From the NCBI RefSeq assembly GCF_000328705.1, contig NC_019673.1, forward strand, positions 4,836,001-4,900,000: a stretch of DNA of 64,000 nucleotides, written 5' to 3'. The DNA comes from Saccharothrix espanaensis DSM 44229. GTDB taxonomy: Bacteria > Actinomycetota > Actinomycetes > Mycobacteriales > Pseudonocardiaceae. Shown piece by piece: positions 1 through 64,000 of this stretch. The position numbers and the translations under genes were made by a program. Each line of letters opens with the position of its first letter. Position 1 is the first letter of the stretch. The notes under the pieces are model-generated. The model saw only the letters and a program-made list of their open reading frames with translations. It was not told the DNA's origin and did not search any database.

Positions 1-1
1 G

Positions 2-1003
2 ATCATGCCGGTGATGATGTTCCTGTCCAACATCAGCTACGTGGCGGTGGCCGTGGTGGGCGGTCTGCGAATCACCTCCGGCGCGATGTCGCTGGGCGAG
101 GTGCAGGCGTTCATCCAGTACTCGCGCCAGTTCGCGCAGCCGCTGACCCAGGTGGCGTCGATGGCGAACCTGATGCAGTCCGGCGTGGCCTCCGCCGAGC
201 GGGTGTTCGAGCTGCTCGACGCCGAGGAGGAGGAACCGGACCCGGCGCAGGCCGCGGTGCCCGGCGAACGGCGCGGCCGGGTGGAGTTCCACGACGTGGC
301 GTTCTCCTACAAGCCGGAGCAGCCGCTGATCCGGGACCTGTCGCTGGTGGCCGAACCCGGCCACACCATCGCGATCGTCGGCCCGACCGGTGCCGGCAAG
401 ACGACGCTGGTCAACCTGATCATGCGGTTCTACGAGCTCGACGCCGGCCGGATCACCCTCGACGGCGTGGACATCACCGCGCTGCGCCGCCAGGACCTGC
501 GGGCCCAGACCGGCATGGTGCTGCAGGACACCTGGCTGTTCGGCGGCACGATCCGGGACAACATCGCCTACGGCAACCCGGACGCGACCGAGGAGCAGGT
601 GCTGGCCGCGGCGCGGGCGACCTACGTGGACCGGTTCGTCCGGACCCTGCCGGACGGCTACGACACGGTGATCGACGAGGAGGGCTCGAACGTCAGCGCG
701 GGCGAGAAGCAGCTGATCACCATCGCGCGCGCGTTCCTGGCCGACCCGTCGCTGCTGATCCTGGACGAGGCGACCAGTTCGGTGGACACCCGCACCGAGT
801 CGCTGGTGCAGCACGCGATGGCCGCGCTGCGCTCGTCGCGCACCAGCTTCGTCATCGCCCACCGGCTGTCCACGATCCGCGACGCCGATTTGATCCTGGT
901 GATGGAGTCGGGCCGGATCGTCGAGCAGGGCACGCACGAGGAGCTGATCGCCCTGGACGGCGCGTACCAGCGGCTGTACTCGGCGCAGTTCGCCGCGGTC
1001 TGA
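2..1003 (+). CDS. ABC exporter, fused permease/ATPase, 3' part only
   Basis: The reading frame is open from the window edge, so this is the C-terminal 333 residues of a type I (ABCB-like) exporter half-transporter; the start lies upstream. Roughly the first 70 residues are the end of the transmembrane domain. The nucleotide-binding domain follows with Walker [11 protein letters not shown]-loop ([10 protein letters not shown]), a signature read as NVSAGEKQ in place of LSGGQ, Walker [11 protein letters not shown], and switch histidine in [12 protein letters not shown]. Such proteins usually work as heterodimers with a neighbouring half-transporter, expected upstream of the window. The substrate cannot be told from the sequence. 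A 28-base palindrome just after the stop is a likely terminator. Confidence 0.93.
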
Positions 1004-1012
1004 CCCGGCGGG

Positions 1013-1040
1013 AGTGTCCCGCGTGCGCACGCGGGACACT
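1013..1040 (+). terminator. hairpin terminator after the ABC exporter gene
   Basis: A perfect 13-bp stem (1013-1025 with 1028-1040, arm AGTGTCCCGCGTG) begins 9 bases after the stop codon at 1003. There is no T tract, as is common for actinomycete terminators. Confidence 0.6.
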
Positions 1041-1209
1041 TCCACCGCCGACCGGTCGGTGCGCCGAAGTGCGCGGCACGTCCCTGAGCCGGCTGGGTGT
1101 CTTCCCCGATCCCGGCGAGCCCGATCCCCTAGTCCCCCGGGTGGTTTCGCCGACGCTCGCCGGCGGTGAGGCTGGAGCGACGGATTCGCGTTGCGTGGAG
1201 GGGATTATC

Positions 1210-2253
1210 GTGAAATCAACGATGCTCGGCGTGGTCGTCGTGGCGGCGCTGGCGGTCTCGGGTGCGGGGGTCGCGTCGGCCGCCCCGTCGTCCTGGCAGT
1301 CCATGCTGGACGGCCTGGTGGCGGAGGGCGCGGTCGGGGTCACCGCCGAGGTGCGGGACGGCGCGGGGCTGTGGCGCGGCAGCGCCGGCGTGACGGAGGC
1401 GGGTGGGCCGCGGCCGCCGGTGGACGGGCGGTTCCGGGCCGGGAGCGTCACCAAGTCGTTCACCGCGACCGTGGTTCTGCAACTGGTCGACGAGGGCCGG
1501 GTGGCGTTGACCGACAGCGTGCAACGACTGGTGCCGGGTCTGCTGCCGCCGGGGCGGATCACCGTGCAGGACCTGGTGGGCCACACCAGCGGGTTGCCGG
1601 AGTACGGCCTGGCGTTGCTGGACACCGACGGCGTGCCGCTCCAGCGGTGGCGGACGTGGACGCCGGAGGAGCTGGTCCGCACCGCCCTGCGGGTCGCGGA
1701 TCCCGAACCGCCCGGGAAGTTCGGGTACACCAACACCGATTACGTGCTGCTCGGCCTGGTCATCGAGAAGGTGACCGGCCGTTCGCACCGGCACGAGGTG
1801 GAGCGGCGGATCCTGCGACCGCTGGGGTTGGCCGACACCCGGGTCCCGGGGGCGTTCCCGTTCGTGACGGGGCCGCACGCGCGCGGCCACGTGGTGGCCG
1901 GCGGGAGGACCGTGGAGTACACCGCCGTCAACCCGACGCTGTTCGGCGCGGCGGGCGAGATCGTCTCGACCACAGCGGACTTGAACCGCTTCTACACCGG
2001 GCTGTTGGACGGGCGGCTGCTGCGCGACCCGGAGTTGGCGAAGATGAAGGCGAACGGCCTGGGCATGGAGCACGCGTACTTCGACCGGTGCCGGCAGTCG
2101 ATGTACGGGCACGGCGGCGGAGTCCCCGGCTACAACGTGGTGAGCTTCCAGAGCGAGGACACCACCCGCCGGATCACGGTGTCGTGGACCGGCCGCACCA
2201 CCGCCTCGATGAGCCCGCTCCTGACGTCGATGCTGGCGAAGGCCGCCTGCTGA
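1210..2253 (+). CDS. secreted serine hydrolase, beta-lactamase/D-Ala-D-Ala carboxypeptidase fold
   Basis: A 347-residue protein with an N-terminal signal peptide (hydrophobic run after MKST, cleavage near ASAAP) followed by a class C beta-lactamase/DD-peptidase fold. The three active-site motifs are visible: SVTK (SxxK nucleophile and base), YTN (YxN) and HGGG (replacing KTG). It should act outside the membrane on peptidoglycan peptides, esters or amides; the true substrate is unknown. The start is placed at GTG 1210 because GGAGGGG (1197-1203) sits 6 bases upstream and the signal peptide then begins at residue 1; an in-frame start at 1069 would bury the signal sequence. It ends convergently with the reductase gene at 2302. 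Confidence 0.9.
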   Translation: MKSTMLGVVVVAALAVSGAGVASAAPSSWQSMLDGLVAEGAVGVTAEVRDGAGLWRGSAGVTEAGGPRPPVDGRFRAGSVTKSFTATVVLQLVDEGRVALTDSVQRLVPGLLPPGRITVQDLVGHTSGLPEYGLALLDTDGVPLQRWRTWTPEELVRTALRVADPEPPGKFGYTNTDYVLLGLVIEKVTGRSHRHEVERRILRPLGLADTRVPGAFPFVTGPHARGHVVAGGRTVEYTAVNPTLFGAAGEIVSTTADLNRFYTGLLDGRLLRDPELAKMKANGLGMEHAYFDRCRQSMYGHGGGVPGYNVVSFQSEDTTRRITVSWTGRTTASMSPLLTSMLAKAAC

Positions 2254-2268
2254 TCCGCCGGTGACGCG

Positions 2269-2284
2269 GCGGCACGGGTGCCGC
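2269..2284. terminator. small hairpin between convergent genes
   Basis: A 7-bp inverted repeat (GCGGCAC/GTGCCGC, 2269-2275 and 2278-2284) lies in the 48-bp gap between the serine hydrolase and the reductase. It is short and only a weak terminator candidate. Confidence 0.3.
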
Positions 2285-2301
2285 TCCCCCACCCACGCTG
2301 G

Positions 2302-3216
2302 TCAGGAGTCCTGCACAAGTGACTGACCGGTGGACCTGCTCGCCGCTTCGGTGCCCCGCACGGCGAGCAGGTCCGCGTGGTCGGCGAGGAACCGCTCGAA
2401 CGTGCGGGGGTCGCGGCCGGTCACGTCCCGCACGGTGGTGGTCGTGGTGTCCTGCGCGCCGGCGCCGACCTCGGCGAACAGCTCGGCGATGTCGGCCGCG
2501 AAGTCGGCGGGCAGGCCCTGGCCGGTGAGCCGGGCGGCCAACTCGTCGGGCGGCAGGTCGACGTAGCGGATGGTGCGGCCGGTCACGGCGGAGAGCCGGG
2601 CGGCGATGTGGCGGTGGTCGATCGCCTCGGGGCCGGTGAGCGCGAAGTCCTCGTTCCAGCGGGTGCCGGTGAGCAGTTCGGCGGCGACGGCGGCGATGTC
2701 GCGGCAGTCGACGTAGGCCACGCCCGCGTCGCCGTACGCGCCGAGGATGTCGCCGTCCTCGGTGACCAGGGCGGCGCCGGTGACGAAGTTCTGCATGAAG
2801 CCGGTGGGCTGGAGCACCGCCCAGTCCAGCCCGGAGGCGCGCAGGTGCCGCTCGGCCTCCCAGTGCGCGCCCAGGGCGAGCTTGCCGCCGTGGCGGGGCT
2901 TCCAGACCGACACCTTGACCACGGCCGACACGCCGGCCCGGACGGCCGCGTCGATCACCGTGCGCTGCCGGCGGGCGATGGGCTGCTCCCCCGGCCCGGC
3001 GGTCACACCGGTGCTGTTGAGGAACAGCCGGTCGACGCCGGTCAGCGCGGCGGTGATCGAGTCCGGGTCGTCGAAGTCGCCGACGACGTGGTCACAGCCC
3101 AGCTCCGCGCCCTTGGCCGCGCTGCGCACCAAAGCCCGGAACGGCACGCCGCGACCGGTCAGCTCTCCCACGAGAGACCGACCGATGGTGCCGGTGGCAC
3201 CGGTGACCAGGATCAT
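2302..3216 (-). CDS. NmrA-like NAD(P)H-binding reductase
   Basis: A 304-residue atypical short-chain dehydrogenase of the NmrA/QOR2 type. It opens with the dinucleotide-binding motif VTGATGTIGRSL and has the family's AVLQPTGFMQNF stretch near residue 140 in place of a canonical YxxxK catalytic pair, so it may bind NAD(P) as a sensor or reduce a quinone-like compound. The start is ATG 3216, preceded by GGAGTGG; the longer frame to 3246 runs into the operator. It is divergent from the TetR gene at 3292 and shares its two palindromic operators, so it is very likely the TetR target. Confidence 0.85.
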   Translation of the reverse strand: MILVTGATGTIGRSLVGELTGRGVPFRALVRSAAKGAELGCDHVVGDFDDPDSITAALTGVDRLFLNSTGVTAGPGEQPIARRQRTVIDAAVRAGVSAVVKVSVWKPRHGGKLALGAHWEAERHLRASGLDWAVLQPTGFMQNFVTGAALVTEDGDILGAYGDAGVAYVDCRDIAAVAAELLTGTRWNEDFALTGPEAIDHRHIAARLSAVTGRTIRYVDLPPDELAARLTGQGLPADFAADIAELFAEVGAGAQDTTTTTVRDVTGRDPRTFERFLADHADLLAVRGTEAASRSTGQSLVQDS

Positions 3217-3236
3217 CCTCACCACTCCAGTTAAAC

Positions 3237-3275
3237 TCGAGGGCACCTCGACCTACTAGATCGAGGGTGCCTCGA
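3237..3275. promoter_or_regulatory. tandem palindromic operator in the NmrA/TetR divergent promoter
   Basis: Two nearly identical 15-bp palindromes, TCGAGG-GCA-CCTCGA (3237-3251) and TCGAGG-GTG-CCTCGA (3261-3275), are separated by 9 bp, giving 24 bp between centres. They fill the 75-bp gap between the divergent genes and overlap both likely promoters. This fits cooperative binding of two TetR dimers (inference). Confidence 0.75.
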
Positions 3276-3291
3276 CTTGGAGTGGACGTCA

Positions 3292-3849
3292 ATGCCCCAG
3301 CCCGAGAAACGTCGTGCCGACGCCCGCCGCAACCGCGAGCGCCTCCTGGCCGCGGCGGACGCGGCATTCGGTGAACACGGCACCACGGCGTCCCTGGAGG
3401 CCGTGGCGCGCCGGGCCGGAGTCGCGATCGGCACCCTCTACGGCCACTTCCCCACCCGGCGCGCGCTGATCGGCGCGCTCCTGCACGACCGGCACGAAGC
3501 GCTGCTCGCGCTGGCCGGGCACCTGCGGGAGACCGTGCCGCCCGCGCAGGCGCTGGAACGGTGGATCGAGGCGGTGGTCGCCCACGCCGCGACCTACCGG
3601 GGCCTGGCCGCGGAACTGACCGGCGGCGCCGACGACACCGCCTCGGAACTGGCCGACGCCTGCCACCGGATGACCGACGCGAGCCAGGCGTTCGTGACCA
3701 CCGCGCGGGAAGCCGGCGCGATCCGCGCGGAGGTCACCGGGGCGGACGTGTTCGCGTTGATCAACGCGGCGGCGTGGCTGCGCGAGCACACCTCGGCCGA
3801 GCGGTCCGAACGGTTGGTGCGCTTCACCGTCGACGGCCTGCGCCCGTGA
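3292..3849 (+). CDS. TetR-family repressor
   Basis: A 185-residue one-component regulator. The N-terminal helix-turn-helix is clear (about residues 5-55, ending VAIGTLYGHFPTRRAL), followed by a variable ligand-binding domain. The start is ATG 3292 with GGAG 9 bases upstream; TTG 3277 is possible but lies at the edge of the operator. By position it represses itself and the divergent NmrA-like reductase, probably sensing a small toxic electrophile or quinone (inference). It ends convergently with the F420 enzyme gene over a stacked hairpin. Confidence 0.9.
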   Translation: MPQPEKRRADARRNRERLLAAADAAFGEHGTTASLEAVARRAGVAIGTLYGHFPTRRALIGALLHDRHEALLALAGHLRETVPPAQALERWIEAVVAHAATYRGLAAELTGGADDTASELADACHRMTDASQAFVTTAREAGAIRAEVTGADVFALINAAAWLREHTSAERSERLVRFTVDGLRP

Positions 3850-3895
3850 GGCCGGCTACCGGGCTCGCCGACGGCAGCTCGCGCTGACACCGTCG

Positions 3896-3952
3896 CACCC
3901 CACTGCCGGCCGGCTCCGGACCGCGAGTCTCCGGAGTCGGCGGCGTGGGGTG
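3896..3952. terminator. stacked bidirectional hairpin between convergent genes
   Basis: The outer stem is CACCCCAC (3896-3903) with GTGGGGTG (3945-3952), continued by GCCG/CGGC after a one-base bulge, and it encloses an inner stem CTCCGGA/TCCGGAG (3914-3920, 3930-3936). It sits exactly between the ends of the TetR gene (3849) and the Ddn-like gene (3956), so it can stop transcription from both sides. Confidence 0.6.
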
Positions 3953-3955
3953 GGA

Positions 3956-4372
3956 TCAGCGTTCGAGGACCACGACCGGGATCAGGCGATCGGTCTTCTG
4001 CTCGTAGTCGGCGAAGCCGGGCGCGTGCGCGACCATGCCGGCGTAGAGGCGGTCGCGTTCCGCGCGGTCCTCGACCACCGAGGCGGTGGCCTCGAACTTC
4101 TCCTCCCCCACCTCCACGATCACCTTCGGGTCGGCCAGCAGGTTGTGGTACCAGGCCGGGTTCTTCGGCGCGCCGGCGTACGAGGCCGCGACCACCAGGC
4201 GGTCGCCGTCGCGGGTGTAGACCAGCGGCGTGAGGCGCGGCTCGCCGCTCTTCGCGCCCACCGTGGTGAGCAGCAGGAGGTCTCGCCCCTCGAACGGGCC
4301 GCCCACCACGCCCTTGTTGGCGCGGAACTCGGCGGCGATCTGCTGGTTGAAGTTGCGGCGTTCCTCGGTCAT
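3956..4372 (-). CDS. Ddn-like F420-dependent nitroreductase-family protein
   Basis: A 138-residue protein of the deazaflavin-dependent nitroreductase (DUF385/Ddn) family, matching the usual length. Typical features are LLLTTVGAKSGEPRLTPLVY near residue 35-55 and the NPAWYHNLLADP motif. Family members use reduced F420 to reduce quinones, nitro compounds or other activated double bonds. The ATG start overlaps the stop of the upstream TetR gene by four bases (ATGA), so the two are translated together from the promoter at 4965. The substrate is not evident. Confidence 0.9.
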   Translation of the reverse strand: MTEERRNFNQQIAAEFRANKGVVGGPFEGRDLLLLTTVGAKSGEPRLTPLVYTRDGDRLVVAASYAGAPKNPAWYHNLLADPKVIVEVGEEKFEATASVVEDRAERDRLYAGMVAHAPGFADYEQKTDRLIPVVVLER

Positions 4373-4917
4373 GCGGAGTCGTCCTCTCGTGGTGGTGTCG
4401 TGTGGCGCAGGCCGTCGCGGAGCACGCCGATCACCGGTTCCAGCGGCCCGCCTTCGTGGACCATGCAGCCGGTCAGCAGCGCTTTCACGTCGGCGTAGCA
4501 GACGTCCGGCCGGACCGCCCCGGCCTCCTGGGCACGGGCGAGCAGCGCGCGGGTCCGCCCTTCGACGTCCCGCCGCTCCCCGCACCCGCCGGTCAGCTCC
4601 CGCGCCAGCCCGCGGTGCGCCGCGCCCGACCGCACCAGGGACCCGAGGAACGCGAAGAACGCGCCACCCGGGTCCTCGCTCGCGGCCAGGGCGTCGGCCT
4701 CGGCCACCAGGTCCGCCGTGAGGGTCCGCAGCACGGCGGTGACCAGGTCGTCCTTCGTGGGGAAGTGCCGGCTGACGGTCCCGGTGCCGACGCCCGCGCG
4801 CCGCGCGATCTCGTGCACCGGCACCGACAAGCCCTCGGTCGCGAACACGTGCGCCGCGACCTCCAGCACCCGAGCCCGGTTGCGCCGCGCGTCGGCGCGC
4901 AACGGTCGTTCCACCAC
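4369..4917 (-). CDS. TetR-family repressor, first gene of the Ddn-like operon
   Basis: A 182-residue TetR protein with the helix-turn-helix at about residues 8-55 (GVGTGTVSRHFPTKDDLV). The start is GTG 4917, with GGAGGGC just upstream; a second GTG follows directly. It is co-transcribed with the F420 enzyme gene through an ATGA overlap. A perfect 16-bp palindrome covers its own transcription start, so autoregulation of the operon is likely. Confidence 0.88.
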   Translation of the reverse strand: MVERPLRADARRNRARVLEVAAHVFATEGLSVPVHEIARRAGVGTGTVSRHFPTKDDLVTAVLRTLTADLVAEADALAASEDPGGAFFAFLGSLVRSGAAHRGLARELTGGCGERRDVEGRTRALLARAQEAGAVRPDVCYADVKALLTGCMVHEGGPLEPVIGVLRDGLRHTTPPREDDSA

Positions 4918-4943
4918 GCCCTCCGACGGCTGACACGGCTAAC

Positions 4944-4965
4944 CGGGACACTCGTCCCGATTGTA
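4944..4965 (-). promoter_or_regulatory. promoter and operator of the TetR/Ddn-like operon
   Basis: On the minus strand a TACAAT -10 box (4965-4960) is followed directly by the palindrome CGGGAC-GAGT-GTCCCG (4959-4944), which covers the expected start of transcription. This is a classic repressor-block layout; no good -35 box is visible. Confidence 0.65.
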
Positions 4966-4994
4966 CCGAGCGATTCGCACGTCCCACCCCCCGG

Positions 4995-5750
4995 TCACCC
5001 GGCCGGGTAGCGCTCGTCCAGCCACTCGCCGAAGGACTCGCCGGCGATCACGGCGTCCGGCCCGGGGAGCAGAGCGCCGGCCGCCAACCGCGCCTGGTCC
5101 GGGTCGTCCCCGGCGGGCACCTCCTCGACCCGCATTGCCGCGCCCCGCCGCTCGACGAGCAGGCGCACCGCGTCGACCAGCCGGAACTCCTCCGGCCCGG
5201 CGATGTCGACCAGCGCCGGCACGTCCTCCACCAGCACTGCTTCGACCACCTTCTCGGCCACCGCGCGGGACGAGACCAGTTGCGCGCGCACCTCCGGCAC
5301 GCGGGCCACGTCGCCCTCGGTGGTCCACTCCAGCACCATGCCGGGGAACTCGTGGAACTGCGCCGCCCGCACGACCCGCACCGGCACCCGCCCCTCCGCC
5401 AGCGCCCGCTCCTGCGCGAGCTTCCCGGCGTAGTGGCCGGAGGTGAACGGGTCGATGCCGATGATCGAGACCAGCACGATCCGCCGCACCCCCGCCGCCG
5501 CGCCCTCCCGCTGGAGGTTGCGCGCGGACGTGCCGAAGAAGTCCACCACCACGTCGGTGTCCTGCGACGACACGTTCACCGCGTCCACCACGACCTCCAC
5601 GCCGGCCAACGCCGCCGCGAGCCCTTCGCCGGTGTAGACGTCCACCCCGGCCGAACGGGCGATCGGCACCACGTCGTGCCCCCGCCGCCCCAGGACGTCG
5701 ACCACGACCGCGCCGATCCGCCCGTTCGCTCCCACAACCGCGACCTTCAC
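4995..5750 (-). CDS. NAD(P)-binding SDR-like protein
   Basis: A 251-residue atypical SDR with the N-terminal nucleotide-binding motif VVGANGRIGAVV and a following VVDAVNVSSQ segment. It resembles the NAD(P)H-binding/NmrA-like group more than classical SDRs, as the usual YxxxK is not obvious (a GHYAGKLAQE stretch near residue 120 may stand in for it). The start is set at GTG 5750 because GGAGGA lies 6 bases upstream; GTG 5756 would touch the ribosome-binding site. The enzyme's substrate is unknown. Confidence 0.8.
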   Translation of the reverse strand: MKVAVVGANGRIGAVVVDVLGRRGHDVVPIARSAGVDVYTGEGLAAALAGVEVVVDAVNVSSQDTDVVVDFFGTSARNLQREGAAAGVRRIVLVSIIGIDPFTSGHYAGKLAQERALAEGRVPVRVVRAAQFHEFPGMVLEWTTEGDVARVPEVRAQLVSSRAVAEKVVEAVLVEDVPALVDIAGPEEFRLVDAVRLLVERRGAAMRVEEVPAGDDPDQARLAAGALLPGPDAVIAGESFGEWLDERYPAG

Positions 5751-6023
5751 CGTCACTCCTCCGGATTCCCGATGCTCCCGCGAACCCGACGAAACGGGAG
5801 GACGCGGCGTGACAACGGAACCAGGTGATCGCGGTCACCCCCGACGGATCGCCGGTTCAGGTGAACCGCTTGTCAACGTGTTCCCGTGGCACACCTTCCC
5901 TGTCACCGTTGCCGCACGCGGTCCGACCCTGCCGGTCGAGGCGTACGACACCGCCCGGCCGGCCAACCCGTCGCGTGGGAGAACGATGGGCAACGAGACA
6001 ACCGGAACCGGGCGCCGGGGCGG

Positions 6024-6740
6024 GTGGCCAAAGCTCCCGAGGGCGCCGGCCCGGCGGCCGTCTTCGCCCGGCGGTTGTGGGAGCTCAAGCAACGCGCGGG
6101 TGACCCGTCCTACGACTCCATGCGCAAGGACCACGGCGCGCTGGCCTCGAAATCGGCGTTGTCGGCGGCGGCGCGCGGCGCGCAGCTGCCGTCCTGGGAG
6201 ACCACCTGGGAGTTCGTCCGATCGCTCGCGGTCGGCGTGCTCGGCCAGGACGAGCAGCGCGTTCACGCGACGTGGCGACAGCGGTGGGACCAGGCGGCCG
6301 CCGCGGTCCTGGCCCAGGCCGCGCCGGTGGAACGCCCGCCGGCGGCACCGTGGATCAGGCGGCGCAAGTGGTGGCTGCTGGGCGCGGTCGCCGCGATCGT
6401 GATCGGGGTGCTGCTGGTCACCGCGTCGCGATCGCGGCCGGAACACCCGACGCCGACGACGATCGCCGAACCGTGCGAGGCGACGTGGCTGTGCCTGTAC
6501 CGGAACACCGGCTTCGACGACATGAACTTCCGGACCCAGCGGCAGAACATGTGCTGGCGGCTCGCCGACTACCACTTGCAGGACGCGGTCTTCTCCTACG
6601 ACAACAACCTGCCCATCACCGCGCACTTCTACGACTCGGCGAAGAACCGGGTCGGGGACATCCGCGCCGGCGACAGCAGTCCGGACAGCTCGGCCCTGCC
6701 CGGCGCATTCTGGTTCTGCACCGGCTCCGCCCGGCCGTGA
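6024..6740 (+). CDS. XRE-like/transmembrane protein with I36 peptidase-inhibitor-like ectodomain
   Basis: About 238 residues in three parts: a degenerate helix-turn-helix-like domain (VFARRLWELKQRAG ... LPSWETTWEFVRSL), one membrane helix (WWLLGAVAAIVIGVLLVTA) after basic residues, and an outside domain with the pattern C..TWLCLYRNTGF...C ending near FWFCTG. The last part resembles the I36 (SMI-type) metalloproteinase-inhibitor family. The start is uncertain: GTG 6024 is in frame but has a poor ribosome-binding site, while a better start (GGGAGA then ATG 5986) lies in another frame, hinting at a frameshift near 6020-6060. Confidence 0.65.
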   Translation: MAKAPEGAGPAAVFARRLWELKQRAGDPSYDSMRKDHGALASKSALSAAARGAQLPSWETTWEFVRSLAVGVLGQDEQRVHATWRQRWDQAAAAVLAQAAPVERPPAAPWIRRRKWWLLGAVAAIVIGVLLVTASRSRPEHPTPTTIAEPCEATWLCLYRNTGFDDMNFRTQRQNMCWRLADYHLQDAVFSYDNNLPITAHFYDSAKNRVGDIRAGDSSPDSSALPGAFWFCTGSARP

Positions 6741-6761
6741 CGTGACTGCCCACTGCTCCAA

Positions 6762-6798
6762 GCCAAATCGCTGAACTGCGTTTATACCGGGATTTGGC
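6762..6798. repeat. 8-bp inverted repeat downstream of the I36-like gene
   Basis: GCCAAATC (6762-6769) and GATTTGGC (6791-6798) form a perfect inverted repeat with a 21-base spacer in an unusually AT-rich patch. It may be a terminator or an operator for the next gene. Confidence 0.35.
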
Positions 6799-6987
6799 CA
6801 TAGTCGAAACACCGCCGGGAAGTGCTCTTCCCCCACCGTCGGAGCGCGTCATACGGTTGGCCGGCCGGATACCCCGGCGATGAATGGGCCACCGACAGGA
6901 CCGGCCCTGGACTTTATCACCGCCGGGACAGCACAACGGCGACGAGCCGCCCGAAAAGGCGCGGCCATCGGGAACGACCATCCGAAA

Positions 6988-7386
6988 ATGGTGACGACGA
7001 TGAACAAGACACTGTCCGCGATCACCCTGGCGACAACCCTGTTCGGCTGCGCGACGCTCGGCGGCGTCGCCGGAGCGGATCCCGCTCCGGCGGCCGGCCT
7101 CCAGTCCCCGGCCGACCGGACCTCGATCGCGGCGGCGCGCTGCGCCGGCTACGGCTGGGTCATCTCCAACACCGACGGGCTGCACGTGCGATCCGGCCCT
7201 GGTACCAACTACGACATCCTCGTCACGGTGAACCGCGGCCACCGGCTGTCCTGCTTCCCGGTGGTGGCCGGTGGGCGGTACACCGCCTGCGGGACGACCG
7301 ACGCCAACGGCTGGATCCCGGTCGACCGGGACGGCAACGCCCGTATCGACGGCTACGTGGCGAGCACCTGCGTCCGGGACGCCTGA
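6988..7386 (+). CDS. small secreted SH3-like domain protein
   Basis: A 132-residue exported protein. A signal peptide (TLSAITLATTLFGCATLGGVAGADP) is followed by a bacterial SH3-like domain recognised from TDGLHVRSGPGTNYDIL, GHRLSCF and the final GYVASTCV. Such domains bind cell-wall or other surface ligands. Four cysteines in the mature part suggest disulfides. ATG 6988 is taken as start; ATG 7000 gives an equally good signal peptide. No partner gene is evident. Confidence 0.75.
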   Translation: MVTTMNKTLSAITLATTLFGCATLGGVAGADPAPAAGLQSPADRTSIAAARCAGYGWVISNTDGLHVRSGPGTNYDILVTVNRGHRLSCFPVVAGGRYTACGTTDANGWIPVDRDGNARIDGYVASTCVRDA

Positions 7387-7449
7387 CGACCTCCGCGAGA
7401 AACCCGGGACCCGGGCGGGGATACGGCCACAGCGCGATCCCCGTCCGGG

Positions 7450-8073
7450 CTACCGTCCACTGTGGACTTGACTCTGCGGCACGGCGCCGGGCTGACGGGC
7501 GGTGCGCGCCCGGACGTGGGCGCGCTCGCCCTGCGGTCCGAACAGGACGAGCGTCTCCACGGCGCGGCCGTCGGACGAGCCGAGCCAGTGCGGCAGCGCG
7601 GTGTCGAACTCGGCGGCCTCGCCGGCGGCCAGCACCAGGTCGCGGTCGCCGACCACCAGCCGCAGCCGGCCGTCGAGGACGTACACCCACTCGTAGCCGC
7701 CGTGGGTCTGCGGCGTCGGTTCGGCCGGCTCCCGCCGGCTCGGGATGAGCATCTTGAACGCCTGCACCCCGCCCGCCCGGCTGGTGAGCGGGATGAACGT
7801 CATGCCGTGGCGGTGGATCGGTCGCAAGTGGATCCGCGGGTCGCCGGTGCGCGGCGCGCCGACGAGGTCGTCCAGCGGCACCCCGTACACGCGGGCCAGC
7901 GGCAGCAGCAACTCCAGGGTGGGCCTGCGGTCGCCGCTCTCCAGCCGGGACAGGGTGCTCTCCGACGTGCCGGTCTCGGTCGACAGGTCGGCCAGGGTCA
8001 GCCCGCGCCGCTTGCGCAGGGCGCGCAGCCGGGGGCCGACCGCCGCGAGCACCGGTTCCGTCTCGTCCGCCAC
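7450..8073 (-). CDS. XRE-cupin transcriptional regulator
   Basis: A 207-residue regulator with an XRE helix-turn-helix (about residues 10-65: LRALRKRRGLTLADLS ... STLSRLESGDRRPTL) joined to a C-terminal cupin (HGGYEWVYVLDGRLRL...GEAAEFDTALPHWLG). This class usually controls catabolic or polyamine genes through a ligand in the cupin. GTG 8073 is preferred because a CAGGAT -10 box ends 8 bases upstream, giving a leaderless message; GTG 8091 also lies in frame. It is followed by nothing obviously related. Confidence 0.85.
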   Translation of the reverse strand: MADETEPVLAAVGPRLRALRKRRGLTLADLSTETGTSESTLSRLESGDRRPTLELLLPLARVYGVPLDDLVGAPRTGDPRIHLRPIHRHGMTFIPLTSRAGGVQAFKMLIPSRREPAEPTPQTHGGYEWVYVLDGRLRLVVGDRDLVLAAGEAAEFDTALPHWLGSSDGRAVETLVLFGPQGERAHVRARTARQPGAVPQSQVHSGR

Positions 8074-8115
8074 GACACCCGATCCTGCCACGCCGGGGCG
8101 CGGCCGACCGGGCGG

Positions 8116-8568
8116 TCAGCGCGGCCCGACGTCGAACGCGAGCTCCGGCCGTTCCCAGGTGACCTTGGGCGGCCGGGCCGGGACCACGCCCACCCGGCGG
8201 GCGCCCATCCGCCGGTAGAACCCCTCGGCCGGCGGGTGCGACACGACCTTGACCGTGGTCAGGCCCCGCGCGCGGGCCTGCTCCAGCAGGTGGCCGACCA
8301 GCCGCGCGCCCAGGCCCGCGCCCTGCGCCCGGTCCGCGACGAACAGCATGTCCAGCTCCGCCGGGTCGGTGATCAGGCTGTAGAAGCCGAGCACCTCGCC
8401 CGCCGCCCCGGCCAGGAACGTCGGGTGCGCGCGCACGTGCTCGGCGGTCACCCGGAAGTCGTGCAGGATCGAGGCGTACTCGCCGCTGTAGGCGGAACAC
8501 CCGTGCATGAGGGTGGTCAACGCCTCGGCGTCCTCCGGACCGGCCGGCACGATCTCGACGGTGCTCAC
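8116..8568 (-). CDS. GNAT-family N-acetyltransferase
   Basis: A 150-residue acyl-CoA N-acyltransferase. The acetyl-CoA-binding motif A is visible as LFVADRAQGAGLGARLVGHLL (Q/RxxGxG/A pattern) with a C-terminal MGARR..GV segment. The acceptor is unknown. The GTG start at 8568 is 6 bases after a TAGGGT -10 box, so the message is probably leaderless. Confidence 0.85.
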   Translation of the reverse strand: MSTVEIVPAGPEDAEALTTLMHGCSAYSGEYASILHDFRVTAEHVRAHPTFLAGAAGEVLGFYSLITDPAELDMLFVADRAQGAGLGARLVGHLLEQARARGLTTVKVVSHPPAEGFYRRMGARRVGVVPARPPKVTWERPELAFDVGPR

Positions 8569-8574
8569 GCCGCC

Positions 8575-8580
8575 ACCCTA
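8575..8580 (-). promoter_or_regulatory. -10 box (TAGGGT), leaderless GNAT gene
   Basis: TAGGGT on the minus strand ends 6 bases before the GTG start at 8568; there is no ribosome-binding site. Confidence 0.5.
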
Positions 8581-8714
8581 GCGACGTGGAGCCGCGGCAC
8601 GGGTGGCGAACGCCCGCCGGTCCACAAGGGAGTGACCGCCCCCTCGTCCGCCGCACCCCCTCCGCCGGGTTACCCTGGGTCACCTGGAGTTTCGAGGAGA
8701 CGGGCGAGCACGGT

Positions 8715-9992
8715 GTGAGCGGGGAGAACGCGCGGGTCGGCCGGTGGGCCGGTCTTCGGCACCGCCTGCGCGACGCGATCCGCTCGTGCGGCTACCTGGT
8801 CGTCGGGTTCGGCACCTCCCTGGTCTCGCTGCTCGCGCTGACGGTGCTGCCCGCACTGACCGTCGTGCTGGGCCTGCTGCTGGTCGGCGTGTTCGGCATC
8901 CCCCGGCTGGCCGGCGCGCTGCGCGTGCTGATCGGCTTCGACCGCCGCCGGGTGGCGCGCTACCTCGGCGTCGAGGTGCCCGTCCCCTACCGCCCGCTGG
9001 AGGGCCCGGCGTCGGTCCGGCTGGCCACCACCCTGTCCGACCCGGCCACCCGCCGCGACCTCGTCTGGCTGCTGTTCCACGCCGTGGTCGGGATTCCGCT
9101 CGGCATCATCGGGCTCACCCTGTCGCTGGGCACCGTGTTCGGGCTCACCATCCCGCTGTGGTGGTACCTGCTCCCGGCGGACAAGCCGGTCAGCATGATC
9201 CACCAGATCACCTCCTGGCCCACCGCGCTCAGCTCGTTCGGCCAGGGCGTCGCGTACGTGGTGATCGCGCTGCTGATCGCGCCACCGCTGGCCCGGCTGC
9301 ACGCCCGGGTCGGCCGGCGGCTGCTCTCACCGGGGCGCGGCGGCCGGGTCCGGCTGGCCGAGCAGGTCGCGCGGCTGTCGGTGAGCCGGGCCGCCGCGCT
9401 CGACGCGCACGGCATGGAGCTGCGGCGGATCGAGGGCGCGCTGCACGACGACACGCAGAACCGGATCGTCGCGGTGTCGATGCACCTGGGCATGGTGGAA
9501 AGCGCGTTGCGCCGCGATCCGGAGACCGCCCTGCCGCTCGTGCTGCGCGCGCAGGACGCCGCGACGGACGCGCTGGCCGGCCTGCGCGAGGTGGTGCGCG
9601 GCATCTACCCGCCGATCCTGGCCGACCGGGGCCTGGACGGGGCGCTGACGTCGCTGGCGTCGCACTCGGGGGTGCCGTGCGAGCTGGACGTGGTGGACGT
9701 GCCGCGCGCGCCGACGGCCGTGGAGGCGGCGGCGTACTACGTGGTGTCGGAGGCCCTGACCAACGTGTCCAAGCACAGCGGCGCCCGCTCGGTGCGGGTC
9801 CGCGTGGCCGGCGCGAAGGGCAACCTGCGGATCACCGTCACCGACGACGGGCTGGGCGGCGCGGCCGAGGGCCAGGGCCGGGGGCTGACCGGGATGCGCC
9901 GCCGGGTCGAGGCGTTCTCCGGGGCGATGTCGCTGACCAGCCCGCCCGGCGGCCCCACCGTGCTGGAAGTGGTGCTGCCGTGCGCGTCCTGA
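8715..9992 (+). CDS. two-component sensor histidine kinase (HisKA_3/NarL type)
   Basis: A 425-residue membrane kinase. Four hydrophobic segments form the sensor region (about residues 20-70 and 120-200). The dimerisation/phosphoacceptor box reads ALHDDTQNRI (H-D-x-x-Q), followed by an ATPase domain with N-box SEALTNVSKHS and glycine boxes DDGLGG and GRGLTGM. It should phosphorylate the response regulator encoded next, whose start lies inside this gene. GTG 8715 is taken as start, with GAGGAGA somewhat far upstream. The signal is unknown. Confidence 0.9.
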   Translation: MSGENARVGRWAGLRHRLRDAIRSCGYLVVGFGTSLVSLLALTVLPALTVVLGLLLVGVFGIPRLAGALRVLIGFDRRRVARYLGVEVPVPYRPLEGPASVRLATTLSDPATRRDLVWLLFHAVVGIPLGIIGLTLSLGTVFGLTIPLWWYLLPADKPVSMIHQITSWPTALSSFGQGVAYVVIALLIAPPLARLHARVGRRLLSPGRGGRVRLAEQVARLSVSRAAALDAHGMELRRIEGALHDDTQNRIVAVSMHLGMVESALRRDPETALPLVLRAQDAATDALAGLREVVRGIYPPILADRGLDGALTSLASHSGVPCELDVVDVPRAPTAVEAAAYYVVSEALTNVSKHSGARSVRVRVAGAKGNLRITVTDDGLGGAAEGQGRGLTGMRRRVEAFSGAMSLTSPPGGPTVLEVVLPCAS

Positions 9993-10630
9993 TCGTCGAG
10001 GACGACGCCCTGCTGCGCGAAGGGCTGACCCTGCTGCTGCGGTCCGAGGGGGTCGAGGTGACCGGCACCGCCGAGACCGCCGACGACTTCCTCGACGCGC
10101 TGGCCGGCGGGCTGCCGGACGTGGCGGTGGTCGACGTGCGCCTGCCGCCGACCTACCGCGACGAGGGCCTGCGCGCGGCGGTCGAGGCCCGTCGCCGGCA
10201 CCCGGGCCTGCCGGTGCTGGTGCTCTCCGCGCATGTCGAGCACAGCTACGCGTTGGAGCTGCTCTCCGGCGGCGGCAAGGTCGGCTACCTGCTCAAGGAG
10301 CGGGTGGGCCGGGTGGCGAAGTTCCTCGATGCGCTGCACCGCGTGGTCGGCGGCGGCACCGCCATCGACTCCGAGGTGATCGCCCAGCTGCTCACCCGGC
10401 GGCAGCGCGGCACCGAGCTGAAACGGCTGAGCAACCGCGAGCGCGAGGTGCTGGCGCTGATGGCCGAGGGCCAGGACAACACCGAGATCGCCGGGTCCCT
10501 GGCGGTGTCGGACACGGCGGTGGCCAAGCACATCCGCAACGTCTTCGCGAAGCTCGACCTCCAGCAGAGCGAGGGCGGCCACCGCCGCGTGCCGGCGGTG
10601 CTCGCCTACCTCCAAGGCGCACCGCGCTGA
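9980..10630 (+). CDS. NarL/LuxR-family response regulator
   Basis: A 216-residue response regulator, partner of the kinase with which it overlaps by 13 bases. The receiver domain has the acidic pair in VEDD, phosphoacceptor Asp in VVDVRLPP (about residue 54), Ser/Thr position in VLSAHV and Lys in YLLKERV. The C-terminal LuxR helix-turn-helix (LSNREREVLALMAEG ... VAKHIRNVFAKL) is complete. GTG start is shared with the frame offset of the kinase tail. The regulon is unknown; no target gene sits directly next to it. Confidence 0.92.
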   Translation: MRVLIVEDDALLREGLTLLLRSEGVEVTGTAETADDFLDALAGGLPDVAVVDVRLPPTYRDEGLRAAVEARRRHPGLPVLVLSAHVEHSYALELLSGGGKVGYLLKERVGRVAKFLDALHRVVGGGTAIDSEVIAQLLTRRQRGTELKRLSNREREVLALMAEGQDNTEIAGSLAVSDTAVAKHIRNVFAKLDLQQSEGGHRRVPAVLAYLQGAPR

Positions 10631-10645
10631 CCCCCGACCAGTCAG

Positions 10646-10711
10646 GTCAGCGCAGTGTCGACCGGCTCTGGGCAGGTCGGTTTTGGGCAGGTCGGCGCAG
10701 TGTCGGTCGGT
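10646..10711. repeat. short imperfect direct repeat between converging genes
   Basis: A 21-base unit (GTCAGCGCAGTGTCGACCGG-like at 10646, GTCGGCGCAGTGTCGGTCGG-like at 10689) and the smaller GGGCAGGTCGG (twice between) fill the gap between the response regulator and the next minus-strand gene. It looks like local slippage duplication. Confidence 0.4.
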
Positions 10712-10721
10712 TTCGGGCTTG

Positions 10722-11588
10722 TCAGCTCTGGGCGGCGCGCACCACGTCGGCCAGGGGCGTGGCGGGGTGGCCGGTGAGGCGTTCGACGTCCTTGGTCACC
10801 TCGGCCAGTTCGCCCTTGGCGATGGCGGTGTAGGTGGAGACCCACGCGTCGAGCATCCAGTCCGGGGCCTTGTACGGCGCACGCGACAGGTACGCCTCCT
10901 CGACGGTTTCCCGCTCGTAGACCGCCGGGCGGCCGGTGACCTCGGTCAGGATCGCGGTCACCTCGTCCAGGGTCAGCGCCTGCGGCCCGGTCAGGCTGTA
11001 CACCGCGCCCGCGTGCTCCGGGGCGGCCAGCAGCACGGCGACGGCGGCCTCGGCGATGTCGTCCAGCGCGACCACGGAGACCCGGCCGTCCTCGGCGGGA
11101 CCCCGGATCACCCCGTCCTGGCCCGCCATCGACGGCATCAGGTCGGCGTACATGTTGTCCCGCAAGAACGTGTGCGCCAGACCGCTCGCCCGGATGTGCT
11201 GCTCGGTCGCGTGGTGGTCGCGCGCCAGCGTGAAGGTCGCGTCCGGCGACGCGCCGAAGAACGAGATGTAGACCAGGTGCGCCACGCCCGCGTCGACCGC
11301 CGCGTCCACGAACGCCCGGTGCAGGTCGACCCGGTCGGCCGTCTCCGGTGCCGACACCATCAGCACCCGCTCGACGCCCTCCAGGGCGGCCCGGACCGCC
11401 GCGCGGTCGCCGTAGTCGCCGGGCACGGCCGTCGCGCCCGGCAGTTCCGGCGCACGGGCCGGGTCGCGCAGCAGGAGTCGTTGCGGCACACCGGCTTCGG
11501 CGAGCCGGCAGGCGACGCGGCCACCCAGCCGTCCGGTCGCGCCGGTGACCGCGACGGGGGCGTCGGAACGGGTGGGCTGCTCGGTCAT
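10722..11588 (-). CDS. NmrA/QOR2-like NAD(P)H-binding protein
   Basis: A 288-residue atypical SDR similar in type to the one at 2302. It has the GxxGxxG motif VTGATGRLGGRV, the SAPETADRVDLHRAF segment, YISFFGASPDATF near residue 120, and FLRDNMYADLMP. These are characteristic of quinone oxidoreductase 2/NmrA-like proteins. The ATG start at 11588 has GGGAGCC upstream. It stands alone, divergent from the surface-protein gene. Confidence 0.87.
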   Translation of the reverse strand: MTEQPTRSDAPVAVTGATGRLGGRVACRLAEAGVPQRLLLRDPARAPELPGATAVPGDYGDRAAVRAALEGVERVLMVSAPETADRVDLHRAFVDAAVDAGVAHLVYISFFGASPDATFTLARDHHATEQHIRASGLAHTFLRDNMYADLMPSMAGQDGVIRGPAEDGRVSVVALDDIAEAAVAVLLAAPEHAGAVYSLTGPQALTLDEVTAILTEVTGRPAVYERETVEEAYLSRAPYKAPDWMLDAWVSTYTAIAKGELAEVTKDVERLTGHPATPLADVVRAAQS

Positions 11589-11770
11589 GCGGGCTCCCTG
11601 CGGGTCGTGCGTCGGCGGTGCGCCCGTCCGGGCGGGCACACCGAGCAGGCTAGTCGGACCGACCGGTTCCGGCAGGGCCGGTCCACGTCCCGCCGATCCG
11701 GCGTTGTGCGCCGGTCCCGAGAGGAGAACGCTGGGTGGCTCCCGCGGAACCCGACGAGAGGAACAACCGC

Positions 11771-13492
11771 ATGTCCCGCTTATGCCAGTCGACCGGAGCG
11801 CTCCTGCTCACCGCCCTGCTGGCCCTGGGGGTGTCGGTGGGACCGGCCGCCGCCCAGACCACCGACCCACCCGAGACCTCCAGACCCGCCCCGACCGACA
11901 CCACCACCCCGCAATCCCCCACCACCGAAACGCCGATCCCGGTACCCACGACCCCGGCACCGACGCCCGCGCCCCCGTACCCACCGGACCCGGCGCCACC
12001 GGGATCCACGCCGACCGCGCCCGTCGAGCCGCCGACCGCGGCGGCCCCGGAAGCCGGCGTCGACCTGCGGATCGCGGTGGTGTACGACAAGCCCGCCTAC
12101 TACGCGCACGAGGTCGTCCGGGCGCGCGCGACGGTGACCAACGTCGGAACGGCGACCGCCACCGGCGTGGGCGTCACGTCGACCGGCAACATCGACAGCA
12201 ACTACTGGTCCGGCTTCGGCTGGCCGGGTGTCACGCTGGAACCGGGCCAGTCCGCCCAGGGCACGGCGAGCGGCTACGCGCACTACCCGGAGCGCGGGGA
12301 GGTCCGGCTCGTCGTCACGACGACCGCCGCCGAGCCCGACGCCTCCCCCGCGGACAACACCGTCACCGCCGCGGTCCCGATCAGCATCGTGCGCGGCACC
12401 TACTCGGGCGTCGTGTACCTCGACACCAACGGCAGCGGCACGATGGACCCCGGTGAGCGGGCGGCCGGCTTCGGGATCCGGTTGCAGGGCGGCCACCCGT
12501 GGGGTTCCTACACGGTCCACACCGATTCGAACGGGCGTTTCACCGCCACCGTGCCGGTCGGTCGGTACGTCGTGGAGTTCGCCGGCTCCGAGTGGTGGTT
12601 CCCGCCGACCGGGGTCGAGATCGACGACGTCGACGACCCGGACGTGCTGCTCCGCGGCGCCGGCCGGGTGGAGGGGCAGATCACCGCGACCGCCGCGTTC
12701 ACCAAGCCGGCCTACGCCCAGGACGACATCTCCGTCCTCGCGCTGACCTTGACCAACTCCGGCCCCACGGCCGTCCCCGAGCTCAAGGCGACCTGCTGGT
12801 CCATCTACGGCGTGCTGGTCGACCTCGGTGAGCTCGGCAGCGAGCAGGGCACCAGCGTGCCCGGCGGCACGTCGCGGACCTACCCCGTCACCTTCCGGGT
12901 CACGCCCGAGGCGGCGCGGGCCGGGCACCTGCGGGTGGACTGCACCGTCGGCGCGCCGCCGAACGGCAACGGCGCGATCAGGGTCGAGGCGGTGGCCCGG
13001 GTGCCCGGCGCGCACGCGGACCGGGCCGTCGGACGCCTGCTGCGCCTGCTGCCCCGCGGCGTCACGTGCGCCATGTGCCCGCCGGCCGCCGAACCGCTGA
13101 CCGGGGTGAAGGTGTACCTGCGCAACCAGGTCACCGGCCAGGTGGTCGCCCGCGCGGTGAGCGGTCTGCAGGGCAGCTTCGAGTTCCACGACCTGCCCGC
13201 CGACCTGTACGACTTCGGCGTGGTCGGCCCGTGGAAGGCGACCGGGCCGTTCGAGGTGCGGGCCGGTGACAACGGCGGGAACCCGACGATCGTCTACGTC
13301 GAGTCCGCTCCCGACCAGCCCGACCCGGACCAGCTCGACCCGGGTGCCGGACCTCCGCCGGGAGGCGCGCCCGCGCACGACCCGGACGCCCTGGCCGCGA
13401 CCGGCGTCGGGGTCGGCTGGCTCGCGCTGTCCGGCCTGCTGTCCCTGGTGGCCGGTGTCGCGCTGGTGAGCCGGCTCGGCAGGCGCGCCTGA
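11771..13492 (+). CDS. cell-wall surface protein with SdrD-B/Cna-B-like repeats and LAATG sorting signal
   Basis: A 573-residue exported protein. After a signal peptide (cleavage near AAAQ) comes a Pro/Thr stalk (about residues 30-95), a CARDB-like domain, an SdrD-B-like domain (GVVYLDTNGSGTMDPGE, where Asp/Asn may bind calcium), a second CARDB-like domain and another B-like domain. The tail LAATGVGVGW + hydrophobic helix + RRA is a sortase signal of the LAxTG form used by class E sortases. ATG 11771 has GAGAGGAA 8 bases upstream. No sortase gene is next to it. Confidence 0.85.
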   Translation: MSRLCQSTGALLLTALLALGVSVGPAAAQTTDPPETSRPAPTDTTTPQSPTTETPIPVPTTPAPTPAPPYPPDPAPPGSTPTAPVEPPTAAAPEAGVDLRIAVVYDKPAYYAHEVVRARATVTNVGTATATGVGVTSTGNIDSNYWSGFGWPGVTLEPGQSAQGTASGYAHYPERGEVRLVVTTTAAEPDASPADNTVTAAVPISIVRGTYSGVVYLDTNGSGTMDPGERAAGFGIRLQGGHPWGSYTVHTDSNGRFTATVPVGRYVVEFAGSEWWFPPTGVEIDDVDDPDVLLRGAGRVEGQITATAAFTKPAYAQDDISVLALTLTNSGPTAVPELKATCWSIYGVLVDLGELGSEQGTSVPGGTSRTYPVTFRVTPEAARAGHLRVDCTVGAPPNGNGAIRVEAVARVPGAHADRAVGRLLRLLPRGVTCAMCPPAAEPLTGVKVYLRNQVTGQVVARAVSGLQGSFEFHDLPADLYDFGVVGPWKATGPFEVRAGDNGGNPTIVYVESAPDQPDPDQLDPGAGPPPGGAPAHDPDALAATGVGVGWLALSGLLSLVAGVALVSRLGRRA

Positions 13493-13499
13493 CCGCACT

Positions 13500-13530
13500 C
13501 CCGCCCGGCCGGTCGACGCGGCCGGGCGGG
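13500..13530. terminator. bidirectional terminator hairpin
   Basis: A perfect 11-bp stem CCCGCCCGGCC/GGCCGGGCGGG (13500-13510, 13520-13530) lies in the 42-bp gap between the convergent surface-protein and MFS genes. Confidence 0.7.
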
Positions 13531-13534
13531 GGTG

Positions 13535-14749
13535 TCAGTGCCGCCGCGCGAAGTCGGGCTCCGGCACGGGGTCCGCGCGGGGCAGCAGGAACGGGGTCGC
13601 CAGCAGCAGGATCCCGGCCGTCAGGACCGCCTCGCGAACACCGACCATCGCCGCCAGCACGCCCCACAGCGCCGTCAGGGCGGCGGTGGTCAGGGCGCTG
13701 GTGACCGACCACGCCGCCAGCGTGCGGGCGACCCGGTCCGCGCCGGTCCGCTCCAGCCGGTGGGTGGCGAACACCGGGTTGAACACGCCCACGCAGGTCA
13801 CCAGTCCGAACTGGACGACGAGGACGAGCACCAGCCCGCCCGGTCCGGGCCCGACGAAGGCCAGGCCCAGCGACCAGCACGCGCGCAACGTCCCGGCGAC
13901 GCGCAGCACGCGGTGCGCCCCGAACCGCGCGACCAGCGGCCGGGCCAGCCGCGCGCCGACCAGCCCGCCCAGGCACGGCAGCCCGAACGCGAGCCCGTAC
14001 TCCCAGGCCGAGAACCCCAGCGGGCCGAGCATGAGCAGCGCGACCGGCGGCGCGATCGCCATGATCAGGCCGTTGACCAGCAGGGTGTTGCCGAACAACG
14101 GCCGCAGCGTCGGGTGCCGCAGGACGTGCCGCCAGCCTTCGAGCAGGTCGCCGACGCGCAGCCGCTCGCCGGCCCGCGCCGGCGGCGGCTCGGCACCGCC
14201 GATCGCCCGGATCCCGATGGCCGACAGCAGGTAGCTCGCAGCGTTCGCGGCGACCGTGACCACCGGGCCGAACACCCCGACCGCCAGGCCGCCCAGTGGC
14301 GGCCCCAGCGCGGTGGCGGTCCACGTCGTGGCCTCGAACCGGCCGTTCGCGATCAGCAGGTCTTCCTTGCCCACCAACGACTTCAGGTAGGCGCCACTGG
14401 CCGCCCGGAACGCGATGTCCGAGGCCGCGACCACCACCGACACCACCACGAGCTGACCGAAACCCAACCACCCGGCCAGGTGTGCCACCGGCACGCTCGC
14501 CACCGCCGCGAACCGGACCAGGTCGGTCGCGACCATCACCGGGCGCTTGCGGCGGAACTCCACCCACGGCCCCAGCGGCACCGCCACGACCGCGCCCACC
14601 GCACGTCCGACCGCCGCCAGCGCCGACACCTCGACCGGCCCGGCGTGCAGCACCAGGACCGCTATGAGGGTGAAGGCGTCGAACGCGAGGCACGCGCCGA
14701 ACGTGCTCACCGCGAACGACGCCCACAGCCACCCGAACCGCCGTCCCAT
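13535..14749 (-). CDS. MFS efflux transporter
   Basis: A 404-residue integral membrane protein with about 12 hydrophobic helices and the MFS loop motif between helices 2 and 3 (PLGPWVEFRRKRPVMV). It belongs to the group of small-molecule exporters resembling macrolide/enterobactin exporters (MefA/EntS type). The start is ATG 14749 with GGAGGT 5 bases upstream; the longer frame to 14821 lacks a ribosome-binding site. It is divergent from a LysR regulator, which likely controls it. Confidence 0.87.
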   Translation of the reverse strand: MGRRFGWLWASFAVSTFGACLAFDAFTLIAVLVLHAGPVEVSALAAVGRAVGAVVAVPLGPWVEFRRKRPVMVATDLVRFAAVASVPVAHLAGWLGFGQLVVVSVVVAASDIAFRAASGAYLKSLVGKEDLLIANGRFEATTWTATALGPPLGGLAVGVFGPVVTVAANAASYLLSAIGIRAIGGAEPPPARAGERLRVGDLLEGWRHVLRHPTLRPLFGNTLLVNGLIMAIAPPVALLMLGPLGFSAWEYGLAFGLPCLGGLVGARLARPLVARFGAHRVLRVAGTLRACWSLGLAFVGPGPGGLVLVLVVQFGLVTCVGVFNPVFATHRLERTGADRVARTLAAWSVTSALTTAALTALWGVLAAMVGVREAVLTAGILLLATPFLLPRADPVPEPDFARRH

Positions 14750-14817
14750 CCCCCACCTCCGGACGAGATCCAAGCGACCGGACGGCCGGTGCGGCAAACA
14801 ACCCCGCGGGCACCGGG

Positions 14818-14836
14818 GCACAACCGGCGGTTGTGC
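14818..14836. promoter_or_regulatory. LysR-type palindrome upstream of the LysR gene
   Basis: GCACAACCG-G-CGGTTGTGC is a perfect 19-base palindrome in the MFS/LysR divergent gap. It directly abuts the TAGGGT -10 box (14840) of the LysR gene, as expected for autorepression. Confidence 0.7.
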
Positions 14837-14839
14837 GGC

Positions 14840-14845
14840 TAGGGT
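14840..14845 (+). promoter_or_regulatory. -10 box (TAGGGT), leaderless LysR gene
   Basis: TAGGGT ends 8 bases before GTG 14854. The expected transcription start coincides with the start codon, which decides between GTG 14854 and the upstream GTG 14833. Confidence 0.55.
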
Positions 14846-14853
14846 CCTGCGGC

Positions 14854-15816
14854 GTGGATCTCGCTGCCGTGCGCACCTTCGTCGCCGTAGTGGACGAGGG
14901 CCGGTTCCAGCGGGCCGCCGAGGACCTGGCGATCAGCCAGCAGGCGGTGTCCAAGCGGATCGCCGCGCTGGAGAAGGAACTCGGCGTGCGGCTGTTCACC
15001 CGGACCGCGCAGGGCGCGCGGCTGTCGGCGGACGGCGAGGCGTTCCTGCCCCACGCCCGGGACCTGCTCGACGCCGCCGGGCGGGCGGTGGCGTCGGTCC
15101 GGCCCGAACGGCGGGCGCTGCGGGTGGACGTGATCGGCCGCAAGCTCGCGCCGGCCGACCTGCTGCGCGACTTCCACCGCGCGCACCCCGAGGTCGAGCT
15201 GCACGTGGTGACCCTGCACGACGCCGACGCCGCGACCGCCGCCCTGCTCGCCGGCACGGTCGACGCCTCGTTCCGGGCGGCGGGCGCGCTGCCGCCCGGC
15301 ATCGAGGCGGTCCGGGTGCTCGACGAGCCGATCCAGCTGCTCACCGGCCCGCGCCACGAGTTCGCCGAGGCGGGCGCGGTGCGGCCGGCCGACCTCGCCG
15401 GCCGGCGGATCTGGATGCCCGGGATCGCGGGCACCGAGTGGGGCGAGTTCTACGAGGGGCTCGCCGCCGAGTTCGGGTTCACGCTCGACCCGGTCGGCCC
15501 GCACTACGGCACCGAGCCGCTGCTGGACGTGATCACGCGCTCGGCGGACCTGGCGGCGTTCGTGGGCGGGCAGACCCGGCTGCTCCGGGCGCCCGAGCAC
15601 GACCTGCGCCGGGTCGACCTGCACCACCCGACGCCGGTCTACCCGCACTCGGTGCTGTGGCGGGCGGGCAACCCGCACCCGGCACTGGCCGCGCTGCGCG
15701 GGTACCTGGGCTCCCGGCCCGCCCTGCCGGACAGCTGGGCGCCCGGCCCGCTCAGCGGCCGTGCGGACGCTCGCCCGGCACCGCCGCACCCTCCCGGGCC
15801 CCGGAACCCGCGGTGA
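14854..15816 (+). CDS. LysR-family transcriptional regulator
   Basis: A 320-residue LysR protein: N-terminal winged helix (VRTFVAVVDEGRFQRAAEDLAISQQAVSKRIAALE, split here only for description) and a periplasmic-binding-like effector domain. The first helix starts within five residues of GTG 14854, the usual LysR layout. It probably controls the divergent MFS exporter and itself through the palindrome at 14818. Its last 65 bases overlap the end of the convergent FAD-enzyme gene, and the final 30 residues (Pro/Arg-rich) look like read-through sequence rather than a conserved tail. Confidence 0.9.
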   Translation: MDLAAVRTFVAVVDEGRFQRAAEDLAISQQAVSKRIAALEKELGVRLFTRTAQGARLSADGEAFLPHARDLLDAAGRAVASVRPERRALRVDVIGRKLAPADLLRDFHRAHPEVELHVVTLHDADAATAALLAGTVDASFRAAGALPPGIEAVRVLDEPIQLLTGPRHEFAEAGAVRPADLAGRRIWMPGIAGTEWGEFYEGLAAEFGFTLDPVGPHYGTEPLLDVITRSADLAAFVGGQTRLLRAPEHDLRRVDLHHPTPVYPHSVLWRAGNPHPALAALRGYLGSRPALPDSWAPGPLSGRADARPAPPHPPGPRNPR

Positions 15817-16768
15817 CCGGGTCCCGGTAGGCGTCGACGGCCAGTCGGGTCTCCTCCGCGACCAGGTCGGCGTTGATCTGCGCGCCGGCCATGGCACCGG
15901 CGGCGGCGGCCGCGCCGACCTGCGCGGCCAGGTCGGCCGAGTTTCCCGCGACCCAGACACCGTGCACGTCGGTCCGGCCCGTCGGGTCGGCGGCCAGGTG
16001 CTCGCCCGCCCCGGACGGGTGCTCGACCGGGTGCAGCCCGATCGCGCGCAGGAAGCCGACCCGGGCGACCATGCGCGGCGCGACCACCAGCGCGTCGCGG
16101 GCGACCACCGTGCCGTCGGCCAGTCGCACGCCGGTCAGCCGGTCGTCGGCGACCTCGACGGCCGCGACCTGCCCGGCCACGATCCGGATGCCGCGCGCGG
16201 CCAGCCGTTCGGTCTCGTCGGCAGCGGGTTCCGCGCCGTTGGCGAAGTAGGTGACGTCATCGGTGAGTTGCCGGAACAGCAACGCCTGGTGGACCGACAT
16301 CGGCCCGCCGGCCAGCACGCCGACCGCCCGGTCCCGGACCTCGTAGCCGTGGCAGTACGGGCAGTGCAGGACCTCGCGCCCCCACCGCTCGCGCAGCCCC
16401 GGCACGGCCGGCAGCTCGTCCACCAGGCCGGTGGCGACCAGCAGCCGCCGCGCGCGGACCGCGCGCCCGTCGGCCAGCGTCACGGCGAACCCGTCGTCGG
16501 CGAAGGCCACCGCGTCGACCCGGCCGGGCACGACGTGGCCGCCGTAGGATCGGACCTCGTCCCGTCCGCGCGCCAGCAGTTCGGCCGGCGGGGTCCCCTC
16601 CCGGCCGAGCAGTCCGTGCACGCCGTCGGCGGGGGCGTTGCGGGGCTCGCCGGCGTCGACCACCACCACCGAGCGCCGCGAGCGGGCCAGCATCAAAGCC
16701 CCGTTCAAGCCGGCCGCCCCGCCGCCGACCACCACCACGTCATAGCTGTCACCCAGCTGATCGGTCAT
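15752..16768 (-). CDS. thioredoxin-reductase-like FAD-dependent oxidoreductase
   Basis: A 338-residue flavoprotein: FAD-binding VVVGGGAAGLNGAL at the N-terminus, redox-active CPYC followed by HGYE (about residue 135), and the C-terminal FAD motif DVHGVWVAGNSAD. The NADPH motif near residue 155 reads GVLAGGPMSVHQAL, a weakened GxGxxA. This resembles the group of TrxR-like enzymes that act on natural-product dithiols or have lost NADPH use. ATG 16768 has GGAGGT upstream. No thioredoxin gene is adjacent. Confidence 0.87.
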   Translation of the reverse strand: MTDQLGDSYDVVVVGGGAAGLNGALMLARSRRSVVVVDAGEPRNAPADGVHGLLGREGTPPAELLARGRDEVRSYGGHVVPGRVDAVAFADDGFAVTLADGRAVRARRLLVATGLVDELPAVPGLRERWGREVLHCPYCHGYEVRDRAVGVLAGGPMSVHQALLFRQLTDDVTYFANGAEPAADETERLAARGIRIVAGQVAAVEVADDRLTGVRLADGTVVARDALVVAPRMVARVGFLRAIGLHPVEHPSGAGEHLAADPTGRTDVHGVWVAGNSADLAAQVGAAAAAGAMAGAQINADLVAEETRLAVDAYRDPVTAGSGAREGAAVPGERPHGR

Positions 16769-16844
16769 CACGACCACCTCCGCGACCCACCTTGCGACCC
16801 GGCCGCGAGTTCCGCACGTTTTGTTGCCGTTCCGGCAAGTGGCC

Positions 16845-17423
16845 TCAGAGGTCCGGCCACCCCGCGCGGAGGTGGGCGAAGGCGGTGCGCAGCGCGGCCC
16901 GGGGGTCGGGCTCCAGGGCCGCGAGGTCCGGGACCTCCAGCACGAACCGGGCGAGCAGGCGCAGCGAGAGCTCCGCCGGGTCGCCGCCGGTCTCCTCGGC
17001 GATCACCCGGGCGAGCACCGCCTCGTTGTCGGTCCAGAGCTTGCGGGCGTGGGCGCGCAGCGCGGGGGTCTCGACCACGAGCCGGGTGCGCCGCCGGTGG
17101 TCGGGGTCCAGGTCTGCCGCGAACGGGCCGCGGGTGGCCAGGAAGTCGCGCAGGGCGTCGAGGACCGACCCGCCCGCGGGCCGGTCGCGCACCGCCGCGG
17201 TCAGCGCCTCGGCGCGCTCGCCGCCGTCACCGAGGACGAGCGCCTCCTTGCCGCCGGGGAAGTGCACGAACAGCGTGGAGACGGCCGTGTCGGCGGCGGC
17301 GGCGATCTCGGCGACGGTGACCTGGTCGAACCCGCGCTCCAGGAACAGCCGCAGCGCCGCGTCGGCCAGCGCCTGCCTGGTCGCCGCCTTCTTGCGCGCA
17401 CGCCGGCCCGGGATCTCCGCCAT
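16845..17423 (-). CDS. TetR-family repressor
   Basis: A 192-residue TetR protein with the helix-turn-helix at residues 10-60 (VAEIAAAADTAVSTLFVHFPGGKEAL). The ATG at 17423 lies 7 bases after a TAGGGT -10 box on the minus strand, so the message is leaderless. It is divergent from the SDR/TetX-like operon; the 81-bp gap holds two palindromes it probably binds. Confidence 0.9.
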   Translation of the reverse strand: MAEIPGRRARKKAATRQALADAALRLFLERGFDQVTVAEIAAAADTAVSTLFVHFPGGKEALVLGDGGERAEALTAAVRDRPAGGSVLDALRDFLATRGPFAADLDPDHRRRTRLVVETPALRAHARKLWTDNEAVLARVIAEETGGDPAELSLRLLARFVLEVPDLAALEPDPRAALRTAFAHLRAGWPDL

Positions 17424-17430
17424 GCCGACC

Positions 17431-17436
17431 ACCCTA
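17431..17436 (-). promoter_or_regulatory. -10 box (TAGGGT), leaderless TetR gene
   Basis: TAGGGT read on the minus strand ends 7 bases before the ATG at 17423. Confidence 0.55.
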
Positions 17437-17456
17437 ACAAACCCGAGGCGCTCCAA

Positions 17457-17489
17457 AATCATACTGATTGCAAACTCGGAATGATTCCG
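17457..17489. promoter_or_regulatory. two palindromes in the TetR/SDR divergent promoter
   Basis: AATCA-TAC-TGATT (17457-17469) and CGGAAT-G-ATTCCG (17477-17489) lie between the two divergent -10 boxes. They are the likely operators of the TetR protein. Confidence 0.6.
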
Positions 17490-17491
17490 AC

Positions 17492-17497
17492 TATGGT
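17492..17497 (+). promoter_or_regulatory. -10 box (TATGGT) of the SDR/monooxygenase operon
   Basis: TATGGT ends 7 bases before GTG 17505 and so points to that codon, not ATG 17493 inside the box, as the true start. Confidence 0.5.
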
Positions 17498-17504
17498 CGG
17501 TGGC

Positions 17505-18434
17505 GTGACCAGAGCAGACAGCGTGTGGGACGTCCACCGACTCCCGCGCGCCGACGACCGGACGTTCCTGGTGACCGGGGGCAACGCGGGCATCGGCTAC
17601 TTCGTCGCCGAACAGCTCGCCGGGACCGGGGCGGAGGTGGTGCTCGGCAGCCGGGACCCGGCGAAGGCGCGGGCCGCGATGGCGGCGATCCGCGCGCAGG
17701 TCCCCGACGCGCGGCTGCGGCACCTCCCGCTCGACCTCGCCGACCTCCCGCGCACCACCGGGTGGCCCGACCGGCTCGACGCCGTCGTGCTCAACGCCGG
17801 GGTCCTGCTCGACGACCCGCGCCGCCGGGAGATCCCGGACGGCCACGAGCTGATGTTCGCGACCAACCACCTCGGGCACTTCGGGCTGACCGCCCTGCTG
17901 GCCCCGGTGCTCACGCCGGACGCGCGGATCGTCACCACCGGCAGCTTCACCGCGAAGTCCGAGCACCTCGACTTCGCCGACCTGGAGAGCACGCGGGACT
18001 ACCGGCCCAAACCCGCCTACGCGCGGTCGAAGCTCGCGCAGATGCTGACCGGTTTCGAACTCGACCGCCGGCTGCGCGCCGCCGGGTCGGCCGTCCGCAG
18101 CGTCGTGACCCACCCCGGCGGGGCGCTCGACGGCCTCACCCCGGCCCGACCGGCCGTGCACGCCGGCCGGTCGGCGCGCACCCTGCCGGCCGCCCTCCTG
18201 CTGCACGGCAAGCACGCCGGCGCGTGGACCTCGGTGCGGGCCGTGCTGGACCCGACCGTCGAGGGCGGCGACCTCTGGGGCCCCCGGTTCCTCGGGTTCC
18301 GGGGCCGGCCGCACCGCGAGCGCGTGCGCGGACCGCTGGCCGACCTCGACGCCGCCGCCCGGCTGTGGGCGATCAGCGCCGAACTGACCGGCACCGACCC
18401 CGACTTCCCCGCACAGACCGGAGCCCCCCGATGA
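17505..18434 (+). CDS. short-chain dehydrogenase/reductase
   Basis: A 309-residue SDR with the cofactor motif VTGGNAGIGYFVAE, NAG (LNAGVLL) and the catalytic YARSK (YxxxK) near residue 170. It resembles the retinol-dehydrogenase/protochlorophyllide-reductase-like group. The start is taken from the -10 box at 17492. Its stop overlaps the start of the FAD monooxygenase by four bases (ATGA), so the two enzymes form an operon controlled by the TetR at 16845 and likely modify the same compound. Confidence 0.88.
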   Translation: MTRADSVWDVHRLPRADDRTFLVTGGNAGIGYFVAEQLAGTGAEVVLGSRDPAKARAAMAAIRAQVPDARLRHLPLDLADLPRTTGWPDRLDAVVLNAGVLLDDPRRREIPDGHELMFATNHLGHFGLTALLAPVLTPDARIVTTGSFTAKSEHLDFADLESTRDYRPKPAYARSKLAQMLTGFELDRRLRAAGSAVRSVVTHPGGALDGLTPARPAVHAGRSARTLPAALLLHGKHAGAWTSVRAVLDPTVEGGDLWGPRFLGFRGRPHRERVRGPLADLDAAARLWAISAELTGTDPDFPAQTGAPR

Positions 18435-19558
18435 CCCACCACAACGTCGCCGTCGTCGGTGCGGGCCTGAGCGGTCTCACGCTCGCCCGCGTCCTGCACC
18501 GCCACGGCGTCGACGCCGCCGTCTACGAACAGGAACCGTCACGGCACACCCGCGCACAAGGCGGGATGCTCGACATCCACGACGACACCGGAGCCGTCGC
18601 GCTGCACGCCGCCGGCCTGCACGACGAGTTCCGCGCGCTGGTGCTGCCCAAGGGCCAGGAGACCCGCGTCCTGGACCGGCACGGCGTGGTGCACCTCGCC
18701 GAGCAGGACGACGGCACCGGCGACCGGCCCGAGATCGACCGGGGCCACCTGCGCGACCTCCTGCTCGACGCGCTGCCCGCCGGCACCGTCCGCTGGGGCG
18801 CGAGAGTCCGCACCGCACAACGGATCGGCGACCACCACGAGGTGACCCTGGCGGACGGCACCACGTTCAGCACCGACCTCCTGGTCGGCGCGGACGGCGC
18901 GTGGTCCCGGATCCGGCCGCTCGTCTCCCCCGCGACGCCCGCCTACACCGGTGTGTCCTTCGTCGAACTCGACCTGCCCGACGCCGACGCCCGCCACCCG
19001 GCGGCGGCGGCCCTGGTCGGCGGCGGCATGATGTTCGCCCTCGGTGCGGGCCAAGGCTTCCTGGCGCACCGCGAGTCCGGCGGCGACGTGCACGTCTACG
19101 CCGCGCTCACCGTTCCCGAGGAGTGGATCGCCGGCGTCGACTTCGCCGACACCGCCGCCGCCAAGGCGGTGCTGCTGGACCGGTTCGCCGACTGGGACGC
19201 GAGCCTGCGGGCGGTGATCGCCGACGCCGAGGGCGACCTGGTCCCCCGCCCGATCCACGCCCTGCCGGTCGGCCACCGCTGGGACCACGTCCCCGGCGTG
19301 ACCCTGCTCGGCGACGCCGCGCACCTGATGTCGCCGTTCGCCGGCGAGGGCGCGAACCTGGCGATGCTCGACGGTGCCGGACTCGGCCTGGCCCTGGCCG
19401 CACACCCCGGCGACCCCGACGAAGCCGTCACCGCCTACGAAACCGCGCTGTTCCCGCGCGGCGAGTCCTCCGCCGCGGCCTCTGCCGCAGGGCAGGCCGC
19501 CTGCTTCCGCGACGACGCACCGCAGGGCCTGCTCGACCTGTTCGCGGCCCACCGCTGA
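18431..19558 (+). CDS. TetX-like FAD-dependent monooxygenase
   Basis: A 375-residue group A flavin monooxygenase. It shows GxGxxG (VVGAGLSGLTLA), the DG motif (LVGADGAWSRIR) and the GD motif (LLGDAAHLMSPFAGEGANLA). The GGMLDIHDDTG segment near residue 45 is typical of the tetracycline-inactivating TetX branch. Whether it acts on tetracyclines is unproven; many chromosomal relatives do not. Translation is coupled to the SDR gene, and the TetR upstream would fit control by an aromatic polyketide-like ligand (inference). Confidence 0.87.
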   Translation: MTHHNVAVVGAGLSGLTLARVLHRHGVDAAVYEQEPSRHTRAQGGMLDIHDDTGAVALHAAGLHDEFRALVLPKGQETRVLDRHGVVHLAEQDDGTGDRPEIDRGHLRDLLLDALPAGTVRWGARVRTAQRIGDHHEVTLADGTTFSTDLLVGADGAWSRIRPLVSPATPAYTGVSFVELDLPDADARHPAAAALVGGGMMFALGAGQGFLAHRESGGDVHVYAALTVPEEWIAGVDFADTAAAKAVLLDRFADWDASLRAVIADAEGDLVPRPIHALPVGHRWDHVPGVTLLGDAAHLMSPFAGEGANLAMLDGAGLGLALAAHPGDPDEAVTAYETALFPRGESSAAASAAGQAACFRDDAPQGLLDLFAAHR

Positions 19559-19737
19559 CGCCGGCCCGTTCAAGCAGTTCCACCAGCGCCGAGCCCGGTG
19601 CCAGCCAACGAGTTCAGGGTCCAGTCCACCGGATCGGCTGCGCCGCGTCGCGCTGCGACCGGTTCTCCACGCCGAGATCGCGCGTCCGTCCACACGTGAC
19701 AGCAGGGGTGCCACGCGGGGCACGCCGCACGGCCACC

Positions 19738-19743
19738 TAACAT
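19738..19743 (+). promoter_or_regulatory. -10 box (TAACAT), leaderless DUF4253 gene
   Basis: TAACAT ends 7 bases before GTG 19751. The remaining 190 bp back to 19558 shows no other feature. Confidence 0.5.
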
Positions 19744-19750
19744 CCGTGAG

Positions 19751-20578
19751 GTGACCTCGGAAACATCGCCCGACCTCGCCGCCTTGTTCCCCGACGCGGA
19801 CGCCCGTCGACCGCTGTCGATCCCGTTGCCGCCGGGGCGGCTGGTGGTGCCCGAGGACGAGGAACGCCCGGTGCTCTGGCTCAGCGACGCGCCTCCGAGG
19901 CTCGACCTGTGGCGGCGGTTGCGCGCCGAGCACCCCGAGTCCGGCCTGTGGCCGCTGATGCTGGAACCGCTGCACGACAACGAGGAGTTCCGCCCCTGGG
20001 GCGTCGGCGAACTCGCCACGGCCGGGATGTCCTCGCCGGACGGCCACGACGCCGAGGCGCTGCTGTCCCGCTGGTGGGCCGGCCACACCTCGGGCGAGAG
20101 CCCCGAGGACGACCAGCGCGGGCTGACCGCGCCGTTCGGCCGGCAGTGGCCGGGCCTGGCCGCACCCTCGGCCGGCACCGCGGACCCCGGCGCGGAGGCC
20201 GACGACGTGGCCGAGGTCCTGGGGTCGGTCCTCGACTCGATGCGGCTGGGCCTGGTGGCCGCCGGGCGCGGCGCGGACGCGCTGACCGCCGTCGGCTGGA
20301 CCGGTCCGGTCAACTACACCGGCGACACGGCCGAGATCTCCGCCGTCGTGCGCGGGTGGGAGGACCGCTTCGGCGCGCGGGTGGTCGGGGTCGGCTTCGC
20401 CACGCTGTACCTCAGCGTCGCGAACCGACCGGCCACGATGGAGGACGCGCTCCGCGTCGCCGCCGAGCACTTCGCGTTCTGCCCGGACAACTTCTGGCAG
20501 GGCCGCAGGTCCGAGACGCTGACCACCTACGCCGAACGACTCCTGTCCGACGAGGGCTGGACCTTCTGGTGGGACTAG
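19751..20578 (+). CDS. DUF4253 family protein
   Basis: A 275-residue cytosolic protein without signal or membrane segments. The C-terminal part (VVRGWEDRFGARVVGVGFATLYLSVA ... AAEHFAFCPDNFWQG ... YAERLLSDEGWTFWWD) is the DUF4253 domain, whose function is unknown; related proteins often sit near toxin-immunity or SUKH-type genes. Its message appears leaderless. Its end overlaps or abuts the pentapeptide-like gene, suggesting co-expression. Confidence 0.8.
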   Translation: MTSETSPDLAALFPDADARRPLSIPLPPGRLVVPEDEERPVLWLSDAPPRLDLWRRLRAEHPESGLWPLMLEPLHDNEEFRPWGVGELATAGMSSPDGHDAEALLSRWWAGHTSGESPEDDQRGLTAPFGRQWPGLAAPSAGTADPGAEADDVAEVLGSVLDSMRLGLVAAGRGADALTAVGWTGPVNYTGDTAEISAVVRGWEDRFGARVVGVGFATLYLSVANRPATMEDALRVAAEHFAFCPDNFWQGRRSETLTTYAERLLSDEGWTFWWD

Positions 20579-20652
20579 GTCCGTTGCCGCGCAACGGAAC
20601 GGGGGCGCGGGCGTGGCGCGTCCGGTGGGACGGCGAGCGGACGGCCGCTGTC

Positions 20653-21255
20653 ATGGCCGGGCTGCGCGCTGATCTGGCGCACCGCCGGTCGTCGCCGAAA
20701 GCGCCGTTCGACCCGCCCGCGTCCCCGTTCGGCACCACCCCGGGCGGTCTGCTCGACTACCGGGGTCTGCGGTTGACCGAGCCGATCCGGCACGCGCGGG
20801 TCGAGGGCGTGGACTTCGCCGCCGGCACGCTCGCCGACGGCGGCCAGTTCGACTCGGACTTCACGTCGTGCGTGTTCGACCAGGCGGTGCTGCGCGGCAC
20901 GTTCTTGGGCCGTTCGTTCACGCGGTGCTCGTTCCGCGAAGCGAGGTTGGACCGCTGCCGGCTGCCCGCGACGTTCACCGACTGCTCGTTCGCCGGCGCA
21001 CGTCTGCGGGGCGTGGTCGCGTCCGGTCAGACGTTCACCCGGTGCGATTTCACCGGGGCGCAACTGCACCGCAGCCACTTCGACCACTGCACGTTCATCG
21101 ACTGCTCGTTCGACGGCATCACGACCGGCCTCGCCTCGATGGGCGGCAGCACGTTCGTCGGCGAGGTCGACTTGGGCCTGTTCACCGGCACGGTCCTGGA
21201 CCACGTCCGGCACGATCCAGCACCGCCTGGTACGCGGCCTCCATCCGCTCCCTGA
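20653..21255 (+). CDS. pentapeptide-repeat-like protein
   Basis: About 200 residues. From residue 50 the sequence follows a five-residue rhythm (FDSDF TSCVF DQAVL RGTFL, then RSFTR CSFRE ARLDR CRL...), giving a right-handed quadrilateral beta-helix. Some members of this family mimic DNA and protect gyrase; others are structural. ATG 20653 is used; GTG 20569, overlapping the DUF4253 stop, is an alternative that would couple the two genes. The last 74 bases overlap the convergent HxlR gene. Confidence 0.7.
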   Translation: MAGLRADLAHRRSSPKAPFDPPASPFGTTPGGLLDYRGLRLTEPIRHARVEGVDFAAGTLADGGQFDSDFTSCVFDQAVLRGTFLGRSFTRCSFREARLDRCRLPATFTDCSFAGARLRGVVASGQTFTRCDFTGAQLHRSHFDHCTFIDCSFDGITTGLASMGGSTFVGEVDLGLFTGTVLDHVRHDPAPPGTRPPSAP

Positions 21256-21703
21256 CGGTCGGGCCGGCCGGCGCGGGCGCCAGCCGCGTGCCGAGGTGGT
21301 CTTCCCGCAGTTCGTCCATGAACACCTCCCACAGCGGCGGGCCGCCGGCGACGAGCACGCCCGTGCGCGCGGCGTACTGCTCGGCCACCGGGAGGTGCCG
21401 CGCGCCCCACGCGCTGATCTGGACGAGTACCGGCACCAGCTGGATCGCCCGCTCGGTCAGGCTGTAGACGACCTTCTGCTTGTGCGACGGGTCGCCGGCC
21501 CGGGTCAGCAGCCCGTGCTCGACCAGCGCGGCCAGCCGGTCGGTGAGGATGTTCGAGGAGATCCGCTCCGGCCCGCCGAGCAGTTCGCGGAAGTGCCGGG
21601 CACCCCCGAAGACGACGTCCCGGAGCACCAGCAGGGTCCAGCGGTCGCCGAAGACCTCCAGCGACAGGTTGACCGGGCACGTCGACCGGACGTCCTTGCG
21701 CAC
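21182..21703 (-). CDS. HxlR-family transcriptional regulator
   Basis: A 173-residue winged-helix regulator: CPVNLSLEVFGDRWTLLVLRDVVFG at the start, then FRELLGGPERISSNILTDRLAALVEHGLL and the wing YSLTERA. A cysteine at about residue 8 (STCPV) sits where redox/aldehyde-sensing members carry theirs. GTG 21703 has GGAGGT 7 bases upstream. It is divergent from the DUF899 gene, its probable target. Confidence 0.9.
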   Translation of the reverse strand: MRKDVRSTCPVNLSLEVFGDRWTLLVLRDVVFGGARHFRELLGGPERISSNILTDRLAALVEHGLLTRAGDPSHKQKVVYSLTERAIQLVPVLVQISAWGARHLPVAEQYAARTGVLVAGGPPLWEVFMDELREDHLGTRLAPAPAGPTVRERMEAAYQAVLDRAGRGPGPCR

Positions 21704-21793
21704 CGGACCCACCTCCGCACCGGTTGCGTTCTCGAACCAGTCTCCCCTACCGTGGGACCACTTGCAAAACGAGATCAGTTCGAGGAGGCCCGG

Positions 21794-22573
21794 ATGTCCC
21801 TGCCCGAGATCGTGTCCCGTTCCGACTGGCTCGCCGCCCGCATCCAGCTGCTGGCCCAGGAGAAGGCCCTCACCAAGGCGCGCGACCGGCTCAACGCCGA
21901 GCGCCGCCGGCTGCCCATGGTCCGGGTCGACAAGCCCTACGCGTTCGTCGGGCCGGACGGCGAGGTCGGCCTGCTCGACCTGTTCGAGGGCCGGTCGCAG
22001 CTCGTGCTGCACCACTTCATGTGGACCTACGACATCGACGCCGAAGGGCGTGAACACCCCCGTGACGTCGCCTGTTCGAGCTGCTCGACGACCGCGGACG
22101 GCATCGCCGGCCTGACCCAGCTCCACGTCCGCGACACCACGCTGGTCGCCGTCTCGCGCGGGCCGTACGACAAGATCGCCGCGTTCCGCGAGCGGATGGG
22201 GTGGAACTTCCCCTGGTACTCCTCCGCCGGCAGCGACTTCAACCACGACTTCCACGCCACCGTGGACGAGAGGTCCGCACCGGTCCTGCTCAACTACCGC
22301 ACCGAGGCCGAACTGGCGGAAGCCGGCACGCCGTGGTCGGCGGCCCGGCGCGGCGACTACCCCGGCCTGAGCGCCTTCCTCCGTGACGGCGACACCGTCT
22401 ACCACACGTACTCGACGTTCGCCCGGGGCATCGAATCGGCCGTCGGCGTGAGCCACTACCTCGACCTGACCGCCCTCGGCCGCCAGGAACCGTGGGAGGA
22501 GCCGAAGGGACGCGCCGTCCCGCTCGGCCTCCACGCCGGCGGCCCGGAGATCCGGCTCCCCGACGAGTACTGA
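21794..22573 (+). CDS. DUF899 (thioredoxin-fold) family protein
   Basis: A 259-residue protein of the DUF899 family, a thioredoxin-like fold. Recognised from the ALTKARDRLNAERRRLPMV start, LHHFMWT, and a CSSC motif (ACSSCSTTADG) near residue 95, followed by FPWYSSAGSDFNHDF. The function is unsettled; the CxxC suggests redox chemistry. ATG 21794 has GAGGAGG 5 bases upstream. It is divergent from an HxlR regulator that likely controls it. Confidence 0.87.
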   Translation: MSLPEIVSRSDWLAARIQLLAQEKALTKARDRLNAERRRLPMVRVDKPYAFVGPDGEVGLLDLFEGRSQLVLHHFMWTYDIDAEGREHPRDVACSSCSTTADGIAGLTQLHVRDTTLVAVSRGPYDKIAAFRERMGWNFPWYSSAGSDFNHDFHATVDERSAPVLLNYRTEAELAEAGTPWSAARRGDYPGLSAFLRDGDTVYHTYSTFARGIESAVGVSHYLDLTALGRQEPWEEPKGRAVPLGLHAGGPEIRLPDEY

Positions 22574-22596
22574 CCTGCCGCCACCAGGCCGCAGGC

Positions 22597-23478
22597 TCAG
22601 GCGCAGCACCGCACGGTCACGCCGACCACGCGGGCGCCGTCCGGCAACTGCTCGATGAACGGCGACCTGCCCGCCGCCGCGAGTTGGTGCAGACGATCAT
22701 CCTCGGCCTCCCCCACCACCACGGCGTAAGCGCCGAAAACCCCGTGCTGGGCGGGATCGACGTACAACGTGCCGGTCCACGAACGTCCAGACACCGTCGT
22801 CGGCCCCACGAGGTAGTACTTGCACGCCGAGATGGCGTGCAGTAGCAGCCACGGTGGACGTTCGCCGGGCGCGAGGTCGACCGTGCCGCCCGCCTCGACG
22901 GAGTCGCCCGTGACCACGGTGTCCGACGCCGGCGAGCCCATCGTCAGGCCGTCGGTCGCCACCCGGTCCGGCGATGTGGCGCAGGACGACTGCCGCACCG
23001 GTTCGGACCGCCAGGCACCGGCTGCGACGGCCACCCCGCCCGCCACCGCGGCCACGGCGACGGCGACGGCGACGGCGAGCCAGGCGATGCGCGCCCTGCT
23101 CCACCGACGACGTCGTTCGACGGCCGGAGTGACCGGTTCCCCGGCACCGATGCCGGCTTCGACCAGCCGCGTGCGGGCCCGCAGCCACGCGTCGACGTCG
23201 GCGTCCACGGGTAAGCCGCCCCTCCGTTCCACGCTCAACGCGCACGCGACGACGATCGTCCGCACGGATCTGGCGTCGACCTCCTGTTCTTTGTCGGCGA
23301 TTTTCCGACCGACCGTGGCATCGGAGGTGCTTTCGGCTCCCCGACTCCGCGCGATCGCGTCGACGGACATTCGTTCAATCGCGAGCGCGGTCACCTCCGA
23401 CCGCTTCATCAGCTTTTTCAACGCGCCGCGGAACTCCCGCCAGGTCGTCGGGTCGCCGGGCAGCCCAGGTTGGTCCAT
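22597..23478 (-). CDS. XRE-like domain plus single-pass membrane protein
   Basis: A 293-residue protein built like the one at 6024: an N-terminal region of the actinomycete kind (TTWREFRGALKKLMKRSEVTALAIERMS...DATVGRKI) that may be a degenerate DNA- or protein-binding fold, a long membrane helix (AWLAVAVAVAVAAVAGGVAVAAGAW) near residue 140, and an external domain of about 140 residues with cysteines at both ends (SSCATSP ... VRCCA). ATG 23478 has GGGAGG upstream. No enzymatic motif is seen. It may be a membrane signal protein (inference). Confidence 0.7.
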   Translation of the reverse strand: MDQPGLPGDPTTWREFRGALKKLMKRSEVTALAIERMSVDAIARSRGAESTSDATVGRKIADKEQEVDARSVRTIVVACALSVERRGGLPVDADVDAWLRARTRLVEAGIGAGEPVTPAVERRRRWSRARIAWLAVAVAVAVAAVAGGVAVAAGAWRSEPVRQSSCATSPDRVATDGLTMGSPASDTVVTGDSVEAGGTVDLAPGERPPWLLLHAISACKYYLVGPTTVSGRSWTGTLYVDPAQHGVFGAYAVVVGEAEDDRLHQLAAAGRSPFIEQLPDGARVVGVTVRCCA

Positions 23479-23584
23479 GGGCCCAGCCTCCCACGTGTTC
23501 CCACCCCTTCCCACGGCGTTGACCAGTCGGTTCACCGCCGAGACAGTGGCTCGAACTGTTCAGCTGGGATGAGGGAGGGGTTCC

Positions 23585-24124
23585 GTGCTCAGGAAACTGT
23601 GGACCATGGTCGCGGTGGCCGTATTCAGCGCGGTGATACCGGCGGGCACCGCACTCGCCGATGATGAAGTCGTGTACATCGTGAGCCGCGCCAACAACCG
23701 GTGCCTGGACGCCACCGCGCAATGGAACGGGGTGAACGGCACGCCGATCCAGCTCTGGGACTGCTACCCACCGACCCAGTACAACCAGATGTGGCGGATC
23801 CACTGGGTCTCCGACTACGAGTTCCAGCTGATCGGCGTCGCCAGCGGCCGGTGCCTCGACGCGACCGGCATGGGCACCGCCGCCGGCACCCGGCTGCAAC
23901 TGTGGGACTGCCTCGGCCCGAACCAGCGCAACCAGATCTGGAAGTCGTTGTCCACCAACACACCCGGCTACCGGTGGATCATGGGGCAGCACTCGGCCAA
24001 GGTCGTGGACGCGGTCGCCAACCAGACCGGCTCCAACGGCACCCCGGTGCAGCTCTGGCACCTGATCGGCGACGAGACGCAGACCAACCAGCGGTGGGCC
24101 TTCAAGCGTCCCGGCGACTTCTGA
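23585..24124 (+). CDS. secreted ricin-type beta-trefoil lectin
   Basis: A 179-residue exported protein: signal peptide with cleavage near ALADD, then one beta-trefoil of three repeats (RCLDATAQWNGVNGTPIQLWDC, RCLDATGMGTAAGTRLQLWDC, KVVDAVANQTGSNGTPVQLWHL described as repeats), each ending in a QxW-like NQxW (NQMW, NQIW, NQRW). Such domains bind galactose- or xylose-type sugars. The third repeat has lost its cysteines. GTG 23585 has GGGAGGGG upstream. No catalytic domain is attached, so it is a stand-alone lectin. Confidence 0.9.
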   Translation: MLRKLWTMVAVAVFSAVIPAGTALADDEVVYIVSRANNRCLDATAQWNGVNGTPIQLWDCYPPTQYNQMWRIHWVSDYEFQLIGVASGRCLDATGMGTAAGTRLQLWDCLGPNQRNQIWKSLSTNTPGYRWIMGQHSAKVVDAVANQTGSNGTPVQLWHLIGDETQTNQRWAFKRPGDF

Positions 24125-24131
24125 GGTGACC

Positions 24132-24178
24132 GGCGAGCCGGGCCGTCGCGCCTGGCTCGCCCTTCGCCGCGGCGAAGG
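24132..24178 (+). terminator. tandem hairpins after the lectin gene
   Basis: GGCGAGCC/GGCTCGCC (24132-24139, 24154-24161) and CCTTCGCC/GGCGAAGG (24161-24168, 24171-24178) follow the lectin stop codon. Confidence 0.55.
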
Positions 24179-24223
24179 CGGAATTCGGCCTGAGGCCGGG
24201 ACCTGGGGAAACGGGGATCGAAC

Positions 24224-25150
24224 GTGCGGGTGCTGTTGACGACACGGGGATCGCGCGGAGACGTCGAACCGCTCGCCGGGCTCGCGGTGGCGCTGCGGGA
24301 ACTCGGCACGGAAGCGACGGTGTGCGCGCCGCCGGACGAGGAGTTCGCGGTGCCGCTGGAACGGGTCGACGTGCCGCTGGTGCCGCTGGGCCCGACGGTG
24401 CGCTCGGTCGTCGCCGGGCCGAAGCCGCCGACGGCGCAGGACGCGTTCCGGCTCGCTCCCGCGCTGGTCGCCGCGCGGTTCGAGGTGCCCGGCGCGGCGG
24501 CACGCGGGTGCGACGCGCTGCCGGCGACCGGTCTGATGCCGGCCGGGGCGCGGGACGTGGCCGAGAAGCAGGGCATCCCGTACGTGCTCGCGTGCTTCCA
24601 CCTGCTCGGGCTGCCGTCGCGGCACTTCGCGCCGGGTGCCCGGCCGGGCACCCCGTCGCCGGAGGGCGAGACCGACCACCGGGTGCTGTGGGAGCAGGAC
24701 GCGCAGCGGGTCAACGCCCTGTACGGCGAGGCGCTCGACAGCCATCGGGCGGCGATCAGCCTGCCGCCGGTGGACAACGTCCGCGACCACGTCCTGACCG
24801 GCCGGCCGTGGCCGGCGGCGGACCCGGTGCTGTGCCCGTCGCAGGGCATGACGGAACTCGACGTCGTGCAGACCGGCGCGTGGATCCTGACCGACGACCG
24901 CCCGGGGCTGGGCGGGCCTGGCCGCGATCGACGACGCCGACGACTGCTTCACCGTCGGCGAGGTCAACCAGCAGGCGCTGTTCCGCCGGGTGGCGGCGGT
25001 CGTGCACCACGGCGGCGCGGGCACCACGACGACGGCGGCCCGAGCCGGTGCGCCCCAGGTGATCGTGCCCCGGATCGCGGACCAGCCGTACTGGGCGGCT
25101 CGCGTGGCGGAGTTGGGCGTCGGCGTGGCGCACGAGGGCTCGACGTCGGC
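24224..25150 (+). pseudogene. decayed family 1 glycosyltransferase (glycopeptide GtfA/B type)
   Basis: The first 228 residues (MRVLLTTRGSRGDVEPLAGLAVAL ... [10 protein letters not shown]) are a good GT1 N-terminal domain as in glycopeptide glycosyltransferases. At about 24905-24912 the frame changes: the next frame reads [20 protein letters not shown] and then [18 protein letters not shown], the donor-sugar site. Relatives have about 70-80 residues (LPPEL...FGSM...) between these two stretches, so this is an internal deletion plus frameshift. The C-terminal helices after [11 protein letters not shown] are also missing. It cannot make a normal enzyme. Confidence 0.85.
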
Positions 25151-25214
25151 CGGTGACCATCAGATGGGCCGATCTGAACGATGCCCCACGCCACCCGGTC
25201 ACCCAAGAGCCGCT

Positions 25215-25220
25215 TAGGGT
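25215..25220 (+). promoter_or_regulatory. -10 box (TAGGGT), leaderless methyltransferase gene
   Basis: TAGGGT ends 7 bases before GTG 25228, which marks that codon as start over the upstream in-frame codons that run back into the decayed glycosyltransferase. Confidence 0.55.
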
Positions 25221-25227
25221 TTTGCCC

Positions 25228-25857
25228 GTGACCGATCCCGAGACCAGGGCGGCTTACGACGCCGTTGCCGCCCTCTACGCCGAACTGTTCAGCGACGTTC
25301 TGGAGACCTTGCCGTTGGAACGCGCGCTGCTGGGCGCGTTCGCCGAACTCGTGCGGGTCCACGACGCCGGGCCGATCGCCGACATCGGCTGCGGGCCCGG
25401 CCACGTGACCGCGCACCTGCACGGGCTCGGGGCGAGCACGTTCGGCATCGACCTCTCCCCGGAGATGGTCGCGCTGGCCCGGCAAGCCCATCCGGGCCTG
25501 CGGTTCGACGTGGGTTCGATGACCGCCCTGGACCTCGCCGACGGGGTCCTGGGCGGCATCCTCGCGTCCTACTCGACCATCCACACCCGACCGGAGCACC
25601 TGCCGGCCGTGTTCGCCGAGTTCGAGCGGGTGCTGGCACCGGGCGGCCACCTGCTGCTCGGGTTCTTCGCCGGCGACGACCCGCTGCCGCGGGAGTTCGA
25701 CCACAAGGTCGCGCCCGCCTACCGGTGGTCCCCGGACAGCCTCGCGGACCTGTTGCGCCAAGCCGGGTTCGCCGAGGTCGGCCGGCTGCGGCGGGAGCCC
25801 TTCGAGCACGAGCGGCAGTTCCACCAGGCCCAGCTGCTGGTCCGCAAGAACCCCTGA
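25228..25857 (+). CDS. class I SAM-dependent methyltransferase
   Basis: A 209-residue methyltransferase of the Methyltransf_11/25 type. Motif I is IADIGCGPGHVTAHL (about residue 50), followed by GIDLSPEMVALAR (motif II acidic residue) and FERVLAPGGHLLLGFF (post-motif III). The substrate is unknown. It starts from its own leaderless promoter although it directly follows a dead glycosyltransferase, so it may have been part of a former tailoring pair (inference). Confidence 0.9.
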   Translation: MTDPETRAAYDAVAALYAELFSDVLETLPLERALLGAFAELVRVHDAGPIADIGCGPGHVTAHLHGLGASTFGIDLSPEMVALARQAHPGLRFDVGSMTALDLADGVLGGILASYSTIHTRPEHLPAVFAEFERVLAPGGHLLLGFFAGDDPLPREFDHKVAPAYRWSPDSLADLLRQAGFAEVGRLRREPFEHERQFHQAQLLVRKNP

Positions 25858-26032
25858 CCGCCGTGCCCACCCCGCCGGCTGCCCGTTCGCCTGGCCTGGT
25901 CACGGGGCCGCCGATACCAGGTCGAGAGGCACTGCCGCCGGGGTGGGAGTCCACTGTGGCCGTACCGGATCGCCCTCCACACCGGACGGGCTCGTGGAGC
26001 GGGTGTCGTGCTCGGGTTCGGCGCGGTGCGGG

Positions 26033-26038
26033 TAAACT
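26033..26038 (+). promoter_or_regulatory. -10 box (TAAACT), leaderless NYN gene
   Basis: TAAACT, a near-consensus box in a GC-rich setting, ends 6 bases before GTG 26045. Confidence 0.55.
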
Positions 26039-26044
26039 GGGGCG

Positions 26045-26905
26045 GTGGGGGAAGGCGCGCGCATCGGGGTGTTCTACGACGGGACGTGGTTCGCCTACCT
26101 GAGCGATTTCTACGCCACCGAGCACCCACGGGCGGCACGGATCGCGTTGGACGGGTTCCACGACTCGCTGCGCTGGTACGTCCACACCGAGACGGGGCTG
26201 CCGCTCGACGTCTGCACCGTGGAAGAGGCGCACTACGTCCGTGGGCGGATCGACACGCCCGCCACGTCGTTCGACGCCGCGCTCGCGGTGGCCGGGATCG
26301 TCCGGCACGACCTCCCGCTGCACGGCGGCAAGGAGAAGGGCGTCGACGTCCACTTCGCGCTCGAAGTCTGGGAGCGCGCCACCACCGCGCGGTTGCAGTG
26401 GGTGGTGCTGGTCACCGGCGACTCGGACTTCACCCCGCTGGCCACCCGGCTGACGGCGCGCGGCATCCGGGTGGTCGTTCCGGTGGTGGACATCCGTTCG
26501 TCGCCGCTCCCGCCCGCGTGGACGCCGCGCACCGCCGCGCCGCTGCGGGCCGCTGCCAGTCGGACGCCGGGGTTCGACGCGCTGTTCGCGCCCGCCGACC
26601 GTGCCGACTACCCGCTGCGGCCGCCGTTCGTCCGCTCCGCCGGGGTGGCGGCGTCGGCGGTGGGCTCGCCGCGCGGACGCCGGCGCGGCACGGTGACCGG
26701 GTGGCGGGCCGGGCAGCCGCACGGGTTCATCACCGACACGCGCGGCGGGTCGTGGTTCGTCTCCAGCGACGACCTGCCGGACGGCCGTTCGGCGCTGGCC
26801 ACCGGCACGCCGGTGTCGTTCACCGGCTCGCCGACGCCGAACCCGGGCCGCAAGTACCCCCGGGCGTACTCGGTCCAGCCCGAACCGGCCGACCGGCGGG
26901 CGTGA
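26045..26905 (+). CDS. NYN-domain nuclease fused to a cold-shock-like domain
   Basis: A 286-residue protein. Residues 5-160 form an NYN (PIN-like) RNase domain with the acidic positions in VFYDGTW, KEKGVDVHFALE and VTGDSDFTPL, as in LabA/DUF88 proteins. After a linker, residues 210-280 (GTVTGWRAGQPHGFI, WFVSSDDL, TPVSFTG) follow the pattern of a cold-shock/OB nucleic-acid-binding domain. It is thus a likely RNA-targeting nuclease with its own RNA-binding module. Targets are unknown. Confidence 0.83.
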   Translation: MGEGARIGVFYDGTWFAYLSDFYATEHPRAARIALDGFHDSLRWYVHTETGLPLDVCTVEEAHYVRGRIDTPATSFDAALAVAGIVRHDLPLHGGKEKGVDVHFALEVWERATTARLQWVVLVTGDSDFTPLATRLTARGIRVVVPVVDIRSSPLPPAWTPRTAAPLRAAASRTPGFDALFAPADRADYPLRPPFVRSAGVAASAVGSPRGRRRGTVTGWRAGQPHGFITDTRGGSWFVSSDDLPDGRSALATGTPVSFTGSPTPNPGRKYPRAYSVQPEPADRRA

Positions 26906-26918
26906 GCACCGGCACGCG

Positions 26919-26924
26919 TAGGTT
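26919..26924 (+). promoter_or_regulatory. -10 box (TAGGTT), leaderless glycosyltransferase gene
   Basis: TAGGTT ends 8 bases before ATG 26933, within the 27-bp gap after the NYN gene. Confidence 0.5.
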
Positions 26925-26932
26925 CTGCGGCC

Positions 26933-27898
26933 ATGCGCGTGCTCTTCGCCAGTCTCGCCTCGGTCGGCCACACCTACCCGTTGATCCCGCTCGCGATCGC
27001 CGCCCGCGACGCCGGGCACGAGGTGCACTTCGCCGCCGGCGAGGACGTGCACGGGCCGTTGGCGGCGCACGGGCTGCGGCCCTTCCGCCCGGCGGACTCG
27101 TTCTACGAGATCTACGCCGAGGACCTCGCGCCGGAGCTGGCGCGGCTGCGGCCGGACCTGGTCGTGCACGAGTGGGGGCTGCCGGGTGCGGCCGACGCCG
27201 CCCGCGCCGCCGGGATCCCCGGTCTCTGGCACGGTTTCGGCCGGATGTTCCCGGCCGGCATCGGGCTGGAACGGCCCGCGCCGGGCCGCCCGCACCTCGA
27301 CATCTGCCCGCCGTCGTTGCAGGACCCGGACTTCCTGGCGACCGCCGAACGGATCCCGCTGCGGCCGGTCGCGTTCTGCGAACCCGGCGCGCTGCCCGAG
27401 AGGGGCGGGCCGCCGCTGGTCTACCTGACGCTCGGCACCGCGTTCGGCACCCCTGAGGTCCTCGCCACGGCCATCCGGGGGCTGGCGGCGTTGGGCGCGC
27501 AGGTCGTGGTCGCGACCGGGCGAGTCCCGGTGGAACAGGTCGGGCCTGTGCCGGGCAACGTCATCCTTCGGCCCTGGGTGCCGCAAGCGGACCTGTGGCC
27601 GCACGTCGACGTGGTGGTGCACCACGGCGGCAGCGGCACGACGTTGGGTGCGCTCGCCGCCGGCGTGCCGCAGTTGTTCCTGCCGCAGGGAGCCGACCAG
27701 TTCGCCAACGCCGACGCGGTCTGCGTGGCGGGTGCCGGGCTTCGCCTGCTCGGCGACGAACTGAGCGCGGACGCCGTCGCCGACCACGTGCGGGCCCTCC
27801 GGCGCGGGTACCGGGACGCGGCGCGCGCGATCGCCGAGGAGATCGCCCGCATGCCGTCACCGGACGAGGTGGCCCGCGCCCTGCCGGACCTCGCCTAG
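26933..27898 (+). CDS. short GT1-type glycosyltransferase
   Basis: A 321-residue UDP-glycosyltransferase-like protein of the macrolide/aglycone type. It has FASLASVGHTYPLIPLAIAA at the start and the donor-binding VHHGGSGTTLGALAAGVPQLFLPQGADQFANA near residue 225. It is about 60-70 residues shorter than typical members (about 390); the missing part lies in the N-terminal acceptor domain between RPADSF and YEIYAEDLAPEL. The frame is intact and coding bias is normal, so it may be active on a small acceptor. Confidence 0.85.
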   Translation: MRVLFASLASVGHTYPLIPLAIAARDAGHEVHFAAGEDVHGPLAAHGLRPFRPADSFYEIYAEDLAPELARLRPDLVVHEWGLPGAADAARAAGIPGLWHGFGRMFPAGIGLERPAPGRPHLDICPPSLQDPDFLATAERIPLRPVAFCEPGALPERGGPPLVYLTLGTAFGTPEVLATAIRGLAALGAQVVVATGRVPVEQVGPVPGNVILRPWVPQADLWPHVDVVVHHGGSGTTLGALAAGVPQLFLPQGADQFANADAVCVAGAGLRLLGDELSADAVADHVRALRRGYRDAARAIAEEIARMPSPDEVARALPDLA

Positions 27899-27904
27899 GA
27901 CGTC

Positions 27905-27997
27905 CGCTGTGGTCACCGGGTGGACGGCCGGGTGACCACAGCGTCCGGCGCACGGCCGGAGCGCCGCCAGTGCCCTTCGCGGGAGGGCACCGGCGGC
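27905..27997. terminator. two hairpins between convergent genes
   Basis: A 13-bp perfect stem CGCTGTGGTCACC/GGTGACCACAGCG (27905-27917, 27931-27943) is followed by a 13-bp stem with one mismatch built on GCCGCC-A-GTGCCCT (27963-27976, 27984-27997). They separate the glycosyltransferase and the RibD-like gene. Confidence 0.65.
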
Positions 27998-28046
27998 GGC
28001 GGTGGCGCGAAGCCGGAGAGCTGTACCGAAGCTAGCCGGCAGAGGG

Positions 28047-28589
28047 CTACGACTGCTTGCGCACGCGGAAGCGGAGCATCGTGACGGCACCGGACTGGGT
28101 GTTGGCGAACGGTTCCAGCTCGACCCGGTCGAGGCTGGGGGGCGAGAAGCGGACGCCGTCGCCGAGCAGCACCGGCAGGACGTACACCAGGATCTCGTCC
28201 ACGAGACCGCGTCCCAGGCACTGGGCGGCCACGTCCGCGCCGAGGATCTCCAGGTTCTTGCCGCCCGCGGCGGCGCGGGCGGTGGCGACGGCTTCCTCGA
28301 TGCCACAGGTGAGGAACGTGACGGTGGGGTCCGGTTCGTCGGGCGGTTGGTGGGTGAGGACGAACTGCACCCCGCCGTCGTAAGCGGTGTCCTGCGGGGC
28401 CATGCCCTTGGCGACCTCGTAGGTGCCCCGACCCACGAGCATCGCGCCCGTGGCCGCCATGACCTCCGGGAACACGTCCGGGGTGAGGTGCTCGCCGATC
28501 CAGTCCATCGCGTGGCCGCGACCGGCGATGAAGCCGTCGAGCGACATCGCCCTGTTCACGACCACCTTGCCGGTGTCCACATCACTCAT
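28047..28589 (-). CDS. RibD C-terminal/dihydrofolate-reductase-like family protein
   Basis: A 180-residue stand-alone reductase of the RibD_C/DHFR-like superfamily: VVVNRAMSLDGFIAGRGHAMDWI at the start, LVGRGTYEVAKGM, then GGKNLEILGADVAAQCL and a VLPVLLGDGVRFS tail. Such proteins bind NADPH; their substrates are mostly unknown. The ATG at 28589 has GGGGGAG upstream. It stands alone, so it gives no pathway clue. Confidence 0.87.
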   Translation of the reverse strand: MSDVDTGKVVVNRAMSLDGFIAGRGHAMDWIGEHLTPDVFPEVMAATGAMLVGRGTYEVAKGMAPQDTAYDGGVQFVLTHQPPDEPDPTVTFLTCGIEEAVATARAAAGGKNLEILGADVAAQCLGRGLVDEILVYVLPVLLGDGVRFSPPSLDRVELEPFANTQSGAVTMLRFRVRKQS

Positions 28590-28708
28590 GCGCCTGCTCC
28601 CCCGTTCTCGCGAGCCCGAGTGCCGGATCATAGTTGCGGGCAGGCGGGAGCGACGTGATCGGTCGCGGTCGCCGCGTCAGCCGAGTGCCTCACGGCGGGC
28701 AATTCGGA

Positions 28709-28918
28709 TCAGTCGGACCGGCGGCGGTGGCCCAGTTTCGCGCGGATGTTCTCCAGGTGGCGGTTGACCGTGCGGACCGCGATGCCCAGGGTGTCGGCGA
28801 TCTCGCGGTTGTCGTAACCCTTGGCCAGGCAGCGCAGGACGTCCCGCTCGCGGTCGGTGAGCGGCGGGGTGCCCTGGTGGAGTTCGCCGATCAGGTGCGC
28901 CGTACCGGCGAAGTGCGG
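28709..28918 (-). pseudogene. LuxR-type helix-turn-helix remnant
   Basis: Reading from the codon right after the stop at 28919, this frame encodes a clear LuxR/NarL DNA-binding domain (PLTDRERDVLRCLAKGYDN, AVRTVNRHLENIRAKL) ending at 28709. There is no ATG, GTG or TTG start in front of the domain and no receiver or sensor part, so it is a 5'-truncated regulator. It lies in frame with the small gene upstream, separated from it only by one TGA codon. Confidence 0.75.
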
Positions 28919-29047
28919 TCAGAACCGGATCAGGCTGTTCGGTCGGCCGTCGTACCAGTGCCACTCCTCGGTCACCGCCTCCAGGACCGTGCCCAGCCGG
29001 GCCTTGAGCAGCGCGGTGGTTCGGGGGCCGTCGTCGGGGGTGATCAC
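28919..29047 (-). CDS. small 42-residue protein, GTGA-coupled to the upstream gene
   Basis: This frame (VITPDDGPRTTALLKARL ... WHWYDGRPNSLIRF) has good third-position GC and starts with a GTG that overlaps the stop of the upstream gene as GTGA. It may be a true small protein or the C-terminus of the upstream protein displaced by a frameshift near 29047-29065. I do not recognise it. The frame runs straight into the LuxR remnant but for one stop codon. Confidence 0.5.
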   Translation of the reverse strand: MITPDDGPRTTALLKARLGTVLEAVTEEWHWYDGRPNSLIRF

Positions 29048-29739
29048 CGCTGTGGTGCCGGCCAGTGCTCGTGGCAGCGGTCGACGTGCAGTTCCGCAGA
29101 GGGGTTGCGTTGGTGCGCAGCGCTCATCTTCCACTGGCCCAACGTGATTTCCGTGCAGCAGTACGTTTCGGGGTGTCCTACGACCTGGGCCGGGCCGTCC
29201 TCGGCCAGCCCGCGCACGCGGTCGGCTTCGCGCTCGTAGGCGAGCCGACTGCCGACAAGGAACAACGTGTCCGCGGCGACGGCCCAGCGGAGGTGGTCCT
29301 TGAACTCGCGGTGGTTGTCCGTCCGGTGCTCCTCGCGGGAGAACACCGGGAAGGCGTTGGGCGGGAGCGTCACCGTGTGCGCGGCGGATGGGGCGAGACG
29401 GGCCCGCACCTGCTTCCACCGCGACACCGGGAACCGGAGGCTGTGGTGCAGCAGCACGAGGTCGAGCTTGCGGCCCTCGCCGCCGTAGTCCTCGCCGCAG
29501 GTGGGAGCACCCGACCGCACCGGCAGGTAGACCAGGCTGCGGGGTGAGCGGGCGGCCGGCCACCAGGCGAACGCGAGGTCCACCGTGGCGGCCTTGTCGA
29601 CCGCCAGCCGAGGGCCGTACCGACCCTCGTACAGCGACGCGTGGACGACCGGGTGCTCAGGCCGGATCACCCGGTAGCTGTCACGGCCCAACCGCACGGC
29701 ACTGACCCTCGTCCGCCACTGCCGTCCCGCCAGCCGCAC
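29044..29739 (-). CDS. hypothetical protein
   Basis: About 231 residues, no signal peptide or membrane helix, rich in His, Arg and Trp (LLHHSLRFPVSRWKQVRARL; RTDNHREFKDHLRWAVAADT; CCTEITLGQWKMSAAHQRNPS). I do not recognise the family. GTG 29739 is chosen because GAAGGGG lies just upstream; GTG 29820 is also in frame. Coding bias is normal to the stop at 29044. It ends with a four-base overlap with the small downstream frame, so either the pair is coupled or one gene has been split. Confidence 0.6.
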   Translation of the reverse strand: MRLAGRQWRTRVSAVRLGRDSYRVIRPEHPVVHASLYEGRYGPRLAVDKAATVDLAFAWWPAARSPRSLVYLPVRSGAPTCGEDYGGEGRKLDLVLLHHSLRFPVSRWKQVRARLAPSAAHTVTLPPNAFPVFSREEHRTDNHREFKDHLRWAVAADTLFLVGSRLAYEREADRVRGLAEDGPAQVVGHPETYCCTEITLGQWKMSAAHQRNPSAELHVDRCHEHWPAPQR

Positions 29740-29827
29740 CCCGTCACCCCTTCGCCGGTCCCGTTCGGCGACACGGTAGACACCGCCGCCGACCGGTGAC
29801 CAGCGAATTGCACGCCGCACCCGTCCG

Positions 29828-30118
29828 TCAGGACTTGTCGTCGTCCCCGGTGTCCCCCGGCCACTCGCCGGTCACCTTGTCGAACAGGGTCGCCCCACCT
29901 CGGTCCACGGCGGCCTTCACCAGGCCGAACACCGCGCCTTGGAGGGTCGCCGCGAACAGCACCTCGCCCCAGCCCCGGTCCTTGCGGTTCGCGGCCGGCG
30001 GCTCGTCGTCGCCGCTGACCAGCTTCCACAGGTGCCCGGACAGCCGGCCGGCCACCAGACCGCCGGCCACGCCGAGCAGCGGGCCCAGCGGTTTGTACAG
30101 CACCCGGATCAGGCTCAT
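29828..30118 (-). CDS. DUF4235 membrane protein
   Basis: A 96-residue protein with a glycine-rich N-terminal helix (KPLGPLLGVAGGLVAGRL) and a second hydrophobic stretch (EVLFAATLQGAVFGLVKAAV), matching DUF4235. It is the last gene of a three-gene operon with DUF3618 and holin-like proteins, all overlapping by four bases (here ATGA at 30115-30118). In actinomycetes this set is usually linked to envelope stress; the molecular role is not known. Confidence 0.85.
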   Translation of the reverse strand: MSLIRVLYKPLGPLLGVAGGLVAGRLSGHLWKLVSGDDEPPAANRKDRGWGEVLFAATLQGAVFGLVKAAVDRGGATLFDKVTGEWPGDTGDDDKS

Positions 30119-30561
30119 CGGCCCCTCCTGACCAGCCACGTCACCAGCAGCACCGCCGCGATGAGCCCGCCGACCACAGCCGCCGGACGTCGGCCCGCCT
30201 GTTCCCGGACCAGCACGACCTTCTCCTGCACGGGCGGCGGCAGCGACTCCACGGCGTGTGCGGCGGCGGCGGTTGCCTTGTGCGCCAACGAGTCCGCGGC
30301 CAGTTGCGTCTCGGCGGCGGCCCGGGTCACGGCCTGACCGGCCCGCGCCTTCGCCTCCCCGGCGGCTTCCTTCGCCTTCGTCTTCGCCTCCCCGGCGGCT
30401 TCCTTCGCCTTGTCGACGCCGTCGTGCACGCTCTCCTTGACCCGGGCGGGCACGTCGGCCTTGTGCGCCAGCGCTTCGACCGTGTCGCCCAGCTCCCGGC
30501 GGGTCTTCTCGATGTCCGCGCGCAGCTGCGCGGTGTCGTCGGGGATGTCCTTGCCGCTCAT
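30115..30561 (-). CDS. DUF3618 protein with Ala/Lys-rich amphipathic region
   Basis: A 148-residue protein starting with the DUF3618 motif (TAQLRADIEKTRRELGDTVEALAHKADVPARVKE). A lysine/alanine/glutamate-rich stretch follows, with the 11-residue unit KEAAGEAKTKA repeated as in LEA-like helices, and a C-terminal membrane helix (AVVGGLIAAVLLVTWLV). It is the middle gene of the operon, overlapping its neighbours by four bases on each side. Confidence 0.87.
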   Translation of the reverse strand: MSGKDIPDDTAQLRADIEKTRRELGDTVEALAHKADVPARVKESVHDGVDKAKEAAGEAKTKAKEAAGEAKARAGQAVTRAAAETQLAADSLAHKATAAAAHAVESLPPPVQEKVVLVREQAGRRPAAVVGGLIAAVLLVTWLVRRGR

Positions 30562-30944
30562 CGGTGCGCCCTCTCCGTCACGGTCGAAATGTCCCGCTTC
30601 ACGCCTTCGATGGCTTCCTCCGGCAGCGGCGGCGTCCCTTCGGTGACCTGCTTGCGGCCCAGCAGCACGAGCACGCCGGCCACGAGGAAGACCAGCGCGG
30701 CCACCACGAAGGCCGCCGCCCAGGCGGGCAGCACCAGGGCGAGGGTCAGCACCAGCCCGGCGACGACCGTGCCGACGCCGAACCACGCGAGCACCCCGGC
30801 GGCACCCATCAACCCGACGCCGAGCCCGACGTGCTTGCCCTTCTCGCTGATCTCGGCCACGGCGAGCCGGATCTCCTCACGCACCAACCGACTCGTCTGC
30901 CGAGTCACGTCGCGCACCAGGTCACTGGTCGACGTCTCGGACAC
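30558..30944 (-). CDS. phage-holin-superfamily-like (DUF1469 type) membrane protein
   Basis: A 128-residue protein: soluble N-terminus (SDLVRDVTRQTSRLVREEIRLAVAE), two membrane helices (about residues 45-95), and a C-terminal tail EGVKRDISTVTERA. This is the actinobacterial holin-X/DUF1469 family, which is not a phage gene. GTG 30944 is preceded by GAGAGGAG. It is the first gene of the three-gene membrane operon. Confidence 0.85.
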   Translation of the reverse strand: MSETSTSDLVRDVTRQTSRLVREEIRLAVAEISEKGKHVGLGVGLMGAAGVLAWFGVGTVVAGLVLTLALVLPAWAAAFVVAALVFLVAGVLVLLGRKQVTEGTPPLPEEAIEGVKRDISTVTERAHR

Positions 30945-31033
30945 GACCTGCTCCTCTCCGTCCACGGGTCCGCAGCGCAGGTCATCGCGGCGGCTGCGGC
31001 ACCACGCCGACGGGATACCCCGAATGACGCAGT

Positions 31034-31999
31034 TCACCCCTCCCGGTCCACCGGGAGTCCCTGACCCGTCCCGACCTGAGTCGCTCCGAGCCGCGCGCGG
31101 ACCGCGACGGCGGCACAGGCGATCACCGCGACACCGCCGAGCGCGGTCGACCACGTGAGCTGTTCGCCCAGCAGCAGCGCGGCCCAACAGATCGTCATCA
31201 CGGGTTGGACGAGCTGGACTTGGCTCACCTGCGCCATCGGCCCGATCGCGAGACCGCGGTACCAGGCGAAGAAACCCAGGAACATGCTCACCACGGCGAG
31301 GTAGCCGAACGCGGCCCACTCGCCCGGGGTGCCGGTCGGCGGCTGCCGGACGACCGCGAAGCCCGCCAACGCGGCCATCAGCGGCGCGGAGAGCACCAGC
31401 GCCCACGACACCGTCTGCCACGCCCCGAGTTCGCGGGCGAGCAGCCCGCCCTCCGCGTAGCCGATCCCGGCGGCGAGGACCGCGCCGAGCAGGAGCAGGT
31501 CGGACCAGTGCGGGCCGCCGATCCCGTCGCCCCGCAGCGAGGCGAACACGACGGCGGCGGCCGCCCCCACCGCCGCCATGACCCAGAACGACCTCGGCGG
31601 GCGTTCGCGCCCGCGCAGCACCGCTATCACGGCGGTGACCGCGGGCAGCAGCGCGATCACGACGGCGCTGTGCCCCGCCGACGCGCTGGTGAGCGCGAAC
31701 GAGGTCAGCAGCGGGAACCCGACGACCACTCCCCCGGCGACCACCGCGAGCCGGGCCCACTGGCCCCCTCGGGGCAGGCGCTGCCGGGTGGCCGCCAGCG
31801 CGCCGGCGGCGAGCACCGCCGCGACGACCGCGCGGCCGGAGCCGACGAACAGCGGCGACATCCCGCCGCCGACGACGACCCGGGTGAACGGCACGGTGAA
31901 CGAGAACGCCGCGACCCCGACCAGGCCCCATCCCAGACCCGCCCGGGACGGCGATAGCACGGCCGCCCGGCTGAGCGTAGCGCTACTATTGCCACTCAT
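31034..31999 (-). CDS. EamA/DMT-family transporter
   Basis: A 321-residue membrane protein with ten hydrophobic helices in two EamA repeats, consistent with drug/metabolite exporters (RhaT/YdcZ-like). The start is either ATG 31999, whose codon overlaps that of the divergent MocR gene, or GTG 31960. A TATCGT box (32010-32005) would make ATG 31999 leaderless. As a gene divergent from a MocR regulator, it probably exports or imports an amine, amino acid or vitamin B6-related metabolite (inference). Confidence 0.85.
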   Translation of the reverse strand: MSGNSSATLSRAAVLSPSRAGLGWGLVGVAAFSFTVPFTRVVVGGGMSPLFVGSGRAVVAAVLAAGALAATRQRLPRGGQWARLAVVAGGVVVGFPLLTSFALTSASAGHSAVVIALLPAVTAVIAVLRGRERPPRSFWVMAAVGAAAAVVFASLRGDGIGGPHWSDLLLLGAVLAAGIGYAEGGLLARELGAWQTVSWALVLSAPLMAALAGFAVVRQPPTGTPGEWAAFGYLAVVSMFLGFFAWYRGLAIGPMAQVSQVQLVQPVMTICWAALLLGEQLTWSTALGGVAVIACAAVAVRARLGATQVGTGQGLPVDREG

Positions 32000-32013
32000 G
32001 TCGGACGATAGCA
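31952..32013. promoter_or_regulatory. operator region between EamA and MocR genes
   Basis: Two exact direct repeats CGATAGCA (31952-31959 and 32006-32013), 54 bp apart, flank the palindrome GTAGC-GCTAC (31978-31987) and the TACTAT -10 box (31984-31989). Direct repeats are typical MocR binding sites. The MocR ATG at 31998 lies 8 bases after the -10 box (leaderless). Confidence 0.55.
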
Positions 32014-33398
32014 GTGCACGGATCGCGGCCGGCGTGCGCGACTGGGTCGCGGCCGCCGCGCCGGGTGCGAAGCTGCCCTCCACGCGCGCCCTGGTCGCGC
32101 GGTACGCGGCGAGCCCGGTCACCGTGCAGAAGGCGCTGCGGACCCTGGCCGCCCAAGGTCTGATCGAAAGCCGGCCTGGCGTGGGAACTTTCGTGCGCGC
32201 GGTGCGCACGACCCGCCCGAACGACTACGGCTGGCAGACCGCGGCGCTCGGCTCGCCCGGCTTCCGGGCCACCCAACGCTCCACGGCGCTGCGGACCACC
32301 CCGAACGACGTGATCGCGTTGCACTCCGGCTACCCGGACCGGGAACTGCTACCCGAACGGCTCGTCCGGGCCGCGTTCACCCGGGCCGCGCGCGGTGACG
32401 CCGCCGTCACCCGACCGCCGACCGCGGGACTCCCGGAGTTGCAGGCGTGGTTCGCCACCGAGCTGGGCGCGTTCGGCGGTGCTCCCCCGTCACCCGGCGA
32501 GGTCGTCGTCTTCCCCGGCAGCCAGAGCGCGCTGTGCACCGTCTTCCGCGCCCTCGTCGGCCCGGAGCGCCCCCTGCTGGTGGAGTCCCCGACCTACTGG
32601 GGCGCGCTGCTGGCCGCCGCGCAGTCGGGCGTGCGGGTCGTGCCCGTGCCGAGCAGTGCGCACGGGCCCGACCCGGACGAGCTGGCCCGCGCGTTCTCCC
32701 GGACCGGGGCGCGGGCGTTCTACGCCCAGCCGAACTTCGCCAACCCCACCGGGGCGCAGTGGTCGCCCGACCTGGCCGAGAAGGTGCTCGACGTCGTGCG
32801 CCGGCACGGGGCCTTCCTGGTCGAGGACGACTGGGCGCACGACTTCGGCATCACCGCCGACCCGGTCCCGCTCGCCGCCCGCGACGACGGCGGGCACGTC
32901 GTCTACCTGCGCTCGTTGACCAAGAGCGTCTCGCCGGCGGTGCGGGTGGCCGGGATCGTCGCCCGCGGCCCGGCCCGGGAGCGGATCCTGGCCGACGTCG
33001 AGGCGGTGTCCATGTACGTCAGCGGCGTGCTCCAGGCGGTGGCGCTGGACGTGGTCACCCAGCCCGCCTGGCGGACCCACCGGCGCGACTCGCGCCACCG
33101 GCTCGCCGCCCGCCGTGACCTGATGGTCGCGGCCCTGCACGAGCACGTCCCGGCCGCCCGGCTGGAGGCCGTGCCGCACGGCGGGCTCAACCTCTGGGTG
33201 CGCCTGCCCGACGGCACCGACCTGGCCCGGCTGGTCCGCGACTGCGACGCCGCCGGCGTGGTGGTCGCACCCGGCAACGAGTGGTTCCCGGCCGAACCGA
33301 CCGGCGCCTACCTGCGGCTCAACTACTCCGGCCCGAACCCCGGCGCCTTCCCCGACGGCGTCCGTACCGTCGGGAGTGCGCTGGCCCGGCAGACCTGA
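31998..33398 (+). CDS. MocR-family regulator (GntR helix-turn-helix plus aminotransferase domain)
   Basis: A 466-residue PLP-dependent regulator. The GntR winged helix covers residues 1-70 (LPSTRALVARYAASPVTVQKALRTL), followed by a fold-type I aminotransferase domain with ESPTYWGALLAA, YAQPNFANPTG and the PLP lysine in LRSLTKSVSPAVRVAG. The gene's 5' end overlaps that of the divergent EamA transporter, which it very likely controls. Its ligand is probably an amine or PLP adduct. Confidence 0.9.
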   Translation: MSDDSSARIAAGVRDWVAAAAPGAKLPSTRALVARYAASPVTVQKALRTLAAQGLIESRPGVGTFVRAVRTTRPNDYGWQTAALGSPGFRATQRSTALRTTPNDVIALHSGYPDRELLPERLVRAAFTRAARGDAAVTRPPTAGLPELQAWFATELGAFGGAPPSPGEVVVFPGSQSALCTVFRALVGPERPLLVESPTYWGALLAAAQSGVRVVPVPSSAHGPDPDELARAFSRTGARAFYAQPNFANPTGAQWSPDLAEKVLDVVRRHGAFLVEDDWAHDFGITADPVPLAARDDGGHVVYLRSLTKSVSPAVRVAGIVARGPARERILADVEAVSMYVSGVLQAVALDVVTQPAWRTHRRDSRHRLAARRDLMVAALHEHVPAARLEAVPHGGLNLWVRLPDGTDLARLVRDCDAAGVVVAPGNEWFPAEPTGAYLRLNYSGPNPGAFPDGVRTVGSALARQT

Positions 33399-33491
33399 CC
33401 ACAGCCGTCGGTGCTGACAGCTGCTCAGGAAGGAGTCGGCCGGCAAACGCACCCGCCTGATCCACCCAGGCGCGTGCTCCGCGCACGTCGT

Positions 33492-33526
33492 CGCTGCCGG
33501 CGGCCTCCCCCGGGTCGCCGGCAGCG
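33492..33526. terminator. bidirectional terminator hairpin
   Basis: A perfect 11-bp stem CGCTGCCGGCG/CGCCGGCAGCG (33492-33502, 33516-33526) lies between the convergent MocR and amidohydrolase genes. The rest of the 175-bp gap shows nothing else. Confidence 0.65.
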
Positions 33527-33573
33527 CAGGGCGGTCACGATGACGGAGCCGCCCGCCGTCCCGGTTCGTCGGG

Positions 33574-35166
33574 CTACCCGGCCCGGTGCGCGACCCGGCC
33601 CGCGACCACGGTCAGCTCGACCGGCAGGTCCGCCAGTTCCTCGGCCGGCACGGTCAGCGGGTCGCCGCGGAACACCGTGAGGTCGGCGCGGAAACCCTCC
33701 CGGATCCGCCCGGCGACCTGTTCCTCACCGCTGCCGTAGGCGGCCCACGTGGTGTAGCCGGCCAGGCTCTGGCGCGCGGTGAGCGCCTGGTCCGCGCCGA
33801 CCGGCGCACGACCGTGCTCGGCGGCGGGGCGGCGCAGCCGGGCCCCGGCCATCACCACCCGGGGGTCGTAGCCGGCGACCGGCCAGTCCGAGCCCAGCGC
33901 GACGCGGCCGCCCGCGCGCACGATGTCGGCGCACCGCCAGCCGTGCCCGCAGCGGTCCGGGCCCAGCCGCTCGGACCAGTTGTCGGTGTGGTCGGGCAGC
34001 GTCCAGTCCAGGTGCGTGGGCTGCATCGAGGCGACGACGTCGAGGCCGGCGAACCGGGTGACGTCGTCGTCGGCGAGCAGTTCGGCGTGCTCGACGCGGT
34101 GCCGGCCGCGCGCCGGGCGGCCGACGGCCTGGTAGGTGTCCAGGGCCTCGGTCACCGCGCGGTCGCCGATGGCGTGGGTGAAGCTGGGCAGGCCGAGCGC
34201 GGCGGCCCGGCGCACCGCGTCCCGGTACCGGCCCAGGTCCGTCCACATCGGACGGGTGCCGTCGCCGGCGCAGTCCGGGTGCCCCAGCCAGGCCGAGCCG
34301 CCGTCGATGGTGCCGTCGAGGAAGAACTTGACCGCACCCGTCCGCCACAGCTTGGCGCGGTCGTCGGCCCGTGCGCCGCGCAGGGCGTCGAGGGTCTCCT
34401 CGATCCGGGCCGGGAACATCCACGGGGCGCGCAGCACCCGCAGCGGCAGCCGGCCCTGCGCCTCCAGCGCGTCGAGGACGGCCTCGGTGCCGGCCCACGA
34501 GTCGGGGACGTGGATCGCGGTGATGCCGCAGGCGGCCTGGTCGGCGAACAGGTCGGCGGCCAGTCGGGCGATGTGCTCGGTGGACGGGCTCGGGACGGCC
34601 GCGTAGCCGTGCAGCACGGCGGACATCTCGTGCAGCTGCCCGGTGGGCACGCCGTCCTCGTCCACCACGATCTCGGAGCGGTCGCCGAAGTCGATCGGCC
34701 CCGTGATGCCGGCCAGGTGCAACGCCCGCGTGCTCATCAGGGCGGTGTGGGAGTCGGCGAGCCACAGGAACGCGGGCCGGCCCGCCACCGCGTCGTCCAG
34801 GAACTGCCGGGGCCGGTCGGGCAGCGCCGGGTACTCGACGCCGTTCACGACCACCCAGCCGTCCGGCGGCAGCCCGTCGGCGGCGCGGCGCAGCAGGTCG
34901 CGCAGTCGCACCGGGGTGGTGAGCCCGGCCGCGTCCACGCCCCCGGCGTCGGCGACGCCGTGCAGCGGGTGCTGGTGCGAGTCGACCAGGCCCGGCGTGA
35001 CGACCAGACCGGACCCGTCGACCACCTCGGTGCGCGAGCCGATCGGCAGGTCGTCGCCGACGGCCACGACCAGCCCGTCGCGGACGGCGACCGCACTGGC
35101 GAGGGGCCGCTGCGGGTCCATCGTGTGGACGGTGGCCCCGAGGATCACCAAATCGGCGGCGGTCAT
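33574..35166 (-). CDS. YtcJ-like metal-dependent amidohydrolase
   Basis: A 530-residue amidohydrolase of the amidohydrolase_3 (YtcJ/NfdA exoenzyme) type. The first metal motif is VDSHQHPLHG (HxH), with further ligands in KFFLDGTIDGGS, FTHAIGDRAV and RVEHAELL, and DWP (GSDWPVAGY) near residue 420. The substrate is an amide or cyclic imide, not predictable. The ATG overlaps the permease stop by four bases (ATGA), so the pair is an operon: an importer and a hydrolase for the same nitrogen compound. Confidence 0.9.
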   Translation of the reverse strand: MTAADLVILGATVHTMDPQRPLASAVAVRDGLVVAVGDDLPIGSRTEVVDGSGLVVTPGLVDSHQHPLHGVADAGGVDAAGLTTPVRLRDLLRRAADGLPPDGWVVVNGVEYPALPDRPRQFLDDAVAGRPAFLWLADSHTALMSTRALHLAGITGPIDFGDRSEIVVDEDGVPTGQLHEMSAVLHGYAAVPSPSTEHIARLAADLFADQAACGITAIHVPDSWAGTEAVLDALEAQGRLPLRVLRAPWMFPARIEETLDALRGARADDRAKLWRTGAVKFFLDGTIDGGSAWLGHPDCAGDGTRPMWTDLGRYRDAVRRAAALGLPSFTHAIGDRAVTEALDTYQAVGRPARGRHRVEHAELLADDDVTRFAGLDVVASMQPTHLDWTLPDHTDNWSERLGPDRCGHGWRCADIVRAGGRVALGSDWPVAGYDPRVVMAGARLRRPAAEHGRAPVGADQALTARQSLAGYTTWAAYGSGEEQVAGRIREGFRADLTVFRGDPLTVPAEELADLPVELTVVAGRVAHRAG

Positions 35167-36692
35167 CGGTCGATTCCTTCCACGCGGGTCGCGAACGAGG
35201 CGCTGACCAGCACTTTATCCTGGGGACGGGCGATCAGCAGGTACAGCAGGCCGGCCAGCACGACCACCGCCGACACCAGCGGGGCCGCCCAGATCTGGTA
35301 CCAGGGCGCGCCGACCGGGGCGAGGATGGCCCGGGGCCACGCGATGTTGACGAACTCGAAGCCCAGCCACCCCACCGCCAGGGCGTTGATCACGGTGCCG
35401 GTCCGGCCCAGCCGCACGTACCCGGCCGGCACCCACGTGCCGCGCAGCCGGGCGATCAGCGCCGCCAGCGCGGTCAGGAAGAACGTCAGGTAGAGCACCG
35501 CCGTGCCGAACGCGATCAGGCTGCCGATGGCCGCGCTGTTCACCGCCAGCAGCAGCCCGGCGCAGCCCACGACCGTCACCGCCACGACCGCGCCGATGGG
35601 CACCTGCCGGCGGCTGACCGCGGACATCAGCCGCGACAGCGGCAGCACGCCGTCGCGGGCCATCGAGTAGACGCCCCGGGCCGTCGAGCCCTGCGAGGCC
35701 AGTCCGCAGGCGAAGAACGCGACCACCACGACGACCACGAACGGCTTGGCCGACCAGCTCCCGAACGAGGCGATCACCGCCGTCGACACCGGGTCCGGGT
35801 CGAGGCCGGCGACCACCGAGGGCAGGTCCGGGTGGACCAGCGTGGTGGCGAACGCGTTCAGGATCACCAGCGCGCCGACGCTGAGCAGCGCCCACCAGAT
35901 CGCCCGCGGCACGTGCCGGGCGGCGTTGCGGGTCTCCTCGGAGGTGGCGACGCAGGCGTCGAACCCGATGAACGCCCACCCGCCGACGGCCAGCGCGGCG
36001 AGCAGCGCGGCCGGCACCGAGCCGGCCGAGCCGGCCTCCGCGCCCAGGGTGGCGGTCAGGATCGAGAACGGCTGCTCGCGGAACGCCAGCAGCAGCACCA
36101 CCCCGATCAGCACCGACGCGACGGCCTCGGCGGCGACGCCGAGCGCGAGCACGCGGCGCAGCACGTCGATGCCGAACGTGTTGACCAGCGCGCACACCAC
36201 GATGAACCCGGCGGCCACGGCCACCAGCAGGTTGGGCGTGGGGGTGATGCCGAACAGCCCCAGGATCCACGGCGCGGACAGGTAGCCGATGGTGGTGTTG
36301 GCGACCAGCGGCCCGCACAGCGACAGCCACCCGGTCATCCAGGCGAACCCGGGCCCGATCAGCCGGCGGGACCACTGGTAGGCCCCGCCGGAGACCGGGA
36401 ACTCCGAGGCGAGTTCGGAGTAGACGGTCAGCAGCAGGCACTGGCCGAGCAGGCAGACCGGCAGCGCCCACACCCAGGCGGGGCCGGCCACCGTCATGCC
36501 GACCAGCACCACCGCGTAGAGCCCGACCACCGGCGAGACGGTCGCGAAGCCCATCCCGATGTTGCCCAGCACGCCCAGCCGCCGGCTCAACCGCTGCTCG
36601 TAGCCCAGCGCCCGGAGCCGGGCGTCGTCGGCCGCGGTCTCCGGGTTGGCCGCCGGCGGCGGGGCGGTTCTGCTGGTCGGGTCTTCGATCAC
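35163..36692 (-). CDS. APC-superfamily amino acid/polyamine permease
   Basis: A 509-residue permease with 12 predicted membrane helices. The first helix carries IGMGFATVSPVVG, and SGGAYQW/GWAFIGFDACVATSEETRNAARHVP are typical of the amino acid-polyamine-organocation family (GABA permease-like subgroup). GTG 36692 has GGAGG 7 bases upstream. It shares a divergent promoter region with the PucR gene and is co-transcribed with the amidohydrolase, suggesting uptake of an amine that the cluster degrades. Confidence 0.9.
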   Translation of the reverse strand: MIEDPTSRTAPPPAANPETAADDARLRALGYEQRLSRRLGVLGNIGMGFATVSPVVGLYAVVLVGMTVAGPAWVWALPVCLLGQCLLLTVYSELASEFPVSGGAYQWSRRLIGPGFAWMTGWLSLCGPLVANTTIGYLSAPWILGLFGITPTPNLLVAVAAGFIVVCALVNTFGIDVLRRVLALGVAAEAVASVLIGVVLLLAFREQPFSILTATLGAEAGSAGSVPAALLAALAVGGWAFIGFDACVATSEETRNAARHVPRAIWWALLSVGALVILNAFATTLVHPDLPSVVAGLDPDPVSTAVIASFGSWSAKPFVVVVVVAFFACGLASQGSTARGVYSMARDGVLPLSRLMSAVSRRQVPIGAVVAVTVVGCAGLLLAVNSAAIGSLIAFGTAVLYLTFFLTALAALIARLRGTWVPAGYVRLGRTGTVINALAVGWLGFEFVNIAWPRAILAPVGAPWYQIWAAPLVSAVVVLAGLLYLLIARPQDKVLVSASFATRVEGIDR

Positions 36693-36804
36693 GGCGGGGC
36701 CTCCTGCGGTGTCCTGGAGCGGACTGAGACGCTGATCACGTGGAGTGGGACGGTAGGTGGGCGGGACCGGGCCCGTCGATGGACGTGGCGGTGAACTTCC
36801 CGCG

Positions 36805-36823
36805 CAGGGTGGACACTGTGTCC
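36805..36823 (+). promoter_or_regulatory. -10 box and palindrome at the PucR start
   Basis: CAGGGT (36805-36810) ends 7 bases before GTG 36818. The palindrome GGACAC-T-GTGTCC (36811-36823) covers the start codon. Confidence 0.4.
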
Positions 36824-38328
36824 ATGCCGCTCACCGTGAACGCCCTGCTGGCCGTGCGCGACCTGCACCTGGCGCTGGTCGCCGGCGCGACCGGGCGGGA
36901 CCGGGTGATCGAGGCCGCGCACGTCTCGGAGCTGGCCCGGCCCGGCGAGTGGCTGCACGGCGGTGAACTGCTGATGACGGCCGGTGTGGTGCTGCCGACC
37001 GACCCGGAGTCGTGCCGGGGGTACGTGCGGGACGTGGTGGACGGCGGCGCGGCGGCGCTCGGGTTCGGCGTCGGCCACGGCCAGCCCCACCTCGCGCCGC
37101 CCGCGCGCTGGTGGCCGCCGCCGAGGAGGCCGGGCTGCCGCTGCTGGTGGTGCCGGACGAGGTGCCGTTCATCGCGGTGACCAAGGCGGTGTTCGCGGCG
37201 CTCGCGGCCGAGGACCGGCGCGCGTTGGAGCACACCGTCGACGTGCAGCGCCGGCTCACCGTCGCCGCGACCTCCGGCGGCCTCGACGCGATCCTCAAGG
37301 TGTGGCTGGACGCGACCGGCCGCGCCGCCGTGGTGACCGACCTGCTCGGCCGGGAGCTGGCCGGCGTCGGCCCCGCCGCCCGCCCGCTGCTCGCCGCCGG
37401 GCGCACCGTGCTGGACGAGGTGGGCGCGCGCGGCCTGCTGGGCAGCGCGTCCGTGGCGGTGGACGGGCTGACCGTGGGCGTGCAGCCGATCGGCGCCCGC
37501 CGGCTGCGCGGGCACCTGCTGCTGGCCCGCCCGCCGCAGCCCACGCCCGGCACCGCGGACGCCGCGCTGGTGTCGCTGCTGACGCTGGAGCTGGAACGCC
37601 GCCACCTGGCCGACGAGCCGCGCCGGCGGGCCGGTGCGGAGGCGACGGCCCGGCTGCTCGCCGGGATGCCCGACGACCAGGCCGCCGCGACCCTCGCCGC
37701 GTTCGGCCTGTCCGCGCCCTCGGTGCGCGGCCTCGCCGTGCGGGCCCGGCCCGACGACACCGCGGAACTCGCGGCCGACCTGGCGCTCGTGCTGCCCGGC
37801 GGTCTGGTCCGGTCCTCCGGCGACACGGTCGAGGCGCTGGTGGTGGACGAGGTCGACGTCCCGGCGCTGCTCGACCGGTTCGCGCCCGGACGCCCGGCCG
37901 GGATCGGCGCGGCGCTGCGGCCCGGCGCGGCGGCGGTGTCGCTTCGGCAGGCACGGGCGCTGGTGGCGACCAGCAGCCGGCTCGGCCGGCCGGCGGAGGC
38001 CGGCGAGCACAGCACCAGCCGACTGCTGCTCACGCTCGGACCGCCGGAGCTGCTGGCGTCGTTCGCCGACACCGTGCTGGCGCCGATCGACGCCGCCGAC
38101 CCGCGCGGGCAGCTCCTGGCGACCCTGCGGGTGTGGCTGGACGCGAACGGCGCGTGGGACGTCACCGCCCAGCGCCTGGGCGTCCACCGGCACACGGTCC
38201 GCAACCGCGTCGACCGGATCGAGCAGCTCACCGGGCGTGCGCTGGCCACCGCGTCCACGCGCTACGAGCTGTGGCTCGCGCTGGAGGCACGGGACGCTCT
38301 CTCCTACGCGAGCCCGACCCGCCCCTGA
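36818..38328 (+). pseudogene. PucR-family activator, split by a frameshift
   Basis: The PucR N-terminal domain starts at GTG 36818 (or ATG 36824; PLTVNALLAVRDLHLALVAG, GEWLHGGELLMTAGVVL) and continues in frame to GHGQPHLAPP near 37100. From there the homologous sequence (ARALVAAAEEAGLPLLVVPDEVPFIAVT) goes on in the -1 frame to the stop at 38328, ending with the PucR helix-turn-helix (VTAQRLGVHRHTVRNRVDRIEQL). One base is missing (or two added) in the run around 37090-37110. It may be a real mutation, a sequencing error in a GC-rich run, or a slippage site. If intact it would regulate the flanking amine genes. Confidence 0.82.
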
Positions 38329-38414
38329 CCTGGGCGCGCCCGGCCTGGACGTCGCGGCGGGTTCCGGCCGTGAAGTTGGACGTGGCGTCGATCGACCCGG
38401 CGGCGGGGCGACCG

Positions 38415-38420
38415 TAGTTT
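38415..38420 (+). promoter_or_regulatory. candidate -10 box (TAGTTT) of the amine-catabolic operon
   Basis: TAGTTT in the 147-bp gap before the amine oxidase gene would start transcription near 38427, giving a 49-base leader with the GGAGG ribosome-binding site at 38461. Confidence 0.4.
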
Positions 38421-38475
38421 CGCCGACACGGCCCGCAGCGGCGCGCCGTGCACGGTGACAGGAGGCGGGTGCTCG

Positions 38476-39771
38476 ATGGGTTCTCCGGAAGTCGATGTCG
38501 CGATCGTGGGTGCCGGGTTCGCCGGGCTGACGGCCGCGCATGACCTGGCGGCGGCCGGGCGCGCGGTACGCGTGCTGGAGGCGCGGGGCCGGATCGGCGG
38601 CCGCACCTGGTACCGCACCGACCTGGTCGACGGGGTCGGGCTGGAGATGGGCGGCACGTGGATCGTCCCGGAGCAGACCTTCGTCACCGACGAGGTGCGC
38701 CGGTACGGCATCGCGGTGTCCGACAGCGAACTGCCCGAGCGGATGACCTGGTCGGACCGGGGCAGCGTGCTGACCTCGCTGCTCCCGGTGCCGCCCGCCG
38801 AACTCGAAGACCTGGAGCACGCGGTCCGCGCGCTGGTCGCCGCCGGCGCGCGGCTCGACGTGGACCGCCCGCTGGCCGAGCAGGGCCTCGCCGACCTCGA
38901 CGTGCCGATCCGCGAGTGGGCGGACGCGGCCGGGCTGCGCGGCAACGCCCGCGAGCTGCTGATCTCGTGGTTCTGCGGGTGCGGCAACGCCTCCGCCGAC
39001 ACCGGCTCCGCGCTGGACGTGCTGCGCTGGCTCGCCGCGATGGGCAACTCGGTGTGGGGCATGGTCCGGGCCAGCGTGCTCGGGCAGACCTTCGACTCCG
39101 GGACCGCCGCCCTGGCCGAGGCGATCGCGCACGACAGCGGCGCGGAGATCCTGCTCAACGCGCCCGTGCGGTCGATTCGCCAGGAGGCCGACCACGTCGT
39201 CCTGGTCCACGACGGCGGGCAGCTCACGGCCCGCCGGGTGCTGGTGACCGTGCCGCTCGGGGTGTTGCGGCACATCGACTTCCGGCCCGCGCTGTCGCCC
39301 GGCAAGCTCGCCGTCTCCACCGAGAACCACGCGGGGCAGGGCCAGAAGGTGTGGGCGGTGGCCCGCGACGTGCCGCCGGACCTGAGCGGCTACGGCTGGG
39401 GCACCGCGTTCGACTACGTCGGCGCGATGAAGACCCTGCCCGAGGGCGTGCTGCTGGTGTGCTTCGCGCCGGAGCACGACCGGGTGGACGGCAACGACCC
39501 GGCGGACGTGCAGCGCGCGGTCCGCGAGTTCGCGCCGGACGCCGTGGTCGTCGCCACCGCCACCCACGAGTGGGTGGACGACGAGTGGTCGCGCGGCACG
39601 TGGACGACGTTCCGGGCCGGCCAGATCTCCCGCTACGAGCAGGACCTCGCCGTCCCCGAGGGCCTGGTGCACTTCGCGGGCGCGCACACCGCGCGGCGGT
39701 GGCCGGGGTTCATCGACGGCGCGATCGACAGCGGCCGGCGCGCCGCCGCCGAGTTGCTGGCGGTGCTGTGA
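38476..39771 (+). CDS. flavin-containing amine oxidase (putrescine/monoamine oxidase-like)
   Basis: A 431-residue FAD enzyme of the amine-oxidase family. Motifs: [41 protein letters not shown], and the C-terminal [27 protein letters not shown]. The fold and length fit bacterial monoamine/putrescine oxidases. The start is ATG 38476 with GGAGG 10 bases upstream. It overlaps the agmatinase-family gene by one base, and the aldehyde dehydrogenase that follows would oxidise its aldehyde product. Confidence 0.92.
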
Positions 39772-40709
39772 TGCCGATCGGCCCCGCCGACGCCACCCGG
39801 ATCCCGCGCTACGCCGGGGACAGCACCTTCGCCCGGCTGCCCCGGCTGACCGACCTGCCCGACGCCGACGTGCTGGTGTGGGGCGTGCCGTTCGACGCGG
39901 GCGTCAGCTACCGGCCGGGTGCCCGGTTCGGGCCGGCGCACGTGCGGCAGAGCTCGCGCCTGCTGCGGCCCTACAACCCGGCGCTGGACGTGGAGCCGTT
40001 CACCGCGCGGCAGGTCGCCGACGCCGGGGACGTCGGGGTCAACCCGTTCGACATCGGCGAGGCGGTGGCCACGATCGAGGCGGCGGCCCGCGAGCTGGGC
40101 GGGACCCGGCGCAGGCTGCTCACGATCGGCGGCGACCACACCATCGCGCTGCCGCTGCTGCGCGTGCAGCACGAGCGGCACGGACCGGTGGCGGTGCTGC
40201 ACTTCGACGCGCACCTCGACACCTGGGACACCTACTTCGGCGCCGCCTACACCCACGGCACACCGTTCCGCCGGGCCGGCGAGGAGGGGCTGGTCGACGC
40301 CGACCACTCGGTGCACGTCGGCATCCGGGGCCCGCTGTACTCGAAGCTGGACCTGGCCGAGAGCGAGGAGCTCGGGTTCACCGCCGTGCACGCCCGCGAC
40401 TTCGCCCGGCAGCCGATCGACGCGATCATCGACCGGGTCCGGGCCCGGCTGGGCGACCGGCCGGTGTACGTCTCGGTCGACATCGACGTGCTCGACCCGG
40501 GTTTCGCGCCGGGCACCGGGACCCCGGAAGCGGGCGGCCTGTCCAGCCGTGAACTGCTGGAGGTGCTGCGCGGCCTGTCCGGGCTCAACGTGGTGGGCGC
40601 GGACCTCGTGGAGGTCTCCCCGGCCTACGACCACGCCGAGATCACCGGAATCGCCGCCGCCCACGTGCTCTACGAACTGCTGTCCGTGCTGCCCGAGGAG
40701 GAGCGGTGA
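39771..40709 (+). CDS. agmatinase-family ureohydrolase
   Basis: A 312-residue arginase-superfamily enzyme. All binuclear manganese ligands are visible: GGDHT (His), FDAHLDTW (Asp, His, Asp) and [19 protein letters not shown] (Asp, Asp). The family members hydrolyse agmatine, guanidinobutyrate or guanidinopropionate to urea plus amine. Its place between an amine oxidase and an aldehyde dehydrogenase fits either agmatine to putrescine or guanidinobutyrate to GABA. Confidence 0.92.
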
Positions 40710-42130
40710 CCGACGCCGTGCACAACGTCATCGGCGGGCAGACCCGCGAAACGATCGCCGGGGCGACCACGGAACTGGTCGACCCCAGCACCGGCGAGGT
40801 CTGCGACACCGCACCACTGTCCACTGTGGAGGACGTCGACGCCGCTTATCGCGCGGCCGTCGACGCTTTCGAGGTGTGGCGCGACACCACGCCGGGGCAG
40901 CGCCAAGTCGCGTTGCTGCGGTGCGCGGACGCGCTGGAGCGCCGTGCGGCGGAGTTCGTCGCCGCCGAGTGCCGCGACACCGGCAAGCCGACCGCGACCA
41001 CGCTGTCCGACGAGGTGCTGGCCGCCGTGGACGCGCTGCGGTTCTTCGCCGGCGCGGCGCGGGTGCTGCCCGGTGTCGGCGCGACCGAGTACGCGCCCGG
41101 CCACACCTCCTACGTGCGACGTGAGCCGGTGGGCGTGGTCGGTCAGGTCGCGCCGTGGAACTACCCGTTGCTCATGGCGATGTGGAAGATCGCGCCCGCG
41201 CTGGCGGCGGGCAACACGGTGGTGCTCAAGCCCGCCGACACCACCCCGGTGACCGCGGTGATGTTCGGGGTGCTGGCGGCCGAGTTCCTGCCTGCGGGCG
41301 TGCTCAACGTCGTGTGCGGCGACCGCGACACGGGTCGTGCGGTGGTGGCCCACCCGGCCGCCGCGATGGTGTCGATCACCGGGTCGACCCGGGCAGGCGT
41401 GGAGGTGGCCCGCAGCGCGGCCGACCGGGTCGCCCGCACGCACCTGGAACTGGGCGGCAACGCGCCCGTGGTCGTGTTCGCCGACGCGGACCTCGACGCG
41501 GCAGTGGAGGGGATCGTCGCGACGGGCTTCTTCAACGCCGGGCAGGACTGCACGGCGGCGTCCCGGGTCCTGGTCGACCGCCGCGTGCACGACGAGTTCG
41601 CCGCCCGCTTGGCCGAACGAGCCAGGACCGTCCACACCGGACCACCGAGCGACCCGACCGCCCACTACGGCCCGCTGAACAACGCCGACCAGTTCGCCCG
41701 CGTCCGCGCCATCCTCGACGGCCTGCCCGACCACGCCCGGATCACCGCCGGCGGCGAGGCCGTGGGCGAGCGCGGCTACTTCCTCGCGCCGACGGTCGTC
41801 ACCGGGGTCCGGCAGGACGACGCCGTGGTCCAACAGGAGAACTTCGGCCCGGTGCTGACCGTGCAGCCGTTCACCGACGAGGCCCACGCGCTGCGGTTGG
41901 CGTGCGGGGTGGAGCAAGGACTGGCCGCGAGCGTGTGGACCAGCGACCACGGACGTGCGCTGCGCATGTCGGCCCGGCTTGACTTCGGCTGCGTGTGGAT
42001 CAACACCCACATGGTCCTGGTGCCCGAGATGCCGCACGGCGGGTTCAAGCAGTCCGGCTACGGGAAGGACCTCTCGCAGTACAGCCTGGAGGAGTACACG
42101 CGCGTGAAGCACGTGATGCACAAACTCTGA
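40706..42130 (+). CDS. aldehyde dehydrogenase (aminobutyraldehyde dehydrogenase-like)
   Basis: A 474-residue NAD(P)-dependent aldehyde dehydrogenase. It shows the [22 protein letters not shown] segment, the catalytic Glu in [11 protein letters not shown], the nucleophile Cys in [15 protein letters not shown] and the NFGPVLTV stretch. It is closest in type to gamma-aminobutyraldehyde dehydrogenases. Its GTG start overlaps the ureohydrolase stop (GTGA), so the three enzymes form one translation unit, turning putrescine or guanidinobutyraldehyde into GABA-type acids. Confidence 0.92.
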
Positions 42131-42153
42131 CGGCCGGGTCCCGGGCTTCCGGG

Positions 42154-42543
42154 TCACGGGGCGCAGGCGCTGGTGAGCGCGGCCACCTGGTCGGCCTTGG
42201 TGGCGAGCCAGGCGGCCGGGCGGCCGACCAGGTCGTCCACGGTGACGTCGCGCAGCGTCGCGGCGAGCGCGGCGATGGCCTGGTTGACGGTGGTGTCGGC
42301 GGCCGACGCGGCGAGGTCGGTCAGCGAGTTCGCGGCGTCGTGCGCGCTGCTCACCGCCCGCTCCGGCGACCCGGCGTCGAAGATCCGCCCGGCCTGGGAC
42401 AGCGCGTCGGCGCACACCTGCACGGTGGTCGCGGTGTTGGAGATGGCGTTGGCGGTGTTCGCGACTTCCTGTGCGGCACCGCAGCCGCTCAGGACGACGG
42501 CGAGGGTGGCAGCGGACAACGCGACAGCGACAGGGGAACGCAT
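42154..42543 (-). CDS. small lipoprotein
   Basis: A 129-residue exported protein with a lipobox (LAVVLSGC) at residues 13-20. The mature part is alanine- and aspartate-rich and predicted helical (VCADALSQAGRIFD, VNQAIAALAATLRDV), with one further cysteine pair (VC...SAC). No family recognised. ATG 42543 has GAGGAG upstream. It is convergent with the aldehyde dehydrogenase across 23 bp and probably independent of it. Confidence 0.82.
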   Translation of the reverse strand: MRSPVAVALSAATLAVVLSGCGAAQEVANTANAISNTATTVQVCADALSQAGRIFDAGSPERAVSSAHDAANSLTDLAASAADTTVNQAIAALAATLRDVTVDDLVGRPAAWLATKADQVAALTSACAP

Positions 42544-42751
42544 CAGGACTCCTCCGGCTCAACCGAACCAGAGGTCTCCCCGGTCGTCGCGAGGCGACGA
42601 CGTCGTGACCGAGCCGCTGTGGAGCGGCCGTAATGACGATCACGAACCGGGCGGGTACTCCCCTCCGCACCACAAGCATCCGACACTCCCGGCCTCCACG
42701 TCAAGCGACCACCACTACTAATCCAGGACCGAACCTGTCCGCAATGGTTCC

Positions 42752-42757
42752 TAACCT
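42752..42757 (+). promoter_or_regulatory. -10 box (TAACCT), leaderless epoxide hydrolase gene
   Basis: TAACCT ends 6 bases before ATG 42764, and no ribosome-binding site is present. Confidence 0.5.
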
Positions 42758-42763
42758 GGTCAC

Positions 42764-43918
42764 ATGACCGACGAGATCACCCCCTTCCGCATCGGGGTCC
42801 CGCAGCGCGACCTCGACGACCTGCGCGACCGGCTGGCCGCGACCCGGTGGCCGGCCCCGCTTCCGGGCGACGGCTGGGACACCGGCGTGCCGACCGCCTG
42901 GCTCCGCGACCTCGCCGAGTACTGGCGCACCGGCTACGACTGGCGGGCCGCCGAGGCGGAACTCAACCGGCACCCGCAGTTCACCACCGTGATCGACGGG
43001 CAGCGCGTGCACTTCCTGCACGTCCGCTCCCCCGAGCCGGACGCGTTCCCGCTGGTGCTCACGCACGGCTGGCCCGGTTCGGTGGTCGAGTTCCTGGACC
43101 TGATCGGGCCGCTCACCGACCCCCGGGCACACGGCGGCGACCCCGCCCACGCGTTCCACGTCGTCATCCCGTCGCTGCCGGGTTTCGGCTTCTCCGGTCC
43201 CACGGCGGACGGCGGCTGGGACGTCGAGCGGATCGCCCGCGCGTGGGCGGAACTGATGCGGCGGCTGGGCTACGAGCGCTACGGCGCGCACGGCGGTGAC
43301 ATCGGCGCGGCGGTGAGCCCGGAGCTGGGCCGGGTCGCCCCGGACCGCGTCGCGGGCGTCCACGTCAACGGCGGCCCCGGCCCGCTCCCGCCGTTGCCGC
43401 TGTCAGAGGAGGACACCGCCGCGCTGACCGACCTCGAACGCGACCGGATCCGGCGGATCGAGGCGTTCATGCAGGAGGAGTTCGGCTACATCTCGATCCA
43501 GTCGACGCGTCCGCAGACCCTCGCGCACGGCCTGGTCGACTCCCCCGCCGGGCAGCTCGCGTGGATCATGGACAAGTTCCGCGAGTGGACCCACCCGCGC
43601 GACGTCGACCCCGACAAGATCATCGACCGCGACCGGTTGCTCACCAACGTGATGATCTACTGGCTGACCGGAACGGCGGGTTCGGCGGCGTACGTCGGCT
43701 ACGCGCAACAGCAGTCGTGGGGCGTGGTGCCGGAGAACTCCGGCGTACCCACCGGCGTGATCGTGTTCGCGCACGACGTGGCGATCCGCCGCTACTCGGA
43801 AGCGGAGAACACCATCACGCGCTGGGTCGACGTCAACCGGGGCGGCCACTTCGCCGCCCTCGAAGAACCCGAACTGCTCCTAGCCGACATCCGCGAGTTC
43901 TTCGCCAAAATCCGCTGA
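42764..43918 (+). CDS. epoxide hydrolase, alpha/beta-hydrolase fold
   Basis: A 384-residue microsomal-type epoxide hydrolase. The EHN N-terminal domain ([23 protein letters not shown]) precedes the hydrolase core with the oxyanion motif HGWPGS, nucleophile Asp in HGGDIG and the C-terminal His in [10 protein letters not shown]. It opens epoxides to diols by water addition. It is translated from a leaderless message and stands alone. The plus-strand transcript continues into a strong RNA-type hairpin 118 bases downstream. Confidence 0.92.
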
Positions 43919-44242
43919 CACACCGCCTTGCCGACAATCACCAAGTCGCCCACCCCCAATCCTCCTCACACCGATCCTCTTCGCACCGCGTCCTTCGGTG
44001 GCCGGATGCCCCCCGCCCCCTGGTCCTGGCATCCGTTAGCACCGGGTCGGCGGTGTCAAGGGTGCCCGTAGGGCATCGCGCAGCGACGCGAAGCGCCCTT
44101 GATGCCGTCGGCCCGGTGTTAAAGAATCAGACCTCCAGGGGGACGGGCCACCGACCAAACAGTGGCCTCCGCCGACACCGGCACCGGCACCGGCACCGAA
44201 ATCCAACCCGTCACGGCCTCACCACAACCTCAAGCTGACGGG
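43919..44242. other. 324-bp gap between epoxide hydrolase and VanY-like genes
   Basis: Contains only the long hairpin (44036-44122) and a minor CACCGG microsatellite (about four units, 44176-44198). No open frame with coding bias was seen. Confidence 0.6.
44036..44122 (+). ncRNA. 30-bp hairpin with G-U pairs downstream of the epoxide hydrolase gene
   Basis: Positions 44036-44065 pair with 44093-44122 without a mismatch: 24 Watson-Crick pairs and 6 G-U or U-G pairs, with a 27-base loop that is itself partly self-complementary (GCGCAGCGACGCGAAGCGC). The wobble pairs are all favourable only if the plus strand is transcribed; the minus-strand copy would have A-C mismatches at those six places. 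So the structure is likely kept as RNA. It may be a long terminator, a processing site or a dispersed repeat; which one cannot be decided from one copy. Confidence 0.6.
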
Positions 44243-44821
44243 TCACCCGGACGCATCGTTGCGCTGCAACGGACATAGGCCACCAGGCGTGGTCAGAAGC
44301 TCGAAGTGCCACATCTCGTTCGCGTAGGTCTGGCAGAGCCCGTAGTCCGCGCCGTGACGGGTGAGCCAGTCGGCGGCGTCCGTTGGGCCGATGTCGATCG
44401 CCTTGCCGACCACATGCTCGGACGTCTCCGGCGTGCTGACGAACCGGCGCGCTTCCTCGACGCTGCCGAACCTGGCTACGGCCTCGTCCAGCAGCCGCTG
44501 CTGGTAGGCCTTGCTCCGCCACCCCGACGTGACGCGCAACTCGATCCCCGCCGCCCCCGCATCCACCGCAGCCGCGCGCACCGCCGCCAGCAGGGCGGGG
44601 TCCAGCTTGCGGAGGGCGGCATGCCCAGTCTCGGTCAGTGCGATGCTGGTGTTGTCGGGAATGCTCCCGTCCTCCTCGGCCCGCCCCGCCGAGTGCCCGG
44701 CGGCACCCTTCCCCGAGAACCCCGCCGCACAGCCCGTCAACGCCACGGCAACCACCCCGACCACCGCCACCAAGGCCCGCCGCCCACCACCGACCCGTTC
44801 GCGCACCCCTTGGCAGGACAT
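44243..44821 (-). CDS. VanY-like D-alanyl-D-alanine carboxypeptidase lipoprotein
   Basis: A 192-residue peptidase of the M15B (VanY) family. After an N-terminal lipobox (VALTGC) the zinc site appears as SGWRSKAYQQRL, SEHVVGKAIDIG (HxxxxxxD) and the final NEMWHFEL (ExxH). It removes terminal D-Ala from peptidoglycan stems. The ATG at 44821 has GTGAGGAAG upstream. No vanHAX or sensor genes are next to it, so it is a general wall-trimming enzyme rather than evidence of glycopeptide resistance. Confidence 0.88.
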   Translation of the reverse strand: MSCQGVRERVGGGRRALVAVVGVVAVALTGCAAGFSGKGAAGHSAGRAEEDGSIPDNTSIALTETGHAALRKLDPALLAAVRAAAVDAGAAGIELRVTSGWRSKAYQQRLLDEAVARFGSVEEARRFVSTPETSEHVVGKAIDIGPTDAADWLTRHGADYGLCQTYANEMWHFELLTTPGGLCPLQRNDASG

Positions 44822-44919
44822 GTCTTCCTCACTGGTAGAGCCGGAAACCAACCCCTCCGACCCTGCCCGCGAGATATCCGCACCCCATGCCCGCAATGTC
44901 CGCGTTCTGCAACGACCCA

Positions 44920-44966
44920 CACCCGCACCAGCACCCACACGGGCCCCACCACCCGCATCAGCACCC
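44920..44966. repeat. 17-bp direct repeat
   Basis: CACCCGCACCAGCACCC (44920-44936) recurs with one change at 44950-44966, in the 162-bp gap after the serine hydrolase stop. No function is suggested. Confidence 0.35.
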
Positions 44967-44983
44967 GCGCCGACTGCGCCGGG

Positions 44984-46363
44984 TCAGGCGCGGACGAAGA
45001 GGCGGCCGGCAAGGTCGATGCCGACGACCGTGCCGCTCTCGTCGCGGCTGAAGTAGCCCCGCTGGCCCTGGAGACCGCCTTCGACAAGCACGTACTCGTC
45101 GCCATCGCCGGGCAGGAAGCCGATCGCGGCCGGCGGGTAGTCCGGGGGCATCTCGGTCTCCGACGCGGCCCGGACCTCCGGCTTGATCCCGACTTCCAGG
45201 GTCAGGCCGGTGCCGTCGGTGGCGATGTCGAGGAACATCGCGTCGCCCTGGTAGCGGCCCGCGACCTCGCGCGCCCGCGCCTCATCGTGCGGGATCGGCT
45301 GCGGGTCGCGCTCGACCACGCCGAGGTGGTGCTCCAGCGCCCAGCGGACGACGTCCTGGTTGAAGCGAAAGCCGTCCGGGCCGACGTTGGACAGGGAGAC
45401 GACCGCGAAGTTCCGCTCGGGCACGATGAGCAGTTCGGCGAACTGGCCGTTGCCCGACCCGCCGTGGCCGATGGTGCGGACGCCGTCGACGCCGCGCAGG
45501 AACCACGAGATGCCGACGCCGTCACCGAGGGTGCTGGCGCGCATCTCGACGGTTCGCTCCCGCATCCGCCGCAGGGCGTCGGCGGACAGCACCCCGTCCA
45601 CCTCCCCGAGGTGGAACCGGGCCCAGCGCAGCAGGTCGGCGACCGACGACACGATCCCGCCACCCGGGTTGTTGCCGCGCGCGCCGGCCCGCCACGCCGC
45701 CCACGGGCGCGCGGGGCGCAACACCCCGTCCGCGTCGGGGTTGTGGCCCACGGCGAACTTGCGGACCATCACCTCGTCGATCTCGAAGACCGTGTCGGTC
45801 AGCCCGAGCGGCTCCAGGACCAGGGCGGCCACGGCCTTCTCGTAGCTCATGCCGGTGACGTTCTCGATGACCCGCCCGGCCAGGTTGTAGCCCGCCTGGC
45901 TGTAGGACGCGCGGGTGCCGGGCGGCGCGATCGTGGCCAGCCGGGACAGCCGGGCCACGAACCCGGCCAGGGAGTCGTCGTCACCGTCGGCGTCGATCAG
46001 GTTCCAGTCCAGCCCGGCGGTGTGGTTGAGCAGGTTACCCACGGTGATCCGGGCGGCGGTCGACTCGTCGGCGAGCACGAGGTCGGGGACGTACCGGCGC
46101 ACCGGGGCGTCCAGGTCGACCCGGCCCTCCTCGGCCAGCCGGATCAGCGCGGTCCCGGTGAAGGTCTTGGTCACCGACGCGAGGTGGAACAGCGTGTGCT
46201 CGTCCACCGGCGCCGGGTTGTCCAGGTTGGTCACGCCGTGGGCCGCGTAGAGCTCCCGGCCGCCCACCAGCACCCCGACCGCCGCACCCGGGACGCGGTA
46301 CTCCCCCGCCTTCGCCGCGACGAACCCGGCCAGCGCCTGCGCGGACTGCTTCTCCTGCGACAT
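44984..46363 (-). CDS. serine hydrolase, class C beta-lactamase/esterase fold
   Basis: A 459-residue cytosolic enzyme without signal peptide. The active-site motifs are SVTK (residues ~65-68), YSQ in place of YxN, and HGGSGN. It has a C-terminal lipocalin-like extension (GRYQGDAMFLDIATDG onward), as in EstB-type or penicillin-binding-related hydrolases. It is divergent from a TetR gene across three operators and is thus likely the repressor's target. ATG 46363 (second of two) has GGGGGAG at correct spacing. Confidence 0.88.
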   Translation of the reverse strand: MSQEKQSAQALAGFVAAKAGEYRVPGAAVGVLVGGRELYAAHGVTNLDNPAPVDEHTLFHLASVTKTFTGTALIRLAEEGRVDLDAPVRRYVPDLVLADESTAARITVGNLLNHTAGLDWNLIDADGDDDSLAGFVARLSRLATIAPPGTRASYSQAGYNLAGRVIENVTGMSYEKAVAALVLEPLGLTDTVFEIDEVMVRKFAVGHNPDADGVLRPARPWAAWRAGARGNNPGGGIVSSVADLLRWARFHLGEVDGVLSADALRRMRERTVEMRASTLGDGVGISWFLRGVDGVRTIGHGGSGNGQFAELLIVPERNFAVVSLSNVGPDGFRFNQDVVRWALEHHLGVVERDPQPIPHDEARAREVAGRYQGDAMFLDIATDGTGLTLEVGIKPEVRAASETEMPPDYPPAAIGFLPGDGDEYVLVEGGLQGQRGYFSRDESGTVVGIDLAGRLFVRA

Positions 46364-46382
46364 CATGCTCCCCCTTGCGCTC

Positions 46383-46455
46383 ACTTGAACTAAGTACAAG
46401 TCAGACCCTAGAAGTCACTTGAACAAAGTGCAAGTCTCCGCCTGAACTTAGTTCA
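46383..46455. promoter_or_regulatory. three TetR operators between serine hydrolase and TetR genes
   Basis: Two related 19-bp palindromes, ACTTGAACTAAGTACAAGT (46383-46401) and ACTTGAACAAAGTGCAAGT (46417-46435), and a 13-bp one TGAACT-T-AGTTCA (46443-46455), share the ACTTGAACT/AGTTCAAGT core. Centres are 34 and 23 bp apart. The third abuts the TAGGCT -10 box of the TetR gene. Confidence 0.8.
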
Positions 46456-46457
46456 AC

Positions 46458-46463
46458 TAGGCT
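46458..46463 (+). promoter_or_regulatory. -10 box (TAGGCT), leaderless TetR gene
   Basis: TAGGCT ends 7 bases before ATG 46471 and directly follows the third operator. Confidence 0.55.
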
Positions 46464-46470
46464 GTCGACC

Positions 46471-47148
46471 ATGCCGCGAGACACCCTGACCGCAGACCAG
46501 ATCGTCCGCGCCGCCATCGACCTGCTCGACGACGAGGGACTCGACGGCCTCAACATGCGCAGCCTGGGCAAACGCCTCGACTCGGCGGCGACCGCGATCT
46601 ACTGGCACATCAAGACCAAGGACGACCTGGTCCGGCTGGCCGGCGACGCGATCTGGACCGAGGTCGACCTGCCCGACCCGGACACCACCGACTGGCGCGC
46701 CGCGGCCACCGCCATGGCCGTCAGCGTGCACGCGATGCTCACCCGGCACCCGTGGCTGGGCCAGGCGTTCGGCAGCCACCTGCTCTACGGCCACGGCAAG
46801 TCCCGCCACGACGACCACAGCCTGGCCCTCTACGAAAAGGCCGGCTTCGCCCCGGCCGACGCCGACCGCGCCGCGGCCACCGTGTTCCTCTTCGTGCTGG
46901 GCAGCGCCCTGGGACCCGCCGCGCACGTCTCGCTGACCCGCCGGCTGACCAAGAACGGCGGCGACCCGGAAGAGCTGATGGCCGACACGATGGCACGGGC
47001 GACCGAGATCGCCCAGCAGTTCCCCCGCCTGCGCGAACGGATCGAGACCACGGACTACCTCGGCGCACCCGACAACAGCTTCGAGTTCGGCCTCACCGCC
47101 ATCCTCGACGGCTTCGAAGCCCGCCTGGCCACCGGCACTCCCGGCTGA
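46471..47148 (+). CDS. TetR-family repressor, TetR-C type
   Basis: A 225-residue repressor of the class that includes the tetracycline repressor: the helix-turn-helix (ADQIVRAAIDLLDDEGLDGLNMRSLGKRLDSAATAIYWHIKTKDDL, split motif) is very close to TetR itself, followed by a TetR_C-type ligand-binding domain. It probably represses itself and the divergent serine hydrolase through the three palindromes. The ligand may be the hydrolase substrate. Confidence 0.92.
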   Translation: MPRDTLTADQIVRAAIDLLDDEGLDGLNMRSLGKRLDSAATAIYWHIKTKDDLVRLAGDAIWTEVDLPDPDTTDWRAAATAMAVSVHAMLTRHPWLGQAFGSHLLYGHGKSRHDDHSLALYEKAGFAPADADRAAATVFLFVLGSALGPAAHVSLTRRLTKNGGDPEELMADTMARATEIAQQFPRLRERIETTDYLGAPDNSFEFGLTAILDGFEARLATGTPG

Positions 47149-47165
47149 CCTCGGCCGGCGGGACG

Positions 47166-47414
47166 CTACCGCCCGACCCGCGTCCCGTGCAGCACGTACC
47201 TGATCGCGGCCATCGAGATGTCGTGCCGGTTGTGCACGATCCGGTAGTGCTCGTGGATGCGCTCCGCGTCCCAGCCCGGACGCCGGCCCAACGACAGGAT
47301 GTCGTCCTGGACGTCCTGCGCCGGCAGGCTCGGCTTCGGACCCCGGTCCGGCGGCCGGTCCTCGCTGCGGATGTCGTACTCGCCCCGCCTGCTGGTGTCG
47401 TCGTCATAGACCAT
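47166..47414 (-). CDS. small hypothetical protein
   Basis: An 82-residue acidic-then-basic protein (RRGEYDIRSEDRPPDRG, DAERIHEHYRIVHNRHDISMAAIRYVLHGTRVGR). No membrane helix or recognised domain; the C-terminal half looks helical. ATG 47414 has GAGGGGG upstream and coding bias is normal, so it is probably real. It is convergent with the TetR gene across 17 bp. The 247 bp from 47415 to 47661 show no clear feature. Confidence 0.6.
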   Translation of the reverse strand: MVYDDDTSRRGEYDIRSEDRPPDRGPKPSLPAQDVQDDILSLGRRPGWDAERIHEHYRIVHNRHDISMAAIRYVLHGTRVGR

Positions 47415-47661
47415 GCGCACCGCCCCCTCGCTGTGCCGCGCCGGACGGCCCTGACGGTAGGAACGGCGATGTGCGCAGGTCCATGACATGTTGTCGGGCA
47501 GGAACCTGACAGCGGACGGCGGGTTCAGGACGGGGTGGCGACAGCCCGCGCGGCGATCACGGCATGATCTCCGAGCCTTTGCTGAGATTGTCCGTCGAGC
47601 CCCGCTCGGAGCCGAACGCCGGCGGTACCCGTGGTCGCCGGGGAAGGGATCCCCTGTACCG

Positions 47662-48261
47662 GTGGTCGCCCGCATCGCGGTTGTCGACCCGCTGCCGCTG
47701 TTCCGGCAGGGGGTCGCCTCGGTCCTGTCGGCGGCCGGGCACTCCGTGGAGACACCGACCGACGTCAGCCTGTGGCTGCGCCGCGCCAAGTCCTCCGTGG
47801 TGCTGCTGACCGTGCGGTCCGAGCGCGACTGGGACCTGCTCGACCGGCTGTGCGGCGCGGCCGGGCACCACCTGGTGATCGCGGTGCTGGACGCGGAGTC
47901 TGCCGTCCTGGGCGCACGTGCGGTGCGGACCGGGGCACGGTCGGTGCTCGCCCGAGACGTCGCCGCCGACACGCTGCGCCAGACCGTGGAGGCGACGATC
48001 GGCGGCCAGGCCGTGATGCCCGCCGACGTGGCCGCCGCGCTGGCCGGCGGTACCCCGCCCAACGGGCAGCGCGCCCTGTCCGCCGAGCAGCTCTCGTGGT
48101 TGCGGCAGTTGGCGAGTGGTTCCACGGTGACGCAGATGGCCGATCGGGCCGGCTACTCGGAACGGGCGATGTTCCGCCTGTTGCAGGCCGTGTACCGACA
48201 GATGGGAGTGCGGACGCGGCTGGAGGCGATCATGCGCGCGCAGGAGTCGGGCTGGTTGTGA
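47662..48261 (+). CDS. LuxR/NarL-type regulator with a pseudo-receiver domain
   Basis: A 199-residue protein shaped like a response regulator but missing its key residues: the N-terminal acidic pair reads VVDPLP instead of DD, the phosphoacceptor strand reads VVLLTVRSE with Thr where Asp should be, and the Lys strand is VLARDVAAD. The C-terminal helix-turn-helix (LSAEQLSWLRQLASGSTVTQMADRAGYSERAMFRLLQAVYRQMG, split motif) is recognisable but weak. It cannot be phosphorylated in the normal way. It lies 9 bp from the end of the large kinase-STAND gene and may report its state. The start (GTG 47662) is uncertain. Confidence 0.72.
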   Translation: MVARIAVVDPLPLFRQGVASVLSAAGHSVETPTDVSLWLRRAKSSVVLLTVRSERDWDLLDRLCGAAGHHLVIAVLDAESAVLGARAVRTGARSVLARDVAADTLRQTVEATIGGQAVMPADVAAALAGGTPPNGQRALSAEQLSWLRQLASGSTVTQMADRAGYSERAMFRLLQAVYRQMGVRTRLEAIMRAQESGWL

Positions 48262-48270
48262 GCCCGCGCG

Positions 48271-51200
48271 TCAGAGGGCGTCCAGGGCGCGCCCGAGCAG
48301 GCCCTGGTCGTCCAGTTCTCCGATCAGGAACCGCAACCGGTCGACCAGTGCGGGCGGGGTCCGCCGCCGCGTCCTGCCGAGCACCTCGACGGCCGGGGCG
48401 AGATCCGCCCCGTCCACCAGGTGCAGTCCGCAGAGCGCGTAGCCGCGGAAGTCCCAGGCCGCGAAGTCGTCGCCGTCGAGAGCGGTGCGGGCGGTCGACT
48501 CGTCCAGCAGCGCGCGGAACCGGCGGCTCGCCGTCGCCCGGTCGCCCTTCTGGTAGGACGCCAGGCCGAGCAGCGCGAGCACGACCAGCGAACGCCCTTC
48601 GGTTCGGTAGGGGAGCGCTTGCTCGATCTCGCTCCAGGCGTGCTCGCGACGGCCCGTCTTCAGGTAGACCAGGCAGAGCGTGGTCCGCGCCTGCAACAGG
48701 GTGACCGGGTCGTGGTGGCGCAACGCCTCGTCCACGGCGGTCAGCGCCGCCGCTTGCGCCAACTCGAACTCGCCTTGGTGGACCAGCAGGGTGGCGCGCC
48801 CGTCCAGGCAGGAGGTCCGCAGCCACGATCCGCCGAGTTCGGTCGCCGCCAGCTTCGCGAGTTCGACGTATCGCGTCGCCTCGACCGCGTCACCCCGCTC
48901 CCCGAACCACCGCGCGAGCTTGAGCATGAGGGCGACACCGCGGGACTCCGCGTGGTCGCGTGCCGACCGGGTGTCCGGGTAGTCGGGTCGTCGCGGCAGC
49001 TCAAGCGCCTCCACCGCGTGCCGCACGGCGTCCTCGTAGCGCCCCTGACGCCGGTCGCAGTCCGCGATGCCCTCCAGCGCGCCCATCAGGATCACCGGGT
49101 CGTCCAGCCGGCGGGCGTCGTCGCGCGCCAGCTCGAAGTAGCCGAGGGCGCGGTTCGTGTCGCTCCACTGCCAGTACAGCGCCGCGAGGTTGACCCGGAT
49201 CTTCGCCTGGCTGATCTCGTCACGGCGGGCGGTCGCGAGGGCGAACGCCCGCCCATAGGCCGATGCGGCCTCGTCGAACCGCCCGTAGGTCGTGTAGATG
49301 ATCGCCAACGCGTTGTGGTTGGCCAGTTCCAGGTGGTCATCCCCCAGCCGGCCGCGAACCTCTTGGCGTGGCTTGAGCAGCAGGTGGGCGGCGTTCCACT
49401 CGCTGAGCACGTCGTGGATCAACTCGATCACGTTGTACGCCGACGCGTGTTTGCGCCCCCTGAGCAGCGCGGTGAGCTCCGCGAAGTGGACGCGGAGGTC
49501 TTCCACGCTCCGGGGATCGTTGTTCTGGAGGAAGGTCAGCTGTGTCGCCGCGAGGAAGTACAGGGTGCCGCGCGCTTCCTCGCTCGGCAGGTGGTCGAGC
49601 ACCAGACGGGCGTCCTGCGCGGGAATGACGTACTGGTCGGGCGGCGCACGCCGGATGACGCGCCCGGCCACCAGAGTCGACAAGGCGCGCCGGACGTCGT
49701 CCGGGGGTACGTCGCCGAGCAGCCCGACGACGGCGGTGTCCGGAACCGGGGTGTCGAGCGCCGCGAGGGCGTGCAGCACCCGGCTTTCGGCCGGCGCGAG
49801 CCCCTCCAGGAGCAGGCCGGTCAGGTAGCCCGGCACGGATTTCCTGGGCTGCGGTGCCAGCAGGGCCGCGAGGGCCCGCAGGTCGATCGCGGTCTTCGCC
49901 ACCGCGACCACCGCGTGGGCCAGTTCGGCATAACGGGGGTTGCCCTGCATCCGGTCGTACAGCGCGCGGCGCGTCTGCTCGGGCAAGCTCGTGTGGTCCC
50001 ACCGGCTGTCGTCGTCCAGACCGGCGAGGTGGTGCAGGAAGTACTCGTAGGGCAGCTTGTCCAGGTAGAGGGGCGCTTCGGCGGTCGGCCACGTGCCGGC
50101 GGCGGGCGAGGCGAGCTCTTGCTGGGTCGCCAGCAGGACGGTGACGCGGTGGCCGGGCCTGGTCGCGAGCATCTCCAGGGCCTCGTCGAGGTCCGGGTCC
50201 ACCAGCTTGCCGGTGTCCGGGTCCAGCAGGTTCTCCGCGGAGTCCACCGCGACCACCACCGGCGACTCGCCCAGCCGCCGCAGCGTCGCCTCCAGCCGCA
50301 CCAGCGACGACCTGCCGTACTGGGGCGCGGGCAGCGCCTCCGACGTGCCCTCCACGTAGTCGATCAGCGTCCCGGTGTCCAGCCGTGCCACGGCGTCGGT
50401 CTCGTGCCGGCAGATCCGTGCCGGGAACCGCCCGAGGTCCCGCGCGGGCGCGCCGTCCAAGGCGACGTCGAGGAGCTTCGTCTTGCCGATGCCGCGCAGC
50501 CCGCGCAGCACGGTGACCCCCCACGGACCGTCGGACAGCCGGGTCCGCAGGGCGAGGAGGTCGGACTTGCGGTCGACCAGCGGACCGGGCAGTTCCCGGT
50601 TCGAGGACCCGAGGGCGCTCGGCGGCACGGCCGGCTCGACCCGCTCTGCACGTCCGAGCGTTCGCTGGTACGCCTCCGCCGCCGTCGCCGCCAAGTGGAA
50701 GCACCATTCCTTCGCGGCGTCCTCCTCGCGGGTGCGGATCCGCCGACCGAGGTGCATCAGGGCGGCACCCACCAGCGACAGCAGGCACTGCTGCCGCCAT
50801 TCCGCGCCCAGGCCCTTCTTCAACTTCGGCGCGGACGACTCGTGGACCGCCGCGCTGAGCCTGCGCAGGTACTCGTACCGGGGCGTGACGTCGTCCGCGT
50901 CCGGGTCCACCAGCACCCGGGAGAGCTTCAGCCGCGTCGAGGCCTTGAACGACTCGAACTCGTCCAGCGCGAGCGTGACCAGCAGGTGCATCGGGTCGCG
51001 CGCGAGCGGGGCGTCGGTGGCGAACCGGTCGTAGTCGATCAGGACGAACGAGTCGGCGTCGACGGTGGGCTCTTTCGGCACGAGGATGTTGCGGCCGTTG
51101 AGGTCGCCGTGTGCTTTGCCGACGATGAAGTCGTGCGTCCGGCGGCCCGCCGCCGTGTCCGCGACGAGCGTGAACGGGTTGGCCAGCGCACCCGGCCAGC

Positions 51201-51783
51201 CGTGCCGGGTGACGCGCTCCTCGGTCCCGTCGACGGCGATGCCCGCCGCGTGCGCCCACCGCCAGACCTCGGTCCGACGCCGGCGCAGGATGTCACCGAG
51301 CACGTCGGCCACCGCGCGCCGCGGCATCGGGGTGCGGTCCTTGTTCCAGTCGCGCACGACCGAGCGGACGATCGTGCCGCAGTGATCGGGGAAGTCCTTG
51401 TCCTCGATCAGGGAGGTCAGCGCGCCGACCGTGGCGATGTTGCCACCCGCGACCCGCAGGAAGACCGCCCGCCAGTCGCCCAGCGGCAGGGCTTGGCGCT
51501 CGACCTTGGCCAGCCGCTTGGTGAAGGACTTCGAGGCGCTCCACGCGGCCTGCGTGTTCGAGATCCGCCGCTCGCCGTCGGCTCGGAAGAACTTCAGGAC
51601 CAGCTGGTCGACGTCGTCGAGCCCCCGGCGCAGCACGCGGGCGACCGGTTCCCCGCTGCGGCCGTCGGTGAACCACTCCTTGTGGTCCAGGGTGAAGTCC
51701 TGGCCGGCCAGCCAGTCCTCCAGCGCGTCCACCACCCCCTCGGGCAGTTCGTCCCAGGCTTCCCGGTCGCCGAGACGCCCCAT
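48271..51783 (-). CDS. kinase-STAND-TPR protein
   Basis: A 1170-residue soluble protein in three parts. Residues 1-370: aminoglycoside-phosphotransferase-like kinase with Lys64 (LVLKFF), the catalytic loop HGDLNGRN (225-232) and metal site LIDYDRF (248-254). Residues 395-780: STAND NTPase with P-loop GLRGIGKT (428-435), Walker B VVVAVDSAE (509-517) and a winged-helix region. Residues 790-1150: TPR superhelix. The APH-like part resembles the ternary-complex-associated phosphotransferase domains found with STAND modules in conflict systems. ATG 51783 has AGGAGGGGG upstream. It is divergent from the XRE-STAND gene. Confidence 0.85.
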   Translation of the reverse strand: MGRLGDREAWDELPEGVVDALEDWLAGQDFTLDHKEWFTDGRSGEPVARVLRRGLDDVDQLVLKFFRADGERRISNTQAAWSASKSFTKRLAKVERQALPLGDWRAVFLRVAGGNIATVGALTSLIEDKDFPDHCGTIVRSVVRDWNKDRTPMPRRAVADVLGDILRRRRTEVWRWAHAAGIAVDGTEERVTRHGWPGALANPFTLVADTAAGRRTHDFIVGKAHGDLNGRNILVPKEPTVDADSFVLIDYDRFATDAPLARDPMHLLVTLALDEFESFKASTRLKLSRVLVDPDADDVTPRYEYLRRLSAAVHESSAPKLKKGLGAEWRQQCLLSLVGAALMHLGRRIRTREEDAAKEWCFHLAATAAEAYQRTLGRAERVEPAVPPSALGSSNRELPGPLVDRKSDLLALRTRLSDGPWGVTVLRGLRGIGKTKLLDVALDGAPARDLGRFPARICRHETDAVARLDTGTLIDYVEGTSEALPAPQYGRSSLVRLEATLRRLGESPVVVAVDSAENLLDPDTGKLVDPDLDEALEMLATRPGHRVTVLLATQQELASPAAGTWPTAEAPLYLDKLPYEYFLHHLAGLDDDSRWDHTSLPEQTRRALYDRMQGNPRYAELAHAVVAVAKTAIDLRALAALLAPQPRKSVPGYLTGLLLEGLAPAESRVLHALAALDTPVPDTAVVGLLGDVPPDDVRRALSTLVAGRVIRRAPPDQYVIPAQDARLVLDHLPSEEARGTLYFLAATQLTFLQNNDPRSVEDLRVHFAELTALLRGRKHASAYNVIELIHDVLSEWNAAHLLLKPRQEVRGRLGDDHLELANHNALAIIYTTYGRFDEAASAYGRAFALATARRDEISQAKIRVNLAALYWQWSDTNRALGYFELARDDARRLDDPVILMGALEGIADCDRRQGRYEDAVRHAVEALELPRRPDYPDTRSARDHAESRGVALMLKLARWFGERGDAVEATRYVELAKLAATELGGSWLRTSCLDGRATLLVHQGEFELAQAAALTAVDEALRHHDPVTLLQARTTLCLVYLKTGRREHAWSEIEQALPYRTEGRSLVVLALLGLASYQKGDRATASRRFRALLDESTARTALDGDDFAAWDFRGYALCGLHLVDGADLAPAVEVLGRTRRRTPPALVDRLRFLIGELDDQGLLGRALDAL

Positions 51784-52151
51784 GCCCCCTCCTGACGGCC
51801 GACGTCACTGCCCCAGCGAATCTAGACGCCGCGCCCGGTCCGGCGAATCCGCCCGTGGGGTGGTCGGACGCCTTCAACCGTACGGACTTGTCCGACCTGA
51901 CCTCCCGCGCTCGGACCGATCACGCGCCGGGCGGATCGTTGACCGCGTTGCCCGACGACGAAGGAGCGCCATGACCGGTCGACCCGGCAGCCACCCCACG
52001 CCCCGGACCCACCCGGTCCCGTCAGCCGAGCCCGGCGGCACGGGGCCGTCGTGCCCGCGTGGGCTGCCGCCGTCACGCACCGCCCGTCGCGTCGCGCCCA
52101 CTCGATCCGCCCGCCGCACCGCGCCCGCCCGTGACGTCGAGGAGGTGGCCG
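51784..52151. promoter_or_regulatory. 368-bp divergent region between two STAND genes
   Basis: Holds the start region of the kinase-STAND gene on one side and a candidate small frame (51971-52183) on the other. No clear palindrome or near-consensus promoter stands out. Confidence 0.4.
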
Positions 52152-52183
52152 ATGTCCGACCCGGCACGCGTCGCCACCCGTGA
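51971..52183 (+). CDS. possible 70-residue leader protein before the XRE-STAND gene
   Basis: ATG 51971 has a strong ribosome-binding site (GAAGGAG) 5 bases upstream, and the frame keeps high third-position GC for 70 codons. The product is Pro/Arg/Thr-rich and low in complexity (PRTHPVPSAEPGG, RRVAPTRSARRTAPARD), with no domain. It overlaps the XRE-STAND start at 52152 by 32 bases in another frame. It may be a small protein, a translated leader that controls the STAND gene, or chance. Confidence 0.35.
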   Translation: MTGRPGSHPTPRTHPVPSAEPGGTGPSCPRGLPPSRTARRVAPTRSARRTAPARDVEEVADVRPGTRRHP

Positions 52184-54725
52184 CGACTTCGGCCGCGAAC
52201 TGGGCCTGCTGCGGGAGGCGGCCGGGCTGACCGTCCGGGGTCTCGCCGGGGCGATCGGCGTGCCGGCGAGCACGCTCGGCGGCTACTTCACCGGAGCCCA
52301 CCTGCCTCGACCCGGCAGCACCGCCTTCCGCGACCTGCTGCGCGCGTGCGGGGTAACGGACGGTGCGGCGGCCGACGCCTGGGTGCTGGCGCTGCGCCGG
52401 GCCCGGGTGGTGCGGCCGGAACCCGCGCCCGAGCCGCCGCCGGGTCCCGCCGGTTCGCCGGAGATCGTCGTGTCGACCCGCGCGCCCGTGGACCGGCTCG
52501 CGCGCCAGCCCCGACCGCGGGGCCGGGACGATCTGCTCGACCGGCTCTCGGCGGTGTTGCGCGAACCAGGCGACGGCTGCCGGACACACGTGCTGCACGG
52601 GCTCGGCGGCTGCGGCAAGAGCACCGCGGCCCTGGCCCTGGCCCGTCTGGCGGAGCGGCGGGGCGTCCAGGTGTGGTGGGTGTCGGCCGGTGATCCCGCC
52701 CTGTTCACCGCGAGCGTGCACGCGGTCGCGGTGGAACTCGGGATCGCGCCCGAGCAATTGCGCCTGGGCAGCTTGCCCGACCGGGTGTGGGCGGGCCTCG
52801 TCGCGTACGAGCGGCCGTGGCTGCTGGTCTTCGACGAGGCCGACGAGCCGTCCCGGCTGGCCCTGCCGGGCGCGGTTGTGTCCGACGGCAACGGCTGGCT
52901 GCGGCCGGGCGTCCCGGCGCACGGCGCGGTGCTGGTCACCACCCGCAACAGGGCCCCCGAGCACTGGGCCGCGGTCGACCGGCGGTGGCTGCGGCTGCAC
53001 GCGGTCGACACCCTGTCCCCCGACGACGGCGCGCGTGTCCTGCTCGAACTGGCCGGGGAGGCCGCGGGCGACCTCGCGGCGGCCCGCCGGCTGTCCACCA
53101 GGCTGGGCGGCCTGCCGCTCGCGCTGCGCCTCGCCGGCCACTACCTCCGGGAGGTCACTGCCATGCCGCCGAACTTCGCTGATCGAGGCGACCCCGCGAA
53201 CTTCGACGAGTACGCCGCGGCGATGGACGAGGGCAAGCACGACGACCTCCTCGACGCGCGGCCCGACGCCGGCCACCGCGAGACCATCGGACGCACCTGG
53301 GAGCTCTCGCTGGACATGCTCGCCAACACCGGGGCACCGGAGGCCCGCCCGGTCCTGCGGCTGCTGTCCTGCCTGCGATCTGCACCGGTCCCGGTCGACC
53401 TGCTGCGCGCCGACGTCCTCGCGGCCTCGCCGCTGTTCCCCGCGCTCACCGCGCGCCGGTTGTGGCACGCGATCACCGAACTGATCAACGTCGGCCTGGT
53501 CGACCGCCGGCCCACCGGGGACGGGAGCGCCGAGTCGCTCGTCCTGCACCCACTGGTGCGCGAGGCGTCGCGGCGTCAGGACGACATGGCCGGCGACGCG
53601 GCGGCCTACCTGGCGCTGCTGGCCTCGCTCCTGTCGCACGCGGTGCGCGACCTGGACCCGAAACACCCGTCCTCGTGGGCGCGCTGGTCGGCGCTGGCCG
53701 TGCACTGCCCGGCACCGCTGGACCTGGTCGTGGAACGGGGGCCGGGCCAGGTGCGCGACGCCACCGCCGTACTGCGGCCGGCGCTGGCCGCAGCACGGTA
53801 CCTGCGCGCGGCGGGCCACCCGTCCCAGGCGGTCGAGGAGTGCGCTGCGGTGCTCTCCGCCGCACGGGGACTGCTGGACCGAGACCACCCCGTCACCCTC
53901 GCGCTGCACCACGAACAGGGCCGCAGCCGCTACGAGGCCGGTCGTTACGACCAGGCCAAGCGCGACCTGCACGACGTGCTGGAGCGGCGTCGTCGGGTGT
54001 TGGGCGGTGATCACCCGGACACCGCGACCACGCTCCACTACCTGGGTCGTGTCCTGCTCGACCACGACCTGGTCGACTTCGCCGAGCGCTACTTCGCCGA
54101 AGCTCTCGACATCCGTCGCCGGACTCTCGGTGACCGCCACCCGGACACACTGACCAGCTTGAACAACATGGCCGCCGTTCACCTGGAGCGCGGCCGGTCG
54201 GCCGGGGACGACACCGGGCGCGGCGAACTGGACGCCGCCGACACCCTGCTCCAGCAGGTACTGGCGGCCCGCCGGGAGGCGCTCGGCGACGAGCACCCGG
54301 CCACTCTGGTCACCCACTACCACCTGTGCCGGTTGGCGCAGGAGCGCGGTGATCTCGACCTCGCCGAGCGGCTGCTGCGCCGGCTCGCCGACGTCGGCGC
54401 GCGGGTCCTCGGACCGGCGCACCGGCGCACGTTGGGCGCCCGCCAACTGCTGGCTGACGTCCGTCACTCCCAGGGTGACGCGGCGGAGGCCGGCGAGCTG
54501 ACCCGGGACGTCCTGCGGACGCGTGACCGGATGCTCGGCTGCGACCACCCGGCGACCCTGGTGTCCCGCCACCGGCTGGCCCTGCTGCTGCGCGAGCGCG
54601 GCGAGGTCGAGCAGGCTTGTGTGCTCCTGACCGCCGTCGTGGCCGATCGGCACCGCGTGCTCGGTGCGCGGCACCAGGAGACCTGCCGCGCTTCGGCAGA
54701 TCTGGCCGCGTTGGAGGAGTCATGA
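52152..54725 (+). CDS. XRE-STAND (NB-ARC)-TPR protein
   Basis: An 857-residue regulator-like NTPase. Residues 10-65 are an XRE helix-turn-helix (FGRELGLLREAAGLTVRGLAGAIGVPASTLGGYFTG, described as a motif), residues 140-420 an NB-ARC module with P-loop GLGGCGKST (150-158), Walker B LLVFDEAD (223-230), sensor TTRN (264-267) and GLPLAL (320-325), then a winged-helix stretch and kinesin-light-chain-like TPRs with GxxHPxT repeats (from about 575). ATG 52152 has GAGGAGGTG upstream. Its stop overlaps the cyclase-like gene start (ATGA). Confidence 0.9.
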   Translation: MSDPARVATRDDFGRELGLLREAAGLTVRGLAGAIGVPASTLGGYFTGAHLPRPGSTAFRDLLRACGVTDGAAADAWVLALRRARVVRPEPAPEPPPGPAGSPEIVVSTRAPVDRLARQPRPRGRDDLLDRLSAVLREPGDGCRTHVLHGLGGCGKSTAALALARLAERRGVQVWWVSAGDPALFTASVHAVAVELGIAPEQLRLGSLPDRVWAGLVAYERPWLLVFDEADEPSRLALPGAVVSDGNGWLRPGVPAHGAVLVTTRNRAPEHWAAVDRRWLRLHAVDTLSPDDGARVLLELAGEAAGDLAAARRLSTRLGGLPLALRLAGHYLREVTAMPPNFADRGDPANFDEYAAAMDEGKHDDLLDARPDAGHRETIGRTWELSLDMLANTGAPEARPVLRLLSCLRSAPVPVDLLRADVLAASPLFPALTARRLWHAITELINVGLVDRRPTGDGSAESLVLHPLVREASRRQDDMAGDAAAYLALLASLLSHAVRDLDPKHPSSWARWSALAVHCPAPLDLVVERGPGQVRDATAVLRPALAAARYLRAAGHPSQAVEECAAVLSAARGLLDRDHPVTLALHHEQGRSRYEAGRYDQAKRDLHDVLERRRRVLGGDHPDTATTLHYLGRVLLDHDLVDFAERYFAEALDIRRRTLGDRHPDTLTSLNNMAAVHLERGRSAGDDTGRGELDAADTLLQQVLAARREALGDEHPATLVTHYHLCRLAQERGDLDLAERLLRRLADVGARVLGPAHRRTLGARQLLADVRHSQGDAAEAGELTRDVLRTRDRMLGCDHPATLVSRHRLALLLRERGEVEQACVLLTAVVADRHRVLGARHQETCRASADLAALEES

Positions 54726-55600
54726 CAGACGTGCCGCGCGACCTGACTGCCCCCGTCGACGCACGGGTCCTCCGGTTCCGCGACCGGGACACCGTGCCGG
54801 CCGGCGGGCCGGAAGCGCTGTTGGCCGGCGGTGTCGACCCCACGACGCTGCTGAGAATGCGAACGCGACTCTGCTCCGTCGAGTGCCTGCTGCTCTCGCG
54901 TCTGGTGGAGGAGCACGTCGTGGCCCACCAGGTCGTCGTGGAGCCGACCGTGTGGGTACCCCGCCAGGTGACCGCTGCCGACTTGGTGCTCCCCACCCAG
55001 GCCCGCCGGTCCGTGGCCCCCGCCGCGGGGGACGACCCGTCGTCACCGGGCAGGCGGGCGCGGCGGCCGTTGCGGATGGGGTTCGTTGTGGACGTCGTCG
55101 GCTACGGCGCACGCACGGCGCGGCTGCGGGCGTTGGCTCAGCGCCGGGTTTCCGAACTGAACTCGGCCGTGCTGGAGCACCTGGGCGTCGATCTGCGGGA
55201 CGTCGACCACCAGGGAACCGGGGACGGCGTGCTCGTGTTCCTGCCGCCCCACGTGGACGTGCCGTGGACGGTGCCCCGGCTGCTGCGCGGCTGGTGGGAC
55301 CTGTTGCACGAGGACAACGAGCTGTACACGGACCGGTTGCGGCTGCGCATGGCGGTGGCGCTCGGCCCGGTCGCCCCCGGACCGCTGGGATTCGTCGGCC
55401 CGCCCGCGACGACGGCGGGGCGACTGCTGGACAGCGAGGTGCTGCGGGCCGCACTGGCCGAGGAGCAGGCCACCGACCTTGCGGTACTGGTGTCCGACGC
55501 GGTGCACTCCTTCGCCGTCGACCCGGCCGACCCCGCGTTCACCCGCCGCCCGGTCGGGGTGAAGGACTACCGCGCCGACGGGTGGCTGTGGGTCGGATGA
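54722..55600 (+). CDS. class III nucleotide-cyclase-like protein
   Basis: A 292-residue protein made with the STAND protein through an ATGA overlap and its own GGAGGAG site. Residues 118-292 follow the class III cyclase fold: first metal Asp in FVVDVVGYG (Asp124), second in [14 protein letters not shown] (Asp168), then [12 protein letters not shown] and [13 protein letters not shown]. Both metal aspartates are present, so it may be active, but the substrate- and transition-state residues cannot be checked by eye. Residues 1-110 are of unknown type. Solitary actinomycete proteins of this shape often accompany STAND genes. Confidence 0.75.
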
Positions 55601-55709
55601 CCGGTGGCGGGTGGCGTGTTCCATTGTGGAGGGGCGAGGGGCGGTTTTCGCGTGCACGGGGGCGTGGCATAGAACAGACTCGGACTGCACGCATTCGAGG
55701 AGGAACTTC

Positions 55710-56795
55710 GTGGCTCAGACGGTTCGCGGCGTGGTCGCACGGGGCAAGGGCGCTCCGGTCGAGGTGGTGGACGTCGTCGTCCCCGACCCCGGTCCGGGCG
55801 AGGCCGTGGTGAAGGTGCAGGCCTGCGGGGTCTGCCACACCGACCTGCACTACCGGGAGGGCGGCATCAACGACGAGTTCCCGTTCCTGCTCGGCCACGA
55901 GGCGGCCGGGGTCGTGGAGTCGGTCGGCGCGGGTGTCACCGACCTCGCGCCGGGTGATTTCGTGGTGCTCAACTGGCGGGCGGTCTGCGGCACGTGCCGG
56001 GCCTGCCTCAAGGGCAAGCCCTGGTACTGCTTCGCCACCCACAACGCGTCCCAGCCGATGACGCTGGCCAACGGCACGCCGCTGTCGCCGGCGCTGGGCA
56101 TCGGGGCGTTCGCGGAGAAGACGCTGGTGCACAGCGGGCAGTGCACGAAGGTCGACCGGAAGGCGTCGCCGACCGTGGCCGGGCTGCTCGGCTGCGGCGT
56201 GATGGCCGGGTTCGGCGCGGCGGTCAACACCGGCAACGTCTCGCGCGGGGACAGCGTCGCCGTCATCGGCTGCGGCGGGGTCGGCAACGCGGCGGTGGCC
56301 GGTGCCCGGCTCGCCGGGGCCACCACGATCGTCGCGGTCGACATCGACCCCCGGAAGCTGGAGTGGGCGCGCGGCCTGGGCGCGACGCACACGGTGGACG
56401 CCTCGGCCGAGGACGCCGTGGCGCGCGTCCAGGAGCTGACCGGCGGGTTCGGCGCGGACGTGGTGATCGACGCGGTGGGCCGACCGGAGACGTGGCGGCA
56501 GGCGTTCTACGCCCGCGACCTGGCCGGGACCGTGGTCCTGGTGGGCGTGCCGACGCCGGACATGCGGATCGACATGCCGCTGATCGACTTCTTCTCGCGC
56601 GGCGGCGCGCTCAAGTCGTCCTGGTACGGCGACTGCCTGCCGTCCCGCGACTTCCCGTACATGATCGACCTGTACCTCCAGGGCCGGCTCGACCTCGACG
56701 CGTTCGTCAGCGAGACCATCGCGCTGGACGACGTGGAGGCGGCGTTCGCGAAGATGCACCACGGCGACGTGCTGCGTTCGGTGGTGGTGTTCTGA
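55710..56795 (+). CDS. mscR: S-(hydroxymethyl)mycothiol dehydrogenase, zinc alcohol dehydrogenase family
   Basis: A 361-residue class III-type alcohol dehydrogenase. It has the catalytic zinc ligands in ACGVCHTD and GHEAAGVVE, a structural zinc cluster [15 protein letters not shown], and the NAD motif [14 protein letters not shown]. The [37 protein letters not shown] region matches the mycothiol-dependent formaldehyde dehydrogenase branch (MscR/AdhE2) rather than the glutathione one. It oxidises the formaldehyde-mycothiol adduct. GTG 55710 has GAGGAGG upstream; the metallo-hydrolase gene overlaps its stop. Confidence 0.92.
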
Positions 56796-57421
56796 TGGCC
56801 CGCGTCGACCACGGCGTCACGCGCGGCACGTTCAGCCTCGACGGGCAGACCTTCGACGTCGACAACAACGTGTGGGTGATCGGCGACGACGCGGAGTGCG
56901 TGATCATCGACGCGCCGCACGACGTCGACAAGATCCTGCACGTGGTGGGCGGTCGCGAGGTGAAGGCGATCCTGGCCACGCACGCGCACGACGACCACGT
57001 CCGGGTCGCCCCCGCCCTGGCCGCCGCGACCGGTGCCCCGGTCCTGCTGCACCCGGCCGACCGGGTGCTCTGGGACCTGGTCCACCCGACGGTCGCCCCG
57101 GACGGCGACCTGGCCGACGGGCAGGTCGTGGAGATCGCGGGCACCGCCCTGCACGTCCTGCACACCCCGGGCCACGCGCCCGGCGCGTGCTGCTTCCACG
57201 CCCCGGAGCTGGGCGCGGTCTTCACCGGCGACACCCTGTTCCACGGCGGTCCGGGCGCGACCGGCCGCTCGTACTCGGACTTCGACACCATCATCGAGTC
57301 GATCACCCAGCGCCTGCTGGTGCTCCCGGAGCACACCGTCGTGCACACCGGGCACGGCGACGACACCACGATCGGAGCCGAGGCCCCGCACCTCGGGGAC
57401 TGGATCACCCGCGCGGGCTGA
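56795..57421 (+). CDS. metallo-beta-lactamase-fold hydrolase (mycothiol thioester hydrolase candidate)
   Basis: A 208-residue MBL-fold enzyme with the zinc motif THAHDDH, further ligands in TPGHAPG, FTGDTLF and HTGHGDDT, as in glyoxalase II-like proteins. It overlaps mscR by one base (TGATG) and is made with it. In actinomycetes this partner is proposed to hydrolyse the S-formylmycothiol or a related thioester formed by MscR. Confidence 0.88.
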   Translation: MARVDHGVTRGTFSLDGQTFDVDNNVWVIGDDAECVIIDAPHDVDKILHVVGGREVKAILATHAHDDHVRVAPALAAATGAPVLLHPADRVLWDLVHPTVAPDGDLADGQVVEIAGTALHVLHTPGHAPGACCFHAPELGAVFTGDTLFHGGPGATGRSYSDFDTIIESITQRLLVLPEHTVVHTGHGDDTTIGAEAPHLGDWITRAG

Positions 57422-57433
57422 CCGCGCGACGCC

Positions 57434-57476
57434 TGGCGGGCCCGGCGGCGGGTCGCTCCCGCCGCCGGGCCCGCCA
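57434..57476 (+). terminator. 19-bp perfect terminator hairpin
   Basis: TGGCGGGCCCGGCGGCGGG (57434-57452) pairs perfectly with 57458-57476 around a TCGCT loop, 12 bases after the metallo-hydrolase stop. No T tract follows. Confidence 0.75.
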
Positions 57477-57655
57477 AGGCGAACACCACCGGCTCCGGCC
57501 GGTCTCCCCCCGCAGGACCGCAGCAGCAGGACCGCAGCAGGAGGACGGCCGGAGGACGGGCCGCCGGCGGGCCGCAGCGGGTGCGGATACCCGACGAGGC
57601 CGGACGAGGCGGGCCATCCGTCCAGACCGCTGTGGACGGATGGCGGGCAGCGGGG

Positions 57656-59647
57656 TCAGGCGATGCCGGCGGCGATCAGGAGGGGCCAGATCTCGCCCTG
57701 GTCCACGACCGCGACTTCGAGCTTCTCGGCCTTGGTGAGCTTGCCCTCACCGACGTCCGCGCCGGTGATCAGCATGTCGGTGTTCGCCGAGACCGAGGAC
57801 GCGGTGGTCGCGCCGGCCTTCTCGCACATCCGCTGGAACGTCGGGCGCGGGATCTTCTCGCCCGAGCGCGGGTCGCTGATCGAGCCGGTGATGACGACCG
57901 TCTTGCCCGCCAGCGGCGCGTCGGAGGCGACGACCGGGGGCAGGTCCTCCTCGCGCACGTCGAGCGAGACCTCCTGCTCCCGCAACCGCTCCAGCTCCGG
58001 GCGCAGCCGGGTCAGGTGCTCGGTGAGCGACGCGGCGACCTTCGGGCCGATGTCCTCCACGGCCACCAGGCGCTCCTCGCCGGCGTCGGCGACCTCCTCC
58101 AGCGAGCCGAACCCGGCGCGGCACAGCCGGGCGGCGGTGCCCTCGGAGGCCATCGGGATGGCCAGGCCGATCAGCGCGCGGCGCAGGCCGACGGCGCGGC
58201 TGGTCGCGATGGAGTCGATCATCCGCTGGGCAGAGGTCTCGCCGATCCGGTCGAACTCCAGCAGCTGCTCCTTGGTCAGGGTGTAGAAGTCCGACGGGCG
58301 CTCCAGGATCCCGGCCTCGGCCAGCCGCTCGATCCACACCGGACCGACCGCCTCGATGTCGGCCGCCGGGCGGGACGCCCAGTGGATCAGCCGGCGCACG
58401 GTCTGCGCCGGGCAGGCCACGTTGGTGCAGAACAGCTCCCGGCTGTTGCCCTGCTCGACCACCGCCTGCCCGCACGACGGGCAGGCGACCGGCGGCACGA
58501 TCTCCTGCTCCGCGCCGGTGCGCGCGGCCGGGTCGAGAACGCCTGCCACGAACGGGATCACGTCGCCCGCGCGGCGGATCAGCACCGTGTCGCCGATCAT
58601 CACGTCCCGGGCGCGGATCACCTCCTGGTTGGCCAGCGTCGCCTTGGTCACCGTCGTCCCGCCGACGAACACCGGCTCCAGGTGCGCGACCGGCACGATC
58701 TTGCCCGTCTTGCCGACGTCCCAGACCACATCGGACAGCACGGTGGTCTTCTCCTCGGCGGCGAACTTGAACGCCAGCGCGCCGCGCGGCGAGTTCGAGC
58801 GCGTCCCGGCGGCGGCGAACGCGTCCCGGTTGGCCAGCCGCAGCACCGCGCCGTCCAGGTCGTAGTCGAGGTCGTTGCGCCGGGTCTCGATCTCGCCGAT
58901 GACCGCCTGCGCCGACTCCGCGTCGTCGCAGTGCCGCATGTCGGCCACGTCGAACCCGAGCGCGCGCAGGCCGTGCTCCAGGTCGGCCGCGGCACCGCCC
59001 TCGGAGGTGTCGAGGTCGAACGCGAAGTACTGCATCCGCCGCCCGGCGACCGTGGCCGGGTCCTTGGCGCGCAGCGTGCCGGCGGCGGCGTTGCGCGGGT
59101 TGATCAGCGGCTTGTCGACGTGCGCGGCGTTGTAGGCGGCGAACGTCGAGCGCAGCATCACCGCCTCGCCGCGCACCTCGACCCGGCCGGGCGCGTCGAC
59201 CCGCTCCGGCACGCCGTCGACCATCGCGCGCACCAGCGGTGTCACGTCGTCGCCGGTCGTCCCGTCGCCCCGGGTGACCGCGCGGGCCAGCCGGCCGTTC
59301 TCGTAGACCAGGGCCAGCGACAGGCCGTCGAGCTTGGGCATGACCACTACCGACTGACCGGGGAACCGGTCGAAGAACGCGGCGACCTGCTCGGGCCTGG
59401 TCGCCTTCTCCAGCGACAGCATCGGCCGCGAGTGCCGGACCGGGGCGTGCAGCACCGCCGGCGCGCCCACCTGCTCCAGCGGGTTCGGATCGGGCGCGAG
59501 CTCCGGGTTGGCCTCCACCAGGCCCCGCAGCTCGTCCTCGATCACGTCGTACTCGGCGTCCGCCACCAACGGCGTGCCCTGGTAGTACGCCTCGCGCAGC
59601 GCCACGATCCGGTCGGCGAGTCCTTGGATCCGTTCCCCAACATTCAC
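57656..59647 (-). CDS. ligA: NAD+-dependent DNA ligase paralog
   Basis: A 663-residue LigA with all domains: NMN-binding Ia domain (YYQG..DAEYD), adenylation domain with KLDG, OB fold, Cys4 zinc finger (CPSC...CTNVAC), helix-hairpin-helix region and BRCT domain at the end. Two usually invariant positions differ: the Glu two places before the catalytic Lys is Met (VMPKLDG; E. coli Glu113), and the motif IV Lys is Arg (LDGAVLRL; E. coli Lys290). Its neighbours are unrelated, unlike chromosomal ligA beside gatCAB, so it is probably a second, specialised ligase. GTG 59647 is taken as start. Confidence 0.88.
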   Translation of the reverse strand: MNVGERIQGLADRIVALREAYYQGTPLVADAEYDVIEDELRGLVEANPELAPDPNPLEQVGAPAVLHAPVRHSRPMLSLEKATRPEQVAAFFDRFPGQSVVVMPKLDGLSLALVYENGRLARAVTRGDGTTGDDVTPLVRAMVDGVPERVDAPGRVEVRGEAVMLRSTFAAYNAAHVDKPLINPRNAAAGTLRAKDPATVAGRRMQYFAFDLDTSEGGAAADLEHGLRALGFDVADMRHCDDAESAQAVIGEIETRRNDLDYDLDGAVLRLANRDAFAAAGTRSNSPRGALAFKFAAEEKTTVLSDVVWDVGKTGKIVPVAHLEPVFVGGTTVTKATLANQEVIRARDVMIGDTVLIRRAGDVIPFVAGVLDPAARTGAEQEIVPPVACPSCGQAVVEQGNSRELFCTNVACPAQTVRRLIHWASRPAADIEAVGPVWIERLAEAGILERPSDFYTLTKEQLLEFDRIGETSAQRMIDSIATSRAVGLRRALIGLAIPMASEGTAARLCRAGFGSLEEVADAGEERLVAVEDIGPKVAASLTEHLTRLRPELERLREQEVSLDVREEDLPPVVASDAPLAGKTVVITGSISDPRSGEKIPRPTFQRMCEKAGATTASSVSANTDMLITGADVGEGKLTKAEKLEVAVVDQGEIWPLLIAAGIA

Positions 59648-59753
59648 GGCGTACAAGTTACCCGCGACCACCGACAATCCACCGCACCACGCTCGGGTGA
59701 CCGACCCGAACGCGCTGGTCCGGGCACCGCCGGCGTGGTATCCGGCGCGATCT

Positions 59754-60491
59754 TCAGGCGCGCAGGAAGTCGTGCACCGGCACGACCGGGGCCAGCGTGA
59801 GGTCGGTCAGCACGTGGGAGGCCGACACGACCTCCAGCACCGGCAGGTCGGCCAGCGGTGCCATGACGTGGGCCAGCAGTTGCAGGCGCGCCGGGCCCTG
59901 CCACGCCTGCTTGACGGTGATGTCGGTGATCTCGGTGCGGACCAGGTCGCACACGCGCAGGCCGCCGGAGTAGTCGGGGGTGCTCTTGACCGCGAACGTC
60001 GGCACGGCGATCTGGGCGCGCGCCTGGTCGTGGTCCAGCGGCTGGTGCTTGTAGGCCATGGTGGCGGTCGCGACGCGTTGGCTGCCGTAGTCCAGCGTGC
60101 CGACCAGCGCACCGTCCTCTGCGAACAGTCGCGGGCGGCCGCCGGTCTTGGGGTAGGCGGACAGCTCCCGTCCGGCGAGGATCGCGCCGACGTTGTCGAG
60201 GTGCATCGCGTGCAGGTACTCGCCGTCCTCGCCGTCGAAGCGGACCGCGACGACCTGCCCGGCTTCGGTGTACGGGCCGTAGCCGTCGACGTCGCCCATG
60301 CGCATGACCTCGAACCGCACCAGCGGCTCGACGACCTCCAGCGGCTCGGGCACCACGGCCCGCAGCGCGTCCGGGTCGGTGCGGTAGACGACGTTGAGGT
60401 ACTCCCGGTCCACGAACCGGGTGGCGCGCAGCGGGTAGGGCGGCGCTGTCAGCGGGGTCACGGGGTGGCGGAGGAGCTTGTCAGTGTGCAT
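59754..60491 (-). CDS. adc: acetoacetate decarboxylase family protein
   Basis: A 245-residue protein of the ADC family. The Schiff-base lysine lies in ELSAYPKTGGRPRL (near residue 120), the same context as in clostridial Adc. Members decarboxylate acetoacetate to acetone or act on larger beta-keto acids. ATG 60491 has CGGAGG upstream. It is divergent from the hydroxyacyl-CoA dehydrogenase gene, both being under the 33-bp palindrome. Confidence 0.88.
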   Translation of the reverse strand: MHTDKLLRHPVTPLTAPPYPLRATRFVDREYLNVVYRTDPDALRAVVPEPLEVVEPLVRFEVMRMGDVDGYGPYTEAGQVVAVRFDGEDGEYLHAMHLDNVGAILAGRELSAYPKTGGRPRLFAEDGALVGTLDYGSQRVATATMAYKHQPLDHDQARAQIAVPTFAVKSTPDYSGGLRVCDLVRTEITDITVKQAWQGPARLQLLAHVMAPLADLPVLEVVSASHVLTDLTLAPVVPVHDFLRA

Positions 60492-60504
60492 GTCGGCCTC
60501 CGAA

Positions 60505-60537
60505 GAGTACAGTCTGTATCGGATACATACCGTACTC
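60505..60537. promoter_or_regulatory. 33-bp palindromic operator in the ADC/HAD divergent promoter
   Basis: GAGTAC at 60505 pairs with GTACTC at 60537 and the inner GTATC/GATAC half-sites are symmetric about 60521, with only three mismatched pairs in 16. It is the likely binding site of the TetR protein encoded at 61496. Confidence 0.8.
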
Positions 60538-60615
60538 GTTCTAGCCGGGGCCGCGCCCGGGTGTGGCCGCCGGAACACGCTCCCCGCGCGGGGAGCACCC
60601 GAAGGAGTGATCCCG

Positions 60616-61485
60616 ATGAGCTTCGCCGTGCCCACCGACCACCGGACCCGCCCGGCCGCCGTCATCGGCGCGGGCACCCTGGGACGGCGGATCGCCCTGA
60701 TGCTCGCCACCCGCGGCGGCGAGGTGCGCGTCTACGACCCGGCCGGGCCGCAGCGCGAGGCCACCGTCGACTACGTCCGGCAGAACCTCGACGCCGTCAC
60801 CGCCCGCATCCCCGACGGCACCCCCGGCACCGTGTCGGCCACCGACGACCTCGCCGCCGCCGTCGCGGACGCGTGGCTGGTCGTGGAAGCCGTTCCCGAG
60901 CGGCTGGACCTCAAGACCCGGGTCTTCGGGCAGTTGGACGAACTCGCCCCGGCCGACGCGGTGCTCGCCAGCAACTCGTCGTCCTACGCCAGCAGGCTGT
61001 TCCTCGACCGCGTCGAGCACCCGGAACGCGTGCTCAACGTGCACTTCTACATGCCGCCCACGCAGAACGCGGTCGACGTGATGTCCAGCGGCAAGACCGA
61101 CCGGGACGTGCTCGACTTCATGATGGCGACCTTGCCGGAGTACGGCGTGCACCCCTTCGAGGCGCGCAAGGAGAGCACCGGGTTCATCTTCAACAGGGTG
61201 TGGGCGGCCATCAAGCGCGAATGCCTCGAACTGGTGGCGGAGGGCGTCTCCACCCCGCACGACGTCGACGGCATGTTCCAGGTCAACACCGGCATGAAAG
61301 GCGGTCCTTTCCGGATGATGGACCAGGTGGGGCTCGACGTCGTGCTGGACATCGAGGAGCACTACGCGGCCGAGCACCCGGAGTACCCGGAAGGTCCCCG
61401 GGTGCTGCTGCGCGACTACATTGACCGCGGACGCCTCGGGGTCAAGAGCGGCGCCGGGTTCTACGACGACTACCCCACGCCCTGA
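60616..61485 (+). CDS. 3-hydroxyacyl-CoA dehydrogenase family protein
   Basis: A 289-residue NAD-dependent dehydrogenase: GxGxxG motif in VIGAGTLGRRIALML, the SNSSSYASRL segment and catalytic His in NVHFYMPP, then a C-terminal domain with GFIFNRVWAA and GVKSGAGFYDDY. It fits 3-hydroxybutyryl-CoA or short hydroxyacyl dehydrogenases. GAAGGAG precedes ATG 60616. Together with acetoacetate decarboxylase it suggests turnover of a hydroxyacid through a keto acid to a ketone. Confidence 0.88.
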   Translation: MSFAVPTDHRTRPAAVIGAGTLGRRIALMLATRGGEVRVYDPAGPQREATVDYVRQNLDAVTARIPDGTPGTVSATDDLAAAVADAWLVVEAVPERLDLKTRVFGQLDELAPADAVLASNSSSYASRLFLDRVEHPERVLNVHFYMPPTQNAVDVMSSGKTDRDVLDFMMATLPEYGVHPFEARKESTGFIFNRVWAAIKRECLELVAEGVSTPHDVDGMFQVNTGMKGGPFRMMDQVGLDVVLDIEEHYAAEHPEYPEGPRVLLRDYIDRGRLGVKSGAGFYDDYPTP

Positions 61486-61495
61486 CGGGAGGCCG

Positions 61496-62095
61496 ATGCC
61501 GAAGTCGCCCACGAAGACCCGCCCGAAAACCGTGACGGCGTTGATGAACAGCGCCCGTGCGCTGTTCGTCGAACGCGGCTTCCACGCGACGTCCATCAGC
61601 GACATCTGCGGGCACGCGGGCTTGACGCGGGGCGCCTTCTACTCCAACTACCGCGACAAGGAACAACTGTTCCTGGCGCTGTTCGACGTCGAGGCCGACC
61701 GGGTGCTGTCCGACATGGCCCAGGCCGTCGCCGAGGTCTCCCCCGGCGCCGACCCGGTCCGGCACATCATCGACCGGGTCGGCGCGCACCGGCGGGAGAA
61801 CCACCGGTGGTTCCTGGTGTCCATGGAGTTCACGCTGCACGCCGCCCGCACGCCCGAACTGGCCGCCGAACTCGCCCCGCACGAGGACCGGCTGACCACC
61901 GGGATGGCCGACCTGCTCGTCCGGTCGCTGCCGAACCTGACCCCCGACCACGCCCGCGACGTGGCCCGCCTGCTCACCGCGCTGCACGAGGGCACCACGG
62001 CCCAGGAACTCATCCACGGCAGCACCGCCACCGCGTTCCGGGACCGGCTCCTGTCCGACTTGATCGGCACGCTGGCCGCCGGCCGCACGCCCTGA
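61496..62095 (+). CDS. TetR-family repressor
   Basis: A 199-residue TetR protein: helix-turn-helix in residues 10-60 (ISDICGHAGLTRGAFYSNYRDKEQLF) and a variable C-terminal domain. It follows the dehydrogenase by 10 bp with GGGAGG in the gap, so it is in the same operon and probably binds the 33-bp palindrome at 60505 to control both divergent units. The inducer may be the pathway's hydroxy- or keto-acid. Confidence 0.9.
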   Translation: MPKSPTKTRPKTVTALMNSARALFVERGFHATSISDICGHAGLTRGAFYSNYRDKEQLFLALFDVEADRVLSDMAQAVAEVSPGADPVRHIIDRVGAHRRENHRWFLVSMEFTLHAARTPELAAELAPHEDRLTTGMADLLVRSLPNLTPDHARDVARLLTALHEGTTAQELIHGSTATAFRDRLLSDLIGTLAAGRTP

Positions 62096-62165
62096 CGTCG
62101 GCGGCGGCCCGAGGGCGGCCCTCCGCCCCGTCGCGGGCGCGGCTGCCGCAAGCGGTTCCGCGCCA

Positions 62166-62687
62166 TCACGACCCGGCGGACACGCCCTGGCTCCCGGGAC
62201 CGGCGGTGCCCGGCGGCCCGTCCGCGCGCCGCCGGTTCTCGTCGCGGGCCGCGGCGATCGCCTTCACGATCGCGTTGTAGCCGGTGCAGCGGCACAGGTT
62301 GCCGGTGATCGCGGTGCGGATCTCGGCTTCGGTCGGTGTCGGGTTGTCGCGCAGCAGTTCCGTGGCCACCGCGAGCATCCCGGGCGTGCAGAAACCGCAT
62401 TGCAGCGCGTGGTGGCGGCGGAACGACTCCTGGAGCGGGTTCAGCTCCGTGGTCGCCAGGCCCTCCACAGTCATCACCTCGCTGCCTTCCGCCTGGGCCG
62501 CCAGGACGCAGCACGACCGGGCCGTAGCGCCGTCCAGCAGGACCGTGCACGAGCCGCACGCGCCGTGCTCGCAGCCCACGTGCACACCGGTGAAACCCAC
62601 GTCGTGGCGGAGGAAGTCGGCGAGCGTGCGGCGGGGTTCGCAGTCCGCCTCCTGCGCGCGGCCGTTCACCGTGACGCTGATCTTCAC
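62166..62687 (-). CDS. 2Fe-2S subunit of a xanthine dehydrogenase/CO-dehydrogenase-type molybdenum hydroxylase
   Basis: A 173-residue small subunit with both iron-sulfur sites: plant-type CEHGACGSCTVLLDG...C and helical CGFCTPGML...CRCTGYN. It delivers electrons from the molybdenum cofactor to FAD. Its ATG overlaps the medium-subunit stop (ATGA). The order large-medium-small is read from the right window edge. Confidence 0.93.
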   Translation of the reverse strand: MKISVTVNGRAQEADCEPRRTLADFLRHDVGFTGVHVGCEHGACGSCTVLLDGATARSCCVLAAQAEGSEVMTVEGLATTELNPLQESFRRHHALQCGFCTPGMLAVATELLRDNPTPTEAEIRTAITGNLCRCTGYNAIVKAIAAARDENRRRADGPPGTAGPGSQGVSAGS

Positions 62688-63529
62688 TCGGTCACCGCCT
62701 GTCGTAGTGCCCTGCGGGTCAGCACGGCCGTCATGTCGCGCCGGTACGCGGCCGGCGCGTGCACGTCGTCGACCGGGTCTGTCTCGGCCGCCGCCGCTTC
62801 GGCCGCCGCCTCCAGCACGTCCGGAGTCGGGACCGCGCCGCGCAGCAGGCGCTCGGCGGCGTGCGCGCGGATCGGCGTGGGTGCCGCGCCGGCCACCGCG
62901 ACACGGGCGTCGGTCACGACGCCGTCGGCCGACACCAGCGACGTGAAGACCGCCGCCAGCGCCAGGTCGTCGGGGCGGCGGCTCAGCTCGGCCATGCCGT
63001 GGCGGGCGGTCGACGGCAGCAGCGGGACGCGGATCGCGGTGAGCAGCTCATCGGCGGCGAGCGCGGTGCGGTGCGGGCCGAGGAAGAAGTCACGGGCGTC
63101 GATCGTCCTGGTGCCGGCCGGACCGTGCGCGGTGAACACCGCGTCCGCCGCGAGCAGGACGGCCGGGAGCTCGGCCGCCGGGTCGGCGTGCGCGACGCTG
63201 CCGCCGACCGTGCCCCGGTTGCGCACGGACACGTTCGCGACGTGGGTCAGGGCTTCGGCCAGCAACGGCGCGGCCAGGCGCACGACCGGCGACGTCTCGG
63301 CGGCGCGGAGCCGGGTCAGCGCGCCGAGCACGAGCGCGGTGGCGGTCCGCTCGACGCCGGCCAGCGGCAGCCAGGACACGTCGACCACGAGCGCGGGCCG
63401 CCGGGCCCGCAGGTTCAGCAGCGGCACCAGGCTCTGGCCGCCCGCCAGCACGGCGGAGCCAGGTCCGAGGGCCGCCACCGCTTCGGCCACGGAGGACGGG
63501 CGCAGGTACTCGAAGGGCGCGGCCTTCAC
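62684..63529 (-). CDS. FAD-binding (medium) subunit of the molybdenum hydroxylase
   Basis: A 281-residue CoxM/XdhB-type protein: the FAD-binding LAGGQSLVPLLNLR and TVGGSVAHADPAAELPAVLLA segments are clear. It overlaps both neighbours by four bases, so the three subunits are translated in turn. It passes electrons from the small subunit to an acceptor. Confidence 0.93.
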   Translation of the reverse strand: MKAAPFEYLRPSSVAEAVAALGPGSAVLAGGQSLVPLLNLRARRPALVVDVSWLPLAGVERTATALVLGALTRLRAAETSPVVRLAAPLLAEALTHVANVSVRNRGTVGGSVAHADPAAELPAVLLAADAVFTAHGPAGTRTIDARDFFLGPHRTALAADELLTAIRVPLLPSTARHGMAELSRRPDDLALAAVFTSLVSADGVVTDARVAVAGAAPTPIRAHAAERLLRGAVPTPDVLEAAAEAAAAETDPVDDVHAPAAYRRDMTAVLTRRALRQAVTE

Positions 63530-64000
63530 CGGCCACCTCCCGCTCGAATCGCCGCCAGCAGGTCCGGCGGCGTGATCGGCAACCCGGTGATGCGCACCCC
63601 GAACTCCGCGAGCGCGTCCTCCACGGCGTGCGCGATCGCCGCGCCGCCACCGATCACCCCGGCCTCGCCGGCACCCTTGAACCCGCCGGGGACGTGCTCG
63701 GCGGGCGTCTCCAGGTGCGAGATCCCGATCGGCGGCACCACCGCCGCGGTCGGCAGCAGGTACTCGGCGAACGACCGGGTCAGCGCCTCGCCGGACGGGC
63801 CGTACGCCAGCCGTTCGTACAGCGCGCCGCCGATGGCCTGCACCGCGCCGCCGGCCAGTTGGCCCTCGACGATCATCGGGTTGATCACCGTGCCGCAGTC
63901 GTGCGCGATGAGGTAGCCGAGCAGGTTCACCACGCCGGTCTCCACGTCGACCGAGGCGAGCACGGCCGTGCAGCCGAACGCGGTGACGACGTTGACCGGG
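63526..64000 (-). CDS. molybdopterin-binding (large) subunit, 3' part only
   Basis: The last 157 residues of a CoxL/XdhC-type large subunit, open to the window edge. Seen are LLGYLIAHDCGTVINPMIVEGQLAGG, GGALYERL and GGFKGAGEAGVIGGGAAIAHAVEDAL with the active-site Glu in the GAGEAG motif. The substrate (CO, aldehyde, purine or nicotinate-like) cannot be told without the part that holds the variable active-site loop. Confidence 0.92.
   Translation of the reverse strand, partial: PVNVVTAFGCTAVLASVDVETGVVNLLGYLIAHDCGTVINPMIVEGQLAGGAVQAIGGALYERLAYGPSGEALTRSFAEYLLPTAAVVPPIGISHLETPAEHVPGGFKGAGEAGVIGGGAAIAHAVEDALAEFGVRITGLPITPPDLLAAIRAGGGR

Follow-up and report, generated by a model that had tools for sequence, protein, structure and literature searches.

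A four-gene cluster in the window analysed here, a 64,000-nucleotide stretch of the Saccharothrix espanaensis DSM 44229 chromosome, consists of two separate, adjoining modules (Table 1). The first, module A, holds a conserved actinomycete gene pair: a NarL/LuxR-type regulator with a pseudo-receiver and, facing it, a STAND NTPase with TPR repeats. The explanation that we favor, and consider probable as a whole, is that module A is one of a family of actinomycete NLR-like switches with a dedicated regulator partner and that module B, which pairs an XRE-STAND-TPR protein with a cyclase-like protein, is an independent unit, loosely analogous to module A. A preliminary description of this DNA presented the four genes as one conflict system. 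The genes, their order and their strands are as it gave them, and the two STAND proteins, like their partners, are indeed assembled from parts found in predicted conflict systems; it is the single four-gene module that falls, while the conserved pair of regulator and kinase-STAND gene had not been singled out.

If conflict-system parts make up both halves and all four genes lie inside 8 kb, why are they not one system? A cyclase or XRE-STAND homolog accompanies the regulator in none of 45 regulator loci from other genomes, inspected with flanks of up to 8 kb. Among 27 cyclase-centered loci, none has an XRE-STAND-TPR-like gene directly adjoining the cyclase; the cyclase domain is next door in one of 20 XRE-STAND-homolog loci, there within another STAND protein. 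Furthermore, cyclase and XRE-STAND relatives are widespread where module A is absent. The neighborhoods of the regulator, cyclase and XRE-STAND homologs thus all speak against a four-gene unit, which becomes very improbable; the comparison found no genomes in which the four genes recur together, the outcome that the preliminary description itself had named as refuting the foursome.

Table 1. Features of the two modules (positions in the window; strand in the third column).
Feature	Position	Strand	Details and basis
Module A	47166-51783		Small ORF (-), regulator (+), kinase-STAND-TPR (-)
Small ORF, probable HTH protein	47166..47414	-	82 aa; divergent from regulator; homologs, HTH_32
Operator-like motif, copy 1	47475..47488	+	GCAGGTCCATGACA; conserved upstream of regulator
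Operator-like motif, copy 2	47498..47511	+	Weaker (3 mismatches); 23 bp downstream of copy 1, same direction
NarL/LuxR-type regulator with pseudo-receiver	47662..48261	+	199 aa; NCBIfam MadR/NarL matches, Thr50
APH/TCAD9-like kinase-STAND NTPase-TPR protein	48271..51783	-	1170 aa
Exchangeable N-terminal APH-like kinase domain	50629..51783	-	Residues ~1-385; AlphaFold2 and Foldseek
Walker A (P-loop) of STAND NTPase	50479..50502	-	GLRGIGKT; motif G.{4}GK[ST]
Module B	52152-55600	+	XRE-STAND-TPR and class III nucleotidyl-cyclase-like protein
XRE-STAND-TPR protein	52152..54725	+	857 aa; HTH_31, TPR; P-loop 52599-52622
Class III nucleotidyl-cyclase-like protein	54722..55600	+	292 aa; profile against PDB

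A conserved regulator-STAND pair

A STAND gene lies beside the regulator in 44 of 45 close regulator loci, the 45th ending at a contig end; reciprocally, the regulator is present in nine of ten Pseudonocardiaceae genomes found through the STAND protein. The layout is equally constant: 41 of the 44 pairs are convergent (two are divergent and one is tandem), with gaps of at most 30 bp in 37 of the 41 and overlaps in 21, as compared to gaps this short in 20 of 58 other convergent gene pairs in the same loci. The tree of the regulators agrees with that of the STAND proteins (correlation r 0.71 vs a permutation maximum of 0.32), a value confounded by species descent. The distribution is patchy: in a survey of 297 Pseudonocardiaceae genomes that scored three candidates per genome, at least 10 reached E 1e-60, and in the Saccharothrix group the count is 2 of 25 genomes. 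In a regulator family of more distant kinship, none of nine loci (L126-L134, some of them truncated) has the STAND gene, which counts against the favored explanation. Neither the PADLOC nor the NCBIfam models scanned cover the pair, and no paper naming it was found in a literature search whose scope excluded preprints and most subscription papers.

The STAND protein in the window begins with a kinase domain. In Pfam, TCAD9 (PF19974) matches at 54.3 bits (gathering cut-off 40), covering profile positions 241-372 of 429 only; TPR_12 also scores above cut-off, and AAA families fall below. The kinase sequence profile alone finds no significant kinase in the PDB (the best match is a reductase, E 0.022); the AlphaFold2 model of the domain (pLDDT 84) gives APH(3') enzymes as its best Foldseek matches (E 1.9e-5). 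H225, D227, N232 and D250 of the active site are present in all 20 aligned rows and K64 in 19, the remaining row being a gap. The domain, called APH-like from the outset, thus has the kinase fold together with the Lys, HxDxxxxN and Asp of this family, and would be expected to act as a kinase. The rest of the protein has the hallmarks of an NLR-like STAND NTPase: a P-loop motif, for which all 42 aligned rows keep G29, G32, G34 and K35 (numbered by the aligned region); the AAA and TPR matches; and a STAND-TPR model (pLDDT 91) whose best PDB match is the STAND-TPR protein 6mfv (4e-16) and which also matches Apaf-1 (3sfz, 3.8e-7; 1z6t).

The N-terminal part of the STAND protein has been swapped repeatedly in evolution. 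In 45 de-duplicated proteins, it is a kinase (21), a transmembrane segment (16, a class assigned by a simple hydropathy scan), TIR (4), a DisA-like DAC (3) or EAD1 (1); Pfam confirms TIR in 4/4, DAC in 3/3, EAD1, and TCAD9 in four of the five kinases tested. On a 42-row STAND tree, at least six changes are needed among these five states; the window protein falls in starred sets that also contain DAC and kinase rows. A kinase of the family found in the window protein is, in another genome (L068), joined within one protein to bDLD3, a bacterial Death-like domain.

The pseudo-receiver regulator and its upstream motif

The regulator matches the NCBIfam models MadR (6.5e-7) and NarL (8.8e-6), at scores well short of either cut-off, and retains a GerE-like HTH. 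It is not a canonical response regulator: position 50, where the phospho-acceptor Asp would be, is Thr in 44 of 47 loci and Ser in three; R98 is present in all 47. Asp is likewise absent from the site in each of 15 more distant relatives in which the alignment covers it. The receiver is therefore not phosphorylatable in the usual way, as the preliminary description held.

Two features upstream of the regulator had been overlooked, a divergent small ORF and a conserved motif (47475-47511). Homologs of the small ORF occupy the equivalent divergent position in 21 of 47 loci (22 matches, one of them an IS3-like ORF). Pfam HTH_32 matches below cut-off in four of seven members tested (best 1.4e-5) and is absent from the window copy in the Pfam scan; on these sequence matches, the small ORF is a probable HTH protein. 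The motif, allowing up to three mismatches, lies upstream of the regulator in 39 of 47 loci vs 2 of 200 shuffled regions, its seed and matrix having been derived from the very loci in which it was counted; of three loci left out of both (L209, L210 and L212), two score at least 16. Copy 1 is the sole perfect match in the 9.36-Mb genome. Elsewhere in the genome the motif is not enriched (34 matches with at most one mismatch vs 31 in a reversed control), nor are sites upstream of STAND genes (4 vs 41 elsewhere); a shared motif at the STAND promoter was looked for and not found, so control of that promoter by the regulator is unsupported. Most likely, this motif is the site at which the regulator binds its own promoter and thereby sets its own level.

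The adjoining XRE-STAND and cyclase-like genes

In module B, HTH_31 and TPR of the XRE-STAND-TPR protein score above the Pfam cut-off and NACHT/AAA_16 just below. The cyclase-like protein, whose start codon overlaps the XRE-STAND stop as ATGA, has no Pfam match at E values as high as 1 and none in NCBIfam. Its profile does find cyclases in the PDB (3mr7, 2.8e-5; 3et6, 1.4e-4; 5o5k, 7.9e-4; 5d0g, 8.5e-4): 20 of the 21 matches retrieved at E ≤ 10 belong to cyclases, and four of these have E < 1e-3. D124, D168, R209 and R234 are present in 31 of 31 aligned domains, so that homology and both metal-binding Asp residues place the domain in class III. The catalytic Asn of these cyclases sits four residues before the Arg; this position is Thr230 in the window protein and Asn in 2 of the 31 domains, making cyclase activity uncertain.

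CATRA, EAD2-VMAP and cyclase-STAND-TPR fusion proteins also carry the cyclase domain. A CATRA origin of the cyclase N-terminus (residues 1-104) is not supported, the alignment with the compared CATRA protein being confined to the cyclase domain. The case for direct descent of the XRE-STAND and cyclase gene pair from cyclase-STAND fusions is weak, the XRE-STAND protein matching one such fusion (L071) at E 0.029. A 77-nt tRNA-Ser call (52386-52462) sits within a reading frame and is taken as a false positive. Of the two genes adjoining the cyclase gene, one is the XRE-STAND gene and the other encodes a zinc-type alcohol dehydrogenase. The downstream dehydrogenase-hydrolase pair is also present in all eight relatives examined; the genes upstream of it differ there from those in the window, giving no clean empty site from which a simple insertion could be read.

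With 278 bits against a cut-off of 300 for the TPR protein of the FxSxx-COOH system (NF040586), the XRE-STAND-TPR protein was not assigned to that system. Pycsar is a defense system built on a class III cyclase, and in module B a protein resembling such cyclases likewise stands in what is probably a conflict setting; unlike in Pycsar, the cyclase is coupled to a STAND protein and the next gene, for the dehydrogenase, lacks a cyclic-nucleotide-binding domain, so the cyclase-effector gene pair of Pycsar is not present, and PADLOC gave no cyclase match. The overlapping genes of module B may couple an XRE-STAND-TPR switch to the cyclase-like protein.

A candidate NLR-like switch and its alternatives

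How might module A work? The pairing, orientation, N-terminal exchange, tree correlation, structural models, kinase-bDLD3 fusion and conflict-system literature together point to an NLR-like switch, most likely an infection-triggered suicide or dormancy switch with an autoregulated partner. Held inactive at first, the STAND protein would be released when a ligand stemming from an invader or from stress binds to the C-terminal TPR superhelix; nucleotide exchange would then drive oligomerization and bring the N-terminal domains together, upon which the APH-like kinase would phosphorylate a small molecule or protein, causing cell arrest or death. In relatives, a TIR, membrane-spanning, DisA-like or EAD1 domain fills the kinase's place. 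The pseudo-receiver regulator would be the dedicated partner, acting on its own promoter as proposed above, and, because the 3' ends of the two genes adjoin or overlap, a transcript running past the end of one would be antisense to the other and could couple or oppose their expression.

Bacterial NLR-like STAND defense proteins include Avs/AVAST and bNACHT. Module A likewise has an N-terminal effector, a central STAND NTPase and C-terminal repeats, with effector exchange between relatives, and adds to this plan the fixed partner regulator, convergent layout and motif. MalT and AfsR-type regulators, which are STAND transcription activators, also join a STAND NTPase to a TPR-like sensor; unlike them, the module A STAND protein has no DNA-binding domain match, and a separate, convergent gene encodes the HTH. 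Defense models, suggested as a check in the preliminary description, gave no full-length match to AVAST/Avs or any other system: PADLOC returned one generic TPR match for the window proteins (7.3e-5) and partial TPR, ATPase or ThsB-like matches for nine relatives (best 6.3e-7). No vWA, MoxR or VMAP of the vWA-MoxR ternary system is among six proteins scanned around the locus. In the sections of Kaur et al., 2020/2021 (PMC7159879, PMC8195603) drawn on here, APH-related kinases, TIR and EAD1 are parts of predicted conflict systems, and receivers lacking a histidine kinase come up as well; no STAND protein is given a LuxR-type partner there. The ternary and EAD-linked systems of these sections share the TCAD9/APH-like kinase, TIR and EAD1 with the module A family, and the module B cyclase domain occurs fused to EAD2-VMAP-M0 and CATRA.

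Several points count against a defense switch: the PADLOC matches are weak and partial; homologs on phage or viral contigs were not found and plasmid matches are few and weak; and STAND-TPR proteins also serve as transcription regulators. Could the pair instead control development or secondary metabolism, its N-terminal domains being signaling outputs? The partner resembles a transcription factor, record titles place the pair in filamentous actinomycetes with complex development, and the weak, partial matches to defense models fit as well; yet the patchy distribution described above and the TIR, EAD1 and kinase-bDLD3 links, typical of conflict systems, make this reading unlikely, if a serious competitor. 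Less probable still, indeed doubtful, is a toxin-antitoxin-like arrangement, in which the STAND protein would be a conditional toxin restrained by the regulator, either by contact between the proteins or by antisense RNA: the conserved tail-to-tail overlap would suit it, as would a pairing that is almost obligate from either side, but the retained GerE-like HTH and upstream motif point to DNA binding, and three pairs are not convergent.

Within the favored NLR-like switch, a more specific and more tentative idea is that the regulator is an obligate guard partner, autoregulated and antisense-coupled, in an undescribed immune family in which the killing domain is exchanged as a whole (kinase, TIR, membrane, DisA-like diadenylate cyclase or EAD1 adaptor) and both sensor and partner are retained; it could sense a ligand or itself be guarded, signaling to the receptor that an invader has disturbed transcription.

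If the switch reading is right, module A would represent a family of NLR-like proteins tied to a constant transcription-factor partner, a feature absent from the passages on bacterial STAND systems consulted. It would offer a natural experiment, in which one sensor chassis carries five kinds of output domain, and a testable role for non-phosphorylatable receivers; module B would add a cyclase domain that lacks a Pfam model and is common to several predicted conflict systems.

The regulator-STAND pair and its neighbours

All four genes that the preliminary description grouped as one conflict system (47662-55600) are present as it described them, including a 292-aa cyclase-like protein whose start lies within the stop codon region of the 857-aa gene, as ATGA. 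Do they belong together? The evidence separates module A, comprising the small ORF, the regulator and the kinase-STAND-TPR protein, from module B, the XRE-STAND-TPR and cyclase-like proteins.

Features of the two modules in the window
Feature	Position	Strand	Description
Small ORF	47166-47414	-	Divergent to regulator
Motif copy, perfect	47475		
Motif copy, weaker	47498		
Regulator	47662-48261	+	Pfam GerE 0.0055 and Response_reg 0.2, both weak
Kinase-STAND-TPR protein, 1170 aa	48271-51783	-	Pfam TCAD9 passes its cut-off, AAA and nSTAND6 do not; TPRs
XRE-STAND-TPR protein, 857 aa	52152-54725	+	HTH_31, NACHT-like and TPR regions

The regulator and STAND genes of module A are a conserved pair. Searched against 199 relatives (E 1e-20), the kinase-STAND protein has matches in 6 genomes, 2 over the kinase only and 4 (window included) over the STAND part; in all 3 of the latter other than the window, the regulator adjoins the STAND gene. 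A scan of genome contigs with the regulator alignment gave 54 loci. Among the 45 closest (L081-L125; 42-68% identity), 44 hold a STAND homolog, and in the remaining one (L103) the contig ends 165 bp past the regulator; the other 9 (L126-L134), weaker matches or fragments mostly from MAGs, hold none. With a STAND profile as query (E 1e-60, 3 candidates scored per genome), the reverse search of 297 Pseudonocardiaceae genomes yielded at least 10; the regulator is present in 9 of these 10, the exception (L213) being the weakest, a partial match, and the ten overlap in part with the strains of the regulator-first collection. Across a phylum sample, the regulator has a match at 1e-25 in 11 of 396 genomes, all distant relatives except the window.

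Of 44 pairs, 41 are convergent, 2 divergent and 1 tandem, and the convergent gaps are ≤30 bp in 37/41, with overlap in 21, compared with a median of 63 bp (≤30 bp in 20/58) for other convergent pairs at the same loci. No cyclase or XRE-STAND homolog was found in the 45 regulator loci; thus, as far as seen, modules A and B are neighbours here only, and the proposed single four-gene system is not supported. Downstream, a dehydrogenase-hydrolase gene pair is kept in 8/8 relatives while the genes upstream of it vary, so the locus fits a variable chromosomal site.

Exchange of the STAND N-terminus

N-terminal classes were assigned upstream of the P-loop by similarity clustering and a hydropathy scan. 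The 48 sequences comprise 22 kinase, 17 transmembrane, 4 DAC, 4 TIR and 1 EAD1 (21, 16, 3, 4 and 1 after dropping 3 duplicates, n = 45). Pfam supports TIR (TIR_2 in 4/4), DAC (3/3) and EAD1 (1), finds TCAD9 in 4/5 scanned kinase-class members (2 above cut-off), and gives no support for the transmembrane class. The STAND tree (42 rows, SH-aLRT) needs at least 6 N-terminal changes, the minimum for 5 states being 4; the window falls in a starred set of five with 3 DAC rows and 1 other kinase row, nested in a larger starred set whose 14 rows are all kinase or DAC. The regulator and STAND trees correlate with r 0.71 (maximum over 2000 permutations 0.32; n = 42), species descent being a confounder. 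Micromonospora parva carries two pairs (L085, L105) on the same contig (NZ_JNZS01000015.1), separated by some 25 kb; one has a kinase and the other a membrane-type N-terminus.

The kinase sequence profile alone finds no significant kinase in the PDB. The predicted kinase structure (pLDDT 84, pTM 0.85) best matches aminoglycoside phosphotransferases (E 1.9e-5, TM-score by target ~0.5), and almost all of its 43 structure matches at E ≤0.001 are APH. The STAND-TPR model (pLDDT 91, pTM 0.87) matches the STAND-TPR protein 6mfv (4e-16) and Apaf-1 (3.8e-7). At another locus (L068), a kinase of this family is fused to bDLD3. On a Streptomyces linear plasmid (NZ_CP109010.1; L155, 5887-10611), a TCAD9-STAND-TPR gene adjoins an S_4TM pore-forming effector gene, with IS3 transposase genes also beside it.

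The regulator and its upstream motif

Against NCBIfam, the regulator gives NarL/MadR-type matches far under cut-off. Its phospho-acceptor position is T in 44/47 regulators and S in 3/47; Asp9 is kept, and position 98 is Arg, in 47/47. A more distant regulator family (L126-L130, L193-L204), several from Acidimicrobiia MAGs, likewise lacks the phospho-acceptor Asp (0/15 rows that span this position); no STAND gene lies in its vicinity, the flanks of L193-L204 extending just ~1.5 kb.

The 8-mer GGTCCATG is common to 22/44 regions upstream of the regulator, and a 14-bp motif, GCAGGTCCATGACA, occurs with ≤3 mismatches in 39/47 upstream regions versus 2/200 shuffles, its seed coming from the same data. 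The perfect window match is unique in the 9.36-Mb genome, a single contig in which the window spans 4836001-4900000; near-matches genome-wide are no commoner than with a reversed control, and STAND promoters are not enriched in the motif. Which protein would bind it? Small-ORF homologs, some with sub-threshold HTH_32 matches, occur in 21/47 regulator loci; because the motif is found at many loci also without a detected small ORF, the regulator is the likelier binder than the small-ORF product.

Module B and a probable conflict role of module A

Cyclase-domain homologs, covered by no Pfam family, occur in 63/199 relatives (1e-5, ≤12 candidates scored per genome). In 27 cyclase-centred loci, with part of their proteins covered by the Pfam scan, the domain lies (i) C-terminal to CATRA-N/CATRA-C, with CATASP and CHAT genes as neighbours; (ii) C-terminal to EAD2-VMAP-M0, as in the closest relative (66%); or (iii) N-terminal to STAND-TPR proteins. 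At L054, a STAND-like gene (weak match, 31% over 230 aa) lies two genes from the cyclase. Among 20 XRE-STAND homolog loci (best ~40% identity), only L137 has an adjacent cyclase domain, part of another STAND-TPR protein. A profile of 29 cyclase domains matches PDB cyclases, and all 31 aligned domains have both metal-binding Asp residues and the Arg; the catalytic Asn, present in just 2/31, is Thr in the window protein, which makes its activity and product uncertain. Several predicted conflict proteins elsewhere in the same genome also carry the domain: with CATRA-N/C, CATASP and CHAT (L047, 8429-13392), beside CHAT proteins (L053, 9485-14035; L061, 10021-14371) and fused to NB-ARC/P-loop-TPR (L071, 7378-9993; L074, 9757-12438). 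ARAGORN calls a tRNA-Ser (77 nt, 52386-52462) and a tRNA-Pro (92 nt, 1791-1882) in the window; both lie inside predicted reading frames and look like false positives.

No defence model covers module A, no virus-borne copy was found, and the literature that could be searched names no such regulator-STAND pair, which does not prove absence. According to passages in PMC7159879 and PMC8195603, predicted conflict systems include APH-related kinases, TIR and EAD1. Given the NLR-like architecture, the repeatedly exchanged output domains and the connections with TIR, EAD1 and Death-like domains, a role in conflict is the best reading for module A.
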